DNA of 55,478 bases from an uncultured bacterium (lineage in GTDB: Bacteria; Cyanobacteriota; Vampirovibrionia; Gastranaerophilales; Gastranaerophilaceae): positions 1 through 55,478 of the forward strand of contig CASERN010000004.1 of assembly GCA_949290355.1 (NCBI GenBank), given 5' to 3'. Shown piece after piece: positions 1-55,478 of this stretch (position 1 is the stretch's first letter; every line of letters begins with the position of its first letter). The position numbers were made by a program, and so were the translations under genes. The notes below the pieces were generated by a model. It did no database searches. It worked only from the letters and a program-made list of their open reading frames with translations, and was not told the origin of the DNA.

Positions 1-52
1 AGCCTTAAATCGCCCCCCCCCCGAAATTCTGTAATCCGTCAAATCTTTTCAT
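1..52 (-). CDS. Truncated 5' end of an unknown gene with a G10 tract
   Basis: On the minus strand an AAAGGAG ribosome-binding site lies 8 nt before an ATG at 52-50. The reading frame starts MKRFDGLQNF and runs into ten consecutive G (plus-strand C at 13-22). As written, the frame stops after GGGAI at 7-5. With one G more or fewer it stays open to the window edge. The good ribosome-binding site and start suggest a real gene running out of the window, switched by tract length or miscalled at the homopolymer. Product unknown; only 16 codons are visible. Confidence 0.35.
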
Positions 53-176
53 AAATCTTACTCCTTTCTTTTATATAATATAACATATTTTTAATTATCA
101 TTCAAGCTATCTATATAGAAATTTTTCTGTTTATTCTATAATAATTATAAAGGTGTTGTTATAAGGTAAAAATTTT

Positions 177-1556
177 ATGATAACAGATATGACAAAGGGG
201 AGTCCCTTAAAACATATACTATTATTTTCAATCCCCCTATTAATCGGTAATATTTTTCAACAGTTATATAATATAGCTGATCTTGTAATAGTCGGCAGGA
301 CTTTGGGAGTTGAGTCTTTTGCTGCAGTCGGAGCTGTTGCTCCTTTATTTTTCTTAATCACATTTATTATTGTTGGACTGACTAACGGGTTCGCAGTAGT
401 TACAGGACAAAGATTCGGTGCAAAAGACATAAAAGGGGTACGAAATTCTGTTGTTATATCAACTATTCTAAGTATTATTGTAACAATAATTTTCTCATCA
501 ATTTTTGCATTTACAATGAATTATGTCTTAAAATGGATGAATGTTCCTGAAAATATATACCATAACGCTTTTTGGTATGTTGAAATTATTATAATAGGAC
601 TGCTTGCAACTACATTGTATAATATGCTCTCTAGCATTATCAGAGCTTTGGGGGATAGCAAAACTCCTTTGTATTTTCTTATTATTGCCTCATTAATTAA
701 TATAATCTTGGCCTTAATATTTATCATGATTTTTCATCTTGGAGTTCCAGGTTCTGCAATAGCAGTAATTTTATCACAGGGAATTTCAGTTATATTATGT
801 TTAATATTTATAAAAAATAAATTTCCAATATTACGAATCCCAAAGCAGGAATGGTTTATAAAATTAGATAAGAATTTTTATGATTCAGCATATGAACATT
901 TGAGAATAGGTGTTCCTATGGCAATTCAATTTTCTATCATTGGAATAAGTGTTTTAATAATTCAAAGTGTATGTAATACTTTTGGCTCAAACGTAATCGC
1001 TGCTATGACTGCAGCATTAAGAATTGAACAAATTGCAACTTTGCCAATGATGTCATTTGGAGTAGCTTTAGCTGCTTATGTCGCTCAGAATTTCGGAGCA
1101 AAAAAATTCAAAAGAATTCGTTTAGGAGTAATAAAAACTTCTACAATAAATATTGTATTGAGCATTATAATGGCTTTTATAATGCGTATATGGGGTACTG
1201 ATATTATTGGAGCATTCATTGGAAGTGCTACAAAAAATATTATAGATATAGCCCATAGCTATTTGCTCATCAGTACCATCTTCTATTTTTTCTTGGGTCA
1301 AATTTTTATATACAGAAATGCATTACAAGGCATGGGAGAAACTGTTTTCCCTCTACTTGCCTGTATTGCAGAATTAGTTATGAGAGCTTTTGCTGCAGTT
1401 TACCTCGCAATAAAATTCGGGTATATAGGAATGTTTTATGCCGGTCCTATTGCTTGGGTAAGCGCTTCTACGATACTATTTTTCGGGTACTTGTACAGCG
1501 TTAAACACATTATTTATAAAGTCAAAAATAGATTACACAGCTACTTGCAAAGTTAA
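177..1556 (+). CDS. MATE family multidrug exporter
   Basis: A 459-residue polytopic inner-membrane protein of the multidrug and toxic compound extrusion family, which exports cationic drugs and metabolites using an ion gradient. It has the usual family length and about twelve hydrophobic segments. The N-terminal signature is clear (GSPLKHILLFSIPLLIGN, then QQLYNIADLVIVGR near residues 28-42), and the second half repeats the fold from about residue 240 (IGVPMAIQFS). A possible -10 (TATAAT, 137-142) lies 34 nt upstream, and the ribosome-binding site is weak (AAGG). It is followed by eno 56 bp later and may be co-transcribed with it. Substrate cannot be inferred. Confidence 0.9.
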   Translation: MITDMTKGSPLKHILLFSIPLLIGNIFQQLYNIADLVIVGRTLGVESFAAVGAVAPLFFLITFIIVGLTNGFAVVTGQRFGAKDIKGVRNSVVISTILSIIVTIIFSSIFAFTMNYVLKWMNVPENIYHNAFWYVEIIIIGLLATTLYNMLSSIIRALGDSKTPLYFLIIASLINIILALIFIMIFHLGVPGSAIAVILSQGISVILCLIFIKNKFPILRIPKQEWFIKLDKNFYDSAYEHLRIGVPMAIQFSIIGISVLIIQSVCNTFGSNVIAAMTAALRIEQIATLPMMSFGVALAAYVAQNFGAKKFKRIRLGVIKTSTINIVLSIIMAFIMRIWGTDIIGAFIGSATKNIIDIAHSYLLISTIFYFFLGQIFIYRNALQGMGETVFPLLACIAELVMRAFAAVYLAIKFGYIGMFYAGPIAWVSASTILFFGYLYSVKHIIYKVKNRLHSYLQS

Positions 1557-1567
1557 AAAGTTTATGA

Positions 1568-2899
<1,332 letters not shown>

Positions 2900-2923
2900 T
2901 TTTTTAATTAGAAAAAATAAAAT

Positions 2924-2958
2924 AAAAAGACCTGTTTTTATTAAAATAGGTCTTTTTC
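2924..2958. terminator. Bidirectional intrinsic terminator between eno and the EF-hand gene
   Basis: AAAAGACCT and AGGTCTTTTT arms flank an A/T-rich inner stem and loop, with T-runs available on both strands. It lies between two convergent genes and probably ends both. Confidence 0.75.
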
Positions 2959-2998
2959 CTTTCCAAACGTATCGTTACTAAGTGTGTGTATATATGGT

Positions 2999-3547
2999 CT
3001 ATGAATCAGTACTTGATTTATATTTATAACTTAAAAGGCTATATGTATCAGAGGATGATGAAGAACTATCACCATAAAATACAGACATATCAGTTGCACG
3101 ACGATTATTAAATTCGTCTTCGACCTCCATTCTTGCGCAATTTACATCATAGGCAGCAATTTCTGCACTGGTAATTCTTCCATCATGATTTGTATCCATT
3201 TCATCAAAATGCTCAAGAATTTTTGTCATTGTACTTTCTGAAAGTCCGCTTGAACCTGAAGCATATAATTGAGTCAATTCAGCTCTTGTCAAACCTTGTG
3301 TGGAAATAGTATTAGAAAGATTATTCATCTCTTCAGCTGTAATTATACCATCTCCATCTTTATCAATATTATTAAAATTAGTTTGCAAATAAGATGCAAA
3401 AGATTGATTTAAAACCGCATAATTGGAAGTCTTGGTTCTTGCTTCAGTCAAATTATCCAAAGTCAATCCGTTTGGATATTGAGAAGCAAGATATGCATAT
3501 GTATTTGTTAAGCCGGCATATACTCCGGAAAGTATATTGTTAGTCAT
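2999..3547 (-). CDS. EF-hand calcium-binding protein
   Basis: A 182-residue hydrophilic protein with two clear EF-hand loops: DKDGDGIITAEE near residues 59-70 and DTNHDGRITSAE near residues 110-121. Both have Asp/Asn at ligand positions 1, 3 and 5 and Glu at 12, so calcium binding is likely. No signal peptide or membrane segment is seen; the N-terminus is MTNNILSGVYAGLTNTYAYL. The tail is Ser-rich (SSSSSSD). The ribosome-binding site is poor (GGGTAA about 6 nt upstream). It stands alone, facing eno across a shared terminator. Role unknown: a calcium sensor or buffer is the simplest reading. Confidence 0.8.
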   Translation of the reverse strand: MTNNILSGVYAGLTNTYAYLASQYPNGLTLDNLTEARTKTSNYAVLNQSFASYLQTNFNNIDKDGDGIITAEEMNNLSNTISTQGLTRAELTQLYASGSSGLSESTMTKILEHFDEMDTNHDGRITSAEIAAYDVNCARMEVEDEFNNRRATDMSVFYGDSSSSSSDTYSLLSYKYKSSTDS

Positions 3548-3725
3548 ACGTTACCCACATTTTAACTCTTTATCCCATATATTAATAATTTTTTTTTAAA
3601 TGTCAAACCTCTATATGAATGAATTTTTGTAAATATATGTAACAAACTAAAATAAAACATTAAAGTTTTTCCAAAAACAAGACGATATAAAATTTGTTGA
3701 TAGATTTTATAAGGAGTGTGTACTC

Positions 3726-3947
3726 ATGGACGAAAAAAATGTTAGTGATATGGAAGATTTGATGTTAGATTATGGAGAAATGACTAGCTTTGATTTTAAT
3801 TCTCTAAGTTACAAACAAGTTAGAGACTTGCAAAATATCACAGAAAGTGAATATTCAAATCAACCTTACCCATTCAAATACGGGAATTTTGATTTGGTAG
3901 ATATGATTCATGCATTCATTACGCAATATCAAAAAAAAGATGCTTAA
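3726..3947 (+). CDS. Small acidic protein of unknown function
   Basis: A 73-residue protein starting MDEKNVSDMEDLMLDYGEM. It is acidic with no membrane segment or cysteine. The ribosome-binding site AAGGAG is followed by TGTGTACTC and ATG. The next gene starts after an almost identical leader (AAGGAGTGT), 37 bp downstream, so the two are probably one small operon ending at the terminator at 4268-4295. I do not recognise the family. The good ribosome-binding site and paired context support a real gene. Confidence 0.65.
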   Translation: MDEKNVSDMEDLMLDYGEMTSFDFNSLSYKQVRDLQNITESEYSNQPYPFKYGNFDLVDMIHAFITQYQKKDA

Positions 3948-3984
3948 GTTAGAAATTTATTTAATCTAAGGAGTGTATTTTATT

Positions 3985-4197
3985 ATGAACGATAAAGAGT
4001 TGTTTGAAAACAATTGTTTTCCTCTGTTCTGGTGCGAAGATGAAGAGCATTTTGAACAACCTCAAGTACAAAGAAAAGATTTGCAAACATTACTTGCAGA
4101 ACTTGAAGATATTAAAAACAAAATAGATGACATAAGCGCAAGAGAATGGCAGCTTGCTAAACTTGTGAAATTTCACAAAGAGGGTTTTGCCCGCTAA
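3985..4197 (+). CDS. Small protein of unknown function with a helical C-terminus
   Basis: A 70-residue protein. The start is set at the ATG at 3985, 11 nt after AAGGAG (3968-3973); the in-frame GTG at 3973 overlaps that ribosome-binding site and is rejected. The first half has two Cys and is acidic and aromatic (NNCFPLFWCEDEEHFEQP). The second half, from LQTLLAELEDIKNKID, looks like an amphipathic helix or short coiled coil. It follows the 73-residue gene with a matching leader and is followed by a structured 3' region. Function unknown. Confidence 0.65.
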   Translation: MNDKELFENNCFPLFWCEDEEHFEQPQVQRKDLQTLLAELEDIKNKIDDISAREWQLAKLVKFHKEGFAR

Positions 4198-4207
4198 TCA
4201 AAACTCT

Positions 4208-4295
4208 GCTGTTAAGAACAGCTACCGAGATTTGGGATAGCAAAATTTTGAAGCTAACAATACATATTCGTCGGAAAATTTCGACGATTTTTTTT
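4208..4295 (+). terminator. Hairpin-rich 3' region ending in an intrinsic terminator
   Basis: A hairpin GCTGTT-AAG-AACAGC (4208-4222) is followed by a weaker stem GCTACC/GGGATAGC. The last element is a clean terminator, TCGTCG (4268-4273) and CGACGA (4282-4287), then eight T. Together they could be the end of the small-protein mRNA or a 3'-derived small RNA. Confidence 0.75.
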
Positions 4296-4306
4296 GCCTG
4301 AAATTC

Positions 4307-5572
4307 TTATAAATCTTCTAAAACATTTTCATCAAGCAAAATATCATGTCCCATATTATGAATTAAGTCCAAATAGGAATTGTAATATACTTGCATTGCA
4401 CTTATGTATTCATTTAATATTTCTTGGTGAGAATTTTCTATTATGAACATATTTAATAAAGATGTTTTCCCATCAGCATAACTTTTTTCGGACATCTTTA
4501 AAATCCTGTCTGATTCTTTAAGAATATCTTTATAATATCCCATATTTTCTTTTGCATACTTAAATTGATTATAATCTTCTTTTAATGCAAATTTTAATTT
4601 ATTTTCAAAAGACACTCTATCAATTTTAGCTCTTTCAAGTATGATTTTGGCTCTTTTTACTTCGGGTCTGTATGTATAAAATACAGGCAAATCCAAATAT
4701 CCACCGGCATAACCGCCATGATATTGTCCATCACCTGAAAAAGCATAACCACCTATTACCGTCAAATCAGGAATTACTTTATGCTTTGCAACAGCCAGAT
4801 CTTTTTCTGATTTGTCAATATTATCATAAGCTATCCTGATTGAATAGCTGTATTTCATCGCAACTTCCTCAATCGTGTTATACTCAGGCAATTGAATATC
4901 CAAAAGTGAAATATGTTCTTGGAACAAAGAATTTTCACGAGTATCATACATAGTATCAGTATCTTTTAAATTGAGCACCTTATTAAAATTAAATTGTGCA
5001 TACAAAAGATTTGCTTTTGCTTTATTCAAAGACACAAGTTGTTTTTTATGCTTAATATCTGATTGCAATTTTTCTATTTCGTAATTTTGAGAATTTTTAG
5101 GTTTTGCCTCTGCAAGAACTTTCATTTTTCTGAATAATTCTTCTCTTTGCTGCAAAATAGAAACTACAGATTTCATATATACAACATCAAAATAAGCACT
5201 CATAACATCAAGTTTGAGGTTTAATTCTTCTTGTCTTATTTTATTTTCAAGAAGATTCATATTTGCAATAGCCGCCTTTTTGCGAACCCCTCTTTTCAAA
5301 ATTTCAATAGGGATAGCAAGCCCTGCTTGGCTTGCATTTGAACGACCAATAGGTCCCATTAGCACAGTAGATTGTATTTGCGGATTTTTCAAAGCATTTG
5401 CCATTTTTATTTCTTGCTGCAAAGCTTCAATTTCCTTGCGCTTAGCTTGCAATTCAAGATTATGTTGAATTGCAAGTCTGACCGCATCATCAGCTGAAAT
5501 CTTTATTATTTCTGCACTTGAGGGTAAAACTGTTAATATTAAAGTTATGAAAAGGGTTACTATCTTTTTCAT
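4307..5572 (-). CDS. TolC-family outer-membrane efflux protein (stand-alone)
   Basis: A 421-residue protein with a signal peptide (MKKIVTLFITLILTVLPSSA) and the repeated, Gln/Lys/Glu-rich helices of the outer-membrane efflux family. Near the N-terminus ISADDAVRLAIQHNLEL is the typical first motif of this family, and a second copy of the fold begins around residue 225 (IEEVAMKYSYSIRIAYDNI). Proteins of this family form trimeric outer-membrane exit ducts. No inner-membrane pump or periplasmic adaptor is adjacent, so it probably serves a pump encoded elsewhere. A -10-like TATTAT ends 8 nt before the ATG with no Shine-Dalgarno, so translation may be leaderless. Confidence 0.85.
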   Translation of the reverse strand: MKKIVTLFITLILTVLPSSAEIIKISADDAVRLAIQHNLELQAKRKEIEALQQEIKMANALKNPQIQSTVLMGPIGRSNASQAGLAIPIEILKRGVRKKAAIANMNLLENKIRQEELNLKLDVMSAYFDVVYMKSVVSILQQREELFRKMKVLAEAKPKNSQNYEIEKLQSDIKHKKQLVSLNKAKANLLYAQFNFNKVLNLKDTDTMYDTRENSLFQEHISLLDIQLPEYNTIEEVAMKYSYSIRIAYDNIDKSEKDLAVAKHKVIPDLTVIGGYAFSGDGQYHGGYAGGYLDLPVFYTYRPEVKRAKIILERAKIDRVSFENKLKFALKEDYNQFKYAKENMGYYKDILKESDRILKMSEKSYADGKTSLLNMFIIENSHQEILNEYISAMQVYYNSYLDLIHNMGHDILLDENVLEDL

Positions 5573-5603
5573 ACTATTACATAATACTATAAAAATTTTT
5601 TAT

Positions 5604-5632
5604 AATAAAATAAAGCGGACATATTTGTCCGC
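5604..5632 (-). terminator. Intrinsic terminator after the Cys-rich small gene
   Basis: GCGGACA (5615-5621), loop TATT and TGTCCGC (5626-5632) form a perfect 7-bp stem. On the minus strand it is followed by TTTATTTTATT. It ends the gene at 5675-5887. Confidence 0.7.
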
Positions 5633-5674
5633 CTGAATTAAATATGGTTTTAAATAAAAGGAGCCATATATATG

Positions 5675-5887
5675 TTATACGGGGTTGATAGCCGGTCTGC
5701 CGGCAACATTAATCAAAATATCAATTACTTTTGGCATTTGACATTTGAATGAATAATTGCCGTTTTTTAAAGAACATTTTGAACAATCACATTTAATTGA
5801 ATAGCATTCAAGAGCTTGTTCTGTCCAACTCTGGGTTATAGAACCTGAAATTTCACCATTATTTTGCGGATAAAATATTTCTTCCAT
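5675..5887 (-). CDS. Small Cys-cluster protein
   Basis: A 70-residue protein with a well-placed ribosome-binding site (TAGGAG, 8 nt before ATG) and its own terminator. Five Cys lie close together, CYSIKCDCSKC near residues 28-38 and one more near 49, suggesting a small metal site or disulfides. The C-terminus (VIDILINVAGRPAINP) is hydrophobic. No signal peptide. Family not recognised. It is divergent from the secreted gene pair at 6032-7289. Confidence 0.7.
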   Translation of the reverse strand: MEEIFYPQNNGEISGSITQSWTEQALECYSIKCDCSKCSLKNGNYSFKCQMPKVIDILINVAGRPAINPV

Positions 5888-5978
5888 AAAACTACTCCTA
5901 AAGATTACTAACCCATTTATATTTTAACTTGACAGGAAATGTTTTTAATCCTCTGTTTAATGTATTTGTTATTTATTT

Positions 5979-6009
5979 TTTTGACTAATAGCAAAATTTA
6001 CTATATTAT
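5979..6009 (+). promoter_or_regulatory. Promoter with palindromic operator-like site
   Basis: -35 TTGACT (5981-5986), 17-bp spacer, -10 TATTAT (6004-6009), with the start codon at 6032. The -35 lies inside TTTTGACTAATAGCAAAA (5979-5996), an imperfect inverted repeat (TTTTG-CTA / TAGCAAAA). The same element occurs at 14970-14987 with one change. Confidence 0.65.
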
Positions 6010-6031
6010 TAATTAACAAATGGAGTTGTTT

Positions 6032-6727
6032 ATGAAAAAAATATTACTTACTGCACTTGCAATACTTTTCATAAATTGCACCTGTTTTGCGATTAATGAA
6101 AATGACTTGATAGAAGAAAATTCAATTCAAACAAAAATTGACAAAATTGGAACACAAATTCTTAATGCTAACAAAATTCAAAAACGTATTATTTTTGTAT
6201 ATGACAAAGATGCAAAAGATACTCTTTTGACAATGGATAAAACTGTTACAAGCAGACAAATAATTTTATACAGACAATATTACAAATTTATAGAAGATGA
6301 TAACGAACTTGCAGCATATATCGCAAGAGGAATCTCAAATTCTTCAAGAACATTTGAAGGAATGGGAAACGGATGGCTAACTGCTGTTCAAGTAAAAGCT
6401 GCTCCTAAAAAATTTGAAATGGTAGCTGATAAAAGAGCCGTAGATTATATGGTAAAAGCAGGATACAATCCTCTTGCACTCATTACATTTATTAACAAAG
6501 CTTTCCCTCAACACTACCAAGATTTGATTTCAAACAAAAATCTTACATCTAAAAGACTTGCCCATATCTATGAATATATTTATATAAAATATCCTTATTT
6601 TCTTGCAAACAATGAATATCTGGAAAATCCTTATTATCAAAATTTTCTTCTGACATCTGTTGATAACAGAAGACGTTTTGAAGAAAAAATTAAAAATGGC
6701 TCAAAGGAAAAGTTAAAATATGAATAA
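6032..6727 (+). CDS. M48-like pseudopeptidase, exported
   Basis: A 231-residue protein with a signal peptide (MKKILLTALAILFINCTCFA). Start at 6032 because GGAG lies 6 nt before it; the ATG at 6020 overlaps that site. The region DDNELAAYIARGISNSSRTF aligns by eye with the zinc-site helix of M48 metallopeptidases (ELA-x-LAHEIAH), and VADKRAVDYMVKAGYNPLAL with the downstream EADRLGxxYMxxAGYDP helix. All zinc or catalytic residues are replaced: His to Arg, Glu to Gly, second His to Asn, third-ligand Glu to Val. I read it as a periplasmic scaffold-type relative of BepA/Oma1 proteins without protease activity. It overlaps the next gene by 8 bp. Confidence 0.6.
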   Translation: MKKILLTALAILFINCTCFAINENDLIEENSIQTKIDKIGTQILNANKIQKRIIFVYDKDAKDTLLTMDKTVTSRQIILYRQYYKFIEDDNELAAYIARGISNSSRTFEGMGNGWLTAVQVKAAPKKFEMVADKRAVDYMVKAGYNPLALITFINKAFPQHYQDLISNKNLTSKRLAHIYEYIYIKYPYFLANNEYLENPYYQNFLLTSVDNRRRFEEKIKNGSKEKLKYE

Positions 6728-7289
6728 ATTCATCTTTTTTATAATGCTATCCGGTTTAATTGTTCTACCTTGCAGGGCAGAAATTTTGCAAGATGAATTT
6801 GTCAATGAAACTCTTAAAAATATTCCTATTGAAAAACCAAAAACACACCTGAATTACAACTATCAAAGTACCAAAAAAATTCCCATTAAAATGCACCTGA
6901 CCGAAGATATTAAATCAGAAACCAAAATTCATGAAGGTCAAATTGTATATTTTAAAATTATCAAAGATGTAGTCAATGATGGTATAATAGAAATTCCATC
7001 AGGAACAATCGCTAGCGCAAGAATAGAGACCATAATTGCCAGCGGTATGAATGGTATACCCGCAAGTATCATATTTGGCGATTTTAATTTTCCAAATATT
7101 GATCCAAATAAAATCGACTACACTTATGAAAGATTTGGGCAAGACAGAAGTCTTTTAGTATTCCCTCTAAAATGGGCGCTAACAATACTCCCGCCAACAG
7201 GTTCTTTAACTAATTTTATAAAAGGCGGTCATGCAAAACTAAAAGCTAATAAAATAATTGAAATTAATTATTACCCTGATTGGCAATAA
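6720..7289 (+). CDS. Exported beta-rich protein sharing a domain with the SLH protein
   Basis: A 189-residue protein with a signal peptide (MNKFIFFIMLSGLIVLPCRA). Its ATG lies within the end of the upstream M48-like gene (8-bp overlap), so the two are translationally coupled and probably act together in the periplasm. The stretch from about residue 57 (IKMHLTEDIKSET...) through IPSGTIASARIETIIASGMNG resembles the C-terminal region of the SLH protein at 52948-54990 (VKMIDQLTAKSSH... GSTVTGQVVEVIRPSG). This looks like a small barrel that sets a pore or surface property, as in TrbI/TraM-like beta domains. It overlaps engB tail-to-tail by 26 bp. Function unknown. Confidence 0.65.
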   Translation: MNKFIFFIMLSGLIVLPCRAEILQDEFVNETLKNIPIEKPKTHLNYNYQSTKKIPIKMHLTEDIKSETKIHEGQIVYFKIIKDVVNDGIIEIPSGTIASARIETIIASGMNGIPASIIFGDFNFPNIDPNKIDYTYERFGQDRSLLVFPLKWALTILPPTGSLTNFIKGGHAKLKANKIIEINYYPDWQ

Positions 7290-7857
7290 TTTCAAATATA
7301 TGTTCAAATATTTTCTCATTATACCTATTATCCACAGCACTAAATGGTAAAACAACTCCGCCAAATTGTTTTTCTACATTTTTGATTACATTCAATGTCT
7401 TGGATTTAGGCACATAATCCATTTTTGTAATTATCGTAAAAATCGGTAAATTGTAGGCCTCTACCCATTCACGCATTTGAAAATCATTTTTTTGAATATC
7501 ATGCCTGCCATCGACCAATTGAACTAAAGAAGCAATTTGCTCACGCTTTAATAAATATTCTTCCAAATATTTTTGCCACCTGTTTTGTGCTTCCTTAGAC
7601 ACCTTCGCATAACCATACCCCGGTAAATCAGCTATCATAAATTTTTCAGAAAAATTGAAAAAATTGATTAATCTGGTCTTTCCAGGAGTGTTTGAAGTCT
7701 TCGCCAACTTTTTATGATTTGCAATCCCATTAATAAATGACGACTTTCCAACATTTGAACGCCCCAAAAGCGGAAATTCAGGCAGTGTATATGGAGGACA
7801 CTGTGAAAGTTTTTCTGCACTTATTAAAAATTTTGCCTGCATAAATTTTGTTGCCAT
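7264..7857 (-). CDS. engB: Ribosome biogenesis GTPase EngB/YsxC
   Basis: A 197-residue GTPase needed for large ribosomal subunit assembly. Motifs are G1 GRSNVGKSSFINGI (about residues 31-44), G2 around SNTPGKTRLINFF, G3 DLPGYGYAKV, G4 TKMD and G5 FSAVD. Length is typical. No Shine-Dalgarno precedes the ATG; instead an extended -10 (TG-T-TATTAT, plus-strand 7864-7872) ends 6 nt before it, the spacing of a leaderless mRNA. The 3' end overlaps the convergent exported gene by 26 bp. Confidence 0.95.
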   Translation of the reverse strand: MATKFMQAKFLISAEKLSQCPPYTLPEFPLLGRSNVGKSSFINGIANHKKLAKTSNTPGKTRLINFFNFSEKFMIADLPGYGYAKVSKEAQNRWQKYLEEYLLKREQIASLVQLVDGRHDIQKNDFQMREWVEAYNLPIFTIITKMDYVPKSKTLNVIKNVEKQFGGVVLPFSAVDNRYNEKIFEHIFEIIANQGNN

Positions 7858-7931
7858 AAAACAATAATAACATAAAATTTATCATATAAAAATAATAACC
7901 ATATTGCCTATTGTACAAAGTTATTCGAATT

Positions 7932-7970
7932 ATTATAACACCTCGTGGGTACGCGTCGTCGTCGTCCGAC
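7932..7970. other. GC-rich island with CGT repeats between engB and the XRE gene
   Basis: The 197-bp gap between engB and the XRE regulator is A/T-rich except for about 7941-7971, which contains GCGTCGTCGTCGTCCGAC, a short CGT/GTC repeat. On the minus strand TGTTATAAT (extended -10 form) adjoins it at 7940-7932 and could be a second engB promoter. I see no supported ORF here. Confidence 0.4.
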
Positions 7971-8054
7971 ACATAACCTACCGTGATTAATTAACAATAA
8001 ATTAGTAAACTAATCACTTATGTTTTTTATTATTACATTTTACGCTAATTAATT

Positions 8055-8369
8055 ATGGTAGATTATCAAACATTATTAACTTCAAATATTAAAAATTTAA
8101 GAAAAACTTCTGGTCTGACTCAAGAAAAATTTGCTGAATTAGTTGATGTTTCTGTAGACGGAATTAGAAATATTGAAAAGAATAGGTATACTCTTTCAGC
8201 TAAAACTATTGACAGCATATGCTCTGCTTTCAAAATAACTCCGTTTGAATTATTATTACCTGATGCACAACAAGATGAAGAAATAATTGAAGAAATTCAC
8301 AATAAATTAAAACTTTGTGATAATGACAAATTAAAAAGAATTAGTAAAATTATAGATTTAGTTAAATAA
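8055..8369 (+). CDS. XRE-family transcriptional regulator
   Basis: A 104-residue DNA-binding protein. Residues 9-64 form a lambda-repressor-like helix-turn-helix (IKNLRKTSGLTQEKFAEL, VSVDGIRNIEKNRYTLS, SICSAFKITPFELL). The remaining 40 residues are acidic and helical and may mediate dimerisation. No ribosome-binding site is visible. It converges on a small minus-strand gene with a 1-bp gap. Target unknown; autoregulation is usual for the family. Confidence 0.85.
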   Translation: MVDYQTLLTSNIKNLRKTSGLTQEKFAELVDVSVDGIRNIEKNRYTLSAKTIDSICSAFKITPFELLLPDAQQDEEIIEEIHNKLKLCDNDKLKRISKIIDLVK

Positions 8370-8370
8370 A

Positions 8371-8628
8371 TTAATTTTTTGATAAAACTTTTTCTTTTTG
8401 TTCTTTTAATCTTTGTTTAAACAAGACTTTTTGGAACAAATTATACATTTTTTCGCTGTTCATAACAGTGATTTGTGTTTTTCTATTTACAAAATCCACA
8501 TTGACATAAGGTTTTTTACTAAAAATATTATTTTCAATATTTACAAGTTGAAACAGCCCTTCAGTCAGTACACTGATGGGCTCTCTCAAAAATATTTCAA
8601 AGGTTTTTCGAATATCGAATTTTTTCAT
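8371..8628 (-). CDS. Small basic protein downstream of the TPR gene
   Basis: An 85-residue basic protein (MKKFDIRKTFEIFLREPISV, with a Lys-rich C-terminus QRLKEQKEKV). It begins 16 bp after the TPR gene on the same strand, so it is probably the second gene of that transcript. No Shine-Dalgarno is visible; reinitiation after the TPR stop is possible. No signal peptide, membrane segment or recognised motif. The overlapping opposite-strand ORFs (8413-8986) look like shadows. Confidence 0.5.
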   Translation of the reverse strand: MKKFDIRKTFEIFLREPISVLTEGLFQLVNIENNIFSKKPYVNVDFVNRKTQITVMNSEKMYNLFQKVLFKQRLKEQKEKVLSKN

Positions 8629-8644
8629 TTTATGTCTGGTTTTA

Positions 8645-10495
8645 CTAATTGGCTTTTGTTTTATATTTTTCTATTTTTTTCATCACAGCAGCTTTATCAG
8701 CAGCATTTGGATTCATAGCGAGATATTGTTGATAATATTTTACAGCACCTCTATAATTCAATTCCTTTTCATAGGACATAGCTTTCAATTTAGCAATTTG
8801 AGAGCTGTTATGATAGAAGTCAATTGCGCGGTTACAATATTCTATTGCAGAAGCGTAATTCTTTTCTTGGTATTCTCTTTGTGCAATGTCGAAGAATTCA
8901 TTAGACTTTGTTTCACAAAGATTAATATATTCAATACCATTTTTTGCAATTACATTGTTTGGATCTTTCATCAAAGCTTTTTGTAAAGCTTGTCTTGCTG
9001 TTCTGAATTGTTTATTGTGAACAAGAATTTCAGCTAAGTATAAATCATCTTCAACTGAATTTGAGAAATTAATTGCATTTTCAAAAGTATATACAGCATC
9101 TTTTTCTCTACCCAAAGCAAGATATGCTTCACCCTTGATTACGCTGTCCATAAGATTGTTGCCTGCAGCTTGTACAATATAATTCAAGCTATCTCTTGAT
9201 AAAGGTTCTTGGTGAACAATTCTTGCTAATTTTAATTTTGCAAGGTGCAATTCCAAATCTTGAGGACATTTTTCAATAGCTTTATTCACGTAGTCATAAG
9301 CAAGATATACATCTCTGTTTGTCGTAATACCTTCCTTATTTCCGCTTTCTTTAGCCATTTCATAATAAGTGTTTGCAAGACCGATAATCGCATCATCATT
9401 ATAATTTTGATCGCCTACTAATCTTGAATAATAATCAAGAGCTTGGTCATATTTTTTAATATGCAAAGCCATATTGGCAATTCTTAATTTTCCTTCTTGA
9501 TTATTAGGATTGATTGCTAAAGCTGTTTTCAACTGTTCCATTGCAAATTCTTCATCTGCACGATTTTCATAAATTGTTGCCAAATTCAAATAAGGTCTTG
9601 AGTTTTCAGGCTTAACCAATTGAGCTTTCTTAAACGAATTTATAGCAGCAGCCTGATTACCTTGTTTAAGATAAAGTTCACCTTGCAAGGTCAATGCAGG
9701 AGAAGAATTTGGATTTACATGCACAGAATGATTTACCCAAGTCAAAGCTTTTGAATAATTTCCTCTACGAGTCTCAACCTGTCCCATGTGATACCAAGCA
9801 GTAGGGTTATGTGTATTGTATTTCATTGCTTTCATGAAATAGTTTTCAGCAGAATCTAAATTACCATTCATCATTTCTACAACACCGATGTTATCATAAG
9901 CAGTTGCGAATGATGGGTTAATTTTTATAGCTGTATTAAACAAATCCATTGCATCATTTTTATTTCCAAGTTTCAATGTTGCAACGCCCATAGCATTATA
10001 TGCTTCATAATATTTTGAATTTAAATTGACTGCTGTAACAAATTCTCTTATTGCTGAATTTATAAGACCTCTGGTATTTTTAATATAATCTACATCAGAA
10101 GATGTTGTTCTTTGTAAATATACAAGCCCTTGTGCATAATGCAATGTCGCATTTTTAGGATATTGTTTCAACAGTTTATCCAATTCTTTTTGCGCAGGAT
10201 CAAGTTTATGTTGTTTTGCCATTGAAACAGTTCTTAGTGCCAAGAGATTTATATCATTTGGTTTTAAATTCAAAAGTTGTCTGATTTTAACATCAGCTTC
10301 CACGCAGTGATTATATTCAATCAATCTGGATATTTCAGGGTAAACTTGTGAAGAATATTTTGCAGGAGCAGTTGCTGTCTTTGCAGAATTTGCAGTATTT
10401 TTTTGAACTTGCGCTTGAAGTTCTTTTGCATATACCTGTGTTGACAGTGCCGCAACAATCACCATTGATGATATTAATAATTTTTTATAATTCAT
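8645..10495 (-). CDS. Exported tetratricopeptide-repeat protein
   Basis: A 616-residue protein with a signal peptide (MNYKKLLISSMVIVAALSTQVYA). About a dozen TPR units follow, with 34-residue spacing and typical residues (for example YEAYNAMGVATLKLGNKNDA and PSFATAYDNIGVVEMMNGNL), from about residue 48 to the C-terminus. TPR arrays act as protein-binding scaffolds; in the periplasm of diderms they often serve secretion, pilus or envelope assembly. GGAG lies 6 nt before the ATG. Partner unknown. It is likely transcribed with the small basic gene downstream. Confidence 0.88.
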   Translation of the reverse strand: MNYKKLLISSMVIVAALSTQVYAKELQAQVQKNTANSAKTATAPAKYSSQVYPEISRLIEYNHCVEADVKIRQLLNLKPNDINLLALRTVSMAKQHKLDPAQKELDKLLKQYPKNATLHYAQGLVYLQRTTSSDVDYIKNTRGLINSAIREFVTAVNLNSKYYEAYNAMGVATLKLGNKNDAMDLFNTAIKINPSFATAYDNIGVVEMMNGNLDSAENYFMKAMKYNTHNPTAWYHMGQVETRRGNYSKALTWVNHSVHVNPNSSPALTLQGELYLKQGNQAAAINSFKKAQLVKPENSRPYLNLATIYENRADEEFAMEQLKTALAINPNNQEGKLRIANMALHIKKYDQALDYYSRLVGDQNYNDDAIIGLANTYYEMAKESGNKEGITTNRDVYLAYDYVNKAIEKCPQDLELHLAKLKLARIVHQEPLSRDSLNYIVQAAGNNLMDSVIKGEAYLALGREKDAVYTFENAINFSNSVEDDLYLAEILVHNKQFRTARQALQKALMKDPNNVIAKNGIEYINLCETKSNEFFDIAQREYQEKNYASAIEYCNRAIDFYHNSSQIAKLKAMSYEKELNYRGAVKYYQQYLAMNPNAADKAAVMKKIEKYKTKAN

Positions 10496-10595
10496 GTTTT
10501 CTCCTGCAGGATTTAATATTAATTAGTTTCAATTCTTCTAAAAGTATTGTATAATACTATTTATAAAAAAGCAATAATATAAATGAAGTAGAAAA

Positions 10596-11510
10596 ATGGG
10601 TTTAAATACAAATTCAAAACAAGATTTAGAAGATTTTAAATCATATATAATTGCAGAAAAAAATTTTTCTAAACATACTGCAAAAGCATACTGTTCAGAT
10701 ATTTTGAGCTTTTTAATCTGGATGGATGAAGAGAATTGCGAAGATGTAGATTTTAACAAAATCAGGAATTATCTGCATTTTATACAAAAATTCAATTATA
10801 AAAAAACTACCATTGCAAGAAAAATAGCATCTTTAAGAACTTTTTACAAATATCTGTACAGAGAACGCAAAGTGGATTCAAATCCTGCTATGAATCTTAA
10901 TAACCCTAAACGTCCGAAGTCTTTGCCTAAATTTTTAACTCCTGATGAAGTGGAACAGATTTTAAACAACACTAAAATTGAAACTCCTGCAGGCTATAGA
11001 AACAGAACAATTTTAGAACTGCTTTGGGCGACAGGAATGCGTATTTCTGAACTTTCAGGGCTGAATTTTGGGGATTTAAATCTTGACCATAACGAAATAA
11101 GAGTATTCGGTAAAGGTGCAAAAGAAAGGATTATTCTTGTAACGGACAGAGCCAAAAATTTTCTTGAAAGATATATTGAAAGTGCAAGAGCATTAATCCC
11201 AAAAGGATTTCCCGTTCCGGACACAAACGAAGATTCTCCCGTATTTATAAATAATACAGGTTACAGATTACAGACAAGAACTGTGAGAAATGTGATTAAC
11301 GAAATTGTTGAAAAAATTAACTTGCCTAAACATGTTACTCCACACGTATTTAGACATAGTTTTGCAACACATTTAATTGAAAATGGAGCGGATTTAAGAG
11401 TAGTACAAGAACTGCTTGGGCATGCAAGTATTTCAAATACACAAATATACACACACGTATCAACACAACACCTCAAAGAAGTATATAATGAAACACATCC
11501 AAGAGCTTAA
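10596..11510 (+). CDS. xerC: XerC/XerD-type tyrosine recombinase
   Basis: A 304-residue site-specific recombinase of the type that resolves chromosome dimers. It has an N-terminal SAM-like core-binding domain (FSKHTAKAYCSDILSFLIWM; RKIASLRTFYKYLY) and a catalytic domain with Arg in GMRISELSGL, Lys in GKGAKERIIL, HxxR in HVFRHSFATHL, His in LLGHASISNTQ and Tyr in IYTH. A second Xer protein is at 40496-41353, so the usual XerC plus XerD pair is present; which is which cannot be decided by eye. TATAAT at 10550-10555 lies 40 nt upstream, inside AGTATTGTATAATACT. No dif site was recognised. Confidence 0.88.
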   Translation: MGLNTNSKQDLEDFKSYIIAEKNFSKHTAKAYCSDILSFLIWMDEENCEDVDFNKIRNYLHFIQKFNYKKTTIARKIASLRTFYKYLYRERKVDSNPAMNLNNPKRPKSLPKFLTPDEVEQILNNTKIETPAGYRNRTILELLWATGMRISELSGLNFGDLNLDHNEIRVFGKGAKERIILVTDRAKNFLERYIESARALIPKGFPVPDTNEDSPVFINNTGYRLQTRTVRNVINEIVEKINLPKHVTPHVFRHSFATHLIENGADLRVVQELLGHASISNTQIYTHVSTQHLKEVYNETHPRA

Positions 11511-11541
11511 AATTTATATAAAATAAATTTAACATAAATGA

Positions 11542-11922
11542 TTATTCTTCATCATTTACATCTCTGGAATTTTTATCACCTTTGTATGCATTAACAACAT
11601 TTGTAATCCATAAGGCAACTGTTGCTAAAAATAATGCTGCTTCTGTTGTAATCATTTTAGGCAATGATGACTTGTTCATTTCTGCATTAAATTTATTTAT
11701 ATCTCTTTTTAACAAACTCATATATATATTTCTATTAAACAATGCAGATATTGTATACAAACCAACCATACCGCCAAAAAATCCTGCAGCAGCTTTTTTT
11801 CTACCGTCTTGGAATTGACCCAAACCCGGAATTATTGCAGATGCAACAGCTCTTTTTGTCCCACCGGTTTTTTTTTGTGATTGTTGTACCTGAACATTCG
11901 GTCCTACAGCGTTAATTGACAT
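11542..11922 (-). CDS. Small membrane protein with a PGLGQ motif
   Basis: A 126-residue protein with a polar N-terminus (MSINAVGPNVQVQQSQKK) and two hydrophobic segments (GFFGGMVGLYTISALF; ALFLATVALWITNVVNA). The stretch AIIPGLGQFQDGRKKAAAGF resembles the P-G-x-G-Q-x-x-x-G-R/K signature of DUF5683/TM2-like small membrane proteins. GAAGGA lies about 9 nt before the ATG. It stands alone, convergent to the Xer gene. Function unknown. Confidence 0.7.
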   Translation of the reverse strand: MSINAVGPNVQVQQSQKKTGGTKRAVASAIIPGLGQFQDGRKKAAAGFFGGMVGLYTISALFNRNIYMSLLKRDINKFNAEMNKSSLPKMITTEAALFLATVALWITNVVNAYKGDKNSRDVNDEE

Positions 11923-12129
11923 TTTTATATTTCCTTCTCATTATATCTCACTTACCCTAAAACCTAAACATAAAATTATTTGCTAGAAAACTTAAAATTT
12001 CATATTTTAATCTTATTACAAAATAAAAATTACAATAATATTCTTATATACCTTTATTCACATATTGTAATAAAAAGTTAAATAAAAACAGAACTTGCAA
12101 GAATATTGAAAATCAACTAAACTTATTTT
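11923..12129. promoter_or_regulatory. Divergent region with the trmB-like promoter
   Basis: For the plus-strand gene, -35 TTGCAA (12095-12100), 17-bp spacer and -10 TAAACT (12118-12123) end 6 nt before the ATG at 12130, with no Shine-Dalgarno. This predicts a leaderless mRNA. The rest is featureless A/T-rich DNA. Confidence 0.6.
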
Positions 12130-12927
12130 ATGGATGAAATTATCGAAAAACTAAAAGAATTAGGGTTAAATGAATACCAATCAAAAGTTTATATTGCTCT
12201 TTTGAAAAAATTCCCAGCAACTGGTTATGAAATCAGCAAACTTGCTAATATTCCTCAATCAAGGACATATGATACCTTAAAATCTTTGGAAAATATGCAC
12301 ATAGTTATTGCTACAAATGCAAAACCAGTTACTTATACCCCTATAAAACCTAAAGAATTAACCAAAAGATTTAAACGTAAAATTGATTCCACAATAAATT
12401 TTCTTGAAAAAAAACTTCCTGATGTAAAAGAAGAAGAATACACAGAACCAATTTTATCAATAATTGGAAGAACAAAAATTATTGACAAGATTATCGAAAT
12501 AATAAAAAGTGCACAAAAAAGTTTGTACATTGAACTTTGGGCGCAGGATTTCAAATACTTGGAGCAATCTCTATTAGATGCATACAATCGTGGACTTGAT
12601 GTAAAAATAGTCAAATATGATAACTTTATCTGCAATTTTGGAACAGTTTTTGAACATTCAGGAGTTCCTATGCTTGAGCATTACATAAGCGGAAAATTTA
12701 TTTTTCTTACTGCCGATGAAACAGAAGGAGTTTTCGGACTTACACAACCTCCCAAAAATAAAACCCCAAATATACTTTGGACAAAAAATTCTGAAGTTGT
12801 ATTTCTTATCAAAGCACTAATGATTCATGATATGTATATGATAGATATCCAAGACAATTTCCCTGAACAACTCCGTTATTTCTATGGAGCAGGTCTAAAA
12901 AAACTTAGAGATAAAATTTTACATTAA
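12130..12927 (+). CDS. TrmB-family transcriptional regulator
   Basis: A 265-residue protein with an N-terminal winged helix (LKELGLNEYQSKVYIALLKK, GYEISKLANIPQSRTYDTLK, about residues 7-55), a Lys-rich coiled linker, and a C-terminal effector domain from about residue 105 (ILSIIGRTKIIDKIIEII, SLYIELWAQDF). This is the TrmB architecture, common in archaea and scattered in bacteria, usually sensing sugars or nucleotide-type ligands. No sugar transporter is nearby; the next gene is thymidine kinase, 70 bp on with its own promoter. Ligand and regulon unknown. Confidence 0.85.
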   Translation: MDEIIEKLKELGLNEYQSKVYIALLKKFPATGYEISKLANIPQSRTYDTLKSLENMHIVIATNAKPVTYTPIKPKELTKRFKRKIDSTINFLEKKLPDVKEEEYTEPILSIIGRTKIIDKIIEIIKSAQKSLYIELWAQDFKYLEQSLLDAYNRGLDVKIVKYDNFICNFGTVFEHSGVPMLEHYISGKFIFLTADETEGVFGLTQPPKNKTPNILWTKNSEVVFLIKALMIHDMYMIDIQDNFPEQLRYFYGAGLKKLRDKILH

Positions 12928-12997
12928 TTTACTTTTAAAATATTTTTTAAAGTTGTATAATAATTTGAGGATAGACAATAAATTTTTGGGAAGAAAA

Positions 12998-13618
12998 ATG
13001 GATTTTGGATACTCGTTTGAATTAATCACAGGTCCTATGAGCTGTGGAAAAACAGAAGAGCTTTTGAGACGTATCAGACGCTCTATAATTGCTAAAAGAA
13101 AAGTTAAAGTAATCTCTCCTGATATAGATACACGTACAAAAGGAGACTACATTGAATCAAGAAACGGATTATGGTTAGATGCGATAAAAGTAAAACATTC
13201 TATTCAGATTATGACCGTTGTAAAACCCGAAGATGAAGTAGTCGCAATTGATGAGTTGCAATTTTTTGACAGCAATATTGTAAAAGTTATATCCAAACTT
13301 ATGGATGAAGGTAAAAAAGTCATAGGTACAGGACTTGAACTTGATTTCAAAGCTGAACCTTTTGGCAGCATGCCTGAACTGATGTGTATAGCAACTAAAG
13401 TAGATAAATTACACGCAGTATGTATGAAATGCGGATGTGAACATGCCACTCGTACTCAAAGATTAATTGATGGCAAACCTGCAGATAAAAATTCACCGTT
13501 AATTATGATTGGTGGAGATGAAACATATGAAGCCAGATGTATTAAATGCTATGAGTTGCCTGATATTGAATTAGAAAAGAAAAAACGTGGATTTAAAGTT
13601 TTAAATTTCGTTAAATAA
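12998..13618 (+). CDS. tdk: Thymidine kinase (type II)
   Basis: Phosphorylates thymidine in nucleotide salvage. 206 residues from the ATG at 12998; the upstream TTG at 12953 overlaps a -10 hexamer (TATAAT, 12956-12961), so translation must start later. Motifs are P-loop GPMSCGKTEELLRR (about residues 12-25), DEL in VVAIDELQFFD (Walker B), a lasso-type loop, and a four-Cys zinc site (CMKCGC and RCIKC). GGGAAG about 5 nt before ATG serves as ribosome-binding site. Followed by a strong terminator. Confidence 0.94.
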   Translation: MDFGYSFELITGPMSCGKTEELLRRIRRSIIAKRKVKVISPDIDTRTKGDYIESRNGLWLDAIKVKHSIQIMTVVKPEDEVVAIDELQFFDSNIVKVISKLMDEGKKVIGTGLELDFKAEPFGSMPELMCIATKVDKLHAVCMKCGCEHATRTQRLIDGKPADKNSPLIMIGGDETYEARCIKCYELPDIELEKKKRGFKVLNFVK

Positions 13619-13648
13619 ATTCAAAATATAAGTATATTTTTAAATAGA

Positions 13649-13675
13649 AAAGACCGATTAAAAAAATCGGTCTTT
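13649..13675. terminator. Bidirectional intrinsic terminator
   Basis: AAAGACCGATT (13649-13659), A5 loop, AATCGGTCTTT (13665-13675), with AAAATTTTT on the plus side and TTTTC on the minus side. It separates tdk from the convergent orphan gene and lies just outside the inverted repeat that encloses that orphan. Confidence 0.8.
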
Positions 13676-13682
13676 AAAATTT

Positions 13683-14195
13683 TTGTGAGTAAATATGTAT
13701 ATTTATAAGTTAAACAGTTAAAGTATCTAAAAATTCTGTAACTCCTGTAACAGTTTCCCTTGATAAAGGTTTACTCATATATTTTGACAATTTTTCAGGA
13801 TCACATCCTGTAATATTTGCCATAGCATAAGCTGCAAAACCTTCTTCTGTTTCAATTCCTTGTAATTCGTTCAATGATTCCATAAAAGGTGTATTAAAAT
13901 ATTGTTCAATTCTTTTAGCTGTGGCAGCTTCTGATTTGTCTACTTTTGATAATTGTATACCCCAAATTTGCGCTGCTGTTGCATCTAATGCACTTGCTTC
14001 TACTTGTTCTGTTTTAAAATTTACTGCAGGTTTTGTCTCTTGAGTTTTTTCGTCTTTGCCTGCTTTTTTTGTACTTAAAGCTTCATAATAAGCTTTTAAA
14101 GCTTCTAAATTTGTTTTGTTACTACTATTACCGTTAACTCTTGCCATTTCCGTTTCTCCTTTTAACCGAATCTTGGTTAACTTATTTACTCACAA
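13683..14195. repeat. 13-bp inverted repeat enclosing an orphan gene
   Basis: TTGTGAGTAAATA at 13683-13695 and its exact reverse complement at 14183-14195. The two copies sit just inside the terminator and in the 5' leader of the minus-strand gene at 13710-14147. In the mRNA the two ends could pair over 13 bp. Confidence 0.8.
13710..14147 (-). CDS. Orphan hydrophilic protein, inverted-repeat gene A
   Basis: A 145-residue protein with a Ser/Asn/Lys-rich N-terminus (MARVNGNSSNKTNLEALKAY) and a helical, acidic C-terminal half (KRIEQYFNTPFMESLNELQG, AAYAMANITGCDPEKLSKYM). No signal peptide or membrane segment. AAGGAG lies 8 nt before ATG; just upstream TTAACC/GGTTAA forms a hairpin that could affect access to this site. 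Its transcript ends carry a 13-bp inverted repeat (13683-13695 / 14183-14195). Family not recognised; probably lineage-specific. Confidence 0.7.
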   Translation of the reverse strand: MARVNGNSSNKTNLEALKAYYEALSTKKAGKDEKTQETKPAVNFKTEQVEASALDATAAQIWGIQLSKVDKSEAATAKRIEQYFNTPFMESLNELQGIETEEGFAAYAMANITGCDPEKLSKYMSKPLSRETVTGVTEFLDTLTV

Positions 14196-14263
14196 GATGA
14201 ATGACGGTATATTATTTAATAATCTTTAATGAAAAATCTTTATTTGTTACAAATATTAACAAA

Positions 14264-14296
14264 TTTAAAGAACCGACATATTATCGGTTCTTTAAA
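14264..14296 (-). terminator. Intrinsic terminator of inverted-repeat gene B
   Basis: TTTAAAGAACCGA (14264-14276) and TCGGTTCTTTAAA (14284-14296), a 13-bp stem with a 7-nt loop, followed on the minus strand by TTTG. It lies immediately outside the left copy of the repeat, the same order as at gene A. Confidence 0.7.
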
Positions 14297-14298
14297 TG

Positions 14299-14797
14299 TT
14301 GTGAGTAAAAATCTTTATAATCTATGCTATTTCAACATCAGCTAACAAATCGTCTAACATAAATTCCGGCAAACTATCAAGACCACCATCAAGTTGACTT
14401 AATACATCTGTAGTTGTACTGCTGATATTTCCATACATATAAGCTTTTACTAAAGGATCTTTTGCTAAATTAAAAGCTTCTTTTTTATCAACATTAGTGA
14501 TATTTGAAAGATTTAATGTTGTAACTGTTTGTGTTAAATCCTCCAAGCTACCCGGCTGAACAGCAGCTTTAGCTTTTTTGTGAAGATTTACTCCTGGATA
14601 AAAAGTATTCGCGGTCAATAAATCATCACCCAATTCTTTATTTTCAACCTTTTTAGACTCTGTCAAAGGCACATTAGTTTTAACTTCATTTGCTTTTTGG
14701 GGATTGATACCAATTTTTCTGTTTCCATTGTTACCAAACAAACCAAAATTTCCGTTGATTCCTGTCATAATTCCATTCTCCGTATTTTTACTCACAA
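14299..14797. repeat. 14-bp inverted repeat enclosing a second orphan gene
   Basis: TTGTGAGTAAAAAT at 14299-14312 and its exact reverse complement at 14784-14797, flanking the minus-strand gene at 14322-14768. The first 11 bases are the same as in the repeat around the neighbouring gene A. Confidence 0.8.
14322..14768 (-). CDS. Orphan protein, inverted-repeat gene B
   Basis: A 148-residue protein starting MTGINGNFGLFGNNGNRKIG. I place the start at 14768, where GGAG lies 9 nt upstream; the in-frame GTG at 14795 is part of the inverted repeat itself. The N-terminal half is polar and basic. The C-terminal half is acidic (QLDGGLDSLPEFMLDDLLAD). No signal peptide or membrane segment. No convincing similarity to gene A despite the shared flanking repeat and terminator arrangement. 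Family not recognised. Confidence 0.65.
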   Translation of the reverse strand: MTGINGNFGLFGNNGNRKIGINPQKANEVKTNVPLTESKKVENKELGDDLLTANTFYPGVNLHKKAKAAVQPGSLEDLTQTVTTLNLSNITNVDKKEAFNLAKDPLVKAYMYGNISSTTTDVLSQLDGGLDSLPEFMLDDLLADVEIA

Positions 14798-14962
14798 TCT
14801 CTTAATAAATATTTGATCCTATTTAATTGATTTCCATATTTATATAAAGTATTTTTGTATTTAAAAATTGCTTACAGAGTATATATTTCTTATATTCAAG
14901 TTAACATTTCTTTACATTATGATCTAAAAACATTTTTGCTGTTTGGCTTCGAAATACTGAAT

Positions 14963-15010
14963 TGTATACTTTTGGCTAATAGCAAAAATATTTCGTTTTG
15001 CTAATATTAT
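14963..15010 (+). promoter_or_regulatory. Operator-like palindrome upstream of the LuxR-type gene
   Basis: TGTATACTTTTGGCTAAT (14963-14980) recurs exactly at 22240-22257. Here it continues into TAGCAAAA, forming an imperfect palindrome (14970-14987) like that at 5979-5996. A half-site TTTTGCTAA (14996-15004) runs into a -10-like TATTAT (15005-15010). The rest of the 282-bp gap (14769-15050) shows nothing else besides the repeat copy at 14784-14797. Confidence 0.55.
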
Positions 15011-15050
15011 AGTAAGGTTATAAAACGGATATCAATTAAAAAAGAGGAAG

Positions 15051-15269
15051 ATGAAAAAGAAAAAAGAAGATTTTACTGAACGTCAACTAGATGTCTTAAA
15101 GTTAATGGCAATAGGAAAAAGTAACAAATCTATCGCTAAAATACTTTATATTACAGATTCGACGGTAAAAGCACATCTTACCGCAATTTATAAAAAATTT
15201 GGAGTAACAAACAGAACAGAAGCAGCGATTAAAGCAAGGGATAAAGGAATTATTCCTCGTCAAGACTAA
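15051..15269 (+). CDS. Stand-alone LuxR/GerE-type helix-turn-helix protein
   Basis: A 72-residue protein made of one GerE-type DNA-binding domain: [55 protein letters not shown]. It has no receiver or ligand domain, so it may be constitutive, act with a partner, or be a truncated NarL-type regulator. The ribosome-binding site is GAGGA, very close to the ATG. The 3' end overlaps lepA tail-to-tail by 20 bp. A palindromic operator-like element lies about 65-90 bp upstream. Confidence 0.85.
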
Positions 15270-17052
15270 GTACAGCCATAAAAGCTTCTTGCGGTACTTC
15301 GACTCTACCGACTGACTTCATACGTTTTTTGCCCTTCTTTTGTTTTTCCAACAATTTACGCTTACGTGAAATATCACCGCCATAGCATTTATCTAATACA
15401 TTTTTGCGTAGTGCTTTAATATTTGTCCTTGCTATTACACGACCACCTATAGCTGCTTGAATTGGGACTTCAAACAGTTGACGCGGAATAATATCTTTTA
15501 ATTTTGCAGTTAATTTTTGACCGATATAAAACGCACTATCCTCATGACAAATTACAGAAAGAGCATCTACAATTTCACCTGCAAGCATAATATCAAGCTT
15601 TACGAGTTTTGAACGTTTATAATCCTTGAATTCATAATCCATACTTGCATAACCTTTTGTGCGGGATTTAAGCTGATCATAAAAATCTGTAATAACTTCA
15701 CTTAAAGGGATTTCATATTCCAAACTTGCACGTACTTTATCAATGTAAGACATGTTTTTGAAAATACCTCTTTTAGTTTGTGCTAAATCCATCAAAGTTC
15801 CAACATAATCATTTGGAGCGATTATTTGCACTTTTACATAAGGTTCTTCAATATAATCTCTGAGCTGAGCCGGTGGAAGATTTGCAGGGTTGTCAATTTC
15901 AACCATTTCACCGTTTGTTTTATACACATGATATACAACAGACGGAGCTGTAGTTACAATTGAAAGACCGTATTCACGTTCAAGTCTTTCTTGAGCGATT
16001 TCCATATGTAACATTCCTAAAAATCCGCATCTAAACCCAAAACCTAAAGCTGTAGATGTTTCAGGCTCAAATGTAATGCTACTGTCATTAAGCTTCAATT
16101 TTTCCAAGGCTTCTTTCAAATCACCATAATCATCATTATCAACAGGATACAAACCTGAAAATACCATTGGCAAAGCTTCTTTATATCCGGGTAATGGTTC
16201 TTTTGCAGGACTTTCAACTGTTGTTATAGTATCACCAACAAACCTTGTCAACTCTTTAATAGAGCCGGCAAAATATCCTACATCACCACATATTAGCTCT
16301 TTTACCTGAACTCTTGCGGGTGTTTGATATCCTAATTCAACAACCTCATATTCTTTTCCGGATGCCATGAATTTAACTTTATCACCAAGTTTAATTTTAC
16401 CATCCATAATTTTGAAGAAACATAATGTCCCCAAATATTGGTCATATGCACTATCAAAAACCATAGCTCTGAGAGGCTTATCCGAATTATCAATCGGAGG
16501 AGGAATTAAATCTACAATGGCTTCCAAGACTTCATCAATACCAATACCTGCTTTTGCACTCACAGGAATTGCTAAAGATGCATCTATACCAAGAACTTCT
16601 TCTATTTCTTCTTTTACTCTTTCAACATCAGCAGATGGAAGATCTATTTTATTAATAATTGGTATAATTTCCAAATTTTGTTCTATTGCAAGATAGACAT
16701 TCGCCAAAGTTTGAGCCTCTACCCCTTGTGTTGCATCAACAATTAATAATGCACCCTCACAAGCAGCTAAAGATCTTGATACTTCGTAAGAAAAATCAAC
16801 ATGCCCCGGCGTATCAATAAGATTAAGTTCATAATCTTTTCCGTTTTTAGCTTTATACTTCATTCTTGCAGAATTAAGTTTAATTGTGATACCGCGTTCT
16901 CTTTCAATATCCATTGAATCCATAATCTGATTTTGCATATCACGTTCAGCTACAGTACCTGTTTTTTCAAGCAATCTGTCTGCAAGCGTTGATTTGCCAT
17001 GGTCAATATGGGCTATGATACAAAAATTTCTTACATTATCTCTATACTTCAT
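15250..17052 (-). CDS. lepA: Elongation factor 4 (LepA), back-translocating GTPase
   Basis: A 600-residue ribosome-associated GTPase, normal family length. G1 [16 protein letters not shown] (about residues 14-29), G3 [13 protein letters not shown]4 [14 protein letters not shown]5 SAKAGIG, then EF-G-like domains ([12 protein letters not shown]) and the LepA-specific C-terminus ([20 protein letters not shown]). No Shine-Dalgarno; TATAAT (plus-strand 17060-17065) ends 7 nt before the ATG, consistent with a leaderless transcript. Confidence 0.96.
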
Positions 17053-17083
17053 AATTTTTATTATATAAAAAAAAGCGATAACA

Positions 17084-18514
17084 TCAAGCTGTAAGATTTA
17101 TCGGAAGAGTAAAAGTTACTGTAGTTCTCTCATTAGGAATACTTTTAAAAGTAATTGTTCCATTATGTGCATCTATTATTTGTTTAGAAATATACAGTCC
17201 CAAACCTGAATTTGCACTTTTTTCAGATTCACAGAAAGTTGCAAATTTTTCAAACACATCATTGGAATCTTTTAAATTAATACCAACTCCGGAATTTGAT
17301 ACAGAAAAAATTAAATTTTTTTTATTATCACTAATATCTATAACGATATTATTATTTCTATCACTGTGTTTTATAGCATTTGTTAATATATTATTGATTA
17401 CTCGTTTTATTTCATCATAGTCAAAATATAAATCTTCTATTAAAGTTTTATAGGAAACTTTCATATGCAGATTTTTTTCAAATGCCATATATTTGATTTC
17501 ATCACAGCATTCACCCACAAGCTTCTTTATAGAATTTAACTGTTTTTTTATAACTACAGAACCGTTGCTGTATTTATATTTTTTCAAAACATTTATAACT
17601 AAATTTTGAAGATATTTTGTTGAATGCAGCAAATCTTCTAAAATTTCTCTTTTCTCCTTATTATCAATACTATCTCCCATGTCCAAAAGCATTTTTAATG
17701 CTACTAATTCAGCTTGCACAGGTCCCTTCATATCATGAGTAATCATAGCTAAAAAAGAATCTTGTTTTTTAAACTGTTCTTCTATTTCACTGTGTGCTTT
17801 TAAAAGGCTGTATATTTGGGATTTGACGACCTTAATATTATAAGGTTTTTCAATAAAAGCATATGAACCTAAATTATAACTTTTAATCTTGTTTTCTGTG
17901 TCTGAAAAAGCCGAAACAAATATGATGGGAGTATTACAATTTAATTTTGTCTTTTTTATCATTGATGCCAAATCATAACCTGACAATTCGGGCATCATAA
18001 TATCTAATAAAAATAAATCAAATTTTTCTTTATCAATAACTTTTGCAGCCTCAAGAGGTTTTTGATAAATTGACAAATTTAAATTTAAAGCTTTTAAAGT
18101 CTCTGCTAAAAGTTCAGTATTCAAATGGTTATCATCAACAATCATAACTTTTTTGCCTTTTATTGCAAAAAATTTTGATTGTTCTTTATCATTTTCAGAA
18201 TAACTTTGATTTTTATCCGAATTATTATTTATTAAATCATCAAGAACTTCTTGTTTTATTGGAAATTCTATAACATTTTTAAATCCTAAATTATTAGCAT
18301 TTATTACATTTTGTCTTGAGATATTTTTACTTGCCAACCAAAATTCCACTTGAGGGTAATTTTTGCAAAAATTTTTTAGCTTTAAAATATCTTTAAAATC
18401 TGTTTTAATAATACAGAGCCTTTTATTTGAAAGACCTTTAATTTTTTGAAGCTCTTTTAAATTATTAACAAATACAATATCCTGATTAGTTGATATTGAC
18501 AAAAGATCTCTCAT
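17084..18514 (-). CDS. Soluble hybrid histidine kinase with an N-terminal receiver
   Basis: A 476-residue signalling protein with no membrane segment. Residues 1-110 look like a degenerate receiver. A full REC domain follows ([20 protein letters not shown], phospho-acceptor Asp in [17 protein letters not shown], Lys in FIEKPYN). Then HisKA with [13 protein letters not shown], and HATPase_c with N box [15 protein letters not shown]1 SNSGVGI and G2 [10 protein letters not shown] receiver ahead of the kinase suggests it is itself a target of another kinase or of protein contacts. The start is ATG 18514 (a TTG at 18520 is possible). TATTAT ends 7 nt upstream, with no Shine-Dalgarno. No cognate regulator is adjacent. 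Confidence 0.85.
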
Positions 18515-18562
18515 ATCCAAAATAATAATTGTTAAACATTTTCAATCAATTACCCTATTTGG

Positions 18563-18604
18563 TATACTTTTGATAAAAAATTTTGTTAATGATAAAATAT
18601 AATT
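18563..18604 (+). promoter_or_regulatory. dnaG-rpoD promoter, leaderless geometry
   Basis: GTATACTTTTG (18562-18572) matches the 5' part of the elements at 14964 and 22241. -35 TTGATA (18570-18575), 17-bp spacer, extended -10 TG-A-TAAAAT (18590-18598), then 6 nt to ATG 18605. Confidence 0.65.
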
Positions 18605-20485
18605 ATGGCAAACACGATAGAAGAATTAGTATCTCAAATTAAAGATAGACTCGATATTGTAGAAGTTGTCTCTCAGCAGGTAATTTTAAAAAAAAACGGA
18701 AGCCATTATTGGGGGCTTTGTCCTTTTCATAAAGAAAAAACCCCATCATTTTCTGTTAATCCTAATTTAGGTATTTACAAATGTTTTGGCTGCGGAGAAG
18801 GTGGAGATGCACTTTCTTTTATCATGAAAACTCAAAATAAAGAATTCATTGATGTCTTAAGAGAATTAGCCGACAGATTCGGACTTGAAATGCCCAAAAA
18901 CTTTCACAAGTCAGAATCCAAAGGTCTTAAAGAAGAAATGATTAAAGCATGCACAAAAGCTGCAGAATTTTATAATCTTAGACTTCTAAAAGATAAAGAA
19001 CCGGAAACTACAAGAGTAATCGACTATTTAACAAATAGAGGAATTACTAAGGACATAATTGAAAAATTTACACTTGGTGTAGCTCCAAAAACATTTGCAA
19101 TGTTTTACAAAAAATTCAGAAATGAATTTTCTGAAGAAGTAATGGAAAAAGCAGGACTAATAGTCAAAACAAAAGAGGGAGAATATATTGATAGATTTAG
19201 GAACCGTATAATCATTCCTATTCAAAATGAATACGGTGAATATGTTGCTTTCGGAGCTCGTGCAATAGAAAAAGATCAACAACCTAAATATCTGAATTCA
19301 TCAGATTCATTAATTTACAACAAAAGTAAATTGCTATATGGATTATACACTGCAAAAGATGCAATAAAAGACCAAGACAGTGTAATTTTAATGGAAGGAT
19401 ATTTTGATGTTATATCAGCTCAAGCTCATGGGATAGAAAATGCTGTCGCATCTTGCGGAACATCATTAACCTCGGAACATATCAAATTATTATCAAGATA
19501 TACCCCCTCGAGAAGAATTTATCTTTCTTTTGATACTGATTCTGCCGGTCAAAAAGCAACAAAAAGAAATGCGGAATTAATTAAAGAAGCATTTACAGGA
19601 CTTGGAAATATAAAACAATTTGATGAAAGCTATATTTCAACATCCAATGACAAGTACGCCTGCGAAATTCGAGTAATAGCTCCTCCTGAGGGAAAAGATC
19701 CTGATGAATTTATCAGATCAGTAGGAGCTGAAAGTTACAAAGAATATATGAATCATGCTCCGCTTTTATTGGATTTTCAAATTAATAATATTATTAAAGA
19801 AAACCCTAAAACACCTATTGAAAAAACCAAAACTGTTAAAGAATTAATTCCTGTTTTAAAAGAAATTCAAAATGAAATAGTCCAATCAGAATATATCAGA
19901 ATGATAGCAAGTTCTTTAAATATTAATGAAACAGCTCTTATTAGAGAAATAAAAAAGACACATATTACTGGCAGCCAACAACAACAAGATGTTGAAAAAA
20001 TTGTTAAGAAAAATGTATCTATTTTAGAAAAAGCGCAAAAAAATTTATTGAGCGTTTTTCTTGTAACCGACAATCATTATTCATTTGGAGAAATAAACCA
20101 AATGATAGGTGATACCCCATTTACGGATAAAACGTTAATAAATGTAAAATCTACAATTGACAAATTAACATGTACCGTAAATAATGTGAAAGAATTAATT
20201 GAAAAGCTATATACAGCTTTTATTAATGAACCGGAAACACAAAAAATTATTACAGACTTAATCAGTATTTCCGAAACTTTCCAAAACCTTGATGACAAAG
20301 ATTTCGCAATAGCAATAAAAGAAAATATTAATAAAATAAATCAATGTCAAAAAGAAAAAGAAACTGAACAAATCAGAAATTTATATAAAAGCGCAAATGA
20401 TAATGAAACAGAAGCCCTAAAAATTCAAATGCAGCTTAGAGATAAGATAAATAATAGATTAAAATTGGAGAAAATGAATGAGTAA
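18605..20485 (+). CDS. dnaG: DNA primase
   Basis: Synthesises RNA primers at the replication fork. 626 residues. The N-terminal zinc-binding domain is [15 protein letters not shown]...[11 protein letters not shown] (about residues 40-70). The catalytic core has the TOPRIM motifs [17 protein letters not shown] and [13 protein letters not shown] near residues 260-315. The C-terminal region, predicted to bind helicase, is divergent. It overlaps rpoD by 8 bp, the classical dnaG-rpoD pairing of the macromolecular synthesis operon. The promoter predicts a leaderless mRNA. Confidence 0.96.
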
Positions 20486-21578
20486 AAAAAGACAAAGTAA
20501 CTCCTCTATTGTAAGCATTATGGAAGATGAAAATATTGACTTACACGACATTGAAGATGATGCTGCATTGTCAGCAGAAGCAGATAATGGAAATTACATG
20601 AATATGGATATCAGTACTGATAACATTGAAGATATTGTTACTGAAAAAATGGAAAATAAAGTAAATTTAGATGATATCTACATGATGAATAGTCATGAAG
20701 AAAATTCTGAATCAGATTTAGATATTCCAAAAGGCATAGCTGTTGATGATCCTGTAAGACTTTATTTGAGAGAAATAGGCCGAATTAAATTATTATCCGC
20801 AAATGAAGAAATTGAACTTGCAAGAAAAATTTTAGAAGGCGGTACTCCTGGTGCTATTGCTAAAAGAAAACTTGTTCAAGCTAACCTTCGTTTGGTTGTA
20901 AGTATCGCTAAAAAATATGTAGGACGTGGCATGCTTTTCTTAGATTTAATTCAAGAAGGCAATTTAGGTCTTATCCGTGCAGCTGAAAAATTTGATCATG
21001 AAAGAGGTTTCAAATTCTCAACATATGCTACTTGGTGGATTAGACAAGCTATCACAAGAGCTATTGCGGATCAAGCTAGAACTATTCGTATCCCTGTACA
21101 TATGGTTGAAACTATAAATAAATTGAAAAAAGTTACAAGACGTCTAGCTCAAGAATTGTCAAGAAAACCGACAGAAGATGAATTGGCTATTGAAATGAAC
21201 GTATCAATACCAAAACTTCGTGAAATTATTAAAATTGCTCAAGAACCTTTATCTTTAGAAACACCAATTGGTAAAGAAGAAGATTCAAGATTAGGTGATT
21301 TTATTGAAGACAAAGAAGCAGATGCGCCAATCAAAACTGTAGCATCAGAACTATTGAGAGAAGATTTAGCAGAAGTATTATGCACTTTATCTCCAAGAGA
21401 ACGTGATGTTTTAAGATTACGTTTTGGTATGGACGACGGTCGCCAAAGAACATTAGAAGAAGTTGGACAACTGTTCGGTGTTACTCGTGAACGTATCAGA
21501 CAAATTGAAGCAAAAGCTCTAAGAAAATTGCGTCATCCAAACAGAAGCAAACGTCTTAGAGAATATGTTGAAGCGTAA
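20478..21578 (+). CDS. rpoD: Primary RNA polymerase sigma factor (sigma-70)
   Basis: A 366-residue group 1 sigma factor. A short acidic N-terminus replaces a long region 1.1. Region 1.2 is [20 protein letters not shown]. Regions 2.1-2.4 run [17 protein letters not shown] to [16 protein letters not shown] (about residues 130-200). Region 3 is [20 protein letters not shown]. Region 4 is [17 protein letters not shown] and [20 protein letters not shown]. Its ATG is inside the dnaG 3' end. Strong terminator at 21581-21608. Confidence 0.96.
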
Positions 21579-21580
21579 AA

Positions 21581-21608
21581 AAAACTCCCTTAATAGGGAG
21601 TTTTTTTT
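21581..21608 (+). terminator. Intrinsic terminator of dnaG-rpoD
   Basis: AAAACTCCCT (21581-21590), TAAT loop, AGGGAGTTTT (21595-21604) and a T-run to 21608. The 10-bp stem starts 2 nt after the rpoD stop. Confidence 0.85.
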
Positions 21609-21621
21609 GTCCGTTTTTGTA

Positions 21622-22076
21622 TTATTTTTTCTGAATATATCTTGTATTAATTAAACTAACATTATCTTGTTTACTTGCTTTTATATCTCCAAAGCCGACT
21701 TTATTATTATTTAAAACAGCTCTTTTTAAAGTTCCTTTTGCGTTTTCTATAGATACTTCATCTTTTGCTTTATCATTTGAAACATTAATCCCGATGACAG
21801 ATCCACCGTGAACAGTAATCATATCTTTTTTAGTTGAACCTACCAATTCTAAACCGGAAATATTTTCGGCTACAACATAATTTTCTCCAGAAAATATAGA
21901 ATAAAGACTTGCATTATTTGTTTTTGCCGGTTGATAAGCTGCTTTAATACCATTTTTAAATTCAATTACGTATCTTTTTTACCTTCCGAATCAACTAATA
22001 CTCGTTTTGATTTAATCTCAGATGCATTAACATTAACGCCGCCAAATTTTCCATGATTTGAATCAATTTTAAACAT
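21622..22076 (-). pseudogene. Frameshifted orphan beta-rich protein
   Basis: A strong ribosome-binding site (AAGGAG, about 7 nt before ATG 22076-22074) starts MFKIDSNHGKFGGVNVNASE, which stops after GKKDT. One base in the A6 run (plus-strand T6, 21975-21980) separates it from a frame that continues without stops: GKKRYVIEFKNGIKAAYQ... to the stop at 21622. Joined, it would be about 151 residues, hydrophilic and beta-rich with no recognised domain. The open 74-codon part at 21622-21846 is its C-terminal half. It is a homopolymer sequencing error, a slippery A-run read by ribosomal or polymerase slippage, or a recent mutation. Confidence 0.65.
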
Positions 22077-22239
22077 AAAAATCTCCTTTTCCCCATTCGT
22101 GTTACTCTATATATTTATATAAAAATTTTTTTTATTTTAAAATTGTTATTAAAATCATTATTATTAATATTTGTTAACAAAAAAAAATAAACTTTTTATT
22201 GCTTATAAATATTTTAATATTATTTCCATCATTTAAAAA

Positions 22240-22285
22240 TGTATACTTTTGGCTAATTTGATTTTACATGTTGTATAATAAATTT
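22240..22285 (+). promoter_or_regulatory. Promoter region of the phosphoesterase gene
   Basis: TGTATACTTTTGGCTAAT (22240-22257) is an exact copy of 14963-14980. TATAAT (22274-22279) ends 6 nt before ATG 22286, with no Shine-Dalgarno. The 163 bp before it, back to 22077, are plain A/T-rich DNA with no ORF. Confidence 0.6.
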
Positions 22286-23062
22286 ATGAAAGTTATTATT
22301 TTATTCCTAATTTGCATATTTATTTGCGGATTTATCTGGTCAATCATTATTGAACCGAATATATTATGTGTTAAACACGTTAAAATTGAAGATGAACAAT
22401 TAAAAGGTCTTCGAATTGTTTTTGCTAGTGATTTTCATATCAAACCTTACGAAAAATACAGATTAAAAAAAATTGTCAAAACAATAAATAAACAAACCCC
22501 AGATATAGTATTGTTTGGAGGAGATTATGTAAGCGGACATAAAAAAGGCTCCTCAATGACTATTGATAAAATTGCAAAAGAATTTTCTTATATTAAATCT
22601 AAATACGGAACGTATGCTGTTATCGGGAATCATGACGGATGGCAAGGTAAACAAGAAATTATCGAACAACTTGAAAAAAATAATGTGAAAGTTCTTTTGA
22701 ATAATAGTATTTGTTTAAAAAATTTTTGTATTGCAGGATTAGACGACATGCAAACAGGTAATCCCAATATAAATCAAGCATTAAAAAATACTAAAGAACC
22801 AACGATATTGCTATCGCACACACCTGATATAATACCAGATGTGCCATATAGCGTAAACTTAACTCTAGCAGGGCATTTGCATGGGGGACAAATTCGTTTT
22901 CCAAATGCGCTAATAGTTCCATCAAAATTTGGTAAAAAATTTGCTAACGGATATTATGAATATAAAGGAAAAAAAATATATACAACATTTGGTCTTGGAA
23001 CAAGCATTTTACCAGTCAGGTTTAATTGCCCGCCAGAAATAGCTGTTATAGAATTTTATTAA
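22286..23062 (+). CDS. Membrane-anchored metallophosphoesterase, YkuE/LpxG-like
   Basis: A 258-residue calcineurin-type phosphoesterase with one N-terminal membrane anchor (VIILFLICIFICGFIWSIII). Metal-ligand motifs are all present: ASDFHIKPYE, FGGDYVSGH, VIGNHDGW, LLSHTPDI and LAGHLHGGQ. This family includes YkuE and the LpxG type of UDP-2,3-diacylglucosamine hydrolase; with an outer membrane likely, a lipid A role is possible but unproven. The ATG at 22268 is rejected because it lies ahead of the -10. The 3' end overlaps the convergent XRE gene by 4 bp. Confidence 0.85.
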   Translation: MKVIILFLICIFICGFIWSIIIEPNILCVKHVKIEDEQLKGLRIVFASDFHIKPYEKYRLKKIVKTINKQTPDIVLFGGDYVSGHKKGSSMTIDKIAKEFSYIKSKYGTYAVIGNHDGWQGKQEIIEQLEKNNVKVLLNNSICLKNFCIAGLDDMQTGNPNINQALKNTKEPTILLSHTPDIIPDVPYSVNLTLAGHLHGGQIRFPNALIVPSKFGKKFANGYYEYKGKKIYTTFGLGTSILPVRFNCPPEIAVIEFY

Positions 23063-23274
23063 TCAAAATCAAAAAGCTCTTTAGGATTTACCCCAAGTAC
23101 ATCTGCAATAATTTTTAGTTTAGAAAGAGTAATGTCAGTTTTTGCTGTCTCAACCATAGCAATAGTTGAACGAGAAATTCCGTTAACATCCAAGAAATCA
23201 TCCTGTTTAATGTTTTTCTCTTTTCTGATTTTTTTTAAATGTTGTGCAAATTTTTTTAAATATTCTTGATCCAT
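23059..23274 (-). CDS. Small XRE-type repressor
   Basis: A 71-residue protein consisting of a single lambda-repressor-like helix-turn-helix (LKKIRKEKNIKQDDFLDVNG, ISRSTIAMVETAKTDITLSK, ADVLGVNPKELFDFD). TATAAT on the minus strand (plus-strand 23289-23294) lies 14 nt before the ATG, within the first of two repeated 15-bp elements at 23285-23324. Autoregulation by binding there is the simplest model. Convergent with the phosphoesterase gene. Confidence 0.85.
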   Translation of the reverse strand: MDQEYLKKFAQHLKKIRKEKNIKQDDFLDVNGISRSTIAMVETAKTDITLSKLKIIADVLGVNPKELFDFD

Positions 23275-23284
23275 TTTTTTATTA

Positions 23285-23336
23285 TCAATTATACTGACAC
23301 TTCTGAAAATCAGCTATATTGACATTTTCACAGAAG
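23285..23336 (-). promoter_or_regulatory. Tandem operator-like repeats at the XRE promoter
   Basis: TCAATTATACTGACA (23285-23299) and TCAGCTATATTGACA (23310-23324) agree at 12 of 15 positions with start-to-start spacing of 25 bp. The second copy is flanked by CTTCTGAAAA and TTTTCACAGAAG, a near inverted repeat. The first copy covers the -10 of the repressor gene. Confidence 0.6.
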
Positions 23337-23423
23337 CAAAGCAACATTTTTTAATTTTATTTCCTTTTTTATTGTTTTTTTAAAGAATTTATGTTATAGA
23401 TTATTTAGGAAAGGGATCAAAAT

Positions 23424-23579
23424 ATGGATGAAAAATTGAAAAAAGAAGTAATCAGTTGTATTGAAATTACTCGCGACAATTTAAAAAACTCTATGGAACT
23501 TACTATGGAAAATTATGCAGAAGCTCTTTCTAAATTGGATATGCTTACATATTTAGTTTTAGCGGAAAACAAAAAATAG
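23424..23579 (+). CDS. Small helical protein (51 residues)
   Basis: A short gene with AAAGGGA 7 nt before ATG. The product (MDEKLKKEVISCIEITRDNL... LTYLVLAENKK) is predicted to be mostly helical, with one Cys and no signal peptide. It begins 150 bp from the divergent XRE repressor gene, across the operator region, and could be under its control. No recognised family. Clear ribosome-binding site and sensible composition support it. Confidence 0.6.
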   Translation: MDEKLKKEVISCIEITRDNLKNSMELTMENYAEALSKLDMLTYLVLAENKK

Positions 23580-23746
23580 TTTTCAAGTATAATGTAAATT
23601 TCCTTTTTTAATATAATTATGTTAATATATAAAAAAAACTTTTAACTCAAAATTTGTAAAAATGGAAACTTTTTTATACAAAAAACATCTTTATAAATAA
23701 GTTACACAAAAAAGGGTTAAGAGTATTTGGAGGAAATAGTTTAAGA

Positions 23747-24970
23747 ATGAGAAACATTATGAAAAAAAGTATTATATTTTTCGGAGCATTTTTATTCCTT
23801 TCCGGCTGGGTAATAAGGGATAATGTATTTGCATACACACCGGTTGATTTATATGACAATGTTTGGAGATTGATTAATAATAAATTTGTTGACCAATCAA
23901 ACAATAACCAAGACTGGGCAAAATGGCGTCATAAATATGACAATAAAATTCATACAAACGAGGATGCTTATGTTGCGATAAACACAATGGTAGCAAGTTT
24001 AAATGATCCGTATACAAAATTTTTAGATCCTAAAGAATTTGCAGATGAAACAAGTTCAATAAAAGGCTCATTAAAAGGAATCGGTATTCAAATAGCTGTT
24101 AAAGACGGAAAATTAATGGTTATTGCTCCGATTGAAGATACTCCTGCAGAAAAAGCAGGTTTGAAAGCTGATGATGAAATACTTGAAATTGATGGAGTTA
24201 GTACAAAAGGAATTACCGTTGACAAAGCAGCTGATAAAATCAGAGGTAAAGAAGGTACTCAAGTTACACTACTTATCAAACGTAAAGATACAGCACCAAA
24301 AAAATATACAATTACACGTGCAGAAATAGAAATCAAATCTATTTCACAAAAATTACCTACCGAAAATATTAAAATGCCTGACGATTTATGCTATATAAGA
24401 CTAAGCTCTTTTATCAGCAGAAATGCAGCTACAGAATTTGGAACAATTTTAAACAACAATAGTAATAAAAAAGGATTTATTATAGACCTTCGTTCAAACC
24501 CTGGCGGATTATTAACAAACGCAATTTATATTTCAGATATGTTCTTGGATGGTGGAACAATTGTTAGCACTGTGGACAGAGATGGATATAAAGAAACTCA
24601 AAGAGCATCTGCTGGCGTTTATACTAAAAAACCGGTTGTTGTACTAATTAATAAAGGTTCTGCCTCTGCGTCAGAAATTTTTTCAGGTGCTATGAAAGAT
24701 AACCATAGAGCAGTAATTATCGGAGAGCAATCTTTTGGAAAAGGTTTGGTACAAGAAATTAATAAACTTCCATATGAATCAGGGATTAATATTACAATTC
24801 AAAAATACTTAACTCCTAACGGAACAGATATTAATAAAAAAGGTATCACTCCTGATATTGAAGTTAAGTTAACAGAAGAAGATGTCAAAAACAAAAATGA
24901 CGTTCAATTAAAAAAAGCAATAGAAGTTTTGAGTAAAATGACAAGCGGACAAGAAATTGCAGCTCAATAA
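23747..24970 (+). CDS. ctpA: Carboxyl-terminal processing protease (CtpA/S41)
   Basis: A 407-residue exported serine protease. The signal or anchor sequence is MKKSIIFFGAFLFLSGWVI. A PDZ domain covers about residues 105-190 (GIGIQIAVKDGKLMVIAP, AGLKADDEILEIDG). The S41 core has FIIDLRSNPGGLLTNAI, the nucleophile Ser in NKGSASASEIFSGAMKD and the general-base Lys in GEQSFGKGLVQEI. S41 proteases trim periplasmic or thylakoid-type substrates at the C-terminus. GGAGG lies about 12 nt before the ATG at 23747; the ATG at 23759 (MKKSI) is an alternative. Followed by a terminator. Confidence 0.93.
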   Translation: MRNIMKKSIIFFGAFLFLSGWVIRDNVFAYTPVDLYDNVWRLINNKFVDQSNNNQDWAKWRHKYDNKIHTNEDAYVAINTMVASLNDPYTKFLDPKEFADETSSIKGSLKGIGIQIAVKDGKLMVIAPIEDTPAEKAGLKADDEILEIDGVSTKGITVDKAADKIRGKEGTQVTLLIKRKDTAPKKYTITRAEIEIKSISQKLPTENIKMPDDLCYIRLSSFISRNAATEFGTILNNNSNKKGFIIDLRSNPGGLLTNAIYISDMFLDGGTIVSTVDRDGYKETQRASAGVYTKKPVVVLINKGSASASEIFSGAMKDNHRAVIIGEQSFGKGLVQEINKLPYESGINITIQKYLTPNGTDINKKGITPDIEVKLTEEDVKNKNDVQLKKAIEVLSKMTSGQEIAAQ

Positions 24971-24997
24971 AAAATTTAATAATAATAACATATTTAT

Positions 24998-25027
24998 AAA
25001 GCCGAGAAAAATTCTCGGCTTTATTTT
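24998..25027. terminator. Intrinsic terminator after ctpA
   Basis: AAAGCCGAGAA (24998-25008), AAA loop, TTCTCGGCTTT (25012-25022), then ATTTTT. It is between convergent genes; the plus side has the better T-run. Confidence 0.8.
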
Positions 25028-25052
25028 TGTATATATTCTTTAATTATGATAT

Positions 25053-25772
25053 TTAGTTTATGACATTATTTCCGACTTTTACAATATTTTCCCCTTGTTC
25101 ATTTGTAGTAATTGCAATTTCTCTAGCCCCTCCTGCATATAAATTTCGAGTTTTTATAGAATTTGTAAAAGGGTCTTTATAAGTAACTGTCCCGAAATTT
25201 CCGGTTAATTTTGATCCGTTAGGAAACATATAGTTATATACGTTGATAAATTTTTCTTTTTGTTGACTGTCTATATATAAATTTTTTCTTACATCATAGT
25301 ATGGTATACCGTTTTTATAAGTTGCTACAGTTAAACTCTTAAATTTATCAGGTGCATATATGTAGTCATATGATTTACCTACAAGAGTATTATTTTTATC
25401 TACTTTATATGCATTAAATTCTTTTCGTACACCGGGATCAAAAACTGTACGATATTGAAGAAATTTTCGTTTATAGTCATTATCAACTTTTTTAATAATA
25501 GTAGATACACCTGTTTCATGATTTTCAGCAACAGTTTTATGTCCTGTCGACATGTAAGGATTGTATGATTGAAGATGATTTTCTTTGACAGGTTTTTGTG
25601 TAATTGTCTTATACAATTTACCATTTTTATAAGATGAAGTTACTTTCGTACCATCTTCTGCAACTTTTTGAAAAACTTTAATACCGCTTTTTGACGTTCC
25701 TATTAATTTTCCCTTACTCACAGAATGTCCAAATATTCCAAATAACCTTGCTCCCAATTTTGCAATTCCCAT
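25053..25772 (-). CDS. Orphan basic protein with repeated short beta motifs
   Basis: A 239-residue basic protein, MGIAKLGARLFGIFGHSVSK at the N-terminus. It contains repeated short strands with Lys-Asn-Gly turns (TSSYKNGKLYKT, VATYKNGIPYYD, TITNEQGENI-like turns), suggestive of an MORN- or YD-like beta meander. No signal peptide, membrane segment or catalytic motif. AAGGGA lies about 6 nt before ATG. Family not recognised; probably lineage-specific like other minus-strand orphans here. Confidence 0.65.
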   Translation of the reverse strand: MGIAKLGARLFGIFGHSVSKGKLIGTSKSGIKVFQKVAEDGTKVTSSYKNGKLYKTITQKPVKENHLQSYNPYMSTGHKTVAENHETGVSTIIKKVDNDYKRKFLQYRTVFDPGVRKEFNAYKVDKNNTLVGKSYDYIYAPDKFKSLTVATYKNGIPYYDVRKNLYIDSQQKEKFINVYNYMFPNGSKLTGNFGTVTYKDPFTNSIKTRNLYAGGAREIAITTNEQGENIVKVGNNVIN

Positions 25773-25874
25773 AAATTTCCCTTTTCAAATAATTTATTTT
25801 CCCCATAATTTTTATAAAACAATTTTTATTAATTTATTGACTCATTATTAAGATATGTAAATATGTGTTTATTG

Positions 25875-25886
25875 TAAAATATTAAT
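25875..25886 (+). promoter_or_regulatory. aroK -10, leaderless geometry
   Basis: TAAAAT (25875-25880) is followed by 6 nt and ATG 25887. No Shine-Dalgarno precedes the start. Confidence 0.5.
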
Positions 25887-26396
25887 ATGAAAGCAAATAT
25901 TATATTAATAGGCATGATGGGATGCGGAAAAAGTACCGTAGGAGCAGAGTTAAGCAAGGCTCTTGCGGAATATAAATATGTTGATATTGACGCAGAAATT
26001 GAAAAAAGTACACAAAAAAAGATTTCTGAAATATTTTTAAAACACGGAGAACCTTTTTTTAGAATGCTCGAAAGTGAAAAAATTCGTAAATTCTGCAAAG
26101 AAAAAAACTACATAATATCAGCAGGTGGCGGAGCTTTTGAAAATGAAGAAAATAGAAAATTAATGTTGAAATGTGCAAATGTTATATACCTCAAAGCTTC
26201 ACCAGAAGAGATTTATACAAGAATAAAAACAGAAACTCATAGACCTCTTTTAAAAAAGAATTTTTCTATAGAAAAAATTGCAAACATTATAGAAATGCGT
26301 AAAAAAAATTACGAAAAAGCAAATTTTATAATTGACACAGATGGAAAAACCCCATATGATATTGTTAAAGAAATTATTGGAGTCTTAAATGGTTGA
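25887..26396 (+). CDS. aroK: Shikimate kinase
   Basis: A 169-residue enzyme that phosphorylates shikimate (aromatic amino acid pathway). P-loop GMMGCGKSTVGAELSK (about residues 8-23), DIDAEIE with the substrate- and Mg-binding Asp, Arg in EPFFRMLE, GGGAF, and the lid Arg in THRPLLKK. Length is typical. It overlaps aroB by 8 bp and aroC lies in the same window at 41998. Probably leaderless. Confidence 0.94.
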   Translation: MKANIILIGMMGCGKSTVGAELSKALAEYKYVDIDAEIEKSTQKKISEIFLKHGEPFFRMLESEKIRKFCKEKNYIISAGGGAFENEENRKLMLKCANVIYLKASPEEIYTRIKTETHRPLLKKNFSIEKIANIIEMRKKNYEKANFIIDTDGKTPYDIVKEIIGVLNG

Positions 26397-27465
26397 TTTA
26401 TCGGTAAAAATTAAACAGAATGAAAAAAATTATCCGATTATCATAAAAACCGAAAAGATTGCGGACTTAGCAGAAAAATTTTTATCTTTTACAAAAGATA
26501 AAAATTATCTTGTTATAATTTCTAAAAAAGTTGAAAAAATTTATGGTAAACAACTAAATATTCCTAAAGAAAACAAGTTCATATTAAAAGATGGGGAAAA
26601 AGAGAAAAATTTTAATAATTACCAAAAAATTATTCAAAAAGCTCTAAAAATGAAACTAACTCGTAATGATGCAATAATTGCAATCGGAGGAGGAGTCGTT
26701 GGAGACATATCAGGATTTGTTGCATCCACTTATATGAGGGGTATTGATTTTATACAAGTTCCAACAACTCTTCTTGCTTGTGTAGACAGCTCTGTCGGCG
26801 GGAAAACAGCTATAGACACTAATTTCGGAAAAAATTTAGTTGGAACATTTTATCAACCTAAAATTGTTTTTATTAATCCAAAATTTCTTAAAACTCTTGA
26901 TGAGAGACAGTTTAAGACAGGCTTAGGAGAAGTTGTTAAATATTCTTTCATTGAAAAAAGCTGTAAGTGTGAAGAAGAATTAAATTTAACAAACTTTTTA
27001 TCTGAAAAATCTCAAGATATTTTAAATCGTGATGAAAGAACATTATCAAAACTTATTGAAATTTGTGTAAAATTAAAAATTTCTGTTGTTGAAAAAGATG
27101 AAAAAGAATCAGGATTAAGAAGAATTTTAAATTTTGGCCACACTTATGGACATGCTATTGAAAAAATTACTAAATATAAAAAATATACACATGGGGAAGC
27201 TATAGTTGAGGGTATGAAATTTGCCTTTGATTTAGCCGTGAAAAAAAATCTTATTGATAAAAATTACAAATTTTTAGCAGAAGATGTAATAAAAAAATAC
27301 AATTTTACGAAAGTAAAAAAATTTAAACTAACAAAAATGATAGAACTTATGCAGCTTGATAAAAAAGCGACTTCAAACAGCATTGTATTTATTTTACCTA
27401 CAGATTATTCAACAGTAGATGCTTTTGATTTTTTACCTGAAGAGTTGATTAAATTATTAAACTAA
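26389..27465 (+). CDS. aroB: 3-dehydroquinate synthase
   Basis: A 358-residue enzyme for the second step of the shikimate pathway; NAD+ and zinc-dependent. Motifs include AIGGGVVGDISGFVASTYMR (nucleotide binding), VPTTLLACVDSSVGGKTAID, KNLVGTFYQPK, GLGEVVKYSFI and NFGHTYGHAIE with a zinc His, then HGEAIVEGM. The ATG lies inside the aroK end, so the pair is translationally coupled. The 3' end overlaps the minus-strand gene at 27462 by 4 bp. Confidence 0.96.
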   Translation: MVDLSVKIKQNEKNYPIIIKTEKIADLAEKFLSFTKDKNYLVIISKKVEKIYGKQLNIPKENKFILKDGEKEKNFNNYQKIIQKALKMKLTRNDAIIAIGGGVVGDISGFVASTYMRGIDFIQVPTTLLACVDSSVGGKTAIDTNFGKNLVGTFYQPKIVFINPKFLKTLDERQFKTGLGEVVKYSFIEKSCKCEEELNLTNFLSEKSQDILNRDERTLSKLIEICVKLKISVVEKDEKESGLRRILNFGHTYGHAIEKITKYKKYTHGEAIVEGMKFAFDLAVKKNLIDKNYKFLAEDVIKKYNFTKVKKFKLTKMIELMQLDKKATSNSIVFILPTDYSTVDAFDFLPEELIKLLN

Positions 27466-27869
27466 GGTTTTTTACCTTTAAACAATTTTGTAAACTTATT
27501 CCAACCGTTTTTAAAAAAATCACCTACATTATCTAATTTTAAAGTTTTGGGTAAATTTTTCAACATTGGTATAATTTTTGATTTAAACTTTAATCCGCCT
27601 AAAACCAATACACTTGCAGTTAAAATACCGAATGCCCATTTTTTCCACGATGGAGTTTTAATTATATTTGATTTGTCAGAAGATGATATAAACTCATCTG
27701 TTTTTGGTTGAATCGGAAGAGGTGAAGCTGGCGACTGACCAACAAACGGAGAAGGAGCTGCAGGATTCCCGACATATCTCATAGGTTGTCCCATTACATA
27801 AGATGCAGCATCATAATCTATTACTCCGTTTTGTGCTAACATATCCAAATTATTTGCCCAATTTGACAT
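27462..27869 (-). CDS. Small single-pass protein of unknown function
   Basis: A 135-residue protein. N-terminal region MSNWANNLDMLAQNGVIDYD, a Pro/Ser-rich linker (AAPSPFVGQSPASPLPIQ), one membrane segment (WAFGILTASVLVLGGL, about residues 76-92) and a strongly basic C-terminus (WNKFTKLFKGKKP). The basic side after the membrane segment suggests a cytosolic C-terminus. AAAAGG lies 9 nt before the ATG. Family not recognised. Confidence 0.65.
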   Translation of the reverse strand: MSNWANNLDMLAQNGVIDYDAASYVMGQPMRYVGNPAAPSPFVGQSPASPLPIQPKTDEFISSSDKSNIIKTPSWKKWAFGILTASVLVLGGLKFKSKIIPMLKNLPKTLKLDNVGDFFKNGWNKFTKLFKGKKP

Positions 27870-27964
27870 AATAAAATAACCTTTTACTTTTACACTTATT
27901 TATATAAAATATATTTTTTTGTACAAATTGCTTTTTAAACGTTTATTTGTTAAATTTTTGTAAT

Positions 27965-29593
27965 ATGAAAGAGTTTTTTAAAGAAAATAAATATCTTATT
28001 TTATTATGGATATTTACAATTGCAGGGTTATTTATTTTTTGTGGACATTATTCAGGAATTCTAATAGATTTTGGACGTGAGGTGTATTATCCTGAACAGA
28101 TTTTACAAGGGAAAGTATTATACAAAGACTTATTCAATATATACGGACCTTTATCATACCAAATTAATGCAGTTTTATATAAAATTTTCGGGGCTAAATT
28201 ATCAACTTTATATATAATCGGCGGATTATGCTCAATATTAGCGGTAAGCGGGATTTATCTTATTGCTAAAAGATTTTTGGGGGGATTTCTAAGTTTCTGT
28301 ATTGGATTTATCACAATATCTATCAGCATTGCAACAACAAGTATTTTTAATTTTCATTTCCCATATTCTTGGTCTGTTTTATATGGTCTAATAGGCTTTT
28401 TGTATTCATTGTATTTTCTTTTAAAATTCAATGATGATAAAAAATCAATAAATCTCATAATAAGTTCGCTGCTTGCAGGTATTTGTATAGCAAACAAGTA
28501 TGATTTTTTATTATACGGATTTGTTGTCCTGTTTTTCATTGTTAAATACAAGGACTGGAAAGCGTTTTTATCATTTATTTCAATTCCGTTATTAAGTTTT
28601 GGGGTTTTATTTATCCAAGGATTAAAAATAAATGACCTTGTAAATTCTCTTGCAATCACCAGTGCTATGGCAAAAAGCAAGACTTTAACTTATTTTTACC
28701 AAAACAGCGGAATATATTTTCATCCAAAAGTTATAATGACTGATTTTATACTATTCCTAAAAACAGCTATTCCTTTTGGAATAATACTTTTGGGAGCTTT
28801 TTTATTTTACAGAAATAAATTTTTATCAATATTTTTATCTATAATTGGCTACATTTCATATATTTGGATTTTCTCTGCAAATACAAAAATAGCATTCGGA
28901 TTTTTCCCAATATTTCTTTTAATTAGCGCCATTGTGATGTATAAAAAATTTGATGTAAAATTGATTATACTAATAATTTCTGCATTAGCAGTGAGTGCTA
29001 AAGTTTTTTGGGTACTTCTTTTATACAGTTACGGAAATTTTTATTTTCCGATTTTGTTAATTGCAATTTTAGCTTTATTTTTCAAAATTTTACCCCAAAA
29101 ACTTGAAAAAACAGCAGGAATTTATTTGATTATCACATCAGTTTTTTATCTGTCAACAAACTTTTATATGTTATCTTTGGTAAAAAATAAAGTTGAAACG
29201 CCAAAAGGTATAATTTATACCTCAAAAGAACTAGCTCAAAGTACAAATGAACTTGATGAATTTATAAATAAATCAACAAACCCGACAGATAAAATTGTTA
29301 TTTTCCCTGAGGGAATGACTGTAAACTTTCTTACACAAAGGAATTCAGATGATTTTTATAACTCTCTTTTACCTTTGTACACAGAAAGTCTTGGAGAAAA
29401 TAAAATTATCAATCATTACAAAGAAAATATACCTGAATATATTATTTTTAACAACTTGAATATGAAAGATTATTATTTTCAGTATATTTGTCAGGATTAT
29501 GCAATGGATTTTTGCGAATTTGTCCAAGAAAATTACAATTTTGTAAAAGTTATTGATAACGGATTCAGATATATGATTTTTAAACACAAATAA
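27965..29593 (+). CDS. GT-C-like integral membrane glycosyltransferase
   Basis: A 542-residue protein with about eleven membrane segments and a soluble C-terminal tail. The first loop has DFGREVYYPEQILQGKVLYK, then DLFNIYGPLSYQINA, the position and style of the acidic first-loop motif in GT39/ArnT-type lipid-linked sugar transferases. It probably transfers a sugar from a polyprenyl phosphate to lipid or protein on the periplasmic side; acceptor unknown. Start at 27965: the ATG at 27947 precedes a -10-like TG-T-TAAATT that ends 8 nt before 27965. No Shine-Dalgarno. Confidence 0.7.
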   Translation: MKEFFKENKYLILLWIFTIAGLFIFCGHYSGILIDFGREVYYPEQILQGKVLYKDLFNIYGPLSYQINAVLYKIFGAKLSTLYIIGGLCSILAVSGIYLIAKRFLGGFLSFCIGFITISISIATTSIFNFHFPYSWSVLYGLIGFLYSLYFLLKFNDDKKSINLIISSLLAGICIANKYDFLLYGFVVLFFIVKYKDWKAFLSFISIPLLSFGVLFIQGLKINDLVNSLAITSAMAKSKTLTYFYQNSGIYFHPKVIMTDFILFLKTAIPFGIILLGAFLFYRNKFLSIFLSIIGYISYIWIFSANTKIAFGFFPIFLLISAIVMYKKFDVKLIILIISALAVSAKVFWVLLLYSYGNFYFPILLIAILALFFKILPQKLEKTAGIYLIITSVFYLSTNFYMLSLVKNKVETPKGIIYTSKELAQSTNELDEFINKSTNPTDKIVIFPEGMTVNFLTQRNSDDFYNSLLPLYTESLGENKIINHYKENIPEYIIFNNLNMKDYYFQYICQDYAMDFCEFVQENYNFVKVIDNGFRYMIFKHK

Positions 29594-29632
29594 TGTTTAT
29601 GCTAAAATTAAACCTATAAGTGAGGTAAAAAA

Positions 29633-31195
29633 ATGGAAAAGTTTTATTTAACAACTGCTATAGATTATGTAAACGGTGCACCACATATTGGACACGCTTA
29701 TGAAAAAATATTAACAGATATTATAGCAAGACACTATACTCAAAGATGTGATGATGTGTATTTTCTTACAGGAACAGACGAACACGGGATTAAAATCCAA
29801 AAAACAGCTGCTGCAAAAGGAACTACACCAAAAGAATTATGTGATGAAAATGCTCAAAAATTCAAAGATGCTTGGAAAGCTCTTGATATTGATTATACAA
29901 AATTTATCAGAACAACTGACGAAGAGCATGAAAAAATCGTTCAACACATATTCGATAAATTATTAAAACAAGGTGATATCTACAAACATTCATACGAAGG
30001 TTTATATTGTCAAGGATGTGAATGTTTCTTAAATGCAAAAGACTTAACAGAAGACGGACTCTGTCCTGACCATTTGAAAAAACCTGAAGTTGTTAAAGAA
30101 GAAAACTATTTCTTTAAATTAACAAAATACAAAGATGCAATAATCAAACATATTAAAGATCACCCTGATTTTATTGTTCCTGAATTCAGAGCAAACGAAG
30201 TTCTTAACCAATTAGAAGATATTCAGGATATCTCAGTTTCTCGAGCAAAATCTAATGTCCAATGGGGTATTGATGTATTAGGAGATGATGAACAATCAAT
30301 TTATGTATGGATTGATGCTCTTTCAAACTACATCACTGCTTTAGGTTATGATAATGAAAATCCGTCAGAAAACTTTAAAAAATATTGGCCTGCTGATGTT
30401 CATGTTATCGGAAAAGATATTTTGAAATTTCATAGCATATATTGGCCTGCATTTTTGCTTGCTTTGGACTTACCACTACCAAAACATATTTTTGCACATG
30501 GATGGATTACTATAGATGAATCTAAAATGTCAAAATCATTAGGAAACGTAATATCTCCAACATCCGTTCTTGAAAGTTTCAATCTTGAACATCCTGATGC
30601 TTTCAGATACTATATGGCAACCTCTGCACCTTGCGGACGTGATGGAAATTATTCTGATGATGATTTTAAAGAAAAAGTAAATGCTCATCTTGCAAACAGT
30701 ATGGGAAATCTTTTAAACAGAACCCTATCAATGTTAGTGAAATATTTTGACGGTGAAGTTAAAGCCGAATTCAAGGGCGAAAATCCTTTAGCTAAAAAAG
30801 CTTTAGGTACAATTCAAATTGTAAAAAATCATTTTGATAATTTTGAAATTGCAGAAGCAGGTCTTGAAATTACATCATTAGTTGACGCTACAAACAAATT
30901 TGTTCAAGATACAGCACCTTGGACACTTGCAAAAGAAGAGAAAATGGATGAATGCGGACAAGTTCTCGTGAATGTACTTGATATTATGTGCATCATTGCA
31001 TCATTAATTTATCCGTACTGTCCAAATATTGCTGCTGATATGGCAAAACAATTATCATTTGATTTAAAAACAAAATTAGACGATTTAACAACTGATAATA
31101 TCAAATGCGGAAAATTAATCTCTAAAGAAGATATTAAACCTGTATTTTTGAGATTAGATTCTGAATTAGCAGATAAATCAGCTAAAAAACAATAA
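29633..31195 (+). CDS. metG: Methionyl-tRNA synthetase
   Basis: A 520-residue class I synthetase charging tRNA-Met. HIGH motif in YVNGAPHIGHAYEK (about residues 12-25), a zinc-knuckle region CQGCEC...LCPDH (about residues 125-145), and KMSKSLGNVI (about residue 300). The anticodon-binding helical domain follows (NLLNRTLSMLVKYF). No C-terminal tRNA-binding domain is appended, which is normal for the short form. Good ribosome-binding site (GTGAGG). Terminator at 31216-31253. Confidence 0.95.
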   Translation: MEKFYLTTAIDYVNGAPHIGHAYEKILTDIIARHYTQRCDDVYFLTGTDEHGIKIQKTAAAKGTTPKELCDENAQKFKDAWKALDIDYTKFIRTTDEEHEKIVQHIFDKLLKQGDIYKHSYEGLYCQGCECFLNAKDLTEDGLCPDHLKKPEVVKEENYFFKLTKYKDAIIKHIKDHPDFIVPEFRANEVLNQLEDIQDISVSRAKSNVQWGIDVLGDDEQSIYVWIDALSNYITALGYDNENPSENFKKYWPADVHVIGKDILKFHSIYWPAFLLALDLPLPKHIFAHGWITIDESKMSKSLGNVISPTSVLESFNLEHPDAFRYYMATSAPCGRDGNYSDDDFKEKVNAHLANSMGNLLNRTLSMLVKYFDGEVKAEFKGENPLAKKALGTIQIVKNHFDNFEIAEAGLEITSLVDATNKFVQDTAPWTLAKEEKMDECGQVLVNVLDIMCIIASLIYPYCPNIAADMAKQLSFDLKTKLDDLTTDNIKCGKLISKEDIKPVFLRLDSELADKSAKKQ

Positions 31196-31215
31196 TAAAA
31201 TAAAAAATAAATTTT

Positions 31216-31253
31216 AAAGGCGGCATTTTAATCATTTGCCGCCTTTAATTTTT
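31216..31253. terminator. Bidirectional intrinsic terminator after metG
   Basis: AAAGGCGGCA (31216-31225) and TGCCGCCTTT (31237-31246), then AATTTTT. The minus-strand gene stops 5 bp beyond, so it probably uses the same hairpin. Confidence 0.8.
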
Positions 31254-31257
31254 CGCT

Positions 31258-31644
31258 CTATTCATCTTGTTGTTGTTTTATCATACTTCCAACAGCTGCA
31301 TACATTGCTGCTGAAATTTCTGATGTAGAAGAAAACGGTCCATAATCTTTTATAAATTTTGCAACATCAAATGTATTTAAATAATTTTGTAATGCTGCAG
31401 TAGATTCATCTGTCAGACCACCTGCAAATAGCAAATTTTTTAGATAATTTTCTGCTTTTTCTTGTACATCATCTTCATCATATTCTGAAGATGAAAATTC
31501 TGCTACATCTTTTTCTTCTGTTTTTTGGGTAGAAACACCATATTCTTTTGACTCTTCTTCTTGGGTTTCTTGTAATTCTTCTTCATCATCTACAGCTGCT
31601 GTTGCTGATGTGTAAGCTTTTGATGATACTCCAGTAATTTCCAT
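31258..31644 (-). CDS. Acidic orphan protein, FDVxKF family member 1
   Basis: A 128-residue, very acidic protein. Start at 31644, where AAAGGA lies 7 nt before ATG; the upstream ATG at 31695 is rejected. N-terminus MEITGVSSKAYTSATAA, then a Glu-rich low-complexity middle. The C-terminal region (YLNTFDVAKFIKDYGPFSST, SEISAAMYAAV) matches the neighbour at 31740 (YLENFDVKKFMKKNPNMTS, DFYMVMFN). The two are tandem paralogues sharing a C-terminal domain with divergent N-termini. No signal peptide. Function unknown. Confidence 0.65.
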   Translation of the reverse strand: MEITGVSSKAYTSATAAVDDEEELQETQEEESKEYGVSTQKTEEKDVAEFSSSEYDEDDVQEKAENYLKNLLFAGGLTDESTAALQNYLNTFDVAKFIKDYGPFSSTSEISAAMYAAVGSMIKQQQDE

Positions 31645-31739
31645 ATACCTATCCTTTCTGTAAAAATAATCTTTCACAAAAAATATAACGGACAAATTAT
31701 TCTAAAACTTTAAATGTTTTTTAAGAGATATTACAAAAA

Positions 31740-32108
31740 TTACTTTACTAAACTTTCTGTTTCATTAAACATTACCATATAAAAGTCAGGACTTGTCATA
31801 TTTGGATTTTTTTTCATAAATTTTTTCACATCAAAATTTTCCAAGTATTTATCAAGTTTTTTTTGAATTTTTTCATTTTCTTCATGTTCTGACTTTAATT
31901 TTGCAATATATTGTTTAGTCATTGCAAGGACTTCATCCTCTGTCAAAATTGGCTGTCCGCCAATTAAGACTTCATCAGGCTCATCTTCGTCAATATATTT
32001 TTTTAATTCTTCTTTCGGATCTTCTTTTTGACGTCTGCCATTACTATCTGACGAAGTAGAAGAAGATACAACTCTATTACCAAAAGGATTGTTTACACTG
32101 TTGAACAT
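31740..32108 (-). CDS. Orphan protein, FDVxKF family member 2
   Basis: A 122-residue hydrophilic protein, MFNSVNNPFGNRVVSSSTSS at the N-terminus, an acidic middle (YIDEDEPDEVLIGGQPILTE) and a helical C-terminus ending in the FDVKKFMKKNPNMTSPDFYM motif shared with the gene at 31258. AAAAGG lies about 7 nt before the ATG. Both genes have their own leader and no strong terminator between them, so they may be co-transcribed. Function unknown. Confidence 0.65.
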   Translation of the reverse strand: MFNSVNNPFGNRVVSSSTSSDSNGRRQKEDPKEELKKYIDEDEPDEVLIGGQPILTEDEVLAMTKQYIAKLKSEHEENEKIQKKLDKYLENFDVKKFMKKNPNMTSPDFYMVMFNETESLVK

Positions 32109-32214
32109 TTTTTAAACCTTTTTATTGTTAATTGATACAGAAAAATTTATTTTTTTTTGTATTACGTCAAATAACAATAAAATCTTTAATTTTTTCATAT
32201 ATTTGTATTAGAAA

Positions 32215-33057
32215 CTATAGGGAGTTATAATAATCTTTCAACAACTTACAATCATCTTCAATATTAGGACTTTCACAAACTAGAGCACCTTTTACATTGA
32301 ATTCTTTCATTACTTTTATCAAGTCTTTATAATTCATATCGGATTCTTCCAAATTCAAATGCTGGCGTTCTCCTTTCGCTGTATATTCGATACCTGCAAG
32401 ATGTCCATGAAAATTGTCTAGTGCATATTGTCCTAATTCATTTCCCATTTTCTCTAAAACTCTTGAAAACTCATCATAAGTATTATATTCACCTGCAGAT
32501 CTTGCATGAAGATGAGAAAAATCAATGCACGGAAGAACTTGTTCAAATTCTTTCGATAATCTTATAATTTCATCTTCATCACCCCATTGCGTAGCCTTAC
32601 CTGTTGTTTCAGGACGAATCCATACTTTTATTTTTTCCTGCTCCAATATATTTATGATTCTTTTTGTTTGGCCTTTCACACGATTATAGACTGTTTCTTT
32701 ATCAGCTCCCATATAAAATGCAGCATGATATGTAATACTAAATGCTCCTGCCTGAGAGGCTACAGATGCTGTATCTATTATTCTTTGCACACTTGCATCA
32801 ATTTTTTCTTCTTCTTTAGAATTTAGATTAATATAAAAAGGACCGTGAGCTGTTATGACAAAGTTTTTCGCCTGTTCTTTTACAAATTTTCTATGTTCAT
32901 CGTTCATTCTTACGCCATGGACAAATTCAAGCTCCATACCGTCAAGTTTCATTTCACCTAAAACATTAAACGCTGAAGGATAACTTCCCTTTCCCGTTCT
33001 CAATGGCATGCCGGCTGTTATAAAATTTAATTTATCAAAGTTAAACAAGTTTTGCAA
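32215..33057 (-). CDS. nfo: Endonuclease IV-family AP endonuclease (Nfo-like)
   Basis: A 280-residue TIM-barrel protein of the AP endonuclease 2 family. Likely zinc ligands lie in VITAHGPFYINL, ITYHAAFYMG, IRPETTGK, CIDFSHLHA, FHGHLAG and CESPN, the order seen in endonuclease IV (His, His, Glu, Asp, His, His, Glu). It probably cuts DNA 5' to abasic sites in base excision repair. Last gene of a three-gene operon; its ATG overlaps the end of crcB by 17 bp. Confidence 0.85.
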   Translation of the reverse strand: MQNLFNFDKLNFITAGMPLRTGKGSYPSAFNVLGEMKLDGMELEFVHGVRMNDEHRKFVKEQAKNFVITAHGPFYINLNSKEEEKIDASVQRIIDTASVASQAGAFSITYHAAFYMGADKETVYNRVKGQTKRIINILEQEKIKVWIRPETTGKATQWGDEDEIIRLSKEFEQVLPCIDFSHLHARSAGEYNTYDEFSRVLEKMGNELGQYALDNFHGHLAGIEYTAKGERQHLNLEESDMNYKDLIKVMKEFNVKGALVCESPNIEDDCKLLKDYYNSL

Positions 33058-33418
33058 AATACGCTCCTATCGCTGTCATTAATAAGCAAATTGTAACACT
33101 TAAAATTATATATGAAAAAGCATGGAAAATTTGATGATTTCCAACCATTTCAAACAATTCCAAAGAAAAAGTGCTAAATGTTGTTAATCCTCCGCAAAAA
33201 CCGACTGTTAATGCAAGTTTTACAACAGGACTTACATCGGCTTTTTCTATAAATAAAAAATATAAAAAACCAATAATAAAGCTTCCTAAAATATTTACAA
33301 GAAATGTTGATAACGGAAGATTAATTTCAAAATGCTTTGCAAGATTAAACCCTATCAAATATCTTGATATTGCGCCTAATCCTCCACCTATGAATATTGA
33401 AATTAAATTCAAATACAT
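33041..33418 (-). CDS. crcB: Fluoride ion channel CrcB/Fluc
   Basis: A 125-residue membrane protein with four segments, the normal size for a dual-topology Fluc channel that expels fluoride. Signatures: GGGLGAISRYLIGF (about residues 11-24), TFLVNILGSFIIGFLY with the pore Asn, and GFCGGLTTFSTFSLELF. Its ATG directly follows the stop of the upstream gene with no gap. No fluoride riboswitch fits the very short leader of this operon. Confidence 0.92.
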   Translation of the reverse strand: MYLNLISIFIGGGLGAISRYLIGFNLAKHFEINLPLSTFLVNILGSFIIGFLYFLFIEKADVSPVVKLALTVGFCGGLTTFSTFSLELFEMVGNHQIFHAFSYIILSVTICLLMTAIGAYFAKLV

Positions 33419-33817
33419 TTATTTTACCTTTGTTTTTATTATATCTTCAATGATTTCGCAAACATCAGCTACATATTTTGCACAACGTTCTTTTCTTGCA
33501 GGACCTTCTAAGCCGCCTGACAAAATTCTACAACAAGTAACTTTGTTTCTTTTCTTAAACTCTTCAACTATTGCTTTTGCATTTTGACGTGCAATAACTT
33601 CATTCCCGAAAATATTTTCACGACCAAAATTGTAACCGTTAATCAATTGAGCAGCAGCAATAGTTCCGCATACACAACCGGATGACAAGCCACCACAAAA
33701 AGCTGTAGCAACAGATAAAAGTTCTTTTGGACAAAGTCCTTCTTCTGATGCTGCTCTTATTATACTTTCTGAACATGAATGATTAGTCTTAAAATATTCT
33801 ACAGCTTTTTCTTTCAT
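33419..33817 (-). CDS. C_GCAxxG_C_C family probable redox protein
   Basis: A 132-residue Cys-rich protein of the C_GCAxxG_C_C family: NHSCSESIIRAASEEGLCPK, then TAFCGGLSSGCVCGTIAAAQ and later RNKVTCCRILSG and KERCAKYVADVCEI. Members are thought to be redox-active and are often near transporters. First gene of an operon with crcB and nfo; good ribosome-binding site (GGGAGATG). Its promoter is one side of the palindrome shared with recJ. Confidence 0.85.
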   Translation of the reverse strand: MKEKAVEYFKTNHSCSESIIRAASEEGLCPKELLSVATAFCGGLSSGCVCGTIAAAQLINGYNFGRENIFGNEVIARQNAKAIVEEFKKRNKVTCCRILSGGLEGPARKERCAKYVADVCEIIEDIIKTKVK

Positions 33818-33837
33818 AATACATCTCCCTTAATATT

Positions 33838-33865
33838 AGTATAGCATAAATATTTATGCTATAAT
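33838..33865. promoter_or_regulatory. Palindromic divergent promoter (recJ / redox-crcB-nfo)
   Basis: A perfect 24-bp palindrome at 33840-33863 with arms TATAGCATAAAT and ATTTATGCTATA. Each arm carries an outward-facing extended -10: TG-C-TATAAT (33857-33865) for recJ and, on the minus strand, TG-C-TATACT (33846-33838) for the operon. The recJ side leaves 7 nt to ATG (leaderless); the other leaves about 20 nt with a ribosome-binding site. Confidence 0.75.
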
Positions 33866-33872
33866 CCAATAT

Positions 33873-36206
33873 ATGAAAGAGTGGATTTTTAACAAATACG
33901 ATGGGCAGGAGAAATCTTTAATCAAAAGACTTTTATATTCAAGAGGAGTAAAATCTGATGAAGATATTTATGAATTTACTCATCCTCTTGAAACGAAAAT
34001 GATCCATCCAAAAGCTTTTACTGATATGGAAAAAGTTATTGATAGATTATCAAATGCTATTAATAATGGAGAAAAAATCGTTATCCATGGTGATTTTGAT
34101 GCAGATGGTGTAACATCCACTTCTTTGTTGTACAGAACATTTAACTTTTTAGGAGCAAATGTTAATTATTTTATCCCTGATAGAGAAAAAGAAGGTCATG
34201 GATTTGATACAAAAGCTCTTGTAAAAGTAATGACACAAGTTAAACCGAAAGTTATTATATCTTGCGACTGCGGAATTTCAGATGTTGATGCAGTGAATTT
34301 CTTAAACAGCTTTAAAATAGATGTAATTATCACTGATCACCATGAAGCCCCTGAAATTTTACCAAAAGCCTACGGAATAATAAATCCTAAAGCTCCAAAT
34401 GCGTTAGATGAAAATTTAACTACAAAACAAATTGAAAGTCTGACTTCTCTTGCTGGTGTTGGAGTTGCATTCAAAGTTGCCCAAGCTTTACTTGAAAAAT
34501 ATAACAAATTGGAATTTATTTCAGATATCCTGCCTTATGTTGCAGTCGGAACTGTTGCAGATGTTGTACCACTAATCGGTGAAAACAGGTATTTTGTAAC
34601 AAAAGGATTAGAAATAATTTCTAACGGAAAGCATTATGGACTTTCAAGACTTTTGGAAAGCGCAGGTTATAAAGGTCAAATTACATCTGAACAAATAGCA
34701 TTCGGAATTGCTCCAAGAATTAACGCTTCAGGGCGCCTTGATACTGTAGATGCAGCTTTAAAGGTCTTAATTTCTGATAACAGACAAGAAATTGAAATGG
34801 CTATTCAGTCTTTGAATGAATTTAATAAAATTCGTCAAGAATTATGCCAAAATACTTTTGCTGAAGCTGATGAAATGGTAAAAGCTGAAGGTAACAGAAA
34901 TTCGGCAATTGTATTATTTAATAAAGATTGGCATATAGGAATTATTGGAATTGTTGCATCATCTCTTGTAGAAAAATACTACAAACCTACTTTTTTAATA
35001 ACATATTCAGAAGAGACAAAACAATTCAGATGCTCTGCAAGAAGTATTGAGGGGATAAATCTTTATGATGCTATTTCTGCTAATGCAGAATTATTTGATG
35101 GATTTGGCGGACATGCTATGGCTGCAGGTCTTGCTTTTAGTGAAGAAAAAGCTTCTTTTGAACAGGTAAAAGCTGCTCTTTGTAAAACCATTAAAGAAAT
35201 GTCGCAGGGAAAAGATTTAAAACCGTTTATTAATATTGATTTAGAGCTTATGCCTGATGATATTGATGTTGATTTGGTAGAACAAATTTCTCAATTGGAA
35301 CCTTTTGGAGCGGCTAATCCGAGTCCTGTTTTTGCAATCAGAAATCTTATTATAAAAGAAAAAAGACTTATGGGTGAAAATAAAAATCACCTTAGATTAA
35401 TTTGTCAAAAAGGATCAAACGAATTTACCTGTATAAAATGGAAAGAAGGAGATATTTCTCTTGTAAAAGGAGATGCTCTTGATTTAGCTTTTCATCCGCA
35501 AATAAATGAATATAACGGAAATATTAGTGTTCAATTAATTATTGATGATATTCATTCGGAATATTTAAAAGAAGAAGAAAATACTCAACAATATAAACTT
35601 TATGATCACAGAAAAAAAACAAATATTTTACCTCAAGTAAATGATTATGTAAAAACTTCAAAACAAAATATTCTAATATTTGCAGAAAGCAAAACTATTT
35701 TAGATAAATTGAAACCTTTTTCTGAATTATCTGCAAGAACAATAAATAGAGATAACTTAAGACCTTGCGATTCTTTAATGTTTTTTGATTACCCTGCAGA
35801 TAGAGATTCTTTCGATAAAATCTTAAACCAAACAACACCATTGTCTATTCATTTTATGAATTATGACATAAAATATATGGATGAAGAAGAATTTTTGAAA
35901 ACTGTATGCGGAATGTTAAAATTTGCCTGCCATAATAACGGAGGAAAAGTCGAATTGAGAAGATGTGCAAGTTTCTTAGGCAAATCTTATCAAGTGTTTG
36001 ATTTACTATTCTCTATTCTTGAAGATATTAATGTAATCAAAATTAAAGAAAAAACAAAAGATTATTATATCATAGATTACAACCAGCAGGGAGATATTTC
36101 TCACATCCTGCATTCTCCAAAATATACAATTCTTACAGATTTGATTAATGAATGTGAAGAATTTCAAAAAAGCTTGATTGAAGATGATGTATATTCACTT
36201 ATTTAA
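33873..36206 (+). CDS. recJ: Single-stranded-DNA exonuclease RecJ
   Basis: A 777-residue 5'-3' exonuclease of the DHH family used in recombination and repair. Motifs: IVIHGDFDADGVTSTSLL (about residues 70-87), ISCDCGISDVDAV, VIITDHHEAPE, IAPRINASGRLD, and the DHHA1 motif GFGGHAMAAGLAF. An OB-type domain follows (about residues 450-560), then a C-terminal extension of about 200 residues ending in a winged-helix-like part. That extension makes it longer than E. coli RecJ but similar to cyanobacterial and Firmicutes forms. No Shine-Dalgarno; leaderless geometry. Confidence 0.95.
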   Translation: MKEWIFNKYDGQEKSLIKRLLYSRGVKSDEDIYEFTHPLETKMIHPKAFTDMEKVIDRLSNAINNGEKIVIHGDFDADGVTSTSLLYRTFNFLGANVNYFIPDREKEGHGFDTKALVKVMTQVKPKVIISCDCGISDVDAVNFLNSFKIDVIITDHHEAPEILPKAYGIINPKAPNALDENLTTKQIESLTSLAGVGVAFKVAQALLEKYNKLEFISDILPYVAVGTVADVVPLIGENRYFVTKGLEIISNGKHYGLSRLLESAGYKGQITSEQIAFGIAPRINASGRLDTVDAALKVLISDNRQEIEMAIQSLNEFNKIRQELCQNTFAEADEMVKAEGNRNSAIVLFNKDWHIGIIGIVASSLVEKYYKPTFLITYSEETKQFRCSARSIEGINLYDAISANAELFDGFGGHAMAAGLAFSEEKASFEQVKAALCKTIKEMSQGKDLKPFINIDLELMPDDIDVDLVEQISQLEPFGAANPSPVFAIRNLIIKEKRLMGENKNHLRLICQKGSNEFTCIKWKEGDISLVKGDALDLAFHPQINEYNGNISVQLIIDDIHSEYLKEEENTQQYKLYDHRKKTNILPQVNDYVKTSKQNILIFAESKTILDKLKPFSELSARTINRDNLRPCDSLMFFDYPADRDSFDKILNQTTPLSIHFMNYDIKYMDEEEFLKTVCGMLKFACHNNGGKVELRRCASFLGKSYQVFDLLFSILEDINVIKIKEKTKDYYIIDYNQQGDISHILHSPKYTILTDLINECEEFQKSLIEDDVYSLI

Positions 36207-36214
36207 TTTTTCCA

Positions 36215-36229
36215 TGATATAATTAGCTT
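36215..36229 (+). promoter_or_regulatory. der promoter, leaderless geometry
   Basis: Extended -10 TG-A-TATAAT (36215-36223), then 6 nt (TAGCTT) to ATG 36230. recJ ends 23 bp before the start, so der can be expressed independently. Confidence 0.65.
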
Positions 36230-37561
36230 ATGAGAAAACCAATTGTAGCAATAGTAGGCCGTCCAAATGTAGGCAAGTCAACTTTCGTAAACCGTCTTAT
36301 TGGAACGAGAAATTCTATCGTTGATGATTTACCGGGAGTAACTCGTGATAGAATTTATTTTGATGTTGAATGGCAAAATAAATTGTTTACCGTAATCGAC
36401 ACTGGCGGAATTATCCCAGGTGATGAAGATGAAATTATGTTATCAATTTTTGATCAAGCTAAAATTGCTTGTGATGAAGCTGATAAAATTATTTTTATTG
36501 TCGATGGTAAAGAGGGAGTTAATCCTATTGATTATGATATTGCAAATATATTAAGACAATCTAAAAAACCTGTTTTTTTAGCTGTCAATAAATCTGATAA
36601 TCCGGAATCTTTATTAATGGTAAATGATTTTTATTCTCTTGCAATCGGTGAACCTATAGGAATTTCTGCTCTACATGGCTCTGGCGGCGTAGGGGATCTT
36701 TTAGATTTGGTTACAGAAGATTTTTCTCAAAATATAGAAAAAGAAGATGATAATACAATTAAAATTGCAATTGTCGGAAGACCAAATGCCGGAAAATCAT
36801 CAATTGTTAATGCTTTGTTGAACGAAAATAGAGTTATTGTATCTGATGTATCAGGAACAACTCGCGACAGCATTGACAGTTCAATAACTTATAAAGATAG
36901 AGAATTTATCATTGTAGATACTGCAGGCATCAGAAAAAAATCAAAAGTTGATTGGGGTGTTGAAAAATTTGCAGTAGATAGAGCAATAAGATCTATTAGA
37001 GATTGCGATGTAGCTTTACTTGTTATCGATGCTACTCAAGGAATTTCTGATCAGGATAAAAAGATTGCCTCTATTATTACAGAAGCTGGAAAAGGACTTG
37101 TTATTGCTATCAATAAATGGGACTTGATAGAAGATAAAAAATCAAATACAATCAATCAATACAATAAAAAACTTGCAAATGATATTCCGTTTTTAGAATA
37201 TGCTCCAAAAATATATATTTCTGCTGTTACAAAACAAAGATTAAATCAAATATTCACAGAAGCAGAAAGCGTTTACGCAGAATGTACAAAACGTATTTCA
37301 ACAGGTCTTTTGAATAAAGTAATTAAAGAAGCATATATGCTAAATCCTCCAGCTTCGTCAAAAGGAAAAAGATTAAAAATAATGTATGTTACTCAAACAG
37401 GAATTCAACCTCCGCATATTGTTATTTTTGCGAATAATGCAGACTTAATGAAAGATCATTATAAACGTTATATTGAAAACAAATTAAGAGAAGCATTCGG
37501 TTTTTTTGGAACACCTGTTAAACTTTCAATAAGAGAACGCTCTGATAGAGATAAGAAATAA
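36230..37561 (+). CDS. der: Ribosome biogenesis GTPase Der (EngA)
   Basis: A 443-residue protein with two GTPase domains in tandem, required for 50S subunit assembly. Domain 1: GRPNVGKSTFVNRL (about residue 10), DTGGI, NKSD. Domain 2: GRPNAGKSSIVNALL (about residue 183), DTAGIRKKSK, NKWDL. The KH-like C-terminal domain ends in GTPVKLSIRERSD. Length is typical. Terminator directly after the stop. Confidence 0.97.
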   Translation: MRKPIVAIVGRPNVGKSTFVNRLIGTRNSIVDDLPGVTRDRIYFDVEWQNKLFTVIDTGGIIPGDEDEIMLSIFDQAKIACDEADKIIFIVDGKEGVNPIDYDIANILRQSKKPVFLAVNKSDNPESLLMVNDFYSLAIGEPIGISALHGSGGVGDLLDLVTEDFSQNIEKEDDNTIKIAIVGRPNAGKSSIVNALLNENRVIVSDVSGTTRDSIDSSITYKDREFIIVDTAGIRKKSKVDWGVEKFAVDRAIRSIRDCDVALLVIDATQGISDQDKKIASIITEAGKGLVIAINKWDLIEDKKSNTINQYNKKLANDIPFLEYAPKIYISAVTKQRLNQIFTEAESVYAECTKRISTGLLNKVIKEAYMLNPPASSKGKRLKIMYVTQTGIQPPHIVIFANNADLMKDHYKRYIENKLREAFGFFGTPVKLSIRERSDRDKK

Positions 37562-37562
37562 A

Positions 37563-37589
37563 AAAAAGAGGATATAAATCCTCTTTTTT
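37563..37589. terminator. Bidirectional terminator between der and an orphan gene
   Basis: AAAAAGAGGAT (37563-37573), ATAA loop, ATCCTCTTTTT (37578-37588). It starts 2 nt after the der stop and touches the stop of the minus-strand gene, so both genes end at one hairpin. Confidence 0.8.
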
Positions 37590-37878
37590 ATAATTTACTT
37601 ACAAAACATAAAACATCATCAAAAAGGTTTTTTATCGGTTCTGTAACATCGTATGCAAGAATTTTTCTTATATATTCCAATTTATCTTCAAATGTTAATG
37701 TGTGGCGATGTTCTTCCGGAATTTCTGCGATTATTTGTTCTATTTTACTTTCATCAATTACTATTTTATATTTTTCTAACAATTCTTCTGACAACATAAG
37801 ATTTTCACATACATCTTCAATTGGGGAAATTTTTGAAAAATCAATTTCCAAATCATTTAATTCTTGAAATTTTTCCAT
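37588..37878 (-). CDS. Acidic orphan protein, NxFDxxxxxVS family member 1
   Basis: A 96-residue acidic helical protein. AAAGGAG lies 9 nt before the ATG. The C-terminal stretch EPIKNLFDDVLCFVSKL matches the C-terminus of the upstream neighbour (LPLQNFFDEMAGYVSEAL), so the two are diverged paralogues. No signal peptide, membrane segment or catalytic motif. Function unknown. Confidence 0.65.
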   Translation of the reverse strand: MEKFQELNDLEIDFSKISPIEDVCENLMLSEELLEKYKIVIDESKIEQIIAEIPEEHRHTLTFEDKLEYIRKILAYDVTEPIKNLFDDVLCFVSKL

Positions 37879-37910
37879 TAAAAAAGCTCCTTTACAAACT
37901 ATTACTCAAA

Positions 37911-38270
37911 TTAAACTAATGCCTCTGACACATATCCTGCCATCTCATCAAAAAAATTCTGCAAGGGTAATGTAATATCAACCATAACATTTTCCTGAAT
38001 ATCTCTTAAATTCTTTTCAAAAGATTTTGGTGGTTTTACTGCAACTGTTTCATATTTTCCTGCTTCTAGCTGATGCAACAAATTTCGAGAAAAATCTTTC
38101 GTATTTCGCAGTTGGGATAAAATTGCACTATCTATTTTGAATAAATCAGCAGAACTAAAATCGGTGTTCAGCAACTTTTCCATCGCATCAATATCAATTA
38201 TGTCTCTCATAATTCCATTGGCGACTTTGTTACAGTCTGCGACCATAACATTTTCTGTTTTTGAATTCAT
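37911..38270 (-). CDS. Orphan helical protein, NxFDxxxxxVS family member 2
   Basis: A 119-residue helical protein with a strong ribosome-binding site (GGAGGTAAG) about 10 nt before ATG. It starts MNSKTENVMVADCNKVANGI and ends in LPLQNFFDEMAGYVSEAL, the motif shared with the next gene, 32 bp downstream. The pair is probably one transcript reading away from the origin region. Function unknown. Confidence 0.65.
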   Translation of the reverse strand: MNSKTENVMVADCNKVANGIMRDIIDIDAMEKLLNTDFSSADLFKIDSAILSQLRNTKDFSRNLLHQLEAGKYETVAVKPPKSFEKNLRDIQENVMVDITLPLQNFFDEMAGYVSEALV

Positions 38271-38396
38271 GTTAAAAACTTACCTCCAATTAACTATTGC
38301 TCTGTCCGTAACTCTTATCTCGGTCATGAATTCAAAAAACTTTAATAAAAAGTTTTATTTGTTACATAATATTTACAAAAAAAATAATAAAATTTA

Positions 38397-38440
38397 TTTT
38401 CGCGTAGCGAAAAAGAAAGTCTCGTCATTTGACAAGACTT
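38397..38440. repeat. Two adjacent hairpins left of the origin region
   Basis: TTTTCGC-GTA-GCGAAAA (38397-38413) and AAGTCTCGTC-ATTT-GACAAGACTT (38417-38440, one mismatch). They could be a terminator read leftward or a boundary of the origin. The surrounding 38271-38534 holds no supported gene. Confidence 0.5.
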
Positions 38441-38534
38441 ATAAATATACATTTACCCCACACACTTTATATCATAAAATATTTATTTTGTCAACTGGTA
38501 ACAAATATATTTTTCTTGAATGAAAAAAAAATCT

Positions 38535-38780
38535 TTTTCTACAATAATTGTAGAAAACTACATGTAAATATGTAGAAAATTCATGAGTTTTCTACAATAA
38601 ATTATAAGAATTAAAGTTTTCTACAAATTTGGATATTTTATTATATAATTTTCTACAATTTTTTCTACATTCAAAAGCGAGAGAGAGCAATAGTTTCATG
38701 TAGTTTTCTACAAATATTGACAGCTTATTATTATTATTAAATATATTAATATATTAATTAATATAATATATAATATAAAT
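38535..38780 (+). other. Putative chromosomal replication origin (oriC)
   Basis: Eight exact copies of TTTTCTACA occur in 178 bp. Plus strand: 38535, 38588, 38617, 38649, 38661 and 38704. Minus strand: 38549-38557 and 38571-38579. The nonamer differs from the TTTTCCACA-type DnaA box at one position. The last box is followed by AATATTGACAGC, then (TTA)5 at 38725-38739 inside a 56-bp stretch without G or C (38725-38780). This matches box cluster, short GC-containing segment, DnaA-trio-like repeat and unwinding element. dnaN begins 107 bp further on. dnaA is not in this window. Confidence 0.75.
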
Positions 38781-38886
38781 CCTATTGTTCAAAACATAAA
38801 AAGTAAAGTTTTTGTATTATTCTATTCTTTTTGAAATTTTAACGAATATAATCAAATTATAGAATAGAAATCGGGGAGTAAAAATT

Positions 38887-40008
38887 ATGAAATTTGTTGT
38901 AAAAAAAGAAGATTTATATAATGGTATAAAAATAGTAGAAAGAGCTACTTCAATGAAAGCATTGCAACCAGTGCTTTTAAATATTTTAATTGAAACCATT
39001 GATAAAAGTACAATAAAACTCGTTGCAACAGATTTAGACTTGACTGTAATTGCAAAAGTTGATGCTCAAGTAGAAGAAGAAGGAAAAATTACATTACCTT
39101 CAAAAACTCTCAACGAAATAGTTTCCAAACTTGGAGATAAATTAATTACATTTGAAATGAATGAAGGTGAAACATCTGTACATATCACTTGTCAAAACTC
39201 AAAGTTTGATATTATAGGTATTTCAGCTTCTGAATTTCCTCCAGAGTTTTCTATGATTGATGTAAAAGACGAAGAAGGTTTTGAGATTGAAATAAGACCT
39301 TTTGTGAAAGCCGTAAAACAAGCAGGTTTTGCAGCTGCAAGTTATGAAACTAGTAATCTATTGTCAGGTATTGTATGTGATATTTCTGGTAATATATTGG
39401 AAATTGCATCTACTGACGGTAATCGTTTAGCAAGAGTTCGTGAAACTATTGATAATAAGGATAATCACTCAAAACAATTAATAATTCCTTCAAAGACATT
39501 GAATGAATTTATTAAAATGAGCAGTTTTATAGATGAAGATTCAGTAAAAATATATACAGAAAAATCAAAAATAATAATTAAATCAGAAACCACAACAACA
39601 ATTTCAAGATTATTAGAAGGACAATATCCAAAATATAATCAGTTAATTCCTGCAGAAAGTCCAAAAGAAGCTTTGGTAAATGTTTCTCAAATGATATCAG
39701 CGCTAGAACGTGTATCAATTATGGTTAACGAAAAAACAAGTATTGTAAAATTGGAATTTAGCCATAATACATTAAAATTAACAGCAGACACTCCAGATTC
39801 AGGTAAATCAGAAGAAAATATTGATATTGATTACGCAGGAGAAGAATTGACAATTGCATTTAATTATAAATTTGTATTGGAAGCTTTGAAAAACATTGAT
39901 TCTGATGAGGTTAAAATCGGACTAAATACACCATTGTCTGCTACTATGTTCAAACCAAACAGTGAAGAAGATTATGTTTGCTTGATTATGCCTGTTCAAA
40001 TAAGATAA
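38887..40008 (+). CDS. dnaN: DNA polymerase III beta subunit (sliding clamp)
   Basis: A 373-residue ring-forming clamp that tethers the replicase to DNA. It has three repeated clamp domains: MKFVVKKEDLYNGIKIVERA to about residue 120, ATSYETSN-like second domain (AGFAASYET region, LLSGIVCDISG), and a third ending in the typical CLIMPVQIR C-terminus. GGGGAG lies 8 nt before the ATG; TATAAT at 38847-38852 is a likely -10. Position next to the putative origin agrees with origin-linked dnaN in many bacteria. Confidence 0.96.
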   Translation: MKFVVKKEDLYNGIKIVERATSMKALQPVLLNILIETIDKSTIKLVATDLDLTVIAKVDAQVEEEGKITLPSKTLNEIVSKLGDKLITFEMNEGETSVHITCQNSKFDIIGISASEFPPEFSMIDVKDEEGFEIEIRPFVKAVKQAGFAAASYETSNLLSGIVCDISGNILEIASTDGNRLARVRETIDNKDNHSKQLIIPSKTLNEFIKMSSFIDEDSVKIYTEKSKIIIKSETTTTISRLLEGQYPKYNQLIPAESPKEALVNVSQMISALERVSIMVNEKTSIVKLEFSHNTLKLTADTPDSGKSEENIDIDYAGEELTIAFNYKFVLEALKNIDSDEVKIGLNTPLSATMFKPNSEEDYVCLIMPVQIR

Positions 40009-40033
40009 AAATAAAAAATCAAAGGGAATCAAA

Positions 40034-40486
40034 ATGCAGAAGATTTATAAATATGATAACCTTATTCCGAAAATCAAAAAAGTTTTCTTTTTTGTTTTGC
40101 TTATTACGGCATTAATCATTTACATGTATTACAAAGTAACTAATATAAAAGAAGTTTTGTATGTAATTCCAATATCAATAATAATGGTGTTGTTTTATAA
40201 TTTCCAATTTCAATTCGGGACTTTGATGAATTATAAATCTATTATTGTAGATAATGTAAATAATCAATTAAAAATAATATCTAAAAATGATGAGGAAATA
40301 TTTTTGTATAAAGATATTCAAGGTATAACTTTTATAAAAGAACCTCAAATTTTTCGCAGAAGATCTTTGATTCATTTGACAATATTATTGAAAACAGGTT
40401 ATTCAAAGACAATAACTTTTTCAAACTTTGAATTTGATATAAACTTTTTAAAAAAACTTCCACCTTATGTGTGCGTGGATATGTAA
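40034..40486 (+). CDS. Small membrane protein with a PH-like cytosolic domain
   Basis: A 150-residue protein with two N-terminal membrane segments (VFFFVLLITALIIYMYY; VLYVIPISIIMVLFYN) and a C-terminal beta-rich domain (IIVDNVNNQLKIISKNDEEI, FLYKDIQGITFIKEPQ) like the bacterial PH-type domain proteins. AAGGGA lies about 6 nt before ATG, and it follows dnaN by 25 bp, so it is likely co-transcribed. Function unknown. Confidence 0.65.
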   Translation: MQKIYKYDNLIPKIKKVFFFVLLITALIIYMYYKVTNIKEVLYVIPISIIMVLFYNFQFQFGTLMNYKSIIVDNVNNQLKIISKNDEEIFLYKDIQGITFIKEPQIFRRRSLIHLTILLKTGYSKTITFSNFEFDINFLKKLPPYVCVDM

Positions 40487-40495
40487 AAAATTTTT

Positions 40496-41353
40496 TTATC
40501 CATTAATAGCAAAATAAACTTCTTTGAGACGCTTTTTGCTAATATGTGTATACAATTGAGTTGTAGAAACATTACTGTGTCCTAAAAGTTCTTGTACAAC
40601 TCTCAAATCAGCTCCGTTTTCTAATAAATGAGTTGCAAAACTATGACGTAGTGTGTGTGGAGAGATTGCTTTATGTAATTTTTTTCCCTGTTCATGGATA
40701 AATGTGTAGATTTCCTGACGGGTTACTTTTTTGCCTTTATCGTTTATTAAAAGATATTTTGTCTGCAAGTTGTATTTTGAAATTAAATAATCTCTTTCGG
40801 GTAAAAAATCTTTTATTGCTTGAATAGCTTTTTTACCCAGCGGAACAAGTCTATCTTTTGAACCTTTACCTGTGCATTCTAAAAATTTACTTTTCAAATC
40901 ATAATCAGTAATTTTCAAATTAGCAAGTTCAGATACTCGAAGTCCGCATCCGTATAAAAGTTCAATAATTACCCTGTGAAGCTTTGATAAATCTTGATTT
41001 AGGATGTCATTAATTTCTTCAATTGTCATGACTTTTGGAAGTCTTTGAGGAATTTTAGGCTGCTCAAGAGTAAGTGCAGGGTTTGTTTTTGTAATTTCAT
41101 TTACACAAGTCCATTTGAAAAATCCTCGAAGAGATGCTATTTTTCTCATAATGCTTGTTGGTGAAAACTTCTTTTCATGCAGATTTCTTACATATGTATT
41201 GATTTTTGATCTTTGAATATCGTTAATATCAATATCTCCGCAAAAATCCATAAAATCGCTCAAGTCTCTTCTGTATGCTTCCAGTGTATTTTCTGCAAGA
41301 CCCTTTTCTATTTCTAAAAATTCAATATATTCTGATAAAACTTGAGTATTCAT
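40496..41353 (-). CDS. xerD: XerC/XerD-type tyrosine recombinase (second copy)
   Basis: A 285-residue recombinase. N-terminal core-binding domain (LAENTLEAYRRDLSDFMDF; MRKIASLRGFFKW) and catalytic residues Arg in GCGLRVSELANL, Lys in GKGSKDRLVPLG, HxxR in HTLRHSFATHLLE, His in LLGHSNVSTTQ and Tyr in LYTHI. With the protein at 10596 it should form the XerCD pair acting at dif; assignment to XerD is tentative. TAAAAT (plus-strand 41360-41365) ends 6 nt before ATG with no Shine-Dalgarno, so the transcript may be leaderless. Confidence 0.88.
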   Translation of the reverse strand: MNTQVLSEYIEFLEIEKGLAENTLEAYRRDLSDFMDFCGDIDINDIQRSKINTYVRNLHEKKFSPTSIMRKIASLRGFFKWTCVNEITKTNPALTLEQPKIPQRLPKVMTIEEINDILNQDLSKLHRVIIELLYGCGLRVSELANLKITDYDLKSKFLECTGKGSKDRLVPLGKKAIQAIKDFLPERDYLISKYNLQTKYLLINDKGKKVTRQEIYTFIHEQGKKLHKAISPHTLRHSFATHLLENGADLRVVQELLGHSNVSTTQLYTHISKKRLKEVYFAING

Positions 41354-41474
41354 ATTTTAATTTTACTACTTATTTAGTTTAATGACATTCAGCGTTTATA
41401 TGATATAATTAGAATGAACAAAATTTATATGAAAATCGTTCTATAAATGGAAGGTTTTTATAGAAAGGGAAAAA

Positions 41475-41951
41475 ATGAAAAAATTATTATCTATATTAAT
41501 GACATTTACTCTATTTGTATTGACAGGTATGCAGGCATTTGCAGATAGTGCGCAAGAAGCTTTAAATTTCTTTAACAGTTATGTATCTGCAGCAAACTCA
41601 TATAGTCCGACAGTTGCGACAATGTATTCACCAAATGCAAAAATTATAAGACAGGTAGTAAAACCAAACGGCGAATTAGTTAATGTATCAACAAATACAG
41701 CAACTTACATAAAACAAATGAAAATTGGCCAAGCAGGAGCCAAAATGAGAGGCTATAAAAATACTTATACAAATGTATCTGTAACATCTCTAGGCAACGG
41801 AACTTATAAGGTAAGTTCTCTAAGACAGCCAAAAGGTGAGACATATAAGTTGAAGACTTATATGATTGTAAAAAAAATAAATGGTAAATGGCAGATAACA
41901 GAAGAAATGATGCAGACAAAAGAACAAATATTCTTAAGATACGCCAAATAA
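41475..41951 (+). CDS. Exported NTF2-like protein
   Basis: A 158-residue protein with a signal peptide (MKKLLSILMTFTLFVLTGMQAFA). The mature part has the cone-shaped NTF2/SnoaL pattern: SAQEALNFFNSYVSAANSYS, TMYSPNAKIIRQVVKPNGE, KTYMIVKKINGKWQITEE. Such domains bind small ligands or mediate assembly. AAAGGG lies about 6 nt before ATG. It precedes aroC by 46 bp but is unlikely to share its function. Confidence 0.7.
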   Translation: MKKLLSILMTFTLFVLTGMQAFADSAQEALNFFNSYVSAANSYSPTVATMYSPNAKIIRQVVKPNGELVNVSTNTATYIKQMKIGQAGAKMRGYKNTYTNVSVTSLGNGTYKVSSLRQPKGETYKLKTYMIVKKINGKWQITEEMMQTKEQIFLRYAK

Positions 41952-41997
41952 ATATATTGCATATACAAAAAAGATAAAATTTGGAAAAACAAAAGAA

Positions 41998-43050
41998 ATG
42001 AATAAATTTAGGTTTTTAACAGCGGGCGAAAGCCATGGAAAATGCTTAACAGCAATAATTGAAGGTGTACCTGCAGGATTTGAGATAAAAGAAGATTTTA
42101 TAAATTCAGAATTAAAAAGACGTCAAGGCGGATATGGCCGAGGCGGGAGAATGAAAATAGAATCAGATACTGTGGAAATTACATCAGGTATACGCTTTGG
42201 AAAAACCTTAGGATCTCCAATTACTCTTGTAATCCAAAATAAAGATTATGAAAATTGGCAAAAAATTATGAGTACTGATCCTAAAGACTTTACAGAAGAA
42301 AAAGCTTTTTCAAAATTTCGCCCAGGACATGCGGATTTTGCAGGCAGTGTAAAATATAATCAAATTGATTTGAGAAATATTTTAGAACGTTCAAGTGCAA
42401 GAAAAACTGCTATTGAAGTCGCTGTAGGAGCTTTAGCAAAACAAATTCTTGAACAGTTTAATATAAAATGTGATTCAAGAATTATTCAAATAGGTCAGGG
42501 AAAGACTGAAGAAGAATTTAAAAAAGAAATAGACAAAGCAAAAGAGGCAGGAGATACATTAGGCGGAAAATTTGAAATAGTTTATAAAAATCTTCCAATA
42601 GGCTTAGGTTCTTTTGTTCATTGGGATAGAATGCTTGATGGAAAAATAGCTCAAGCAGTAATGAGTATTCCTGCAGTAAAATCTGTAAGCATTGGAAATG
42701 AGTTTGCATATTGCATGTTTGGAAGTGAATTTCATGACCAGATGTATCTTGAGAATGGTAAAGTTACAAGAAAAACAAATAATGCAGGTGGTCTAGAGGG
42801 TGGTATGACAAATGGAGAACCTCTTGTTGTAACAGCAGTGATGAAACCAATTCCAACATTAAGAAAGCCTTTAAATACTGTTGACAAATCGATAATGCAA
42901 GAAAGTAAAGCTCATTTTGAACGTTCTGATACTTGTGCAGTAGAAGCTTGTATGGTTGTTGCGGAAAATAGAATAGCTTGTATATTAGCGGATGAATTTC
43001 TTATGAAATTTGGCGGGGATAGTTTAACAGAAATTAAAAATAGGGTATAG
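41998..43050 (+). CDS. aroC: Chorismate synthase
   Basis: A 350-residue FMN-dependent enzyme making chorismate from EPSP. Motifs: GESHGKCLTAIIEGVPAG (about residues 10-27), RRQGGYGRGGRM, FRPGHADFAGSVKY, RSSARKTAIEVA, and AGGLEGGMTNGEPLVV. Length is typical. It has no Shine-Dalgarno and a TAAAAT 17 nt upstream (short leader). aroK and aroB are 14 kb away. Confidence 0.95.
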   Translation: MNKFRFLTAGESHGKCLTAIIEGVPAGFEIKEDFINSELKRRQGGYGRGGRMKIESDTVEITSGIRFGKTLGSPITLVIQNKDYENWQKIMSTDPKDFTEEKAFSKFRPGHADFAGSVKYNQIDLRNILERSSARKTAIEVAVGALAKQILEQFNIKCDSRIIQIGQGKTEEEFKKEIDKAKEAGDTLGGKFEIVYKNLPIGLGSFVHWDRMLDGKIAQAVMSIPAVKSVSIGNEFAYCMFGSEFHDQMYLENGKVTRKTNNAGGLEGGMTNGEPLVVTAVMKPIPTLRKPLNTVDKSIMQESKAHFERSDTCAVEACMVVAENRIACILADEFLMKFGGDSLTEIKNRV

Positions 43051-43077
43051 TTTTTCTTTACAATAAAAATATCTGCG

Positions 43078-43092
43078 TGATACTATAAATTT
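43078..43092 (+). promoter_or_regulatory. bioD-like gene promoter, leaderless geometry
   Basis: Extended -10 TG-A-TACTAT (43078-43086), then 6 nt (AAATTT) to ATG 43093. No Shine-Dalgarno. Confidence 0.55.
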
Positions 43093-43806
43093 ATGTTGGA
43101 GCTATTTGTAACAGGTGCAGATAAAAATTCCGCAAAAATGTTTGTAACAGCAGGTCTTACTGCAACAATGCAGAGTCTTGGATATTCTTGTGCTGTTTAT
43201 AAACCTGTTGAGACTGGAGCAATTGAGAAAAACGGTTTTTTACAGTCAAAAGAATCAGCTTTTATAAAATTTGTTGATCCATATATTAAAACTTATAATT
43301 CATATTTATTGAAAGATTCTTCCACCCCTTTGATTGCAGCAGCAAAAATAGGGTTAACGATTGATAAAAATATAATATTAAAAGATTTTCAAAAAATTCA
43401 AGATGTTAATGAATGTATGATCGTTGATGGTGTTTCAGGACTTACGGTGCCATTGAACAAAAATTTTTTAGAAGAAGATATGATAAAAATTCTTGACTTA
43501 CCCTTACTTTTAATTGTTTCTGCAAAAGATACATCTATTGATAATATTTTGTTGATAATAAATCATGCAAAAGAAACAGGTATAAATTTTAGAGGTGTTA
43601 TATTAACAAATTATCCAACCAATACAGATGATGTAAATATAAAATTAATGCCGAGATTAATTGAAGAGTATACAGGTGTAAAAATTTTAGGGGTTCTTCC
43701 GGAATTTTCTTTAAATATAAATCCAAATGATTTGATTATGGAAATTCTTAATGGTGTTGATATAGAAGGTGTGTTTAATATAAAGATTGCAAAACTACAA
43801 ATGTAA
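43093..43806 (+). CDS. bioD: Dethiobiotin synthetase-like protein with altered P-loop
   Basis: A 237-residue protein of the BioD fold. KPVETGA and the order of later motifs fit dethiobiotin synthetase, the ATP-dependent penultimate step of biotin synthesis. The Walker A loop, usually GTDTxVGKT, reads GADKNSAKM (residues 8-16): Lys is kept, while the Gly before it and the Thr after it are lost. The usual EGAGGLLVPL reads DGVSGLTVPL. It may be inactive, use ATP differently, or have another substrate. No other bio genes are adjacent. Leaderless promoter geometry. Confidence 0.75.
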   Translation: MLELFVTGADKNSAKMFVTAGLTATMQSLGYSCAVYKPVETGAIEKNGFLQSKESAFIKFVDPYIKTYNSYLLKDSSTPLIAAAKIGLTIDKNIILKDFQKIQDVNECMIVDGVSGLTVPLNKNFLEEDMIKILDLPLLLIVSAKDTSIDNILLIINHAKETGINFRGVILTNYPTNTDDVNIKLMPRLIEEYTGVKILGVLPEFSLNINPNDLIMEILNGVDIEGVFNIKIAKLQM

Positions 43807-43907
43807 TAATTCTTAATAAAAGCTTTTAATGTTTATTTTACACGGTTACAATACCCAAGAATAAAAAAATATAAAATATATAGGCAAAAATAAAGAATCA
43901 CATGTTT

Positions 43908-43913
43908 TATAAT
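43908..43913 (+). promoter_or_regulatory. -10 element of the gene at 43945
   Basis: TATAAT lies 31 nt before the start codon, giving a leader of about 25 nt that contains the AAAGG ribosome-binding site. The rest of 43807-43944 is A/T-rich without an ORF. Confidence 0.5.
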
Positions 43914-43944
43914 AAATAACGTGTGTAAACTGAAAGGTAAATCA

Positions 43945-44697
43945 ATGTCATCAATTACTCCAATTGGGAATTTTTATCAAAAAATAGAAGCTTATAAAAA
44001 ATATTTGCAAAACAATCGTCCTTCAACTATGACAGATGCTCAATTTAATGAACAAGTTGAACGTTATACTATTGGTTTGCAACAAGATGAATTTAAAATG
44101 TCAAATAAAGTAAATGGCAAAGAATTTGCTAAAAATCTGGCAATGGAAAAAAATGGAACCGCAAAAGTAATTGAAGAACAAAAGTTTGCGCAAGCTTTAG
44201 AACAGGAAAAACAATGGCTGGAAGCTTCTCATCAGTCAAAAACTCCTCAAGGTGTGCAAGTTGATAGACATAGTGCACAAGCTATTAAAGAACGTCAATT
44301 AGGTTCGCAATTAAAAGGAAAAATAAAAGAAGTTTCTCATATAGAAAATCTTGAAAAGCGTGCTAAAATCGGTAATGCTTCATCTGCAAAAAGAGCTAAA
44401 ATACAAAAACGTGCAGATAAACACGTAGAAAATATAATTAACAGAATTATGAAAAAATTACCTGATTATCAAACTTATCAAGATAAGGAAAATGCAAATA
44501 AAGTTCAAAGAAGAATTAGATATCCAGAAAATTTATCAATAAAAGCAACTGCAAATAAAGTAAAAACGCCTGCTAAATTACCAACAAAAGGTAAATTTGC
44601 AATGGCTGCAGCTGTATTAACTATTATTGGCGGTATATTTTATGCTAATTCAAATAAAACAGCGGAAAAAACTCAACAAATAAATGCAGTAGCATAA
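43945..44697 (+). CDS. Orphan basic coiled protein with C-terminal membrane anchor
   Basis: A 250-residue, Lys/Gln-rich protein. Start at ATG 43945 with AAAGG 7 nt upstream; the GTG at 43921 lacks a site. N-terminus MSSITPIGNFYQKIEAYKKY, long charged helices (KFAQALEQEKQWLEASHQSK; SSAKRAKIQKRADKHVENII), and a single hydrophobic segment close to the end (FAMAAAVLTIIGGIFYA), so it is probably tail-anchored. Function unknown. Confidence 0.65.
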   Translation: MSSITPIGNFYQKIEAYKKYLQNNRPSTMTDAQFNEQVERYTIGLQQDEFKMSNKVNGKEFAKNLAMEKNGTAKVIEEQKFAQALEQEKQWLEASHQSKTPQGVQVDRHSAQAIKERQLGSQLKGKIKEVSHIENLEKRAKIGNASSAKRAKIQKRADKHVENIINRIMKKLPDYQTYQDKENANKVQRRIRYPENLSIKATANKVKTPAKLPTKGKFAMAAAVLTIIGGIFYANSNKTAEKTQQINAVA

Positions 44698-44788
44698 AAG
44701 ATTGTAACGAATTGTAATATTATATACTTTTTATATAATAAAAAGTCAATTTTTTCGTTACAAACTTTTTTATATAAATATAAAGAGG

Positions 44789-44800
44789 TATAATAATTTT
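44789..44800 (+). promoter_or_regulatory. Promoter of the small gene at 44801, leaderless geometry
   Basis: TATAAT (44789-44794) and 6 nt (AATTTT) before ATG 44801. AGAGG overlaps the -10 and would not be in the transcript. Confidence 0.6.
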
Positions 44801-44965
44801 ATGGATAAGAGAGATTTTACCGTAATTGAAAGAGAAACAACAAAAACAGAAGAAAAGGTTCAAAAGAAAACAGTTCTTCAAACAAATCCTATTGTGAAAA
44901 AATTTGTGGAATTTCATCAGGAAAATATCGGTAAATTCAATGTGAAAGATTTGTTCAAAAAATAA
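44801..44965 (+). CDS. Small charged protein (54 residues) upstream of prmC
   Basis: MDKRDFTVIERETTKTEEKV starts a 54-residue, highly charged protein ending in NVKDLFKK. Its stop overlaps the next start as TAATG, so translation of the two is coupled. -10 TATAAT lies exactly 6 nt before the ATG. Too short to assign; gene structure and composition argue that it is real. Confidence 0.6.
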   Translation: MDKRDFTVIERETTKTEEKVQKKTVLQTNPIVKKFVEFHQENIGKFNVKDLFKK

Positions 44966-45462
44966 TGTACCAGATAAAAAATCAAATATATATAAATATG
45001 ACAAAAACACAGAAGTCTGCTCTGTGTAATTTTTTGCGTGCTTTAGTAAAAAAATCTCCTCAAATGAGTGTGAATGATATTTTTGATAAATTTCTGGATG
45101 ATGAAAAGTATTATTTGGAAATTAATAATCCTCATTTTGAATTTTTAGAAAATTATCTTGATGATGAAAAATTTTTAGAAGAAACTCTTTTGTATTTAAA
45201 AGAATGTAGAAAATATTATGACTACAAAAAAAAACAAGAACCAATAATACAAGCTCAAAAAGAATACGAAAAGAAAAAACGTGCATTTTTGCGTGAAGTA
45301 AAAATGTCGAAAGAACAACCAACTAAAAAACAACTTTATTATTACGATCGTTTGTGTAAGAAATATAATATAGAAAAGAAAGAATTAACATCTAAATTAA
45401 TGGCACGTGATGAAATTGATAAAATATTACAAGAGCACGATTGCCGAGAAATTATTGAGTAA
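44965..45462 (+). CDS. Orphan basic helical protein in the prmC operon
   Basis: A 165-residue, Lys/Glu-rich helical protein (MTKTQKSALCNFLRALVKKS after a short leader peptide; KYYDYKKKQEPIIQAQKEYE). Its ATG overlaps the stop of the 54-residue gene by one base. A second possible start is ATG 44998 (MTKTQ). The C-terminal third (KKQLYYYDRLCKKYNIEKKE) resembles a short nucleic-acid-binding helix pair. prmC follows 22 bp later. Function unknown. Confidence 0.65.
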   Translation: MYQIKNQIYINMTKTQKSALCNFLRALVKKSPQMSVNDIFDKFLDDEKYYLEINNPHFEFLENYLDDEKFLEETLLYLKECRKYYDYKKKQEPIIQAQKEYEKKKRAFLREVKMSKEQPTKKQLYYYDRLCKKYNIEKKELTSKLMARDEIDKILQEHDCREIIE

Positions 45463-45484
45463 TAGATAATGGTTTAAAAATAAT

Positions 45485-46318
45485 ATGAGTATTCAAGAAA
45501 TTGTAAAAATATTAACAGACAGCGGAATTGAAGTAAATGAAGCAAATGTGGAAGTAAAAATGCTTCTTGAACATTTTGTAAATTATGGTGTAAAGGATAT
45601 TATTTCAGGTAATAAGCTGACAAATGAAAAACTTGAATTAGTAAAGGAAAAAGCTGAGTTGAGAGCAAAAACAAGGCAGCCAATTCAACATATAATTGGT
45701 TATGCAGATTTTATGGGAGAAAAGTTTATTGTAAATCCATCAGTTTTGATTCCAAGAGATGAAACTGAGTTTTTGGTAAGAAAAGCAATAGATGTAATAA
45801 ATAAAAACAATTTTAAAATGGCTTTGGATGTCGGAACAGGTTCAGGCTGCATTGCCTGCATGATTGCAAAATTAACTCAATGCCAAATTATAGGTTTGGA
45901 TATTTCAAAAGATGCTTTAAATACAGCATTAGATAATGCATCAAGATTAAACCTTTTTAATAAAGCAATATTTAGAAAATCTGATATTTTCTCAAATGTA
46001 AAACCAAATGAAAGTTTTGATATTATAGTATCAAATCCGCCCTATATTCCTCCAAAAGAAAAAGAAAACATTCAAACAGAAGTTAAATTTGATCCAGAAC
46101 AAGCTCTTTTTACAAAAGATGAAAAAGGTTTGGAGTTTTATGAAAAAATAACAAAAGGTGCTCCAAAAATATTGAATCAAAGCGGATATTTATTATTTGA
46201 ACTTGGTATCGGGCAATCTAATGATGTAAAATCTATTATGGAAAATAACGGATTTAGGAATATTGAAATAATAAAAGATCTTGCAGGAATTGACAGAGTA
46301 ATATCAGGAAATTTATAA
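45485..46318 (+). CDS. prmC: Peptide chain release factor methyltransferase
   Basis: A 277-residue SAM-dependent enzyme that methylates the GGQ glutamine of release factors. N-terminal helical domain, then PIQHIIGYADFMGEKFIVNP and LIPRDETEFLV, SAM motif ALDVGTGSGCIACMIA (about residues 117-132), and the NPPYIPP catalytic motif near residue 182. Length is typical. It is last in the small operon started at 44801. No Shine-Dalgarno. Confidence 0.93.
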   Translation: MSIQEIVKILTDSGIEVNEANVEVKMLLEHFVNYGVKDIISGNKLTNEKLELVKEKAELRAKTRQPIQHIIGYADFMGEKFIVNPSVLIPRDETEFLVRKAIDVINKNNFKMALDVGTGSGCIACMIAKLTQCQIIGLDISKDALNTALDNASRLNLFNKAIFRKSDIFSNVKPNESFDIIVSNPPYIPPKEKENIQTEVKFDPEQALFTKDEKGLEFYEKITKGAPKILNQSGYLLFELGIGQSNDVKSIMENNGFRNIEIIKDLAGIDRVISGNL

Positions 46319-46483
46319 AAATATTTGAGATATAAAAGTAGAGATATATTAATAAGTTCAAAATGACGCCTTTGAACACTTGTATATTTTAAAAGTGCTA
46401 AAAAGAATATTTTTGAAAAAAAACAAAAATTATAAAAAATGCCATATTCAATAATTGTATGTTATATTTACGTACTTAGTGCA
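46319..46483. other. Featureless gap after prmC
   Basis: A/T-rich sequence without a supported ORF, repeat or convincing terminator for prmC. The tolC terminator lies just to its right. Confidence 0.5.
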
Positions 46484-46516
46484 AGAAAATGCCGGCAATA
46501 GTGAGACTTGCCGGCA
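46484..46516 (-). terminator. Intrinsic terminator of tolC
   Basis: TGCCGGCAA (46490-46498), 9-nt loop, TTGCCGGCA (46508-46516): a 9-bp GC-rich stem followed on the minus strand by TTTTCTT. It lies about 50 bp after the tolC stop. Confidence 0.8.
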
Positions 46517-46564
46517 CATTACTTTAATTTTCTTAAAGTAAAGAGGTGATGATTATATGTGAAT

Positions 46565-47977
46565 TTAGTTTACATAGTCATATGGTTTACTACCTGTAGC
46601 TTTGTATAAGCTGATTGCATCTGTCATACATTCAACTTTTTGTTGAGCAACAAGTTTTTCTATAGTTAATAGATTTTCTTGATATTGAATTAAATCAAGT
46701 TTAGAAATTGTACCTTGATTATATTTATGTTCATTAAATTTATAATCAGATTTTTCTAAATTATATTGTTTTGTGGTTTGTTGCATTTTTTCTTTATCAA
46801 GTTTAGAAGCAACTAAAGCATCGTTTACTTCTTGTATTGCTGTTAAATTAGTCTTGTAGTAGTCTTGTAAAATTCTTTCATAAGTAGCTTTTTTTAATCT
46901 CAAATTAGCAATCAAAGATCCACCTTGGAATAACGGAGTCATAAGACCTCCACCAAGACCCAGCAGCATATTTTTAGTAGTAAATAAACTGCCTAAATCT
47001 CCAGCATTGAATAATGCTCCGCCAAGTATGTTAATAGATGGCAAAAATTCTTTTTTTGCAACATTAACATCAATCCCTGCTTTTTCTACCATTAATTCAG
47101 CTCTCATATAATCAGGTCTTTGTGTGATAATTTCTGATGGAATTTGAGATGGTACAAAAATTTGGTAATTGATATCATCAAGAGAAGCTCTTTTTAAAGA
47201 ATTAGCGTTTTCCGGACTTTCTCCGATTAACACACACATTTGGTGTAGTAACTGCTCTCTGTTTTTCTTCAATTCAATTAAATCGGTTTGGCCTTGAACT
47301 AGTGCTTTATTAGCTTTTACTGTATCTGCAGTAGATGTAAGTCCTTCTTTATTGCTGGCAAGCATTAAATCATAAATTTCCTGTCTGATTTTTACGATTT
47401 GTTCTTGCAATGTAATCATTTTATCAAGATTTACAATATTAAAATATGTAGATCCAACAGCAGATACAACAGATATGTAGGCTGCTCTTTCATCTAATTT
47501 AGAGCCTTCGTAAAGTTTTTTTACTGCTTTTGTTTTATTATGATTTTTTAAGAAAATATCAGCCTCATATTGAACAATAATTGGCAATCCAAAACCAATA
47601 TCAGTACTGGTTGATCCAGGTGCTTTATACCATCCAGGTCCAAATCCTGCTACTGCACTTGGTAATTCATTTGCAAATTGAAGTTTTACATTTTGGTAAT
47701 ATTCTTCAACGTTAATTGTTGCCATTTTTAAATCATAATTGTTTAAAACAGCTTTTTTAATATATTCATTTAATAAATCATCATTAAAATTATTCCACCA
47801 ATTCATATTGATGTAAGTAAATTTATAATCATCAGAATTTTTTTTATTTTTAGATACCATGCTTTTGAATTGTTTTGGGGTTGCTGTTGATGGAGTATTA
47901 TTTTCAATAGCAAAAACAGGCATGGTATTAATACTAATAAAACTTATCAATAATGCTGTAGATATAACCTTTTTCAC
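46565..47977 (-). CDS. tolC: TolC/NodT-type outer-membrane efflux protein
   Basis: A 470-residue outer-membrane duct. Start chosen at GTG 47977: AAAGGA lies 8 nt upstream and it yields a compact signal peptide ((M)KKVISTALLISFISINTMPV). ATG 48010 would add 11 residues and is also possible, since the promoter at 48024-48052 would put the mRNA start only 7 nt before it. Features: INMNWWNNFNDDLLNEYIKK, EYEADIF-like (VQYEADIFLKNH), and the repeated TQRPDYMRAELMVEKA half. No lipobox Cys, unlike many NodT lipoproteins. It is divergent from marR-emrA-emrB and presumably is the exit duct for those pumps. Confidence 0.88.
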   Translation of the reverse strand: MKKVISTALLISFISINTMPVFAIENNTPSTATPKQFKSMVSKNKKNSDDYKFTYINMNWWNNFNDDLLNEYIKKAVLNNYDLKMATINVEEYYQNVKLQFANELPSAVAGFGPGWYKAPGSTSTDIGFGLPIIVQYEADIFLKNHNKTKAVKKLYEGSKLDERAAYISVVSAVGSTYFNIVNLDKMITLQEQIVKIRQEIYDLMLASNKEGLTSTADTVKANKALVQGQTDLIELKKNREQLLHQMCVLIGESPENANSLKRASLDDINYQIFVPSQIPSEIITQRPDYMRAELMVEKAGIDVNVAKKEFLPSINILGGALFNAGDLGSLFTTKNMLLGLGGGLMTPLFQGGSLIANLRLKKATYERILQDYYKTNLTAIQEVNDALVASKLDKEKMQQTTKQYNLEKSDYKFNEHKYNQGTISKLDLIQYQENLLTIEKLVAQQKVECMTDAISLYKATGSKPYDYVN

Positions 47978-48023
47978 TGTTTTTTGTCCTTTATTTTTAA
48001 ATACTTGCATTTTTAATAATCAT

Positions 48024-48072
48024 ATGTTAGCATATTAATGTTGTAAATGCAACAAATTTTTTTTACAACATT
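48024..48072. promoter_or_regulatory. Operator and promoter between tolC and marR
   Basis: Minus-strand promoter for tolC: -35 TTGCAT (48052-48047), 17-bp spacer, extended -10 TG-C-TAACAT (48032-48024). An exact 11-bp inverted repeat AATGTTGTAAA (48037-48047) and TTTACAACATT (48062-48072) spans the -35. A smaller one, TGTTG-N6-CAACA (48039-48054), lies inside. MarR binding here could repress both directions. Confidence 0.6.
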
Positions 48073-48097
48073 AAATAAAATAATAAAAGAGTCTATA

Positions 48098-48589
48098 ATG
48101 GAACAATTAGAAAAAGAAGAAATACAAAGATATACAGATAGTTTATATTATGAATTAGAACAAACAACAAAATTTTTTAGAGTTTTCTCTTTAAAATTCT
48201 TTAAAAAATTGAACGTAAACTTATCGCCAGACGAGTATGTAACAATTGAAACAATTTTGTGTAATGCTGGAATTTGTCAAAGAGATTTGGCAAAATTAAT
48301 ATTAAAAGATAGAGCAAACACAGGCAAAATATTAGATTCTTTAGAAGAAAAGGGGTATATTACAAGATTTGTAGATATGAAAAATAATCGTCTTGTAAGG
48401 AAAATGGGTGTAACAGAATCTGGGAAAGAAGTTTATGATTCAATTACAGAAAAATTACGTTTAGCAATAGATAAAATGAATGCAATGCCAGGCAGAAAAA
48501 ATATATCTGCAGAGGAAAAAGAATTATTAAGAGATATTTTAAAAAGATTTAGAGATAATCTAAGCAAAATGGTAGATATGCAAATATAA
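48098..48589 (+). CDS. MarR-family regulator of the efflux locus
   Basis: A 163-residue winged-helix regulator. The start is set at ATG 48098; the ATG at 48047 lies within the inverted repeat and adds unrelated residues. The DNA-binding region is LCNAGICQRDLAKLILKDRA to LEEKGYITRFVDMKNNRLVR (wing, about residues 62-105), flanked by N- and C-terminal dimerisation helices. It precedes emrA by 14 bp and diverges from tolC, so it likely represses both operons and is released by an efflux substrate. Confidence 0.9.
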   Translation: MEQLEKEEIQRYTDSLYYELEQTTKFFRVFSLKFFKKLNVNLSPDEYVTIETILCNAGICQRDLAKLILKDRANTGKILDSLEEKGYITRFVDMKNNRLVRKMGVTESGKEVYDSITEKLRLAIDKMNAMPGRKNISAEEKELLRDILKRFRDNLSKMVDMQI

Positions 48590-48603
48590 AAATGAGGTAT
48601 AAA

Positions 48604-49617
48604 ATGGAAGAACAAAACATGAATGTAGAGTCAGAAAATGTTCAAAAAGAAGAAGTAAAAAAAGAACACAAACCATTTAAACGTTATATTGCAATAGCAG
48701 TTGGGGCAATAGTTGCAATAGCTGCAGGTTTTGTAATTCATGATGCATTATTATATCAATCAACAGATGATGCTTATGTTGAAACAACAACAGTACAGGT
48801 AGCTCCAAGGGTAAGTGGTCAAATTACTGAAGTATATATAACTGATAACCAAAAAGTAAAAGAAGGGGATTTAGTTGCAAAAATTGATCCTGCTGATTAT
48901 GAAATAGCTCTAGCACAGGCAGAAGCAAAATATGAAAGAACTCTTTTAAATCAAAAAAATGCAAAAGCAAACTTCAAAGCAATGCAAACAAATATAGAAG
49001 TTGCAAAAAAAGATTTGGAAAGATATAAAAACTTGTATGCACAAGGTGCAGTCTCAAAACAAACCCTAGATGCAGCACAAGCAAAATATGATTCTGCTCA
49101 AGCAAATTTAACCCAAGCTGAAGAATCATTATTATCTCAAGGTGGAGGAAAAGTAGCGGATGCTGATTTGAGAGAAATTAAAGCTTTAAGAGATAAAGCA
49201 AAATTAAACTTATCATATACAAATATTTATGCTCCTCAATCAGGTACAGTATCATCAAGACGAGTAGAAAAAGGTATGTATGTAAATATCGGTTCTCCAT
49301 TATTTGTAATTGTTCCTGAAAATGTTTGGGTTGTAGCAAACTTTAAAGAAAATCAATTACGTCATATGAAACCGGGGCAGGAAGTTGATATTAAAATAGA
49401 TACTTACCCAAATAAAGTATTTAAAGGAAAAGTTGATAGTATTCAAAGAGCTTCAGGAGCCAAATCAAGTTTATTTCCACCTGAAAATGCTGTAGGATCA
49501 TTTGTAAAAATTGTTCAAAGAATTCCTGTAAAAATAGTCTTTACCGAAAAAATTGATCCGAATGAATACAGTATAATTCCTGGAATGTCTGTAGTTCCAA
49601 AAGTAAAAGTAAAATAA
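48604..49617 (+). CDS. emrA: EmrA-type periplasmic adaptor (membrane fusion protein)
   Basis: A 337-residue HlyD/EmrA-family adaptor linking an MFS pump to TolC. Start at 48604 with GAGG 7 nt upstream. One N-terminal membrane segment (YIAIAVGAIVAIAAGFVI), first lipoyl half STDDAYVETTTVQVAPRVSG, a coiled-coil hairpin (about residues 90-190, YAQGAVSKQTLDAAQAKYD), second lipoyl half and beta barrel (NIYAPQSGTVSSRRVEKGMY). Same operon as marR and both emrB genes. Confidence 0.93.
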   Translation: MEEQNMNVESENVQKEEVKKEHKPFKRYIAIAVGAIVAIAAGFVIHDALLYQSTDDAYVETTTVQVAPRVSGQITEVYITDNQKVKEGDLVAKIDPADYEIALAQAEAKYERTLLNQKNAKANFKAMQTNIEVAKKDLERYKNLYAQGAVSKQTLDAAQAKYDSAQANLTQAEESLLSQGGGKVADADLREIKALRDKAKLNLSYTNIYAPQSGTVSSRRVEKGMYVNIGSPLFVIVPENVWVVANFKENQLRHMKPGQEVDIKIDTYPNKVFKGKVDSIQRASGAKSSLFPPENAVGSFVKIVQRIPVKIVFTEKIDPNEYSIIPGMSVVPKVKVK

Positions 49618-49684
49618 TAAAATAAAAAAAAACGGACAAATTTGATAAAAAATCTGGTATAAGTCGACAAAAAGGATTACAAAC

Positions 49685-49707
49685 AAGGAGCCTTTATGGC
49701 TCCTTAA
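49685..49707 (+). promoter_or_regulatory. Hairpin with a three-codon minigene between emrA and emrB
   Basis: AAGGAGCC (49685-49692), TTTAT loop, GGCTCCTT (49698-49705). AAGGAG is placed 5 nt before ATG-GCT-CCT-TAA (49696-49707), a Met-Ala-Pro minigene. The true emrB start at 49727 has its own weaker AGGA. The hairpin lacks a T-run, so it is not a classical terminator. Confidence 0.4.
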
Positions 49708-49726
49708 ATAACAAAATAGGAAAAAT

Positions 49727-51277
49727 ATGTCTGCAGAACTAATTCAAGAAGAGTGGAAGCCTAAAACAAATCCGTGGTTAATAATTTTCCCTGTAATGTT
49801 AGCAACATTTATGTATGCATTAGATGAAACAGTTGCAAATGTTGCACTGCCGCATATTGCAGGGTCTTATTCCGTTAGCTCTCAAGAATCTATTTGGGTT
49901 TTGACAAGTTATTTAATGGCAAGTAGTATAGTTATTCCTATGATAGATTTTTTCTGTAAATTTTTTGGCAGGAAAAACTTTTTTATGTTAGGAGTATTTA
50001 TTTTTACAATAGCCTCTTTTCTTTGCGGGGTATCAAATTCTATTGGAATGATTGTAGTAGCAAGAGCACTACAAGGGTTGGGCGGCGGATGCCTTATGCC
50101 TATGGCTCAAGCGATAACTCTAGAATCATTTACTGGAGAAACAAGAAATAAAGCAATGGCTGTATTTGGTTTAGTTGTAATTGTAGCCCCTATTTTTGGA
50201 CCGGTTTTAGGTGGGTATATTACTGAAAATTGGTCTTGGCCTTATATTTTCTTTATTAATTTACCAGTTGGTTTTATTTGTATAGCATTAGCAAAACAAT
50301 TCTTAGAAGATCCGCCATATGTGCAAAAACAAAATAATATTCATTTGGATAAATGGGGTTTTTTATGGTTATGTGTTTGGCTAATTCCTTTACAGATAGT
50401 TTTTGATAAAGGTAATGATGCTGATTGGTTTAATGCAACTTGGATTTGTTGGTTAACAGCAATAGCTGTATCAGGTGCAGTTTTGTTTTTTTATACGCAG
50501 GTTAAAGGTAAAAATCCGCTTGTAAAATTAGATGTATTAAAAGATACCAATTATTTATTCGGTACAGTCATGTTAATATTAATTAATGCTGTTTTACTGG
50601 CATCTTTAGCGATATTACCACAAATGCTTCAATATATGTTGGGATATGATTCTTTTCTTAGCGGTTTAGCAATTATGCCCAGAGGATTAGGTTGTTTAAC
50701 AGCATTATTAATATTTGGCGGTCTTGGTGGCAGATTGAGTTATAGAACTTATGGTGTAATTGGTCTTATATGTTTAGGTATTGGCGGTTGGATGTTAGGG
50801 CTTTTAAATCTTGAAATAAATCCTATGAATATTGCAATACCTAATTATATATTCGGATTAGGACTTGTTTTTTCATTTATGCCTATTACAACTTTATCTT
50901 GTATTACAATCCGAAATGATCAAATGACAAACGCTTCCGGATTGCAGAATTTATTAAAAACGATTGGCGGTGCTATAGGTACCTCTTTAGTTGCAACAAT
51001 GATTTCAAGATTTTCACAAGTTCATCAACTTGGTCTTGTGAAAAATTTAAGTATTTCAAATCCTGTATTTATGGATAAATTGAATACATTATCAGGAACT
51101 TTTATTCATCAAGCAGGAGATATGATGAATTCTACTTATATGGCAGGTAAAATGCTATATAATCAGTTAATACAACAATCTACATTGTGTGCTTATATGA
51201 CAACTTTTAAAGTTTTTTCAATAGCTTGTTTTATTTTAATCCCATTTATGTTTTTATTAAAAGGTGAAAAAAGATAG
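49727..51277 (+). CDS. emrB: EmrB-type MFS drug exporter (first copy)
   Basis: A 516-residue DHA2-family proton antiporter with about fourteen membrane segments. Hallmarks are LDETVANVALPHIAGSYSVS (motif D1 region, about residues 30-49), LTSYLMASSIVIPM, RALQGLGGGCLMPMAQAI and FGPVLGGYITENWSWPYIFF (motif C). With EmrA and TolC it should form a tripartite pump expelling hydrophobic compounds across both membranes. The second copy follows 14 bp later. Confidence 0.94.
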   Translation: MSAELIQEEWKPKTNPWLIIFPVMLATFMYALDETVANVALPHIAGSYSVSSQESIWVLTSYLMASSIVIPMIDFFCKFFGRKNFFMLGVFIFTIASFLCGVSNSIGMIVVARALQGLGGGCLMPMAQAITLESFTGETRNKAMAVFGLVVIVAPIFGPVLGGYITENWSWPYIFFINLPVGFICIALAKQFLEDPPYVQKQNNIHLDKWGFLWLCVWLIPLQIVFDKGNDADWFNATWICWLTAIAVSGAVLFFYTQVKGKNPLVKLDVLKDTNYLFGTVMLILINAVLLASLAILPQMLQYMLGYDSFLSGLAIMPRGLGCLTALLIFGGLGGRLSYRTYGVIGLICLGIGGWMLGLLNLEINPMNIAIPNYIFGLGLVFSFMPITTLSCITIRNDQMTNASGLQNLLKTIGGAIGTSLVATMISRFSQVHQLGLVKNLSISNPVFMDKLNTLSGTFIHQAGDMMNSTYMAGKMLYNQLIQQSTLCAYMTTFKVFSIACFILIPFMFLLKGEKR

Positions 51278-51291
51278 GAAATCAAAAATAT

Positions 51292-52845
51292 ATGTCTGAA
51301 AATAAAAAAGAGAAAGAACAGTGGACCCCATCTGTTAATCCATGGGTAATGATAATTCCCGTAATGCTTGCAGTATTTATATATGTGCTAGACGGAACAA
51401 TAGGTAATGTTGCTTTGCCTCATATGGCTGGAAGTTTTTCAGCGACTCGAGATGAGTCTATGTGGATTTTAACAAGTTATTTGATTGCTGCAGGTATTGT
51501 AATTCCTGCTGTAGATTTTTTTAGTAAAGTATTTGGACGTAAAAACTTTTTTATTATAAGTATTTTAATGTTTACGATAGCATCAATGCTTTGCGGAATG
51601 GCAAAAAATATTGAATTCATGATATTTGCACGTATATTGCAAGGTTTTGGTGGTGGCGGAATTTTACCGATTTCTCAAGCAATAATTATTGAAAGTTTTC
51701 CTAAAGAAAAACGTGGAATAGCAATGTCTGTATTTGGAATGGGAGTAATTTTAGCTCCTATTATAGGTCCTGTATTGGGTGGATGGATTACAGATAATTG
51801 GACTTGGCCTTGGATTTTTTATATTAATGTTCCATTTGGTTGCTTGGCAGCAGTCCTTTCTCATAAACTGGTAGAAGATCCTCCATATGCAAAAAAACAA
51901 AAAAATGTTAAAATTGATGGCAAAGGATTTTTTTATTTAACAGTTTGGTTAGTTACATTACAGACGGTACTTGATAAAGGTAATAATGCTGATTGGTTTA
52001 ATGCAACTTGGATTTGTTGGACATTCGGTGTATCTTGTGTTGCTTGTATTTTGTTTTTCCATTCTCAATTAACAAATAAAGAATCATTGATTGATTTATC
52101 AGTTTTTAAAGATAGAAACTTTTCTGCAGGAACAATAATTTCAGTTGTAATTCAAGCTGTCTTATATGCATCATTAGCAATACTTCCTCAATTTTTGCAA
52201 AGTATGTTAGGATATACGGCATTTTTAAGTGGAGCAACGATGATGCCAAGAGGTTTTGGAAGTATGACAGCTATGATTTTAACAGCAACATTAACAAATA
52301 AAGTTGATAATAGGATATTAGTAGCTCTTGGATTATGTTTATTGGGAGGTTCAACTTTAGTTTTTGGTTCTTTAAACTTACAAATATCAAATATGAATAT
52401 TGCTATACCAAATTTTGTAATGGGTATTGGAATGGGACTTTCTATGGTGCCGATTATGAATTTATCCGTTGATACTTTAAAAAATGAACAGATGACTAAT
52501 GCAACAGGTATTCAAAATTTGCTAAAAAATATAGGTAGTGCGATTGGTACCTCTTTAGTTGCAACAATGCTTACAAGATTTGCCCAAGTCCATCAATATA
52601 TGATGGTGGGTAAAACAAGTGAATTAAATCCAGCCTTTATTGAAAGAGTTCAATCCACAGCAGGTGCCTTGGCTGCATATACAGAACATACAGTATCTCA
52701 ATATATGGCTCAATATTCATTGTATGGTCAATTAGTAAAACAATCAACTCTATGGGCATTTATAGATTCTTTTAGAATTTTTGGAGCATTGTGTATAGCA
52801 GTAATTCCGCTTTTAATGTTAATGAAAAAACTAAAAAAAGCATAG
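51292..52845 (+). CDS. EmrB-type MFS drug exporter (second copy)
   Basis: A 517-residue paralogue of the preceding gene, clearly similar along its whole length (LDGTIGNVALPHMAGSFSAT, LTSYLIAAGIVIPAVDFFSK, RILQGFGGGGILPISQAI, IGPVLGGWITDNWTWPWIFY). The pair arose by tandem duplication and has since diverged; in the first copy GNDADWFNATWICW and here GNNADWFNATWICW remain near identical. The two could pair as heterodimers or handle different substrates with one shared EmrA. Last gene before the terminator. Confidence 0.93.
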   Translation: MSENKKEKEQWTPSVNPWVMIIPVMLAVFIYVLDGTIGNVALPHMAGSFSATRDESMWILTSYLIAAGIVIPAVDFFSKVFGRKNFFIISILMFTIASMLCGMAKNIEFMIFARILQGFGGGGILPISQAIIIESFPKEKRGIAMSVFGMGVILAPIIGPVLGGWITDNWTWPWIFYINVPFGCLAAVLSHKLVEDPPYAKKQKNVKIDGKGFFYLTVWLVTLQTVLDKGNNADWFNATWICWTFGVSCVACILFFHSQLTNKESLIDLSVFKDRNFSAGTIISVVIQAVLYASLAILPQFLQSMLGYTAFLSGATMMPRGFGSMTAMILTATLTNKVDNRILVALGLCLLGGSTLVFGSLNLQISNMNIAIPNFVMGIGMGLSMVPIMNLSVDTLKNEQMTNATGIQNLLKNIGSAIGTSLVATMLTRFAQVHQYMMVGKTSELNPAFIERVQSTAGALAAYTEHTVSQYMAQYSLYGQLVKQSTLWAFIDSFRIFGALCIAVIPLLMLMKKLKKA

Positions 52846-52865
52846 GATTAAAGATAATAAAAAAA

Positions 52866-52901
52866 AGAAAACCGGTATCTAATTAAAGATATCGGTTTTC
52901 T
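52866..52901. terminator. Terminator between emrB and the SLH gene
   Basis: AGAAAACCGGTATCT (52866-52880), AATTAA loop, AGATATCGGTTTTCT (52887-52901); one G-T wobble. The minus side continues TTTTTT, so it best ends the SLH gene and may end emrB too. Confidence 0.75.
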
Positions 52902-52947
52902 CAGGCTCCGAACAAATTAATTACTGTTTGTTTTTCTGTTTGGAAGC

Positions 52948-54990
52948 TTATTCACTGCAACCAAACGCAATAGTAATGTGTTCTCTTGGATTTACAGCAG
53001 ATATTTTATATCCGCGCGGGTCAACAAGGTAAGCAATTTCGTCGCCTGTAGTTTGGAATAATCCCATTGTACCAGATAAAGCAGTTCTAGTAACATCAAC
53101 AGGAGCTTTTACAGTTTCCCATAGACCATCACCTAAGCTACGAGCAGCAGCACCGAATTCTCCTTGGAAAGCATGTCCTAACATATAACCTGCGTCATTA
53201 GAAACATTTTCTGCAGCATTACCAACGTTTGTAATAATACCGCCGACAGTTCTACCTGTTACACCGATTAATGAACCTGCTAAAGTAAATGGCATTTCAA
53301 CAAGTCTTGCTACTGGGTTAACTTGTTTTGATTTGTTAACTTGAGCTTGTAAAATTTGTTTAGGTAATTCTGCTTTGCAATCACCATTTTTAATAGATGT
53401 GAAAGAAAGTTTTAATGCACCCTTATCGCAACCAGAAGGTCTGATAACTTCTACAACTTGACCTGTAACAGTAGATCCGCAAGGATAAGTTACACCGTTA
53501 ATTGTAACATCTTCAAGAGTGTTTGCTCTGAAGTATTGACCAACGTGAGAAGATTTTGCAGTCAATTGGTCAATCATTTTAACTTTCAATGTAGGAATTT
53601 TAACAATTTCTTCGTTTTCAATGAAAGCATTTTTGTTAACAGGGCAAGCAGGACAAATGTTGTTAGCAGTTTTTGGGTTAGTATCATAACCTAAAGCTAC
53701 ACGAACAGTTTGCATCATAGAAGCTACCTCAGCACGAGTTGCTTCTTTATTAGGCATAATCATATTTGGATTTGGAGAATCTTTTAAAGCACCGTTTTCC
53801 AAAGATTTTGCGACAGGAATTCTTGCCCAATTAGGAATTGATGCACCATCAGCATATTTACTTAAGATTTCATCAGCTTTACATTGGTCAATATCACAAG
53901 TCATACCTTTTGCAATTGTTGTTAAAGCTTCTACCCTTGTAACATGATTATGAGGTTTGAAGTTTCCGTCAGGATAACCTTTTAACAAGTCTTCATCAAC
54001 AGCTTTTGCGATAGCAGCATTAGCCCAGTTGCTTGTAGGTACATCTTTGAATAAGCCTTCACGAGGCATATCACACTTATCAAGATTGAAGCCTTTAACT
54101 AACATAGTGGCAAATTCAGCACGTGTAATATTTCTATTTGGTTTAAAATATCCGTCAGGATAACCTACTACTACATCATTTATTGCTAATTTGTCGATAT
54201 CACAAGCTGCCCAAAAACCGTTTGGTACGTCAGGGAATTGGCAACCTCCTAAATTAGCTGCAGCTCCTGTTGTTTGCATAGTTTGATTTGGAATTTCATA
54301 TGGAACAAATGATTTTCTAATAGCATCGATAGAATTAGATGACTGAAAATCTATAGGACAATTGTTTCCATCCATTAATCTTTCGTTTCTGTCAACAGGA
54401 ATACCATTATATCTGTTTGGAGCTTCGTTCAAACAAGGCAATTGTGTTGCAGCACCTGTTACTTGACCTTGAGAAGAAACAGTTGTTCCGCTTATATTAG
54501 AAGACAAAGCTCTAGGTGTTCCAGCAAGCGGTGCATCTGTGGAAAAGATAGAATTTGCCGGTTGACCAACATAATTGTTAGTACCATAAATTGCATTTGG
54601 ATAACCATATACTTGTTTCATATCTTTTCTGTCAGGTTTTCCTGTTTGAGGACAAACTGCACAAGCCGGTTCTGGTGGGTCATCGCAGCTTACTTCATCT
54701 GGACATCCACAATCTGATTTTTTCTGTGTTTCACATGGATCGCAAGGTTCTGCGCAAGGATCTGCTTTTTTACAATCGCAATCCGGTAAAGCTTTTTTAC
54801 ATTTTGAACATGTATTAGGCTTTGTAGTTTCGCATGGACAAGCTGGTCCTGTTACTACAGGTAAAGGTTCAGCACACGGAGCTGGAGTTTCCGTTTCTGA
54901 ACATGGACAAGCCGCCATTGCTTGATTCAAGGAACACGTTGCTATTCCAACGGCAATTGCAGCTGCCACAGTAAGTTTTTTAATAGTCAT
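52948..54990 (-). CDS. Large exported SLH-domain protein with Cys/Pro-rich head
   Basis: A 680-residue exported protein with a strong ribosome-binding site (AAGGAGGT). Signal peptide MTIKKLTVAAAIAVGIATCS... ending AMA. The next ~95 residues are rich in Cys and Pro with 17 Cys (CPCETTKPNTCSKCKK, DPCAEPCDPCETQKK). Three SLH domains follow (about residues 245-430: FPDVPNGFWAACDIDKLAIN, FKDVPTSNWANAAIAKAVDE, NWARIPVAKSLENGAL with ITRAEFATM-type ends). A C-terminal region (about 470-560) resembles the exported protein at 6720. Cyanobacterial relatives place the SLH in peptidoglycan and the rest in the outer membrane; here an envelope-anchoring or surface role is likely. Confidence 0.88.
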   Translation of the reverse strand: MTIKKLTVAAAIAVGIATCSLNQAMAACPCSETETPAPCAEPLPVVTGPACPCETTKPNTCSKCKKALPDCDCKKADPCAEPCDPCETQKKSDCGCPDEVSCDDPPEPACAVCPQTGKPDRKDMKQVYGYPNAIYGTNNYVGQPANSIFSTDAPLAGTPRALSSNISGTTVSSQGQVTGAATQLPCLNEAPNRYNGIPVDRNERLMDGNNCPIDFQSSNSIDAIRKSFVPYEIPNQTMQTTGAAANLGGCQFPDVPNGFWAACDIDKLAINDVVVGYPDGYFKPNRNITRAEFATMLVKGFNLDKCDMPREGLFKDVPTSNWANAAIAKAVDEDLLKGYPDGNFKPHNHVTRVEALTTIAKGMTCDIDQCKADEILSKYADGASIPNWARIPVAKSLENGALKDSPNPNMIMPNKEATRAEVASMMQTVRVALGYDTNPKTANNICPACPVNKNAFIENEEIVKIPTLKVKMIDQLTAKSSHVGQYFRANTLEDVTINGVTYPCGSTVTGQVVEVIRPSGCDKGALKLSFTSIKNGDCKAELPKQILQAQVNKSKQVNPVARLVEMPFTLAGSLIGVTGRTVGGIITNVGNAAENVSNDAGYMLGHAFQGEFGAAARSLGDGLWETVKAPVDVTRTALSGTMGLFQTTGDEIAYLVDPRGYKISAVNPREHITIAFGCSE

Positions 54991-55168
54991 TTTTACCTCC
55001 TTGTGTTGTAGGTTTTTTACTAAAAACCTAAAAAAAATTATTTAAAAAACAAACTAATACTAGATTATGTACTTTATTTTTGATTAGAAACATTACCGTA
55101 AATGGTTATTCTATTAGGCTATTTGAATATCAAAAACTTAATAAATGCCTGAATTTATTTATCCATGA

Positions 55169-55197
55169 TTGCAAAATAAAAGAAAATACGTTATAAT
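55169..55197 (+). promoter_or_regulatory. Promoter of the prepilin-like gene
   Basis: -35 TTGCAA (55169-55174), 17-bp spacer, -10 TATAAT (55192-55197), about 84 nt before the expected leader end at 55287. The remaining 54991-55168 shows no gene. Confidence 0.65.
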
Positions 55198-55286
55198 AAG
55201 AAATAATATTAGGAATGAAAGATTAATAAAAAACAGAATACACGAATTATTTGGATAGTTGTTTTCTTTATTCGGAAAGGGTATAT

Positions 55287-55478
55287 ATGAAGAAAAGAAG
55301 TAATTATTTTTGCAGAATGAAAAAAAATAAATTTTCTGCATTTACATTAGCTGAGATGATGGTTGTAATGCTGATTTTAAGTATAATTATGGCAGCAATG
55401 GCACCAGTAATGACAACAAGAGAATCAGCCTTAAGAGATAATTCATCACCATGGAAATGGTCAGATGACCGAGCAGAT
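55287..55478 (+). CDS. Type IV prepilin-like protein (cut by window end)
   Basis: The first 64 residues of a prepilin-type protein; AAAGGG lies about 6 nt before ATG. A basic leader (MKKRSNYFCRMKKNKF) precedes the cleavage and methylation motif SA/FTLAEMMVVMLILSIIM: Phe at +1 and Glu at +5, with Ala rather than Gly before the cut. The sequence after the hydrophobic helix (MTTRESALRDNSSPWKWSDD) is not typical pilin and may begin a large extracellular domain. The prepilin peptidase and pilus machinery are outside the window. Truncated at 55478. Confidence 0.8.
   Translation, partial: MKKRSNYFCRMKKNKFSAFTLAEMMVVMLILSIIMAAMAPVMTTRESALRDNSSPWKWSDDRAD

Follow-up and report, generated by a model that had tools for sequence, protein, structure and literature searches.

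Whether a cluster of nonamers that lacks the CACA core can mark a replication origin is the question raised by positions 38535-38780 of the window (the whole stretch of 55,478 nucleotides analysed here, which is the entire contig C4) from an uncultured bacterium of the order Gastranaerophilales. A CACA core in the DnaA box and Asp433 in DnaA are regarded as near-universal among bacteria, and tools that locate origins take both for granted. The order belongs to the Vampirovibrionia (formerly Melainabacteria), the non-photosynthetic sister class of the Cyanobacteria. Compared with its relatives with respect to the array, its conservation and uniqueness, the link to dnaN, the geometry of a basal unwinding system (BUS), GC skew and a parallel change in DnaA, the region is very probably the chromosomal oriC of this bacterium, equipped with a BUS, and the box of the class has very probably shifted from TTWTCCACA, the form elsewhere in the phylum, to TTWTCTACA together with the replacement of Asp433.

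The box array upstream of dnaN

Eight exact copies of the nonamer TTTTCTACA, six on the plus and two on the minus strand, lie within 178 bp (38535-38712) and are followed by (TTA)5 and by dnaN, the start of which is 174 bp beyond the array in the window sequence (Table 1). The cluster of DnaA-box-like nonamers thus occupies the intergenic region adjoining dnaN, and an A/T-rich segment that could serve as unwinding element stands beside it. The gene at 38887 is identified as dnaN by TIGR00663 (294.5 bits against a cut-off of 137.65), and in a search of named genomes its product is 84-96% identical to proteins of Candidatus Gastranaerophilales MAGs. Half a kilobase (0.5 kb) past dnaN, on the minus strand (40496-41353), there is a tyrosine recombinase with the Pfam Phage_integrase and SAM-like N-domains, which might be XerC/XerD or the integrase of a mobile element.

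Position 6 is T in all eight boxes, where the canonical TTWTNCACA has C; TTWTNCACA is not found in the array region, and its counts across the window are at chance level. The word is also not the exact cyanobacterial TTTTCCACA, the nearest known type (PMC10225481), from which it differs by one base, at position 6. In the entire window TTTTCTACA occurs 11 times, compared with a mean of 1.93 and a largest count of 5 in dinucleotide shuffles of the whole window. When the local 300 bp were shuffled in the same way 2000 times, no shuffle held more than one copy of it, and of the 9-mers containing two or more G/C none exceeded three occurrences. The shuffles, along with the conservation described below, rule out chance in A/T-rich DNA as the origin of the array, which is the only place with close-spaced TTTTCTACA pairs in the genome (1.85 Mb, 99.96% complete). 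The initial annotation had counted these copies, their strands, the (TTA)5 and the 56 bp of pure A/T exactly as they are, and it was also right in judging the copies too many for chance and the word one change away from a cyanobacterial box.

The single-copy dnaA gene is located on contig C11, distant from dnaN, and is followed directly by an ORF that looks ruvA-like; its product is a TIGR00362 equivalog (479.6 bits, cut-off 343.9). No TTTTCTACA-type boxes were found upstream of it, nor, with two exceptions, upstream of dnaA in about 75 relatives. An origin at dnaA was ruled out, as the dnaA upstream regions are nearly box-free across the order.

Table 1. Features of the putative origin region and dnaN, in window coordinates; box, trio and unwinding functions are predicted.
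Feature	Position	Strand	Remarks
DnaA box TTTTCTACA	38535..38543	+	private to this lineage; not conserved in 51 relatives
DnaA box, conserved	38549..38557	-	98-100% at positions 1-8
DnaA box, conserved	38571..38579	-	100% at positions 1-8
DnaA box, conserved	38588..38596	+	96-100% at positions 1-8
DnaA box, partly conserved	38617..38625	+	exact TTTTCTACA; alignment of relatives
DnaA box, conserved	38649..38657	+	98-100% at positions 1-8
DnaA box, partly conserved	38661..38669	+	exact TTTTCTACA; alignment of relatives
Trio-proximal DnaA box of the basal unwinding system	38704..38712	+	layout in relatives; 100% by construction (alignment anchor)
12-bp spacer AATATTGACAGC	38713..38724	+	between last box and (TTA)5; length within published limit of 16
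DnaA-trios, 3'-(AAT)5-5' bottom strand, (TTA)5 top	38725..38739	-	homologous to CTACTACTACTA in other families
Pure A/T segment, 56 bp, presumed unwinding element	38725..38780		sequence
dnaN, sliding clamp	38887..40008	+	TIGR00663

Conservation, layout and GC skew in relatives

The cluster recurs upstream of dnaN, with the same order and orientation, in nearly all genomes of the genus and family that offer enough sequence. When 51 genomes were aligned with the last box as anchor, so that the full conservation of this box is given by construction, mean identity to the window sequence was 0.86 in box columns versus 0.48 in spacer columns; at positions 1-8, T6 included, five boxes are conserved to 96-100%, position 9 being freer. 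In 62 upstream regions, TTWTCNACA occurs 287 times with T6, four times with A6, twice with G6 and once with C6. The cluster is missing at dnaN in some relatives: at the loci L080, L105, L113, L115, L117 and L118 it was not found within 1.5 kb of the gene, and the DnaA proteins carry K433 or R433. Genome G033, with a DnaN region as in L105, has a box pair 5 kb upstream of dnaN, so that dnaN and the origin seem to be separated there. The 500 bp upstream of dnaN at L125 contain nine copies of ATTTTCCATT in a longer, dispersed-looking repeat without trios; this word is not box-like and was not counted as a DnaA box, being part of that repeat and lacking trios. The Gastranaerophilales sequences L103, L108 and L124 are titled Heliobacteriaceae bacterium and Fusobacterium sp. 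CAG:439, which are probable taxonomic mislabels in public records.

Published rules for the BUS allow up to 16 bp of spacer, most commonly 10-13, and require at least three NAN trios (PMC8287927); here the last box is followed by a 12-bp spacer and five AAT trios. A weak second box, ATATTGACA, may lie within the spacer at 38714-38722, along with a short GC step; the TTGACA part is poorly conserved in relatives. The succession of box, spacer and trios is found again throughout the order and in further families of the class. At the same place, other families of the order have, for example, TTTTCTACA-GAAAAACTCTTCCC-CTACTATTACTA or TTTTCTACA-AAAATTTGCCTGCT-CTACTACTACTA, in which CTACTACTACTA is the textbook DnaA-trio (3'-GAT-5'). 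Families f8, f10 and f13 have the layout with TTWTCTACA, and in some f8 genomes, among them G118, it is sited between dnaA and dnaN. A genome-wide search of 289 genomes of the class for TTTTCNACA (N at position 6), 8-18 bp and four YTA, a strict pattern that missed most of these genomes, gave 59 distinct BUS-like places in 57 genomes, with T6 in 55, A6 in four and neither C6 nor G6 in any. In the genome studied here the pattern occurs at exactly one place, 38704.

In relatives, the cumulative GC skew is largely consistent with an origin at the cluster. In G010, the best available relative, for which it was computed over 400 kb, the minimum falls at 273,730 and the box cluster at 273,555-273,719, about 11 bp apart. 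The agreement is rougher in G025, where the minimum is 18 kb from the cluster, and in G007, where the skew changes sign near the cluster and a later reversal gives a lower minimum 177 kb away. Among 44-64 relatives the mean skew is negative 4-9 kb upstream and positive downstream, to which conserved gene orientation may contribute. The 55-kb contig itself has its minimum at 18,555 and is too short and noisy to place an origin.

Domain IV of DnaA and the reading of the locus

Domain IV of the DnaA of this bacterium reads FESIAEFF-KKKHTTML against LPEIGDAFGGRDHTTVL in E. coli; E stands in place of P423, the loop is one residue shorter and D433 is replaced by K (E. coli numbering; KKKHTT), so that the canonical Asp433 is absent. 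In the wider order the segment is FPTIGDAFGGRKHTTIL, which corresponds to D433K with P423 retained. At position 433, most families of the class have K; f15 and a few others have R, f12 and G095 have T, G084, G123 and G139 have Q, G034 has N and f11 has G. Asp433 was absent from every DnaA of the class that was seen. Each of the 30 DnaA proteins retrieved from elsewhere in the phylum carries D433; at those loci position 6 is C in 74 boxes, T in five and A in three. As the losses of D433 and of C6 divide the class from the remaining phylum once, they count as one shared event and not as many. Comparison suggests the link of residue 433 to position 6; the published contact of D433 is with box position 7 (PMC8235120), to which position 6 is the neighbour.

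An array standing in the intergenic region right before dnaN might instead be the target of a protein that regulates transcription of dnaN or of the divergent small ORFs, and not the origin. This is very improbable, since the trios lie at a fixed distance past the last box across families, the skew minimum falls at the cluster in G010, the array is unique in the genome, and the word is one base from a cyanobacterial DnaA box, with a matching change in DnaA; the box pair 5 kb from dnaN in G033 further indicates that the cluster can persist without adjoining dnaN. Hardly more credible is that the region is oriC but TTTTCTACA belongs to a low-affinity or degenerate class of boxes, with DnaA still preferring TTWTCCACA. 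Other bacteria do have low-affinity ATP-DnaA boxes altered near position 7 (PMC8235120), but the 62 upstream regions contain one TTWTCCACA compared with 287 T6 copies, and TTWTCCACA is nearly absent at the trio-proximal box too.

With the region read as an oriC whose box is TTTTCTACA, we infer that DnaA binds the boxes, that the strands open within 38535-38780 and that residue 433 reads position 6. Domain IV would bind the double-stranded TTTTCTACA boxes, and the last box would seat a DnaA-ATP oligomer, which would extend over the 12-bp spacer onto the bottom-strand 3'-(AAT)5-5' and open the adjacent A/T-rich DNA, allowing helicase loading. In the high-affinity box of the Vampirovibrionia, position 6 would have changed from C to T alongside the replacement of Asp433, mostly by Lys. 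The initial annotation had anticipated much of this: clusters at dnaN do recur in nearly all close relatives, the skew minimum that it proposed as a check lies at the cluster in G010, and the BUS-like arrangement of last box, spacer and (TTA)5 that it described is conserved across the order and beyond. Its proposal that the lineage uses a box shifted to T6 is supported by the conservation and by 55 of the 59 class-wide BUS places, and changes of the kind it predicted for domain IV, including Asp433 to Lys, are present.

Known systems and variant box words

The class of mechanism is known; what appears new is the box word and its DnaA reader, for which no earlier description was found in the openly accessible literature. 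TTTTCTACA was not found together with DnaA in the papers of that literature that were searched, and searches there returned no origin studies of Gastranaerophilales, Melainabacteria or Vampirovibrio. The cyanobacterial oriC with its species-specific box TTTTCCACA (Ori-Finder/DoriC; PMC10225481) shares the phylum, the clustered nonamers, A/T at position 3 and the location near dnaA or dnaN, but has C6 where T6 is found here, and Asp433 is lost from the DnaA of this bacterium. The BUS of Bacillus subtilis (PMC6669920, PMC8287927) likewise consists of a box, a 10-16 bp spacer, trios with a middle A on one strand and A/T-rich DNA beyond; its box word is another, and its trios are 3'-GAT-5', whereas those in the family of the window are mostly 3'-AAT-5'. 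Epsilonproteobacterial boxes (PMC5043019) also combine a lineage-specific preference (T5) with variation in domain IV, although CAC(A) at positions 6-8 and Asp433 are kept there, while position 6 is changed and Asp433 lost here. Another divergent box that goes with a divergent domain IV is AAACCTACCACC of Thermotoga maritima (PMC10225481, PMC10316083), a 12-mer of different sequence; its DnaA has S433 and P435, reading NRSHPVV where E. coli has GRDHTTV.

If the reading of the locus is right, the whole sister class of the photosynthetic cyanobacteria departs from CACA and Asp433 and keeps the engine of box, spacer and trios, so that the essentials of origin opening (geometry and trios) could be told apart from what can drift (the word). 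The class would also offer a natural series for testing the joint change of an essential initiator and its site, and origins could be located in these gut bacteria, most of which are uncultured, as would be useful when growth rates are estimated from metagenomes.

Other words accompany other residues at 433. In f11 (G433 and N434; L376-L379, L434) and in f12 (T433), a clear box at dnaN was not found; domain IV of f11 reads GRGNSS versus GRDHTT, with both D433 and H434 lost, and its origin is perhaps still more divergent. G084 (L340, Q433) has three copies of TTATCAACA upstream of dnaN and G034 (L226, N433) has two of TTATAAACA. The word TTATTGACA, with G6, occurs in all three sampled genomes of f15 (R433; L336, L337 and L446, which are G145, G131 and G137), and in two of these a trio-like stretch follows closely. 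At L120 and L121 (63% DnaN identity) the module is kept with TTTTCTGCA, which is changed at position 7, beside TTATTATTACTATTA or TTATTACTATTATTA, and the DnaA proteins have R433, Q435 and T438 (KRHQTIT). The residue does not specify position 6 one to one, given the many A6 boxes of f9 and f10 in spite of K433 and R433 together with T6 in G142 and G033; the pairings may point to a partial recognition code between the residue and the box. It is conceivable, if rather doubtful, that residue 433 recognises position 6 (with 7) as one half of an evolvable pair: the loss of Asp433 at the base of the Vampirovibrionia would have freed the near-universal C6, and lineages would then have settled on Lys with T6 in most cases, Gln or Asn with A6 (TTATCAACA, TTATAAACA), Arg with G6 (TTATTGACA) or, in one Gastranaerophilales lineage, Arg433, Gln435 and Thr438 with G7 (TTTTCTGCA, again beside trios).
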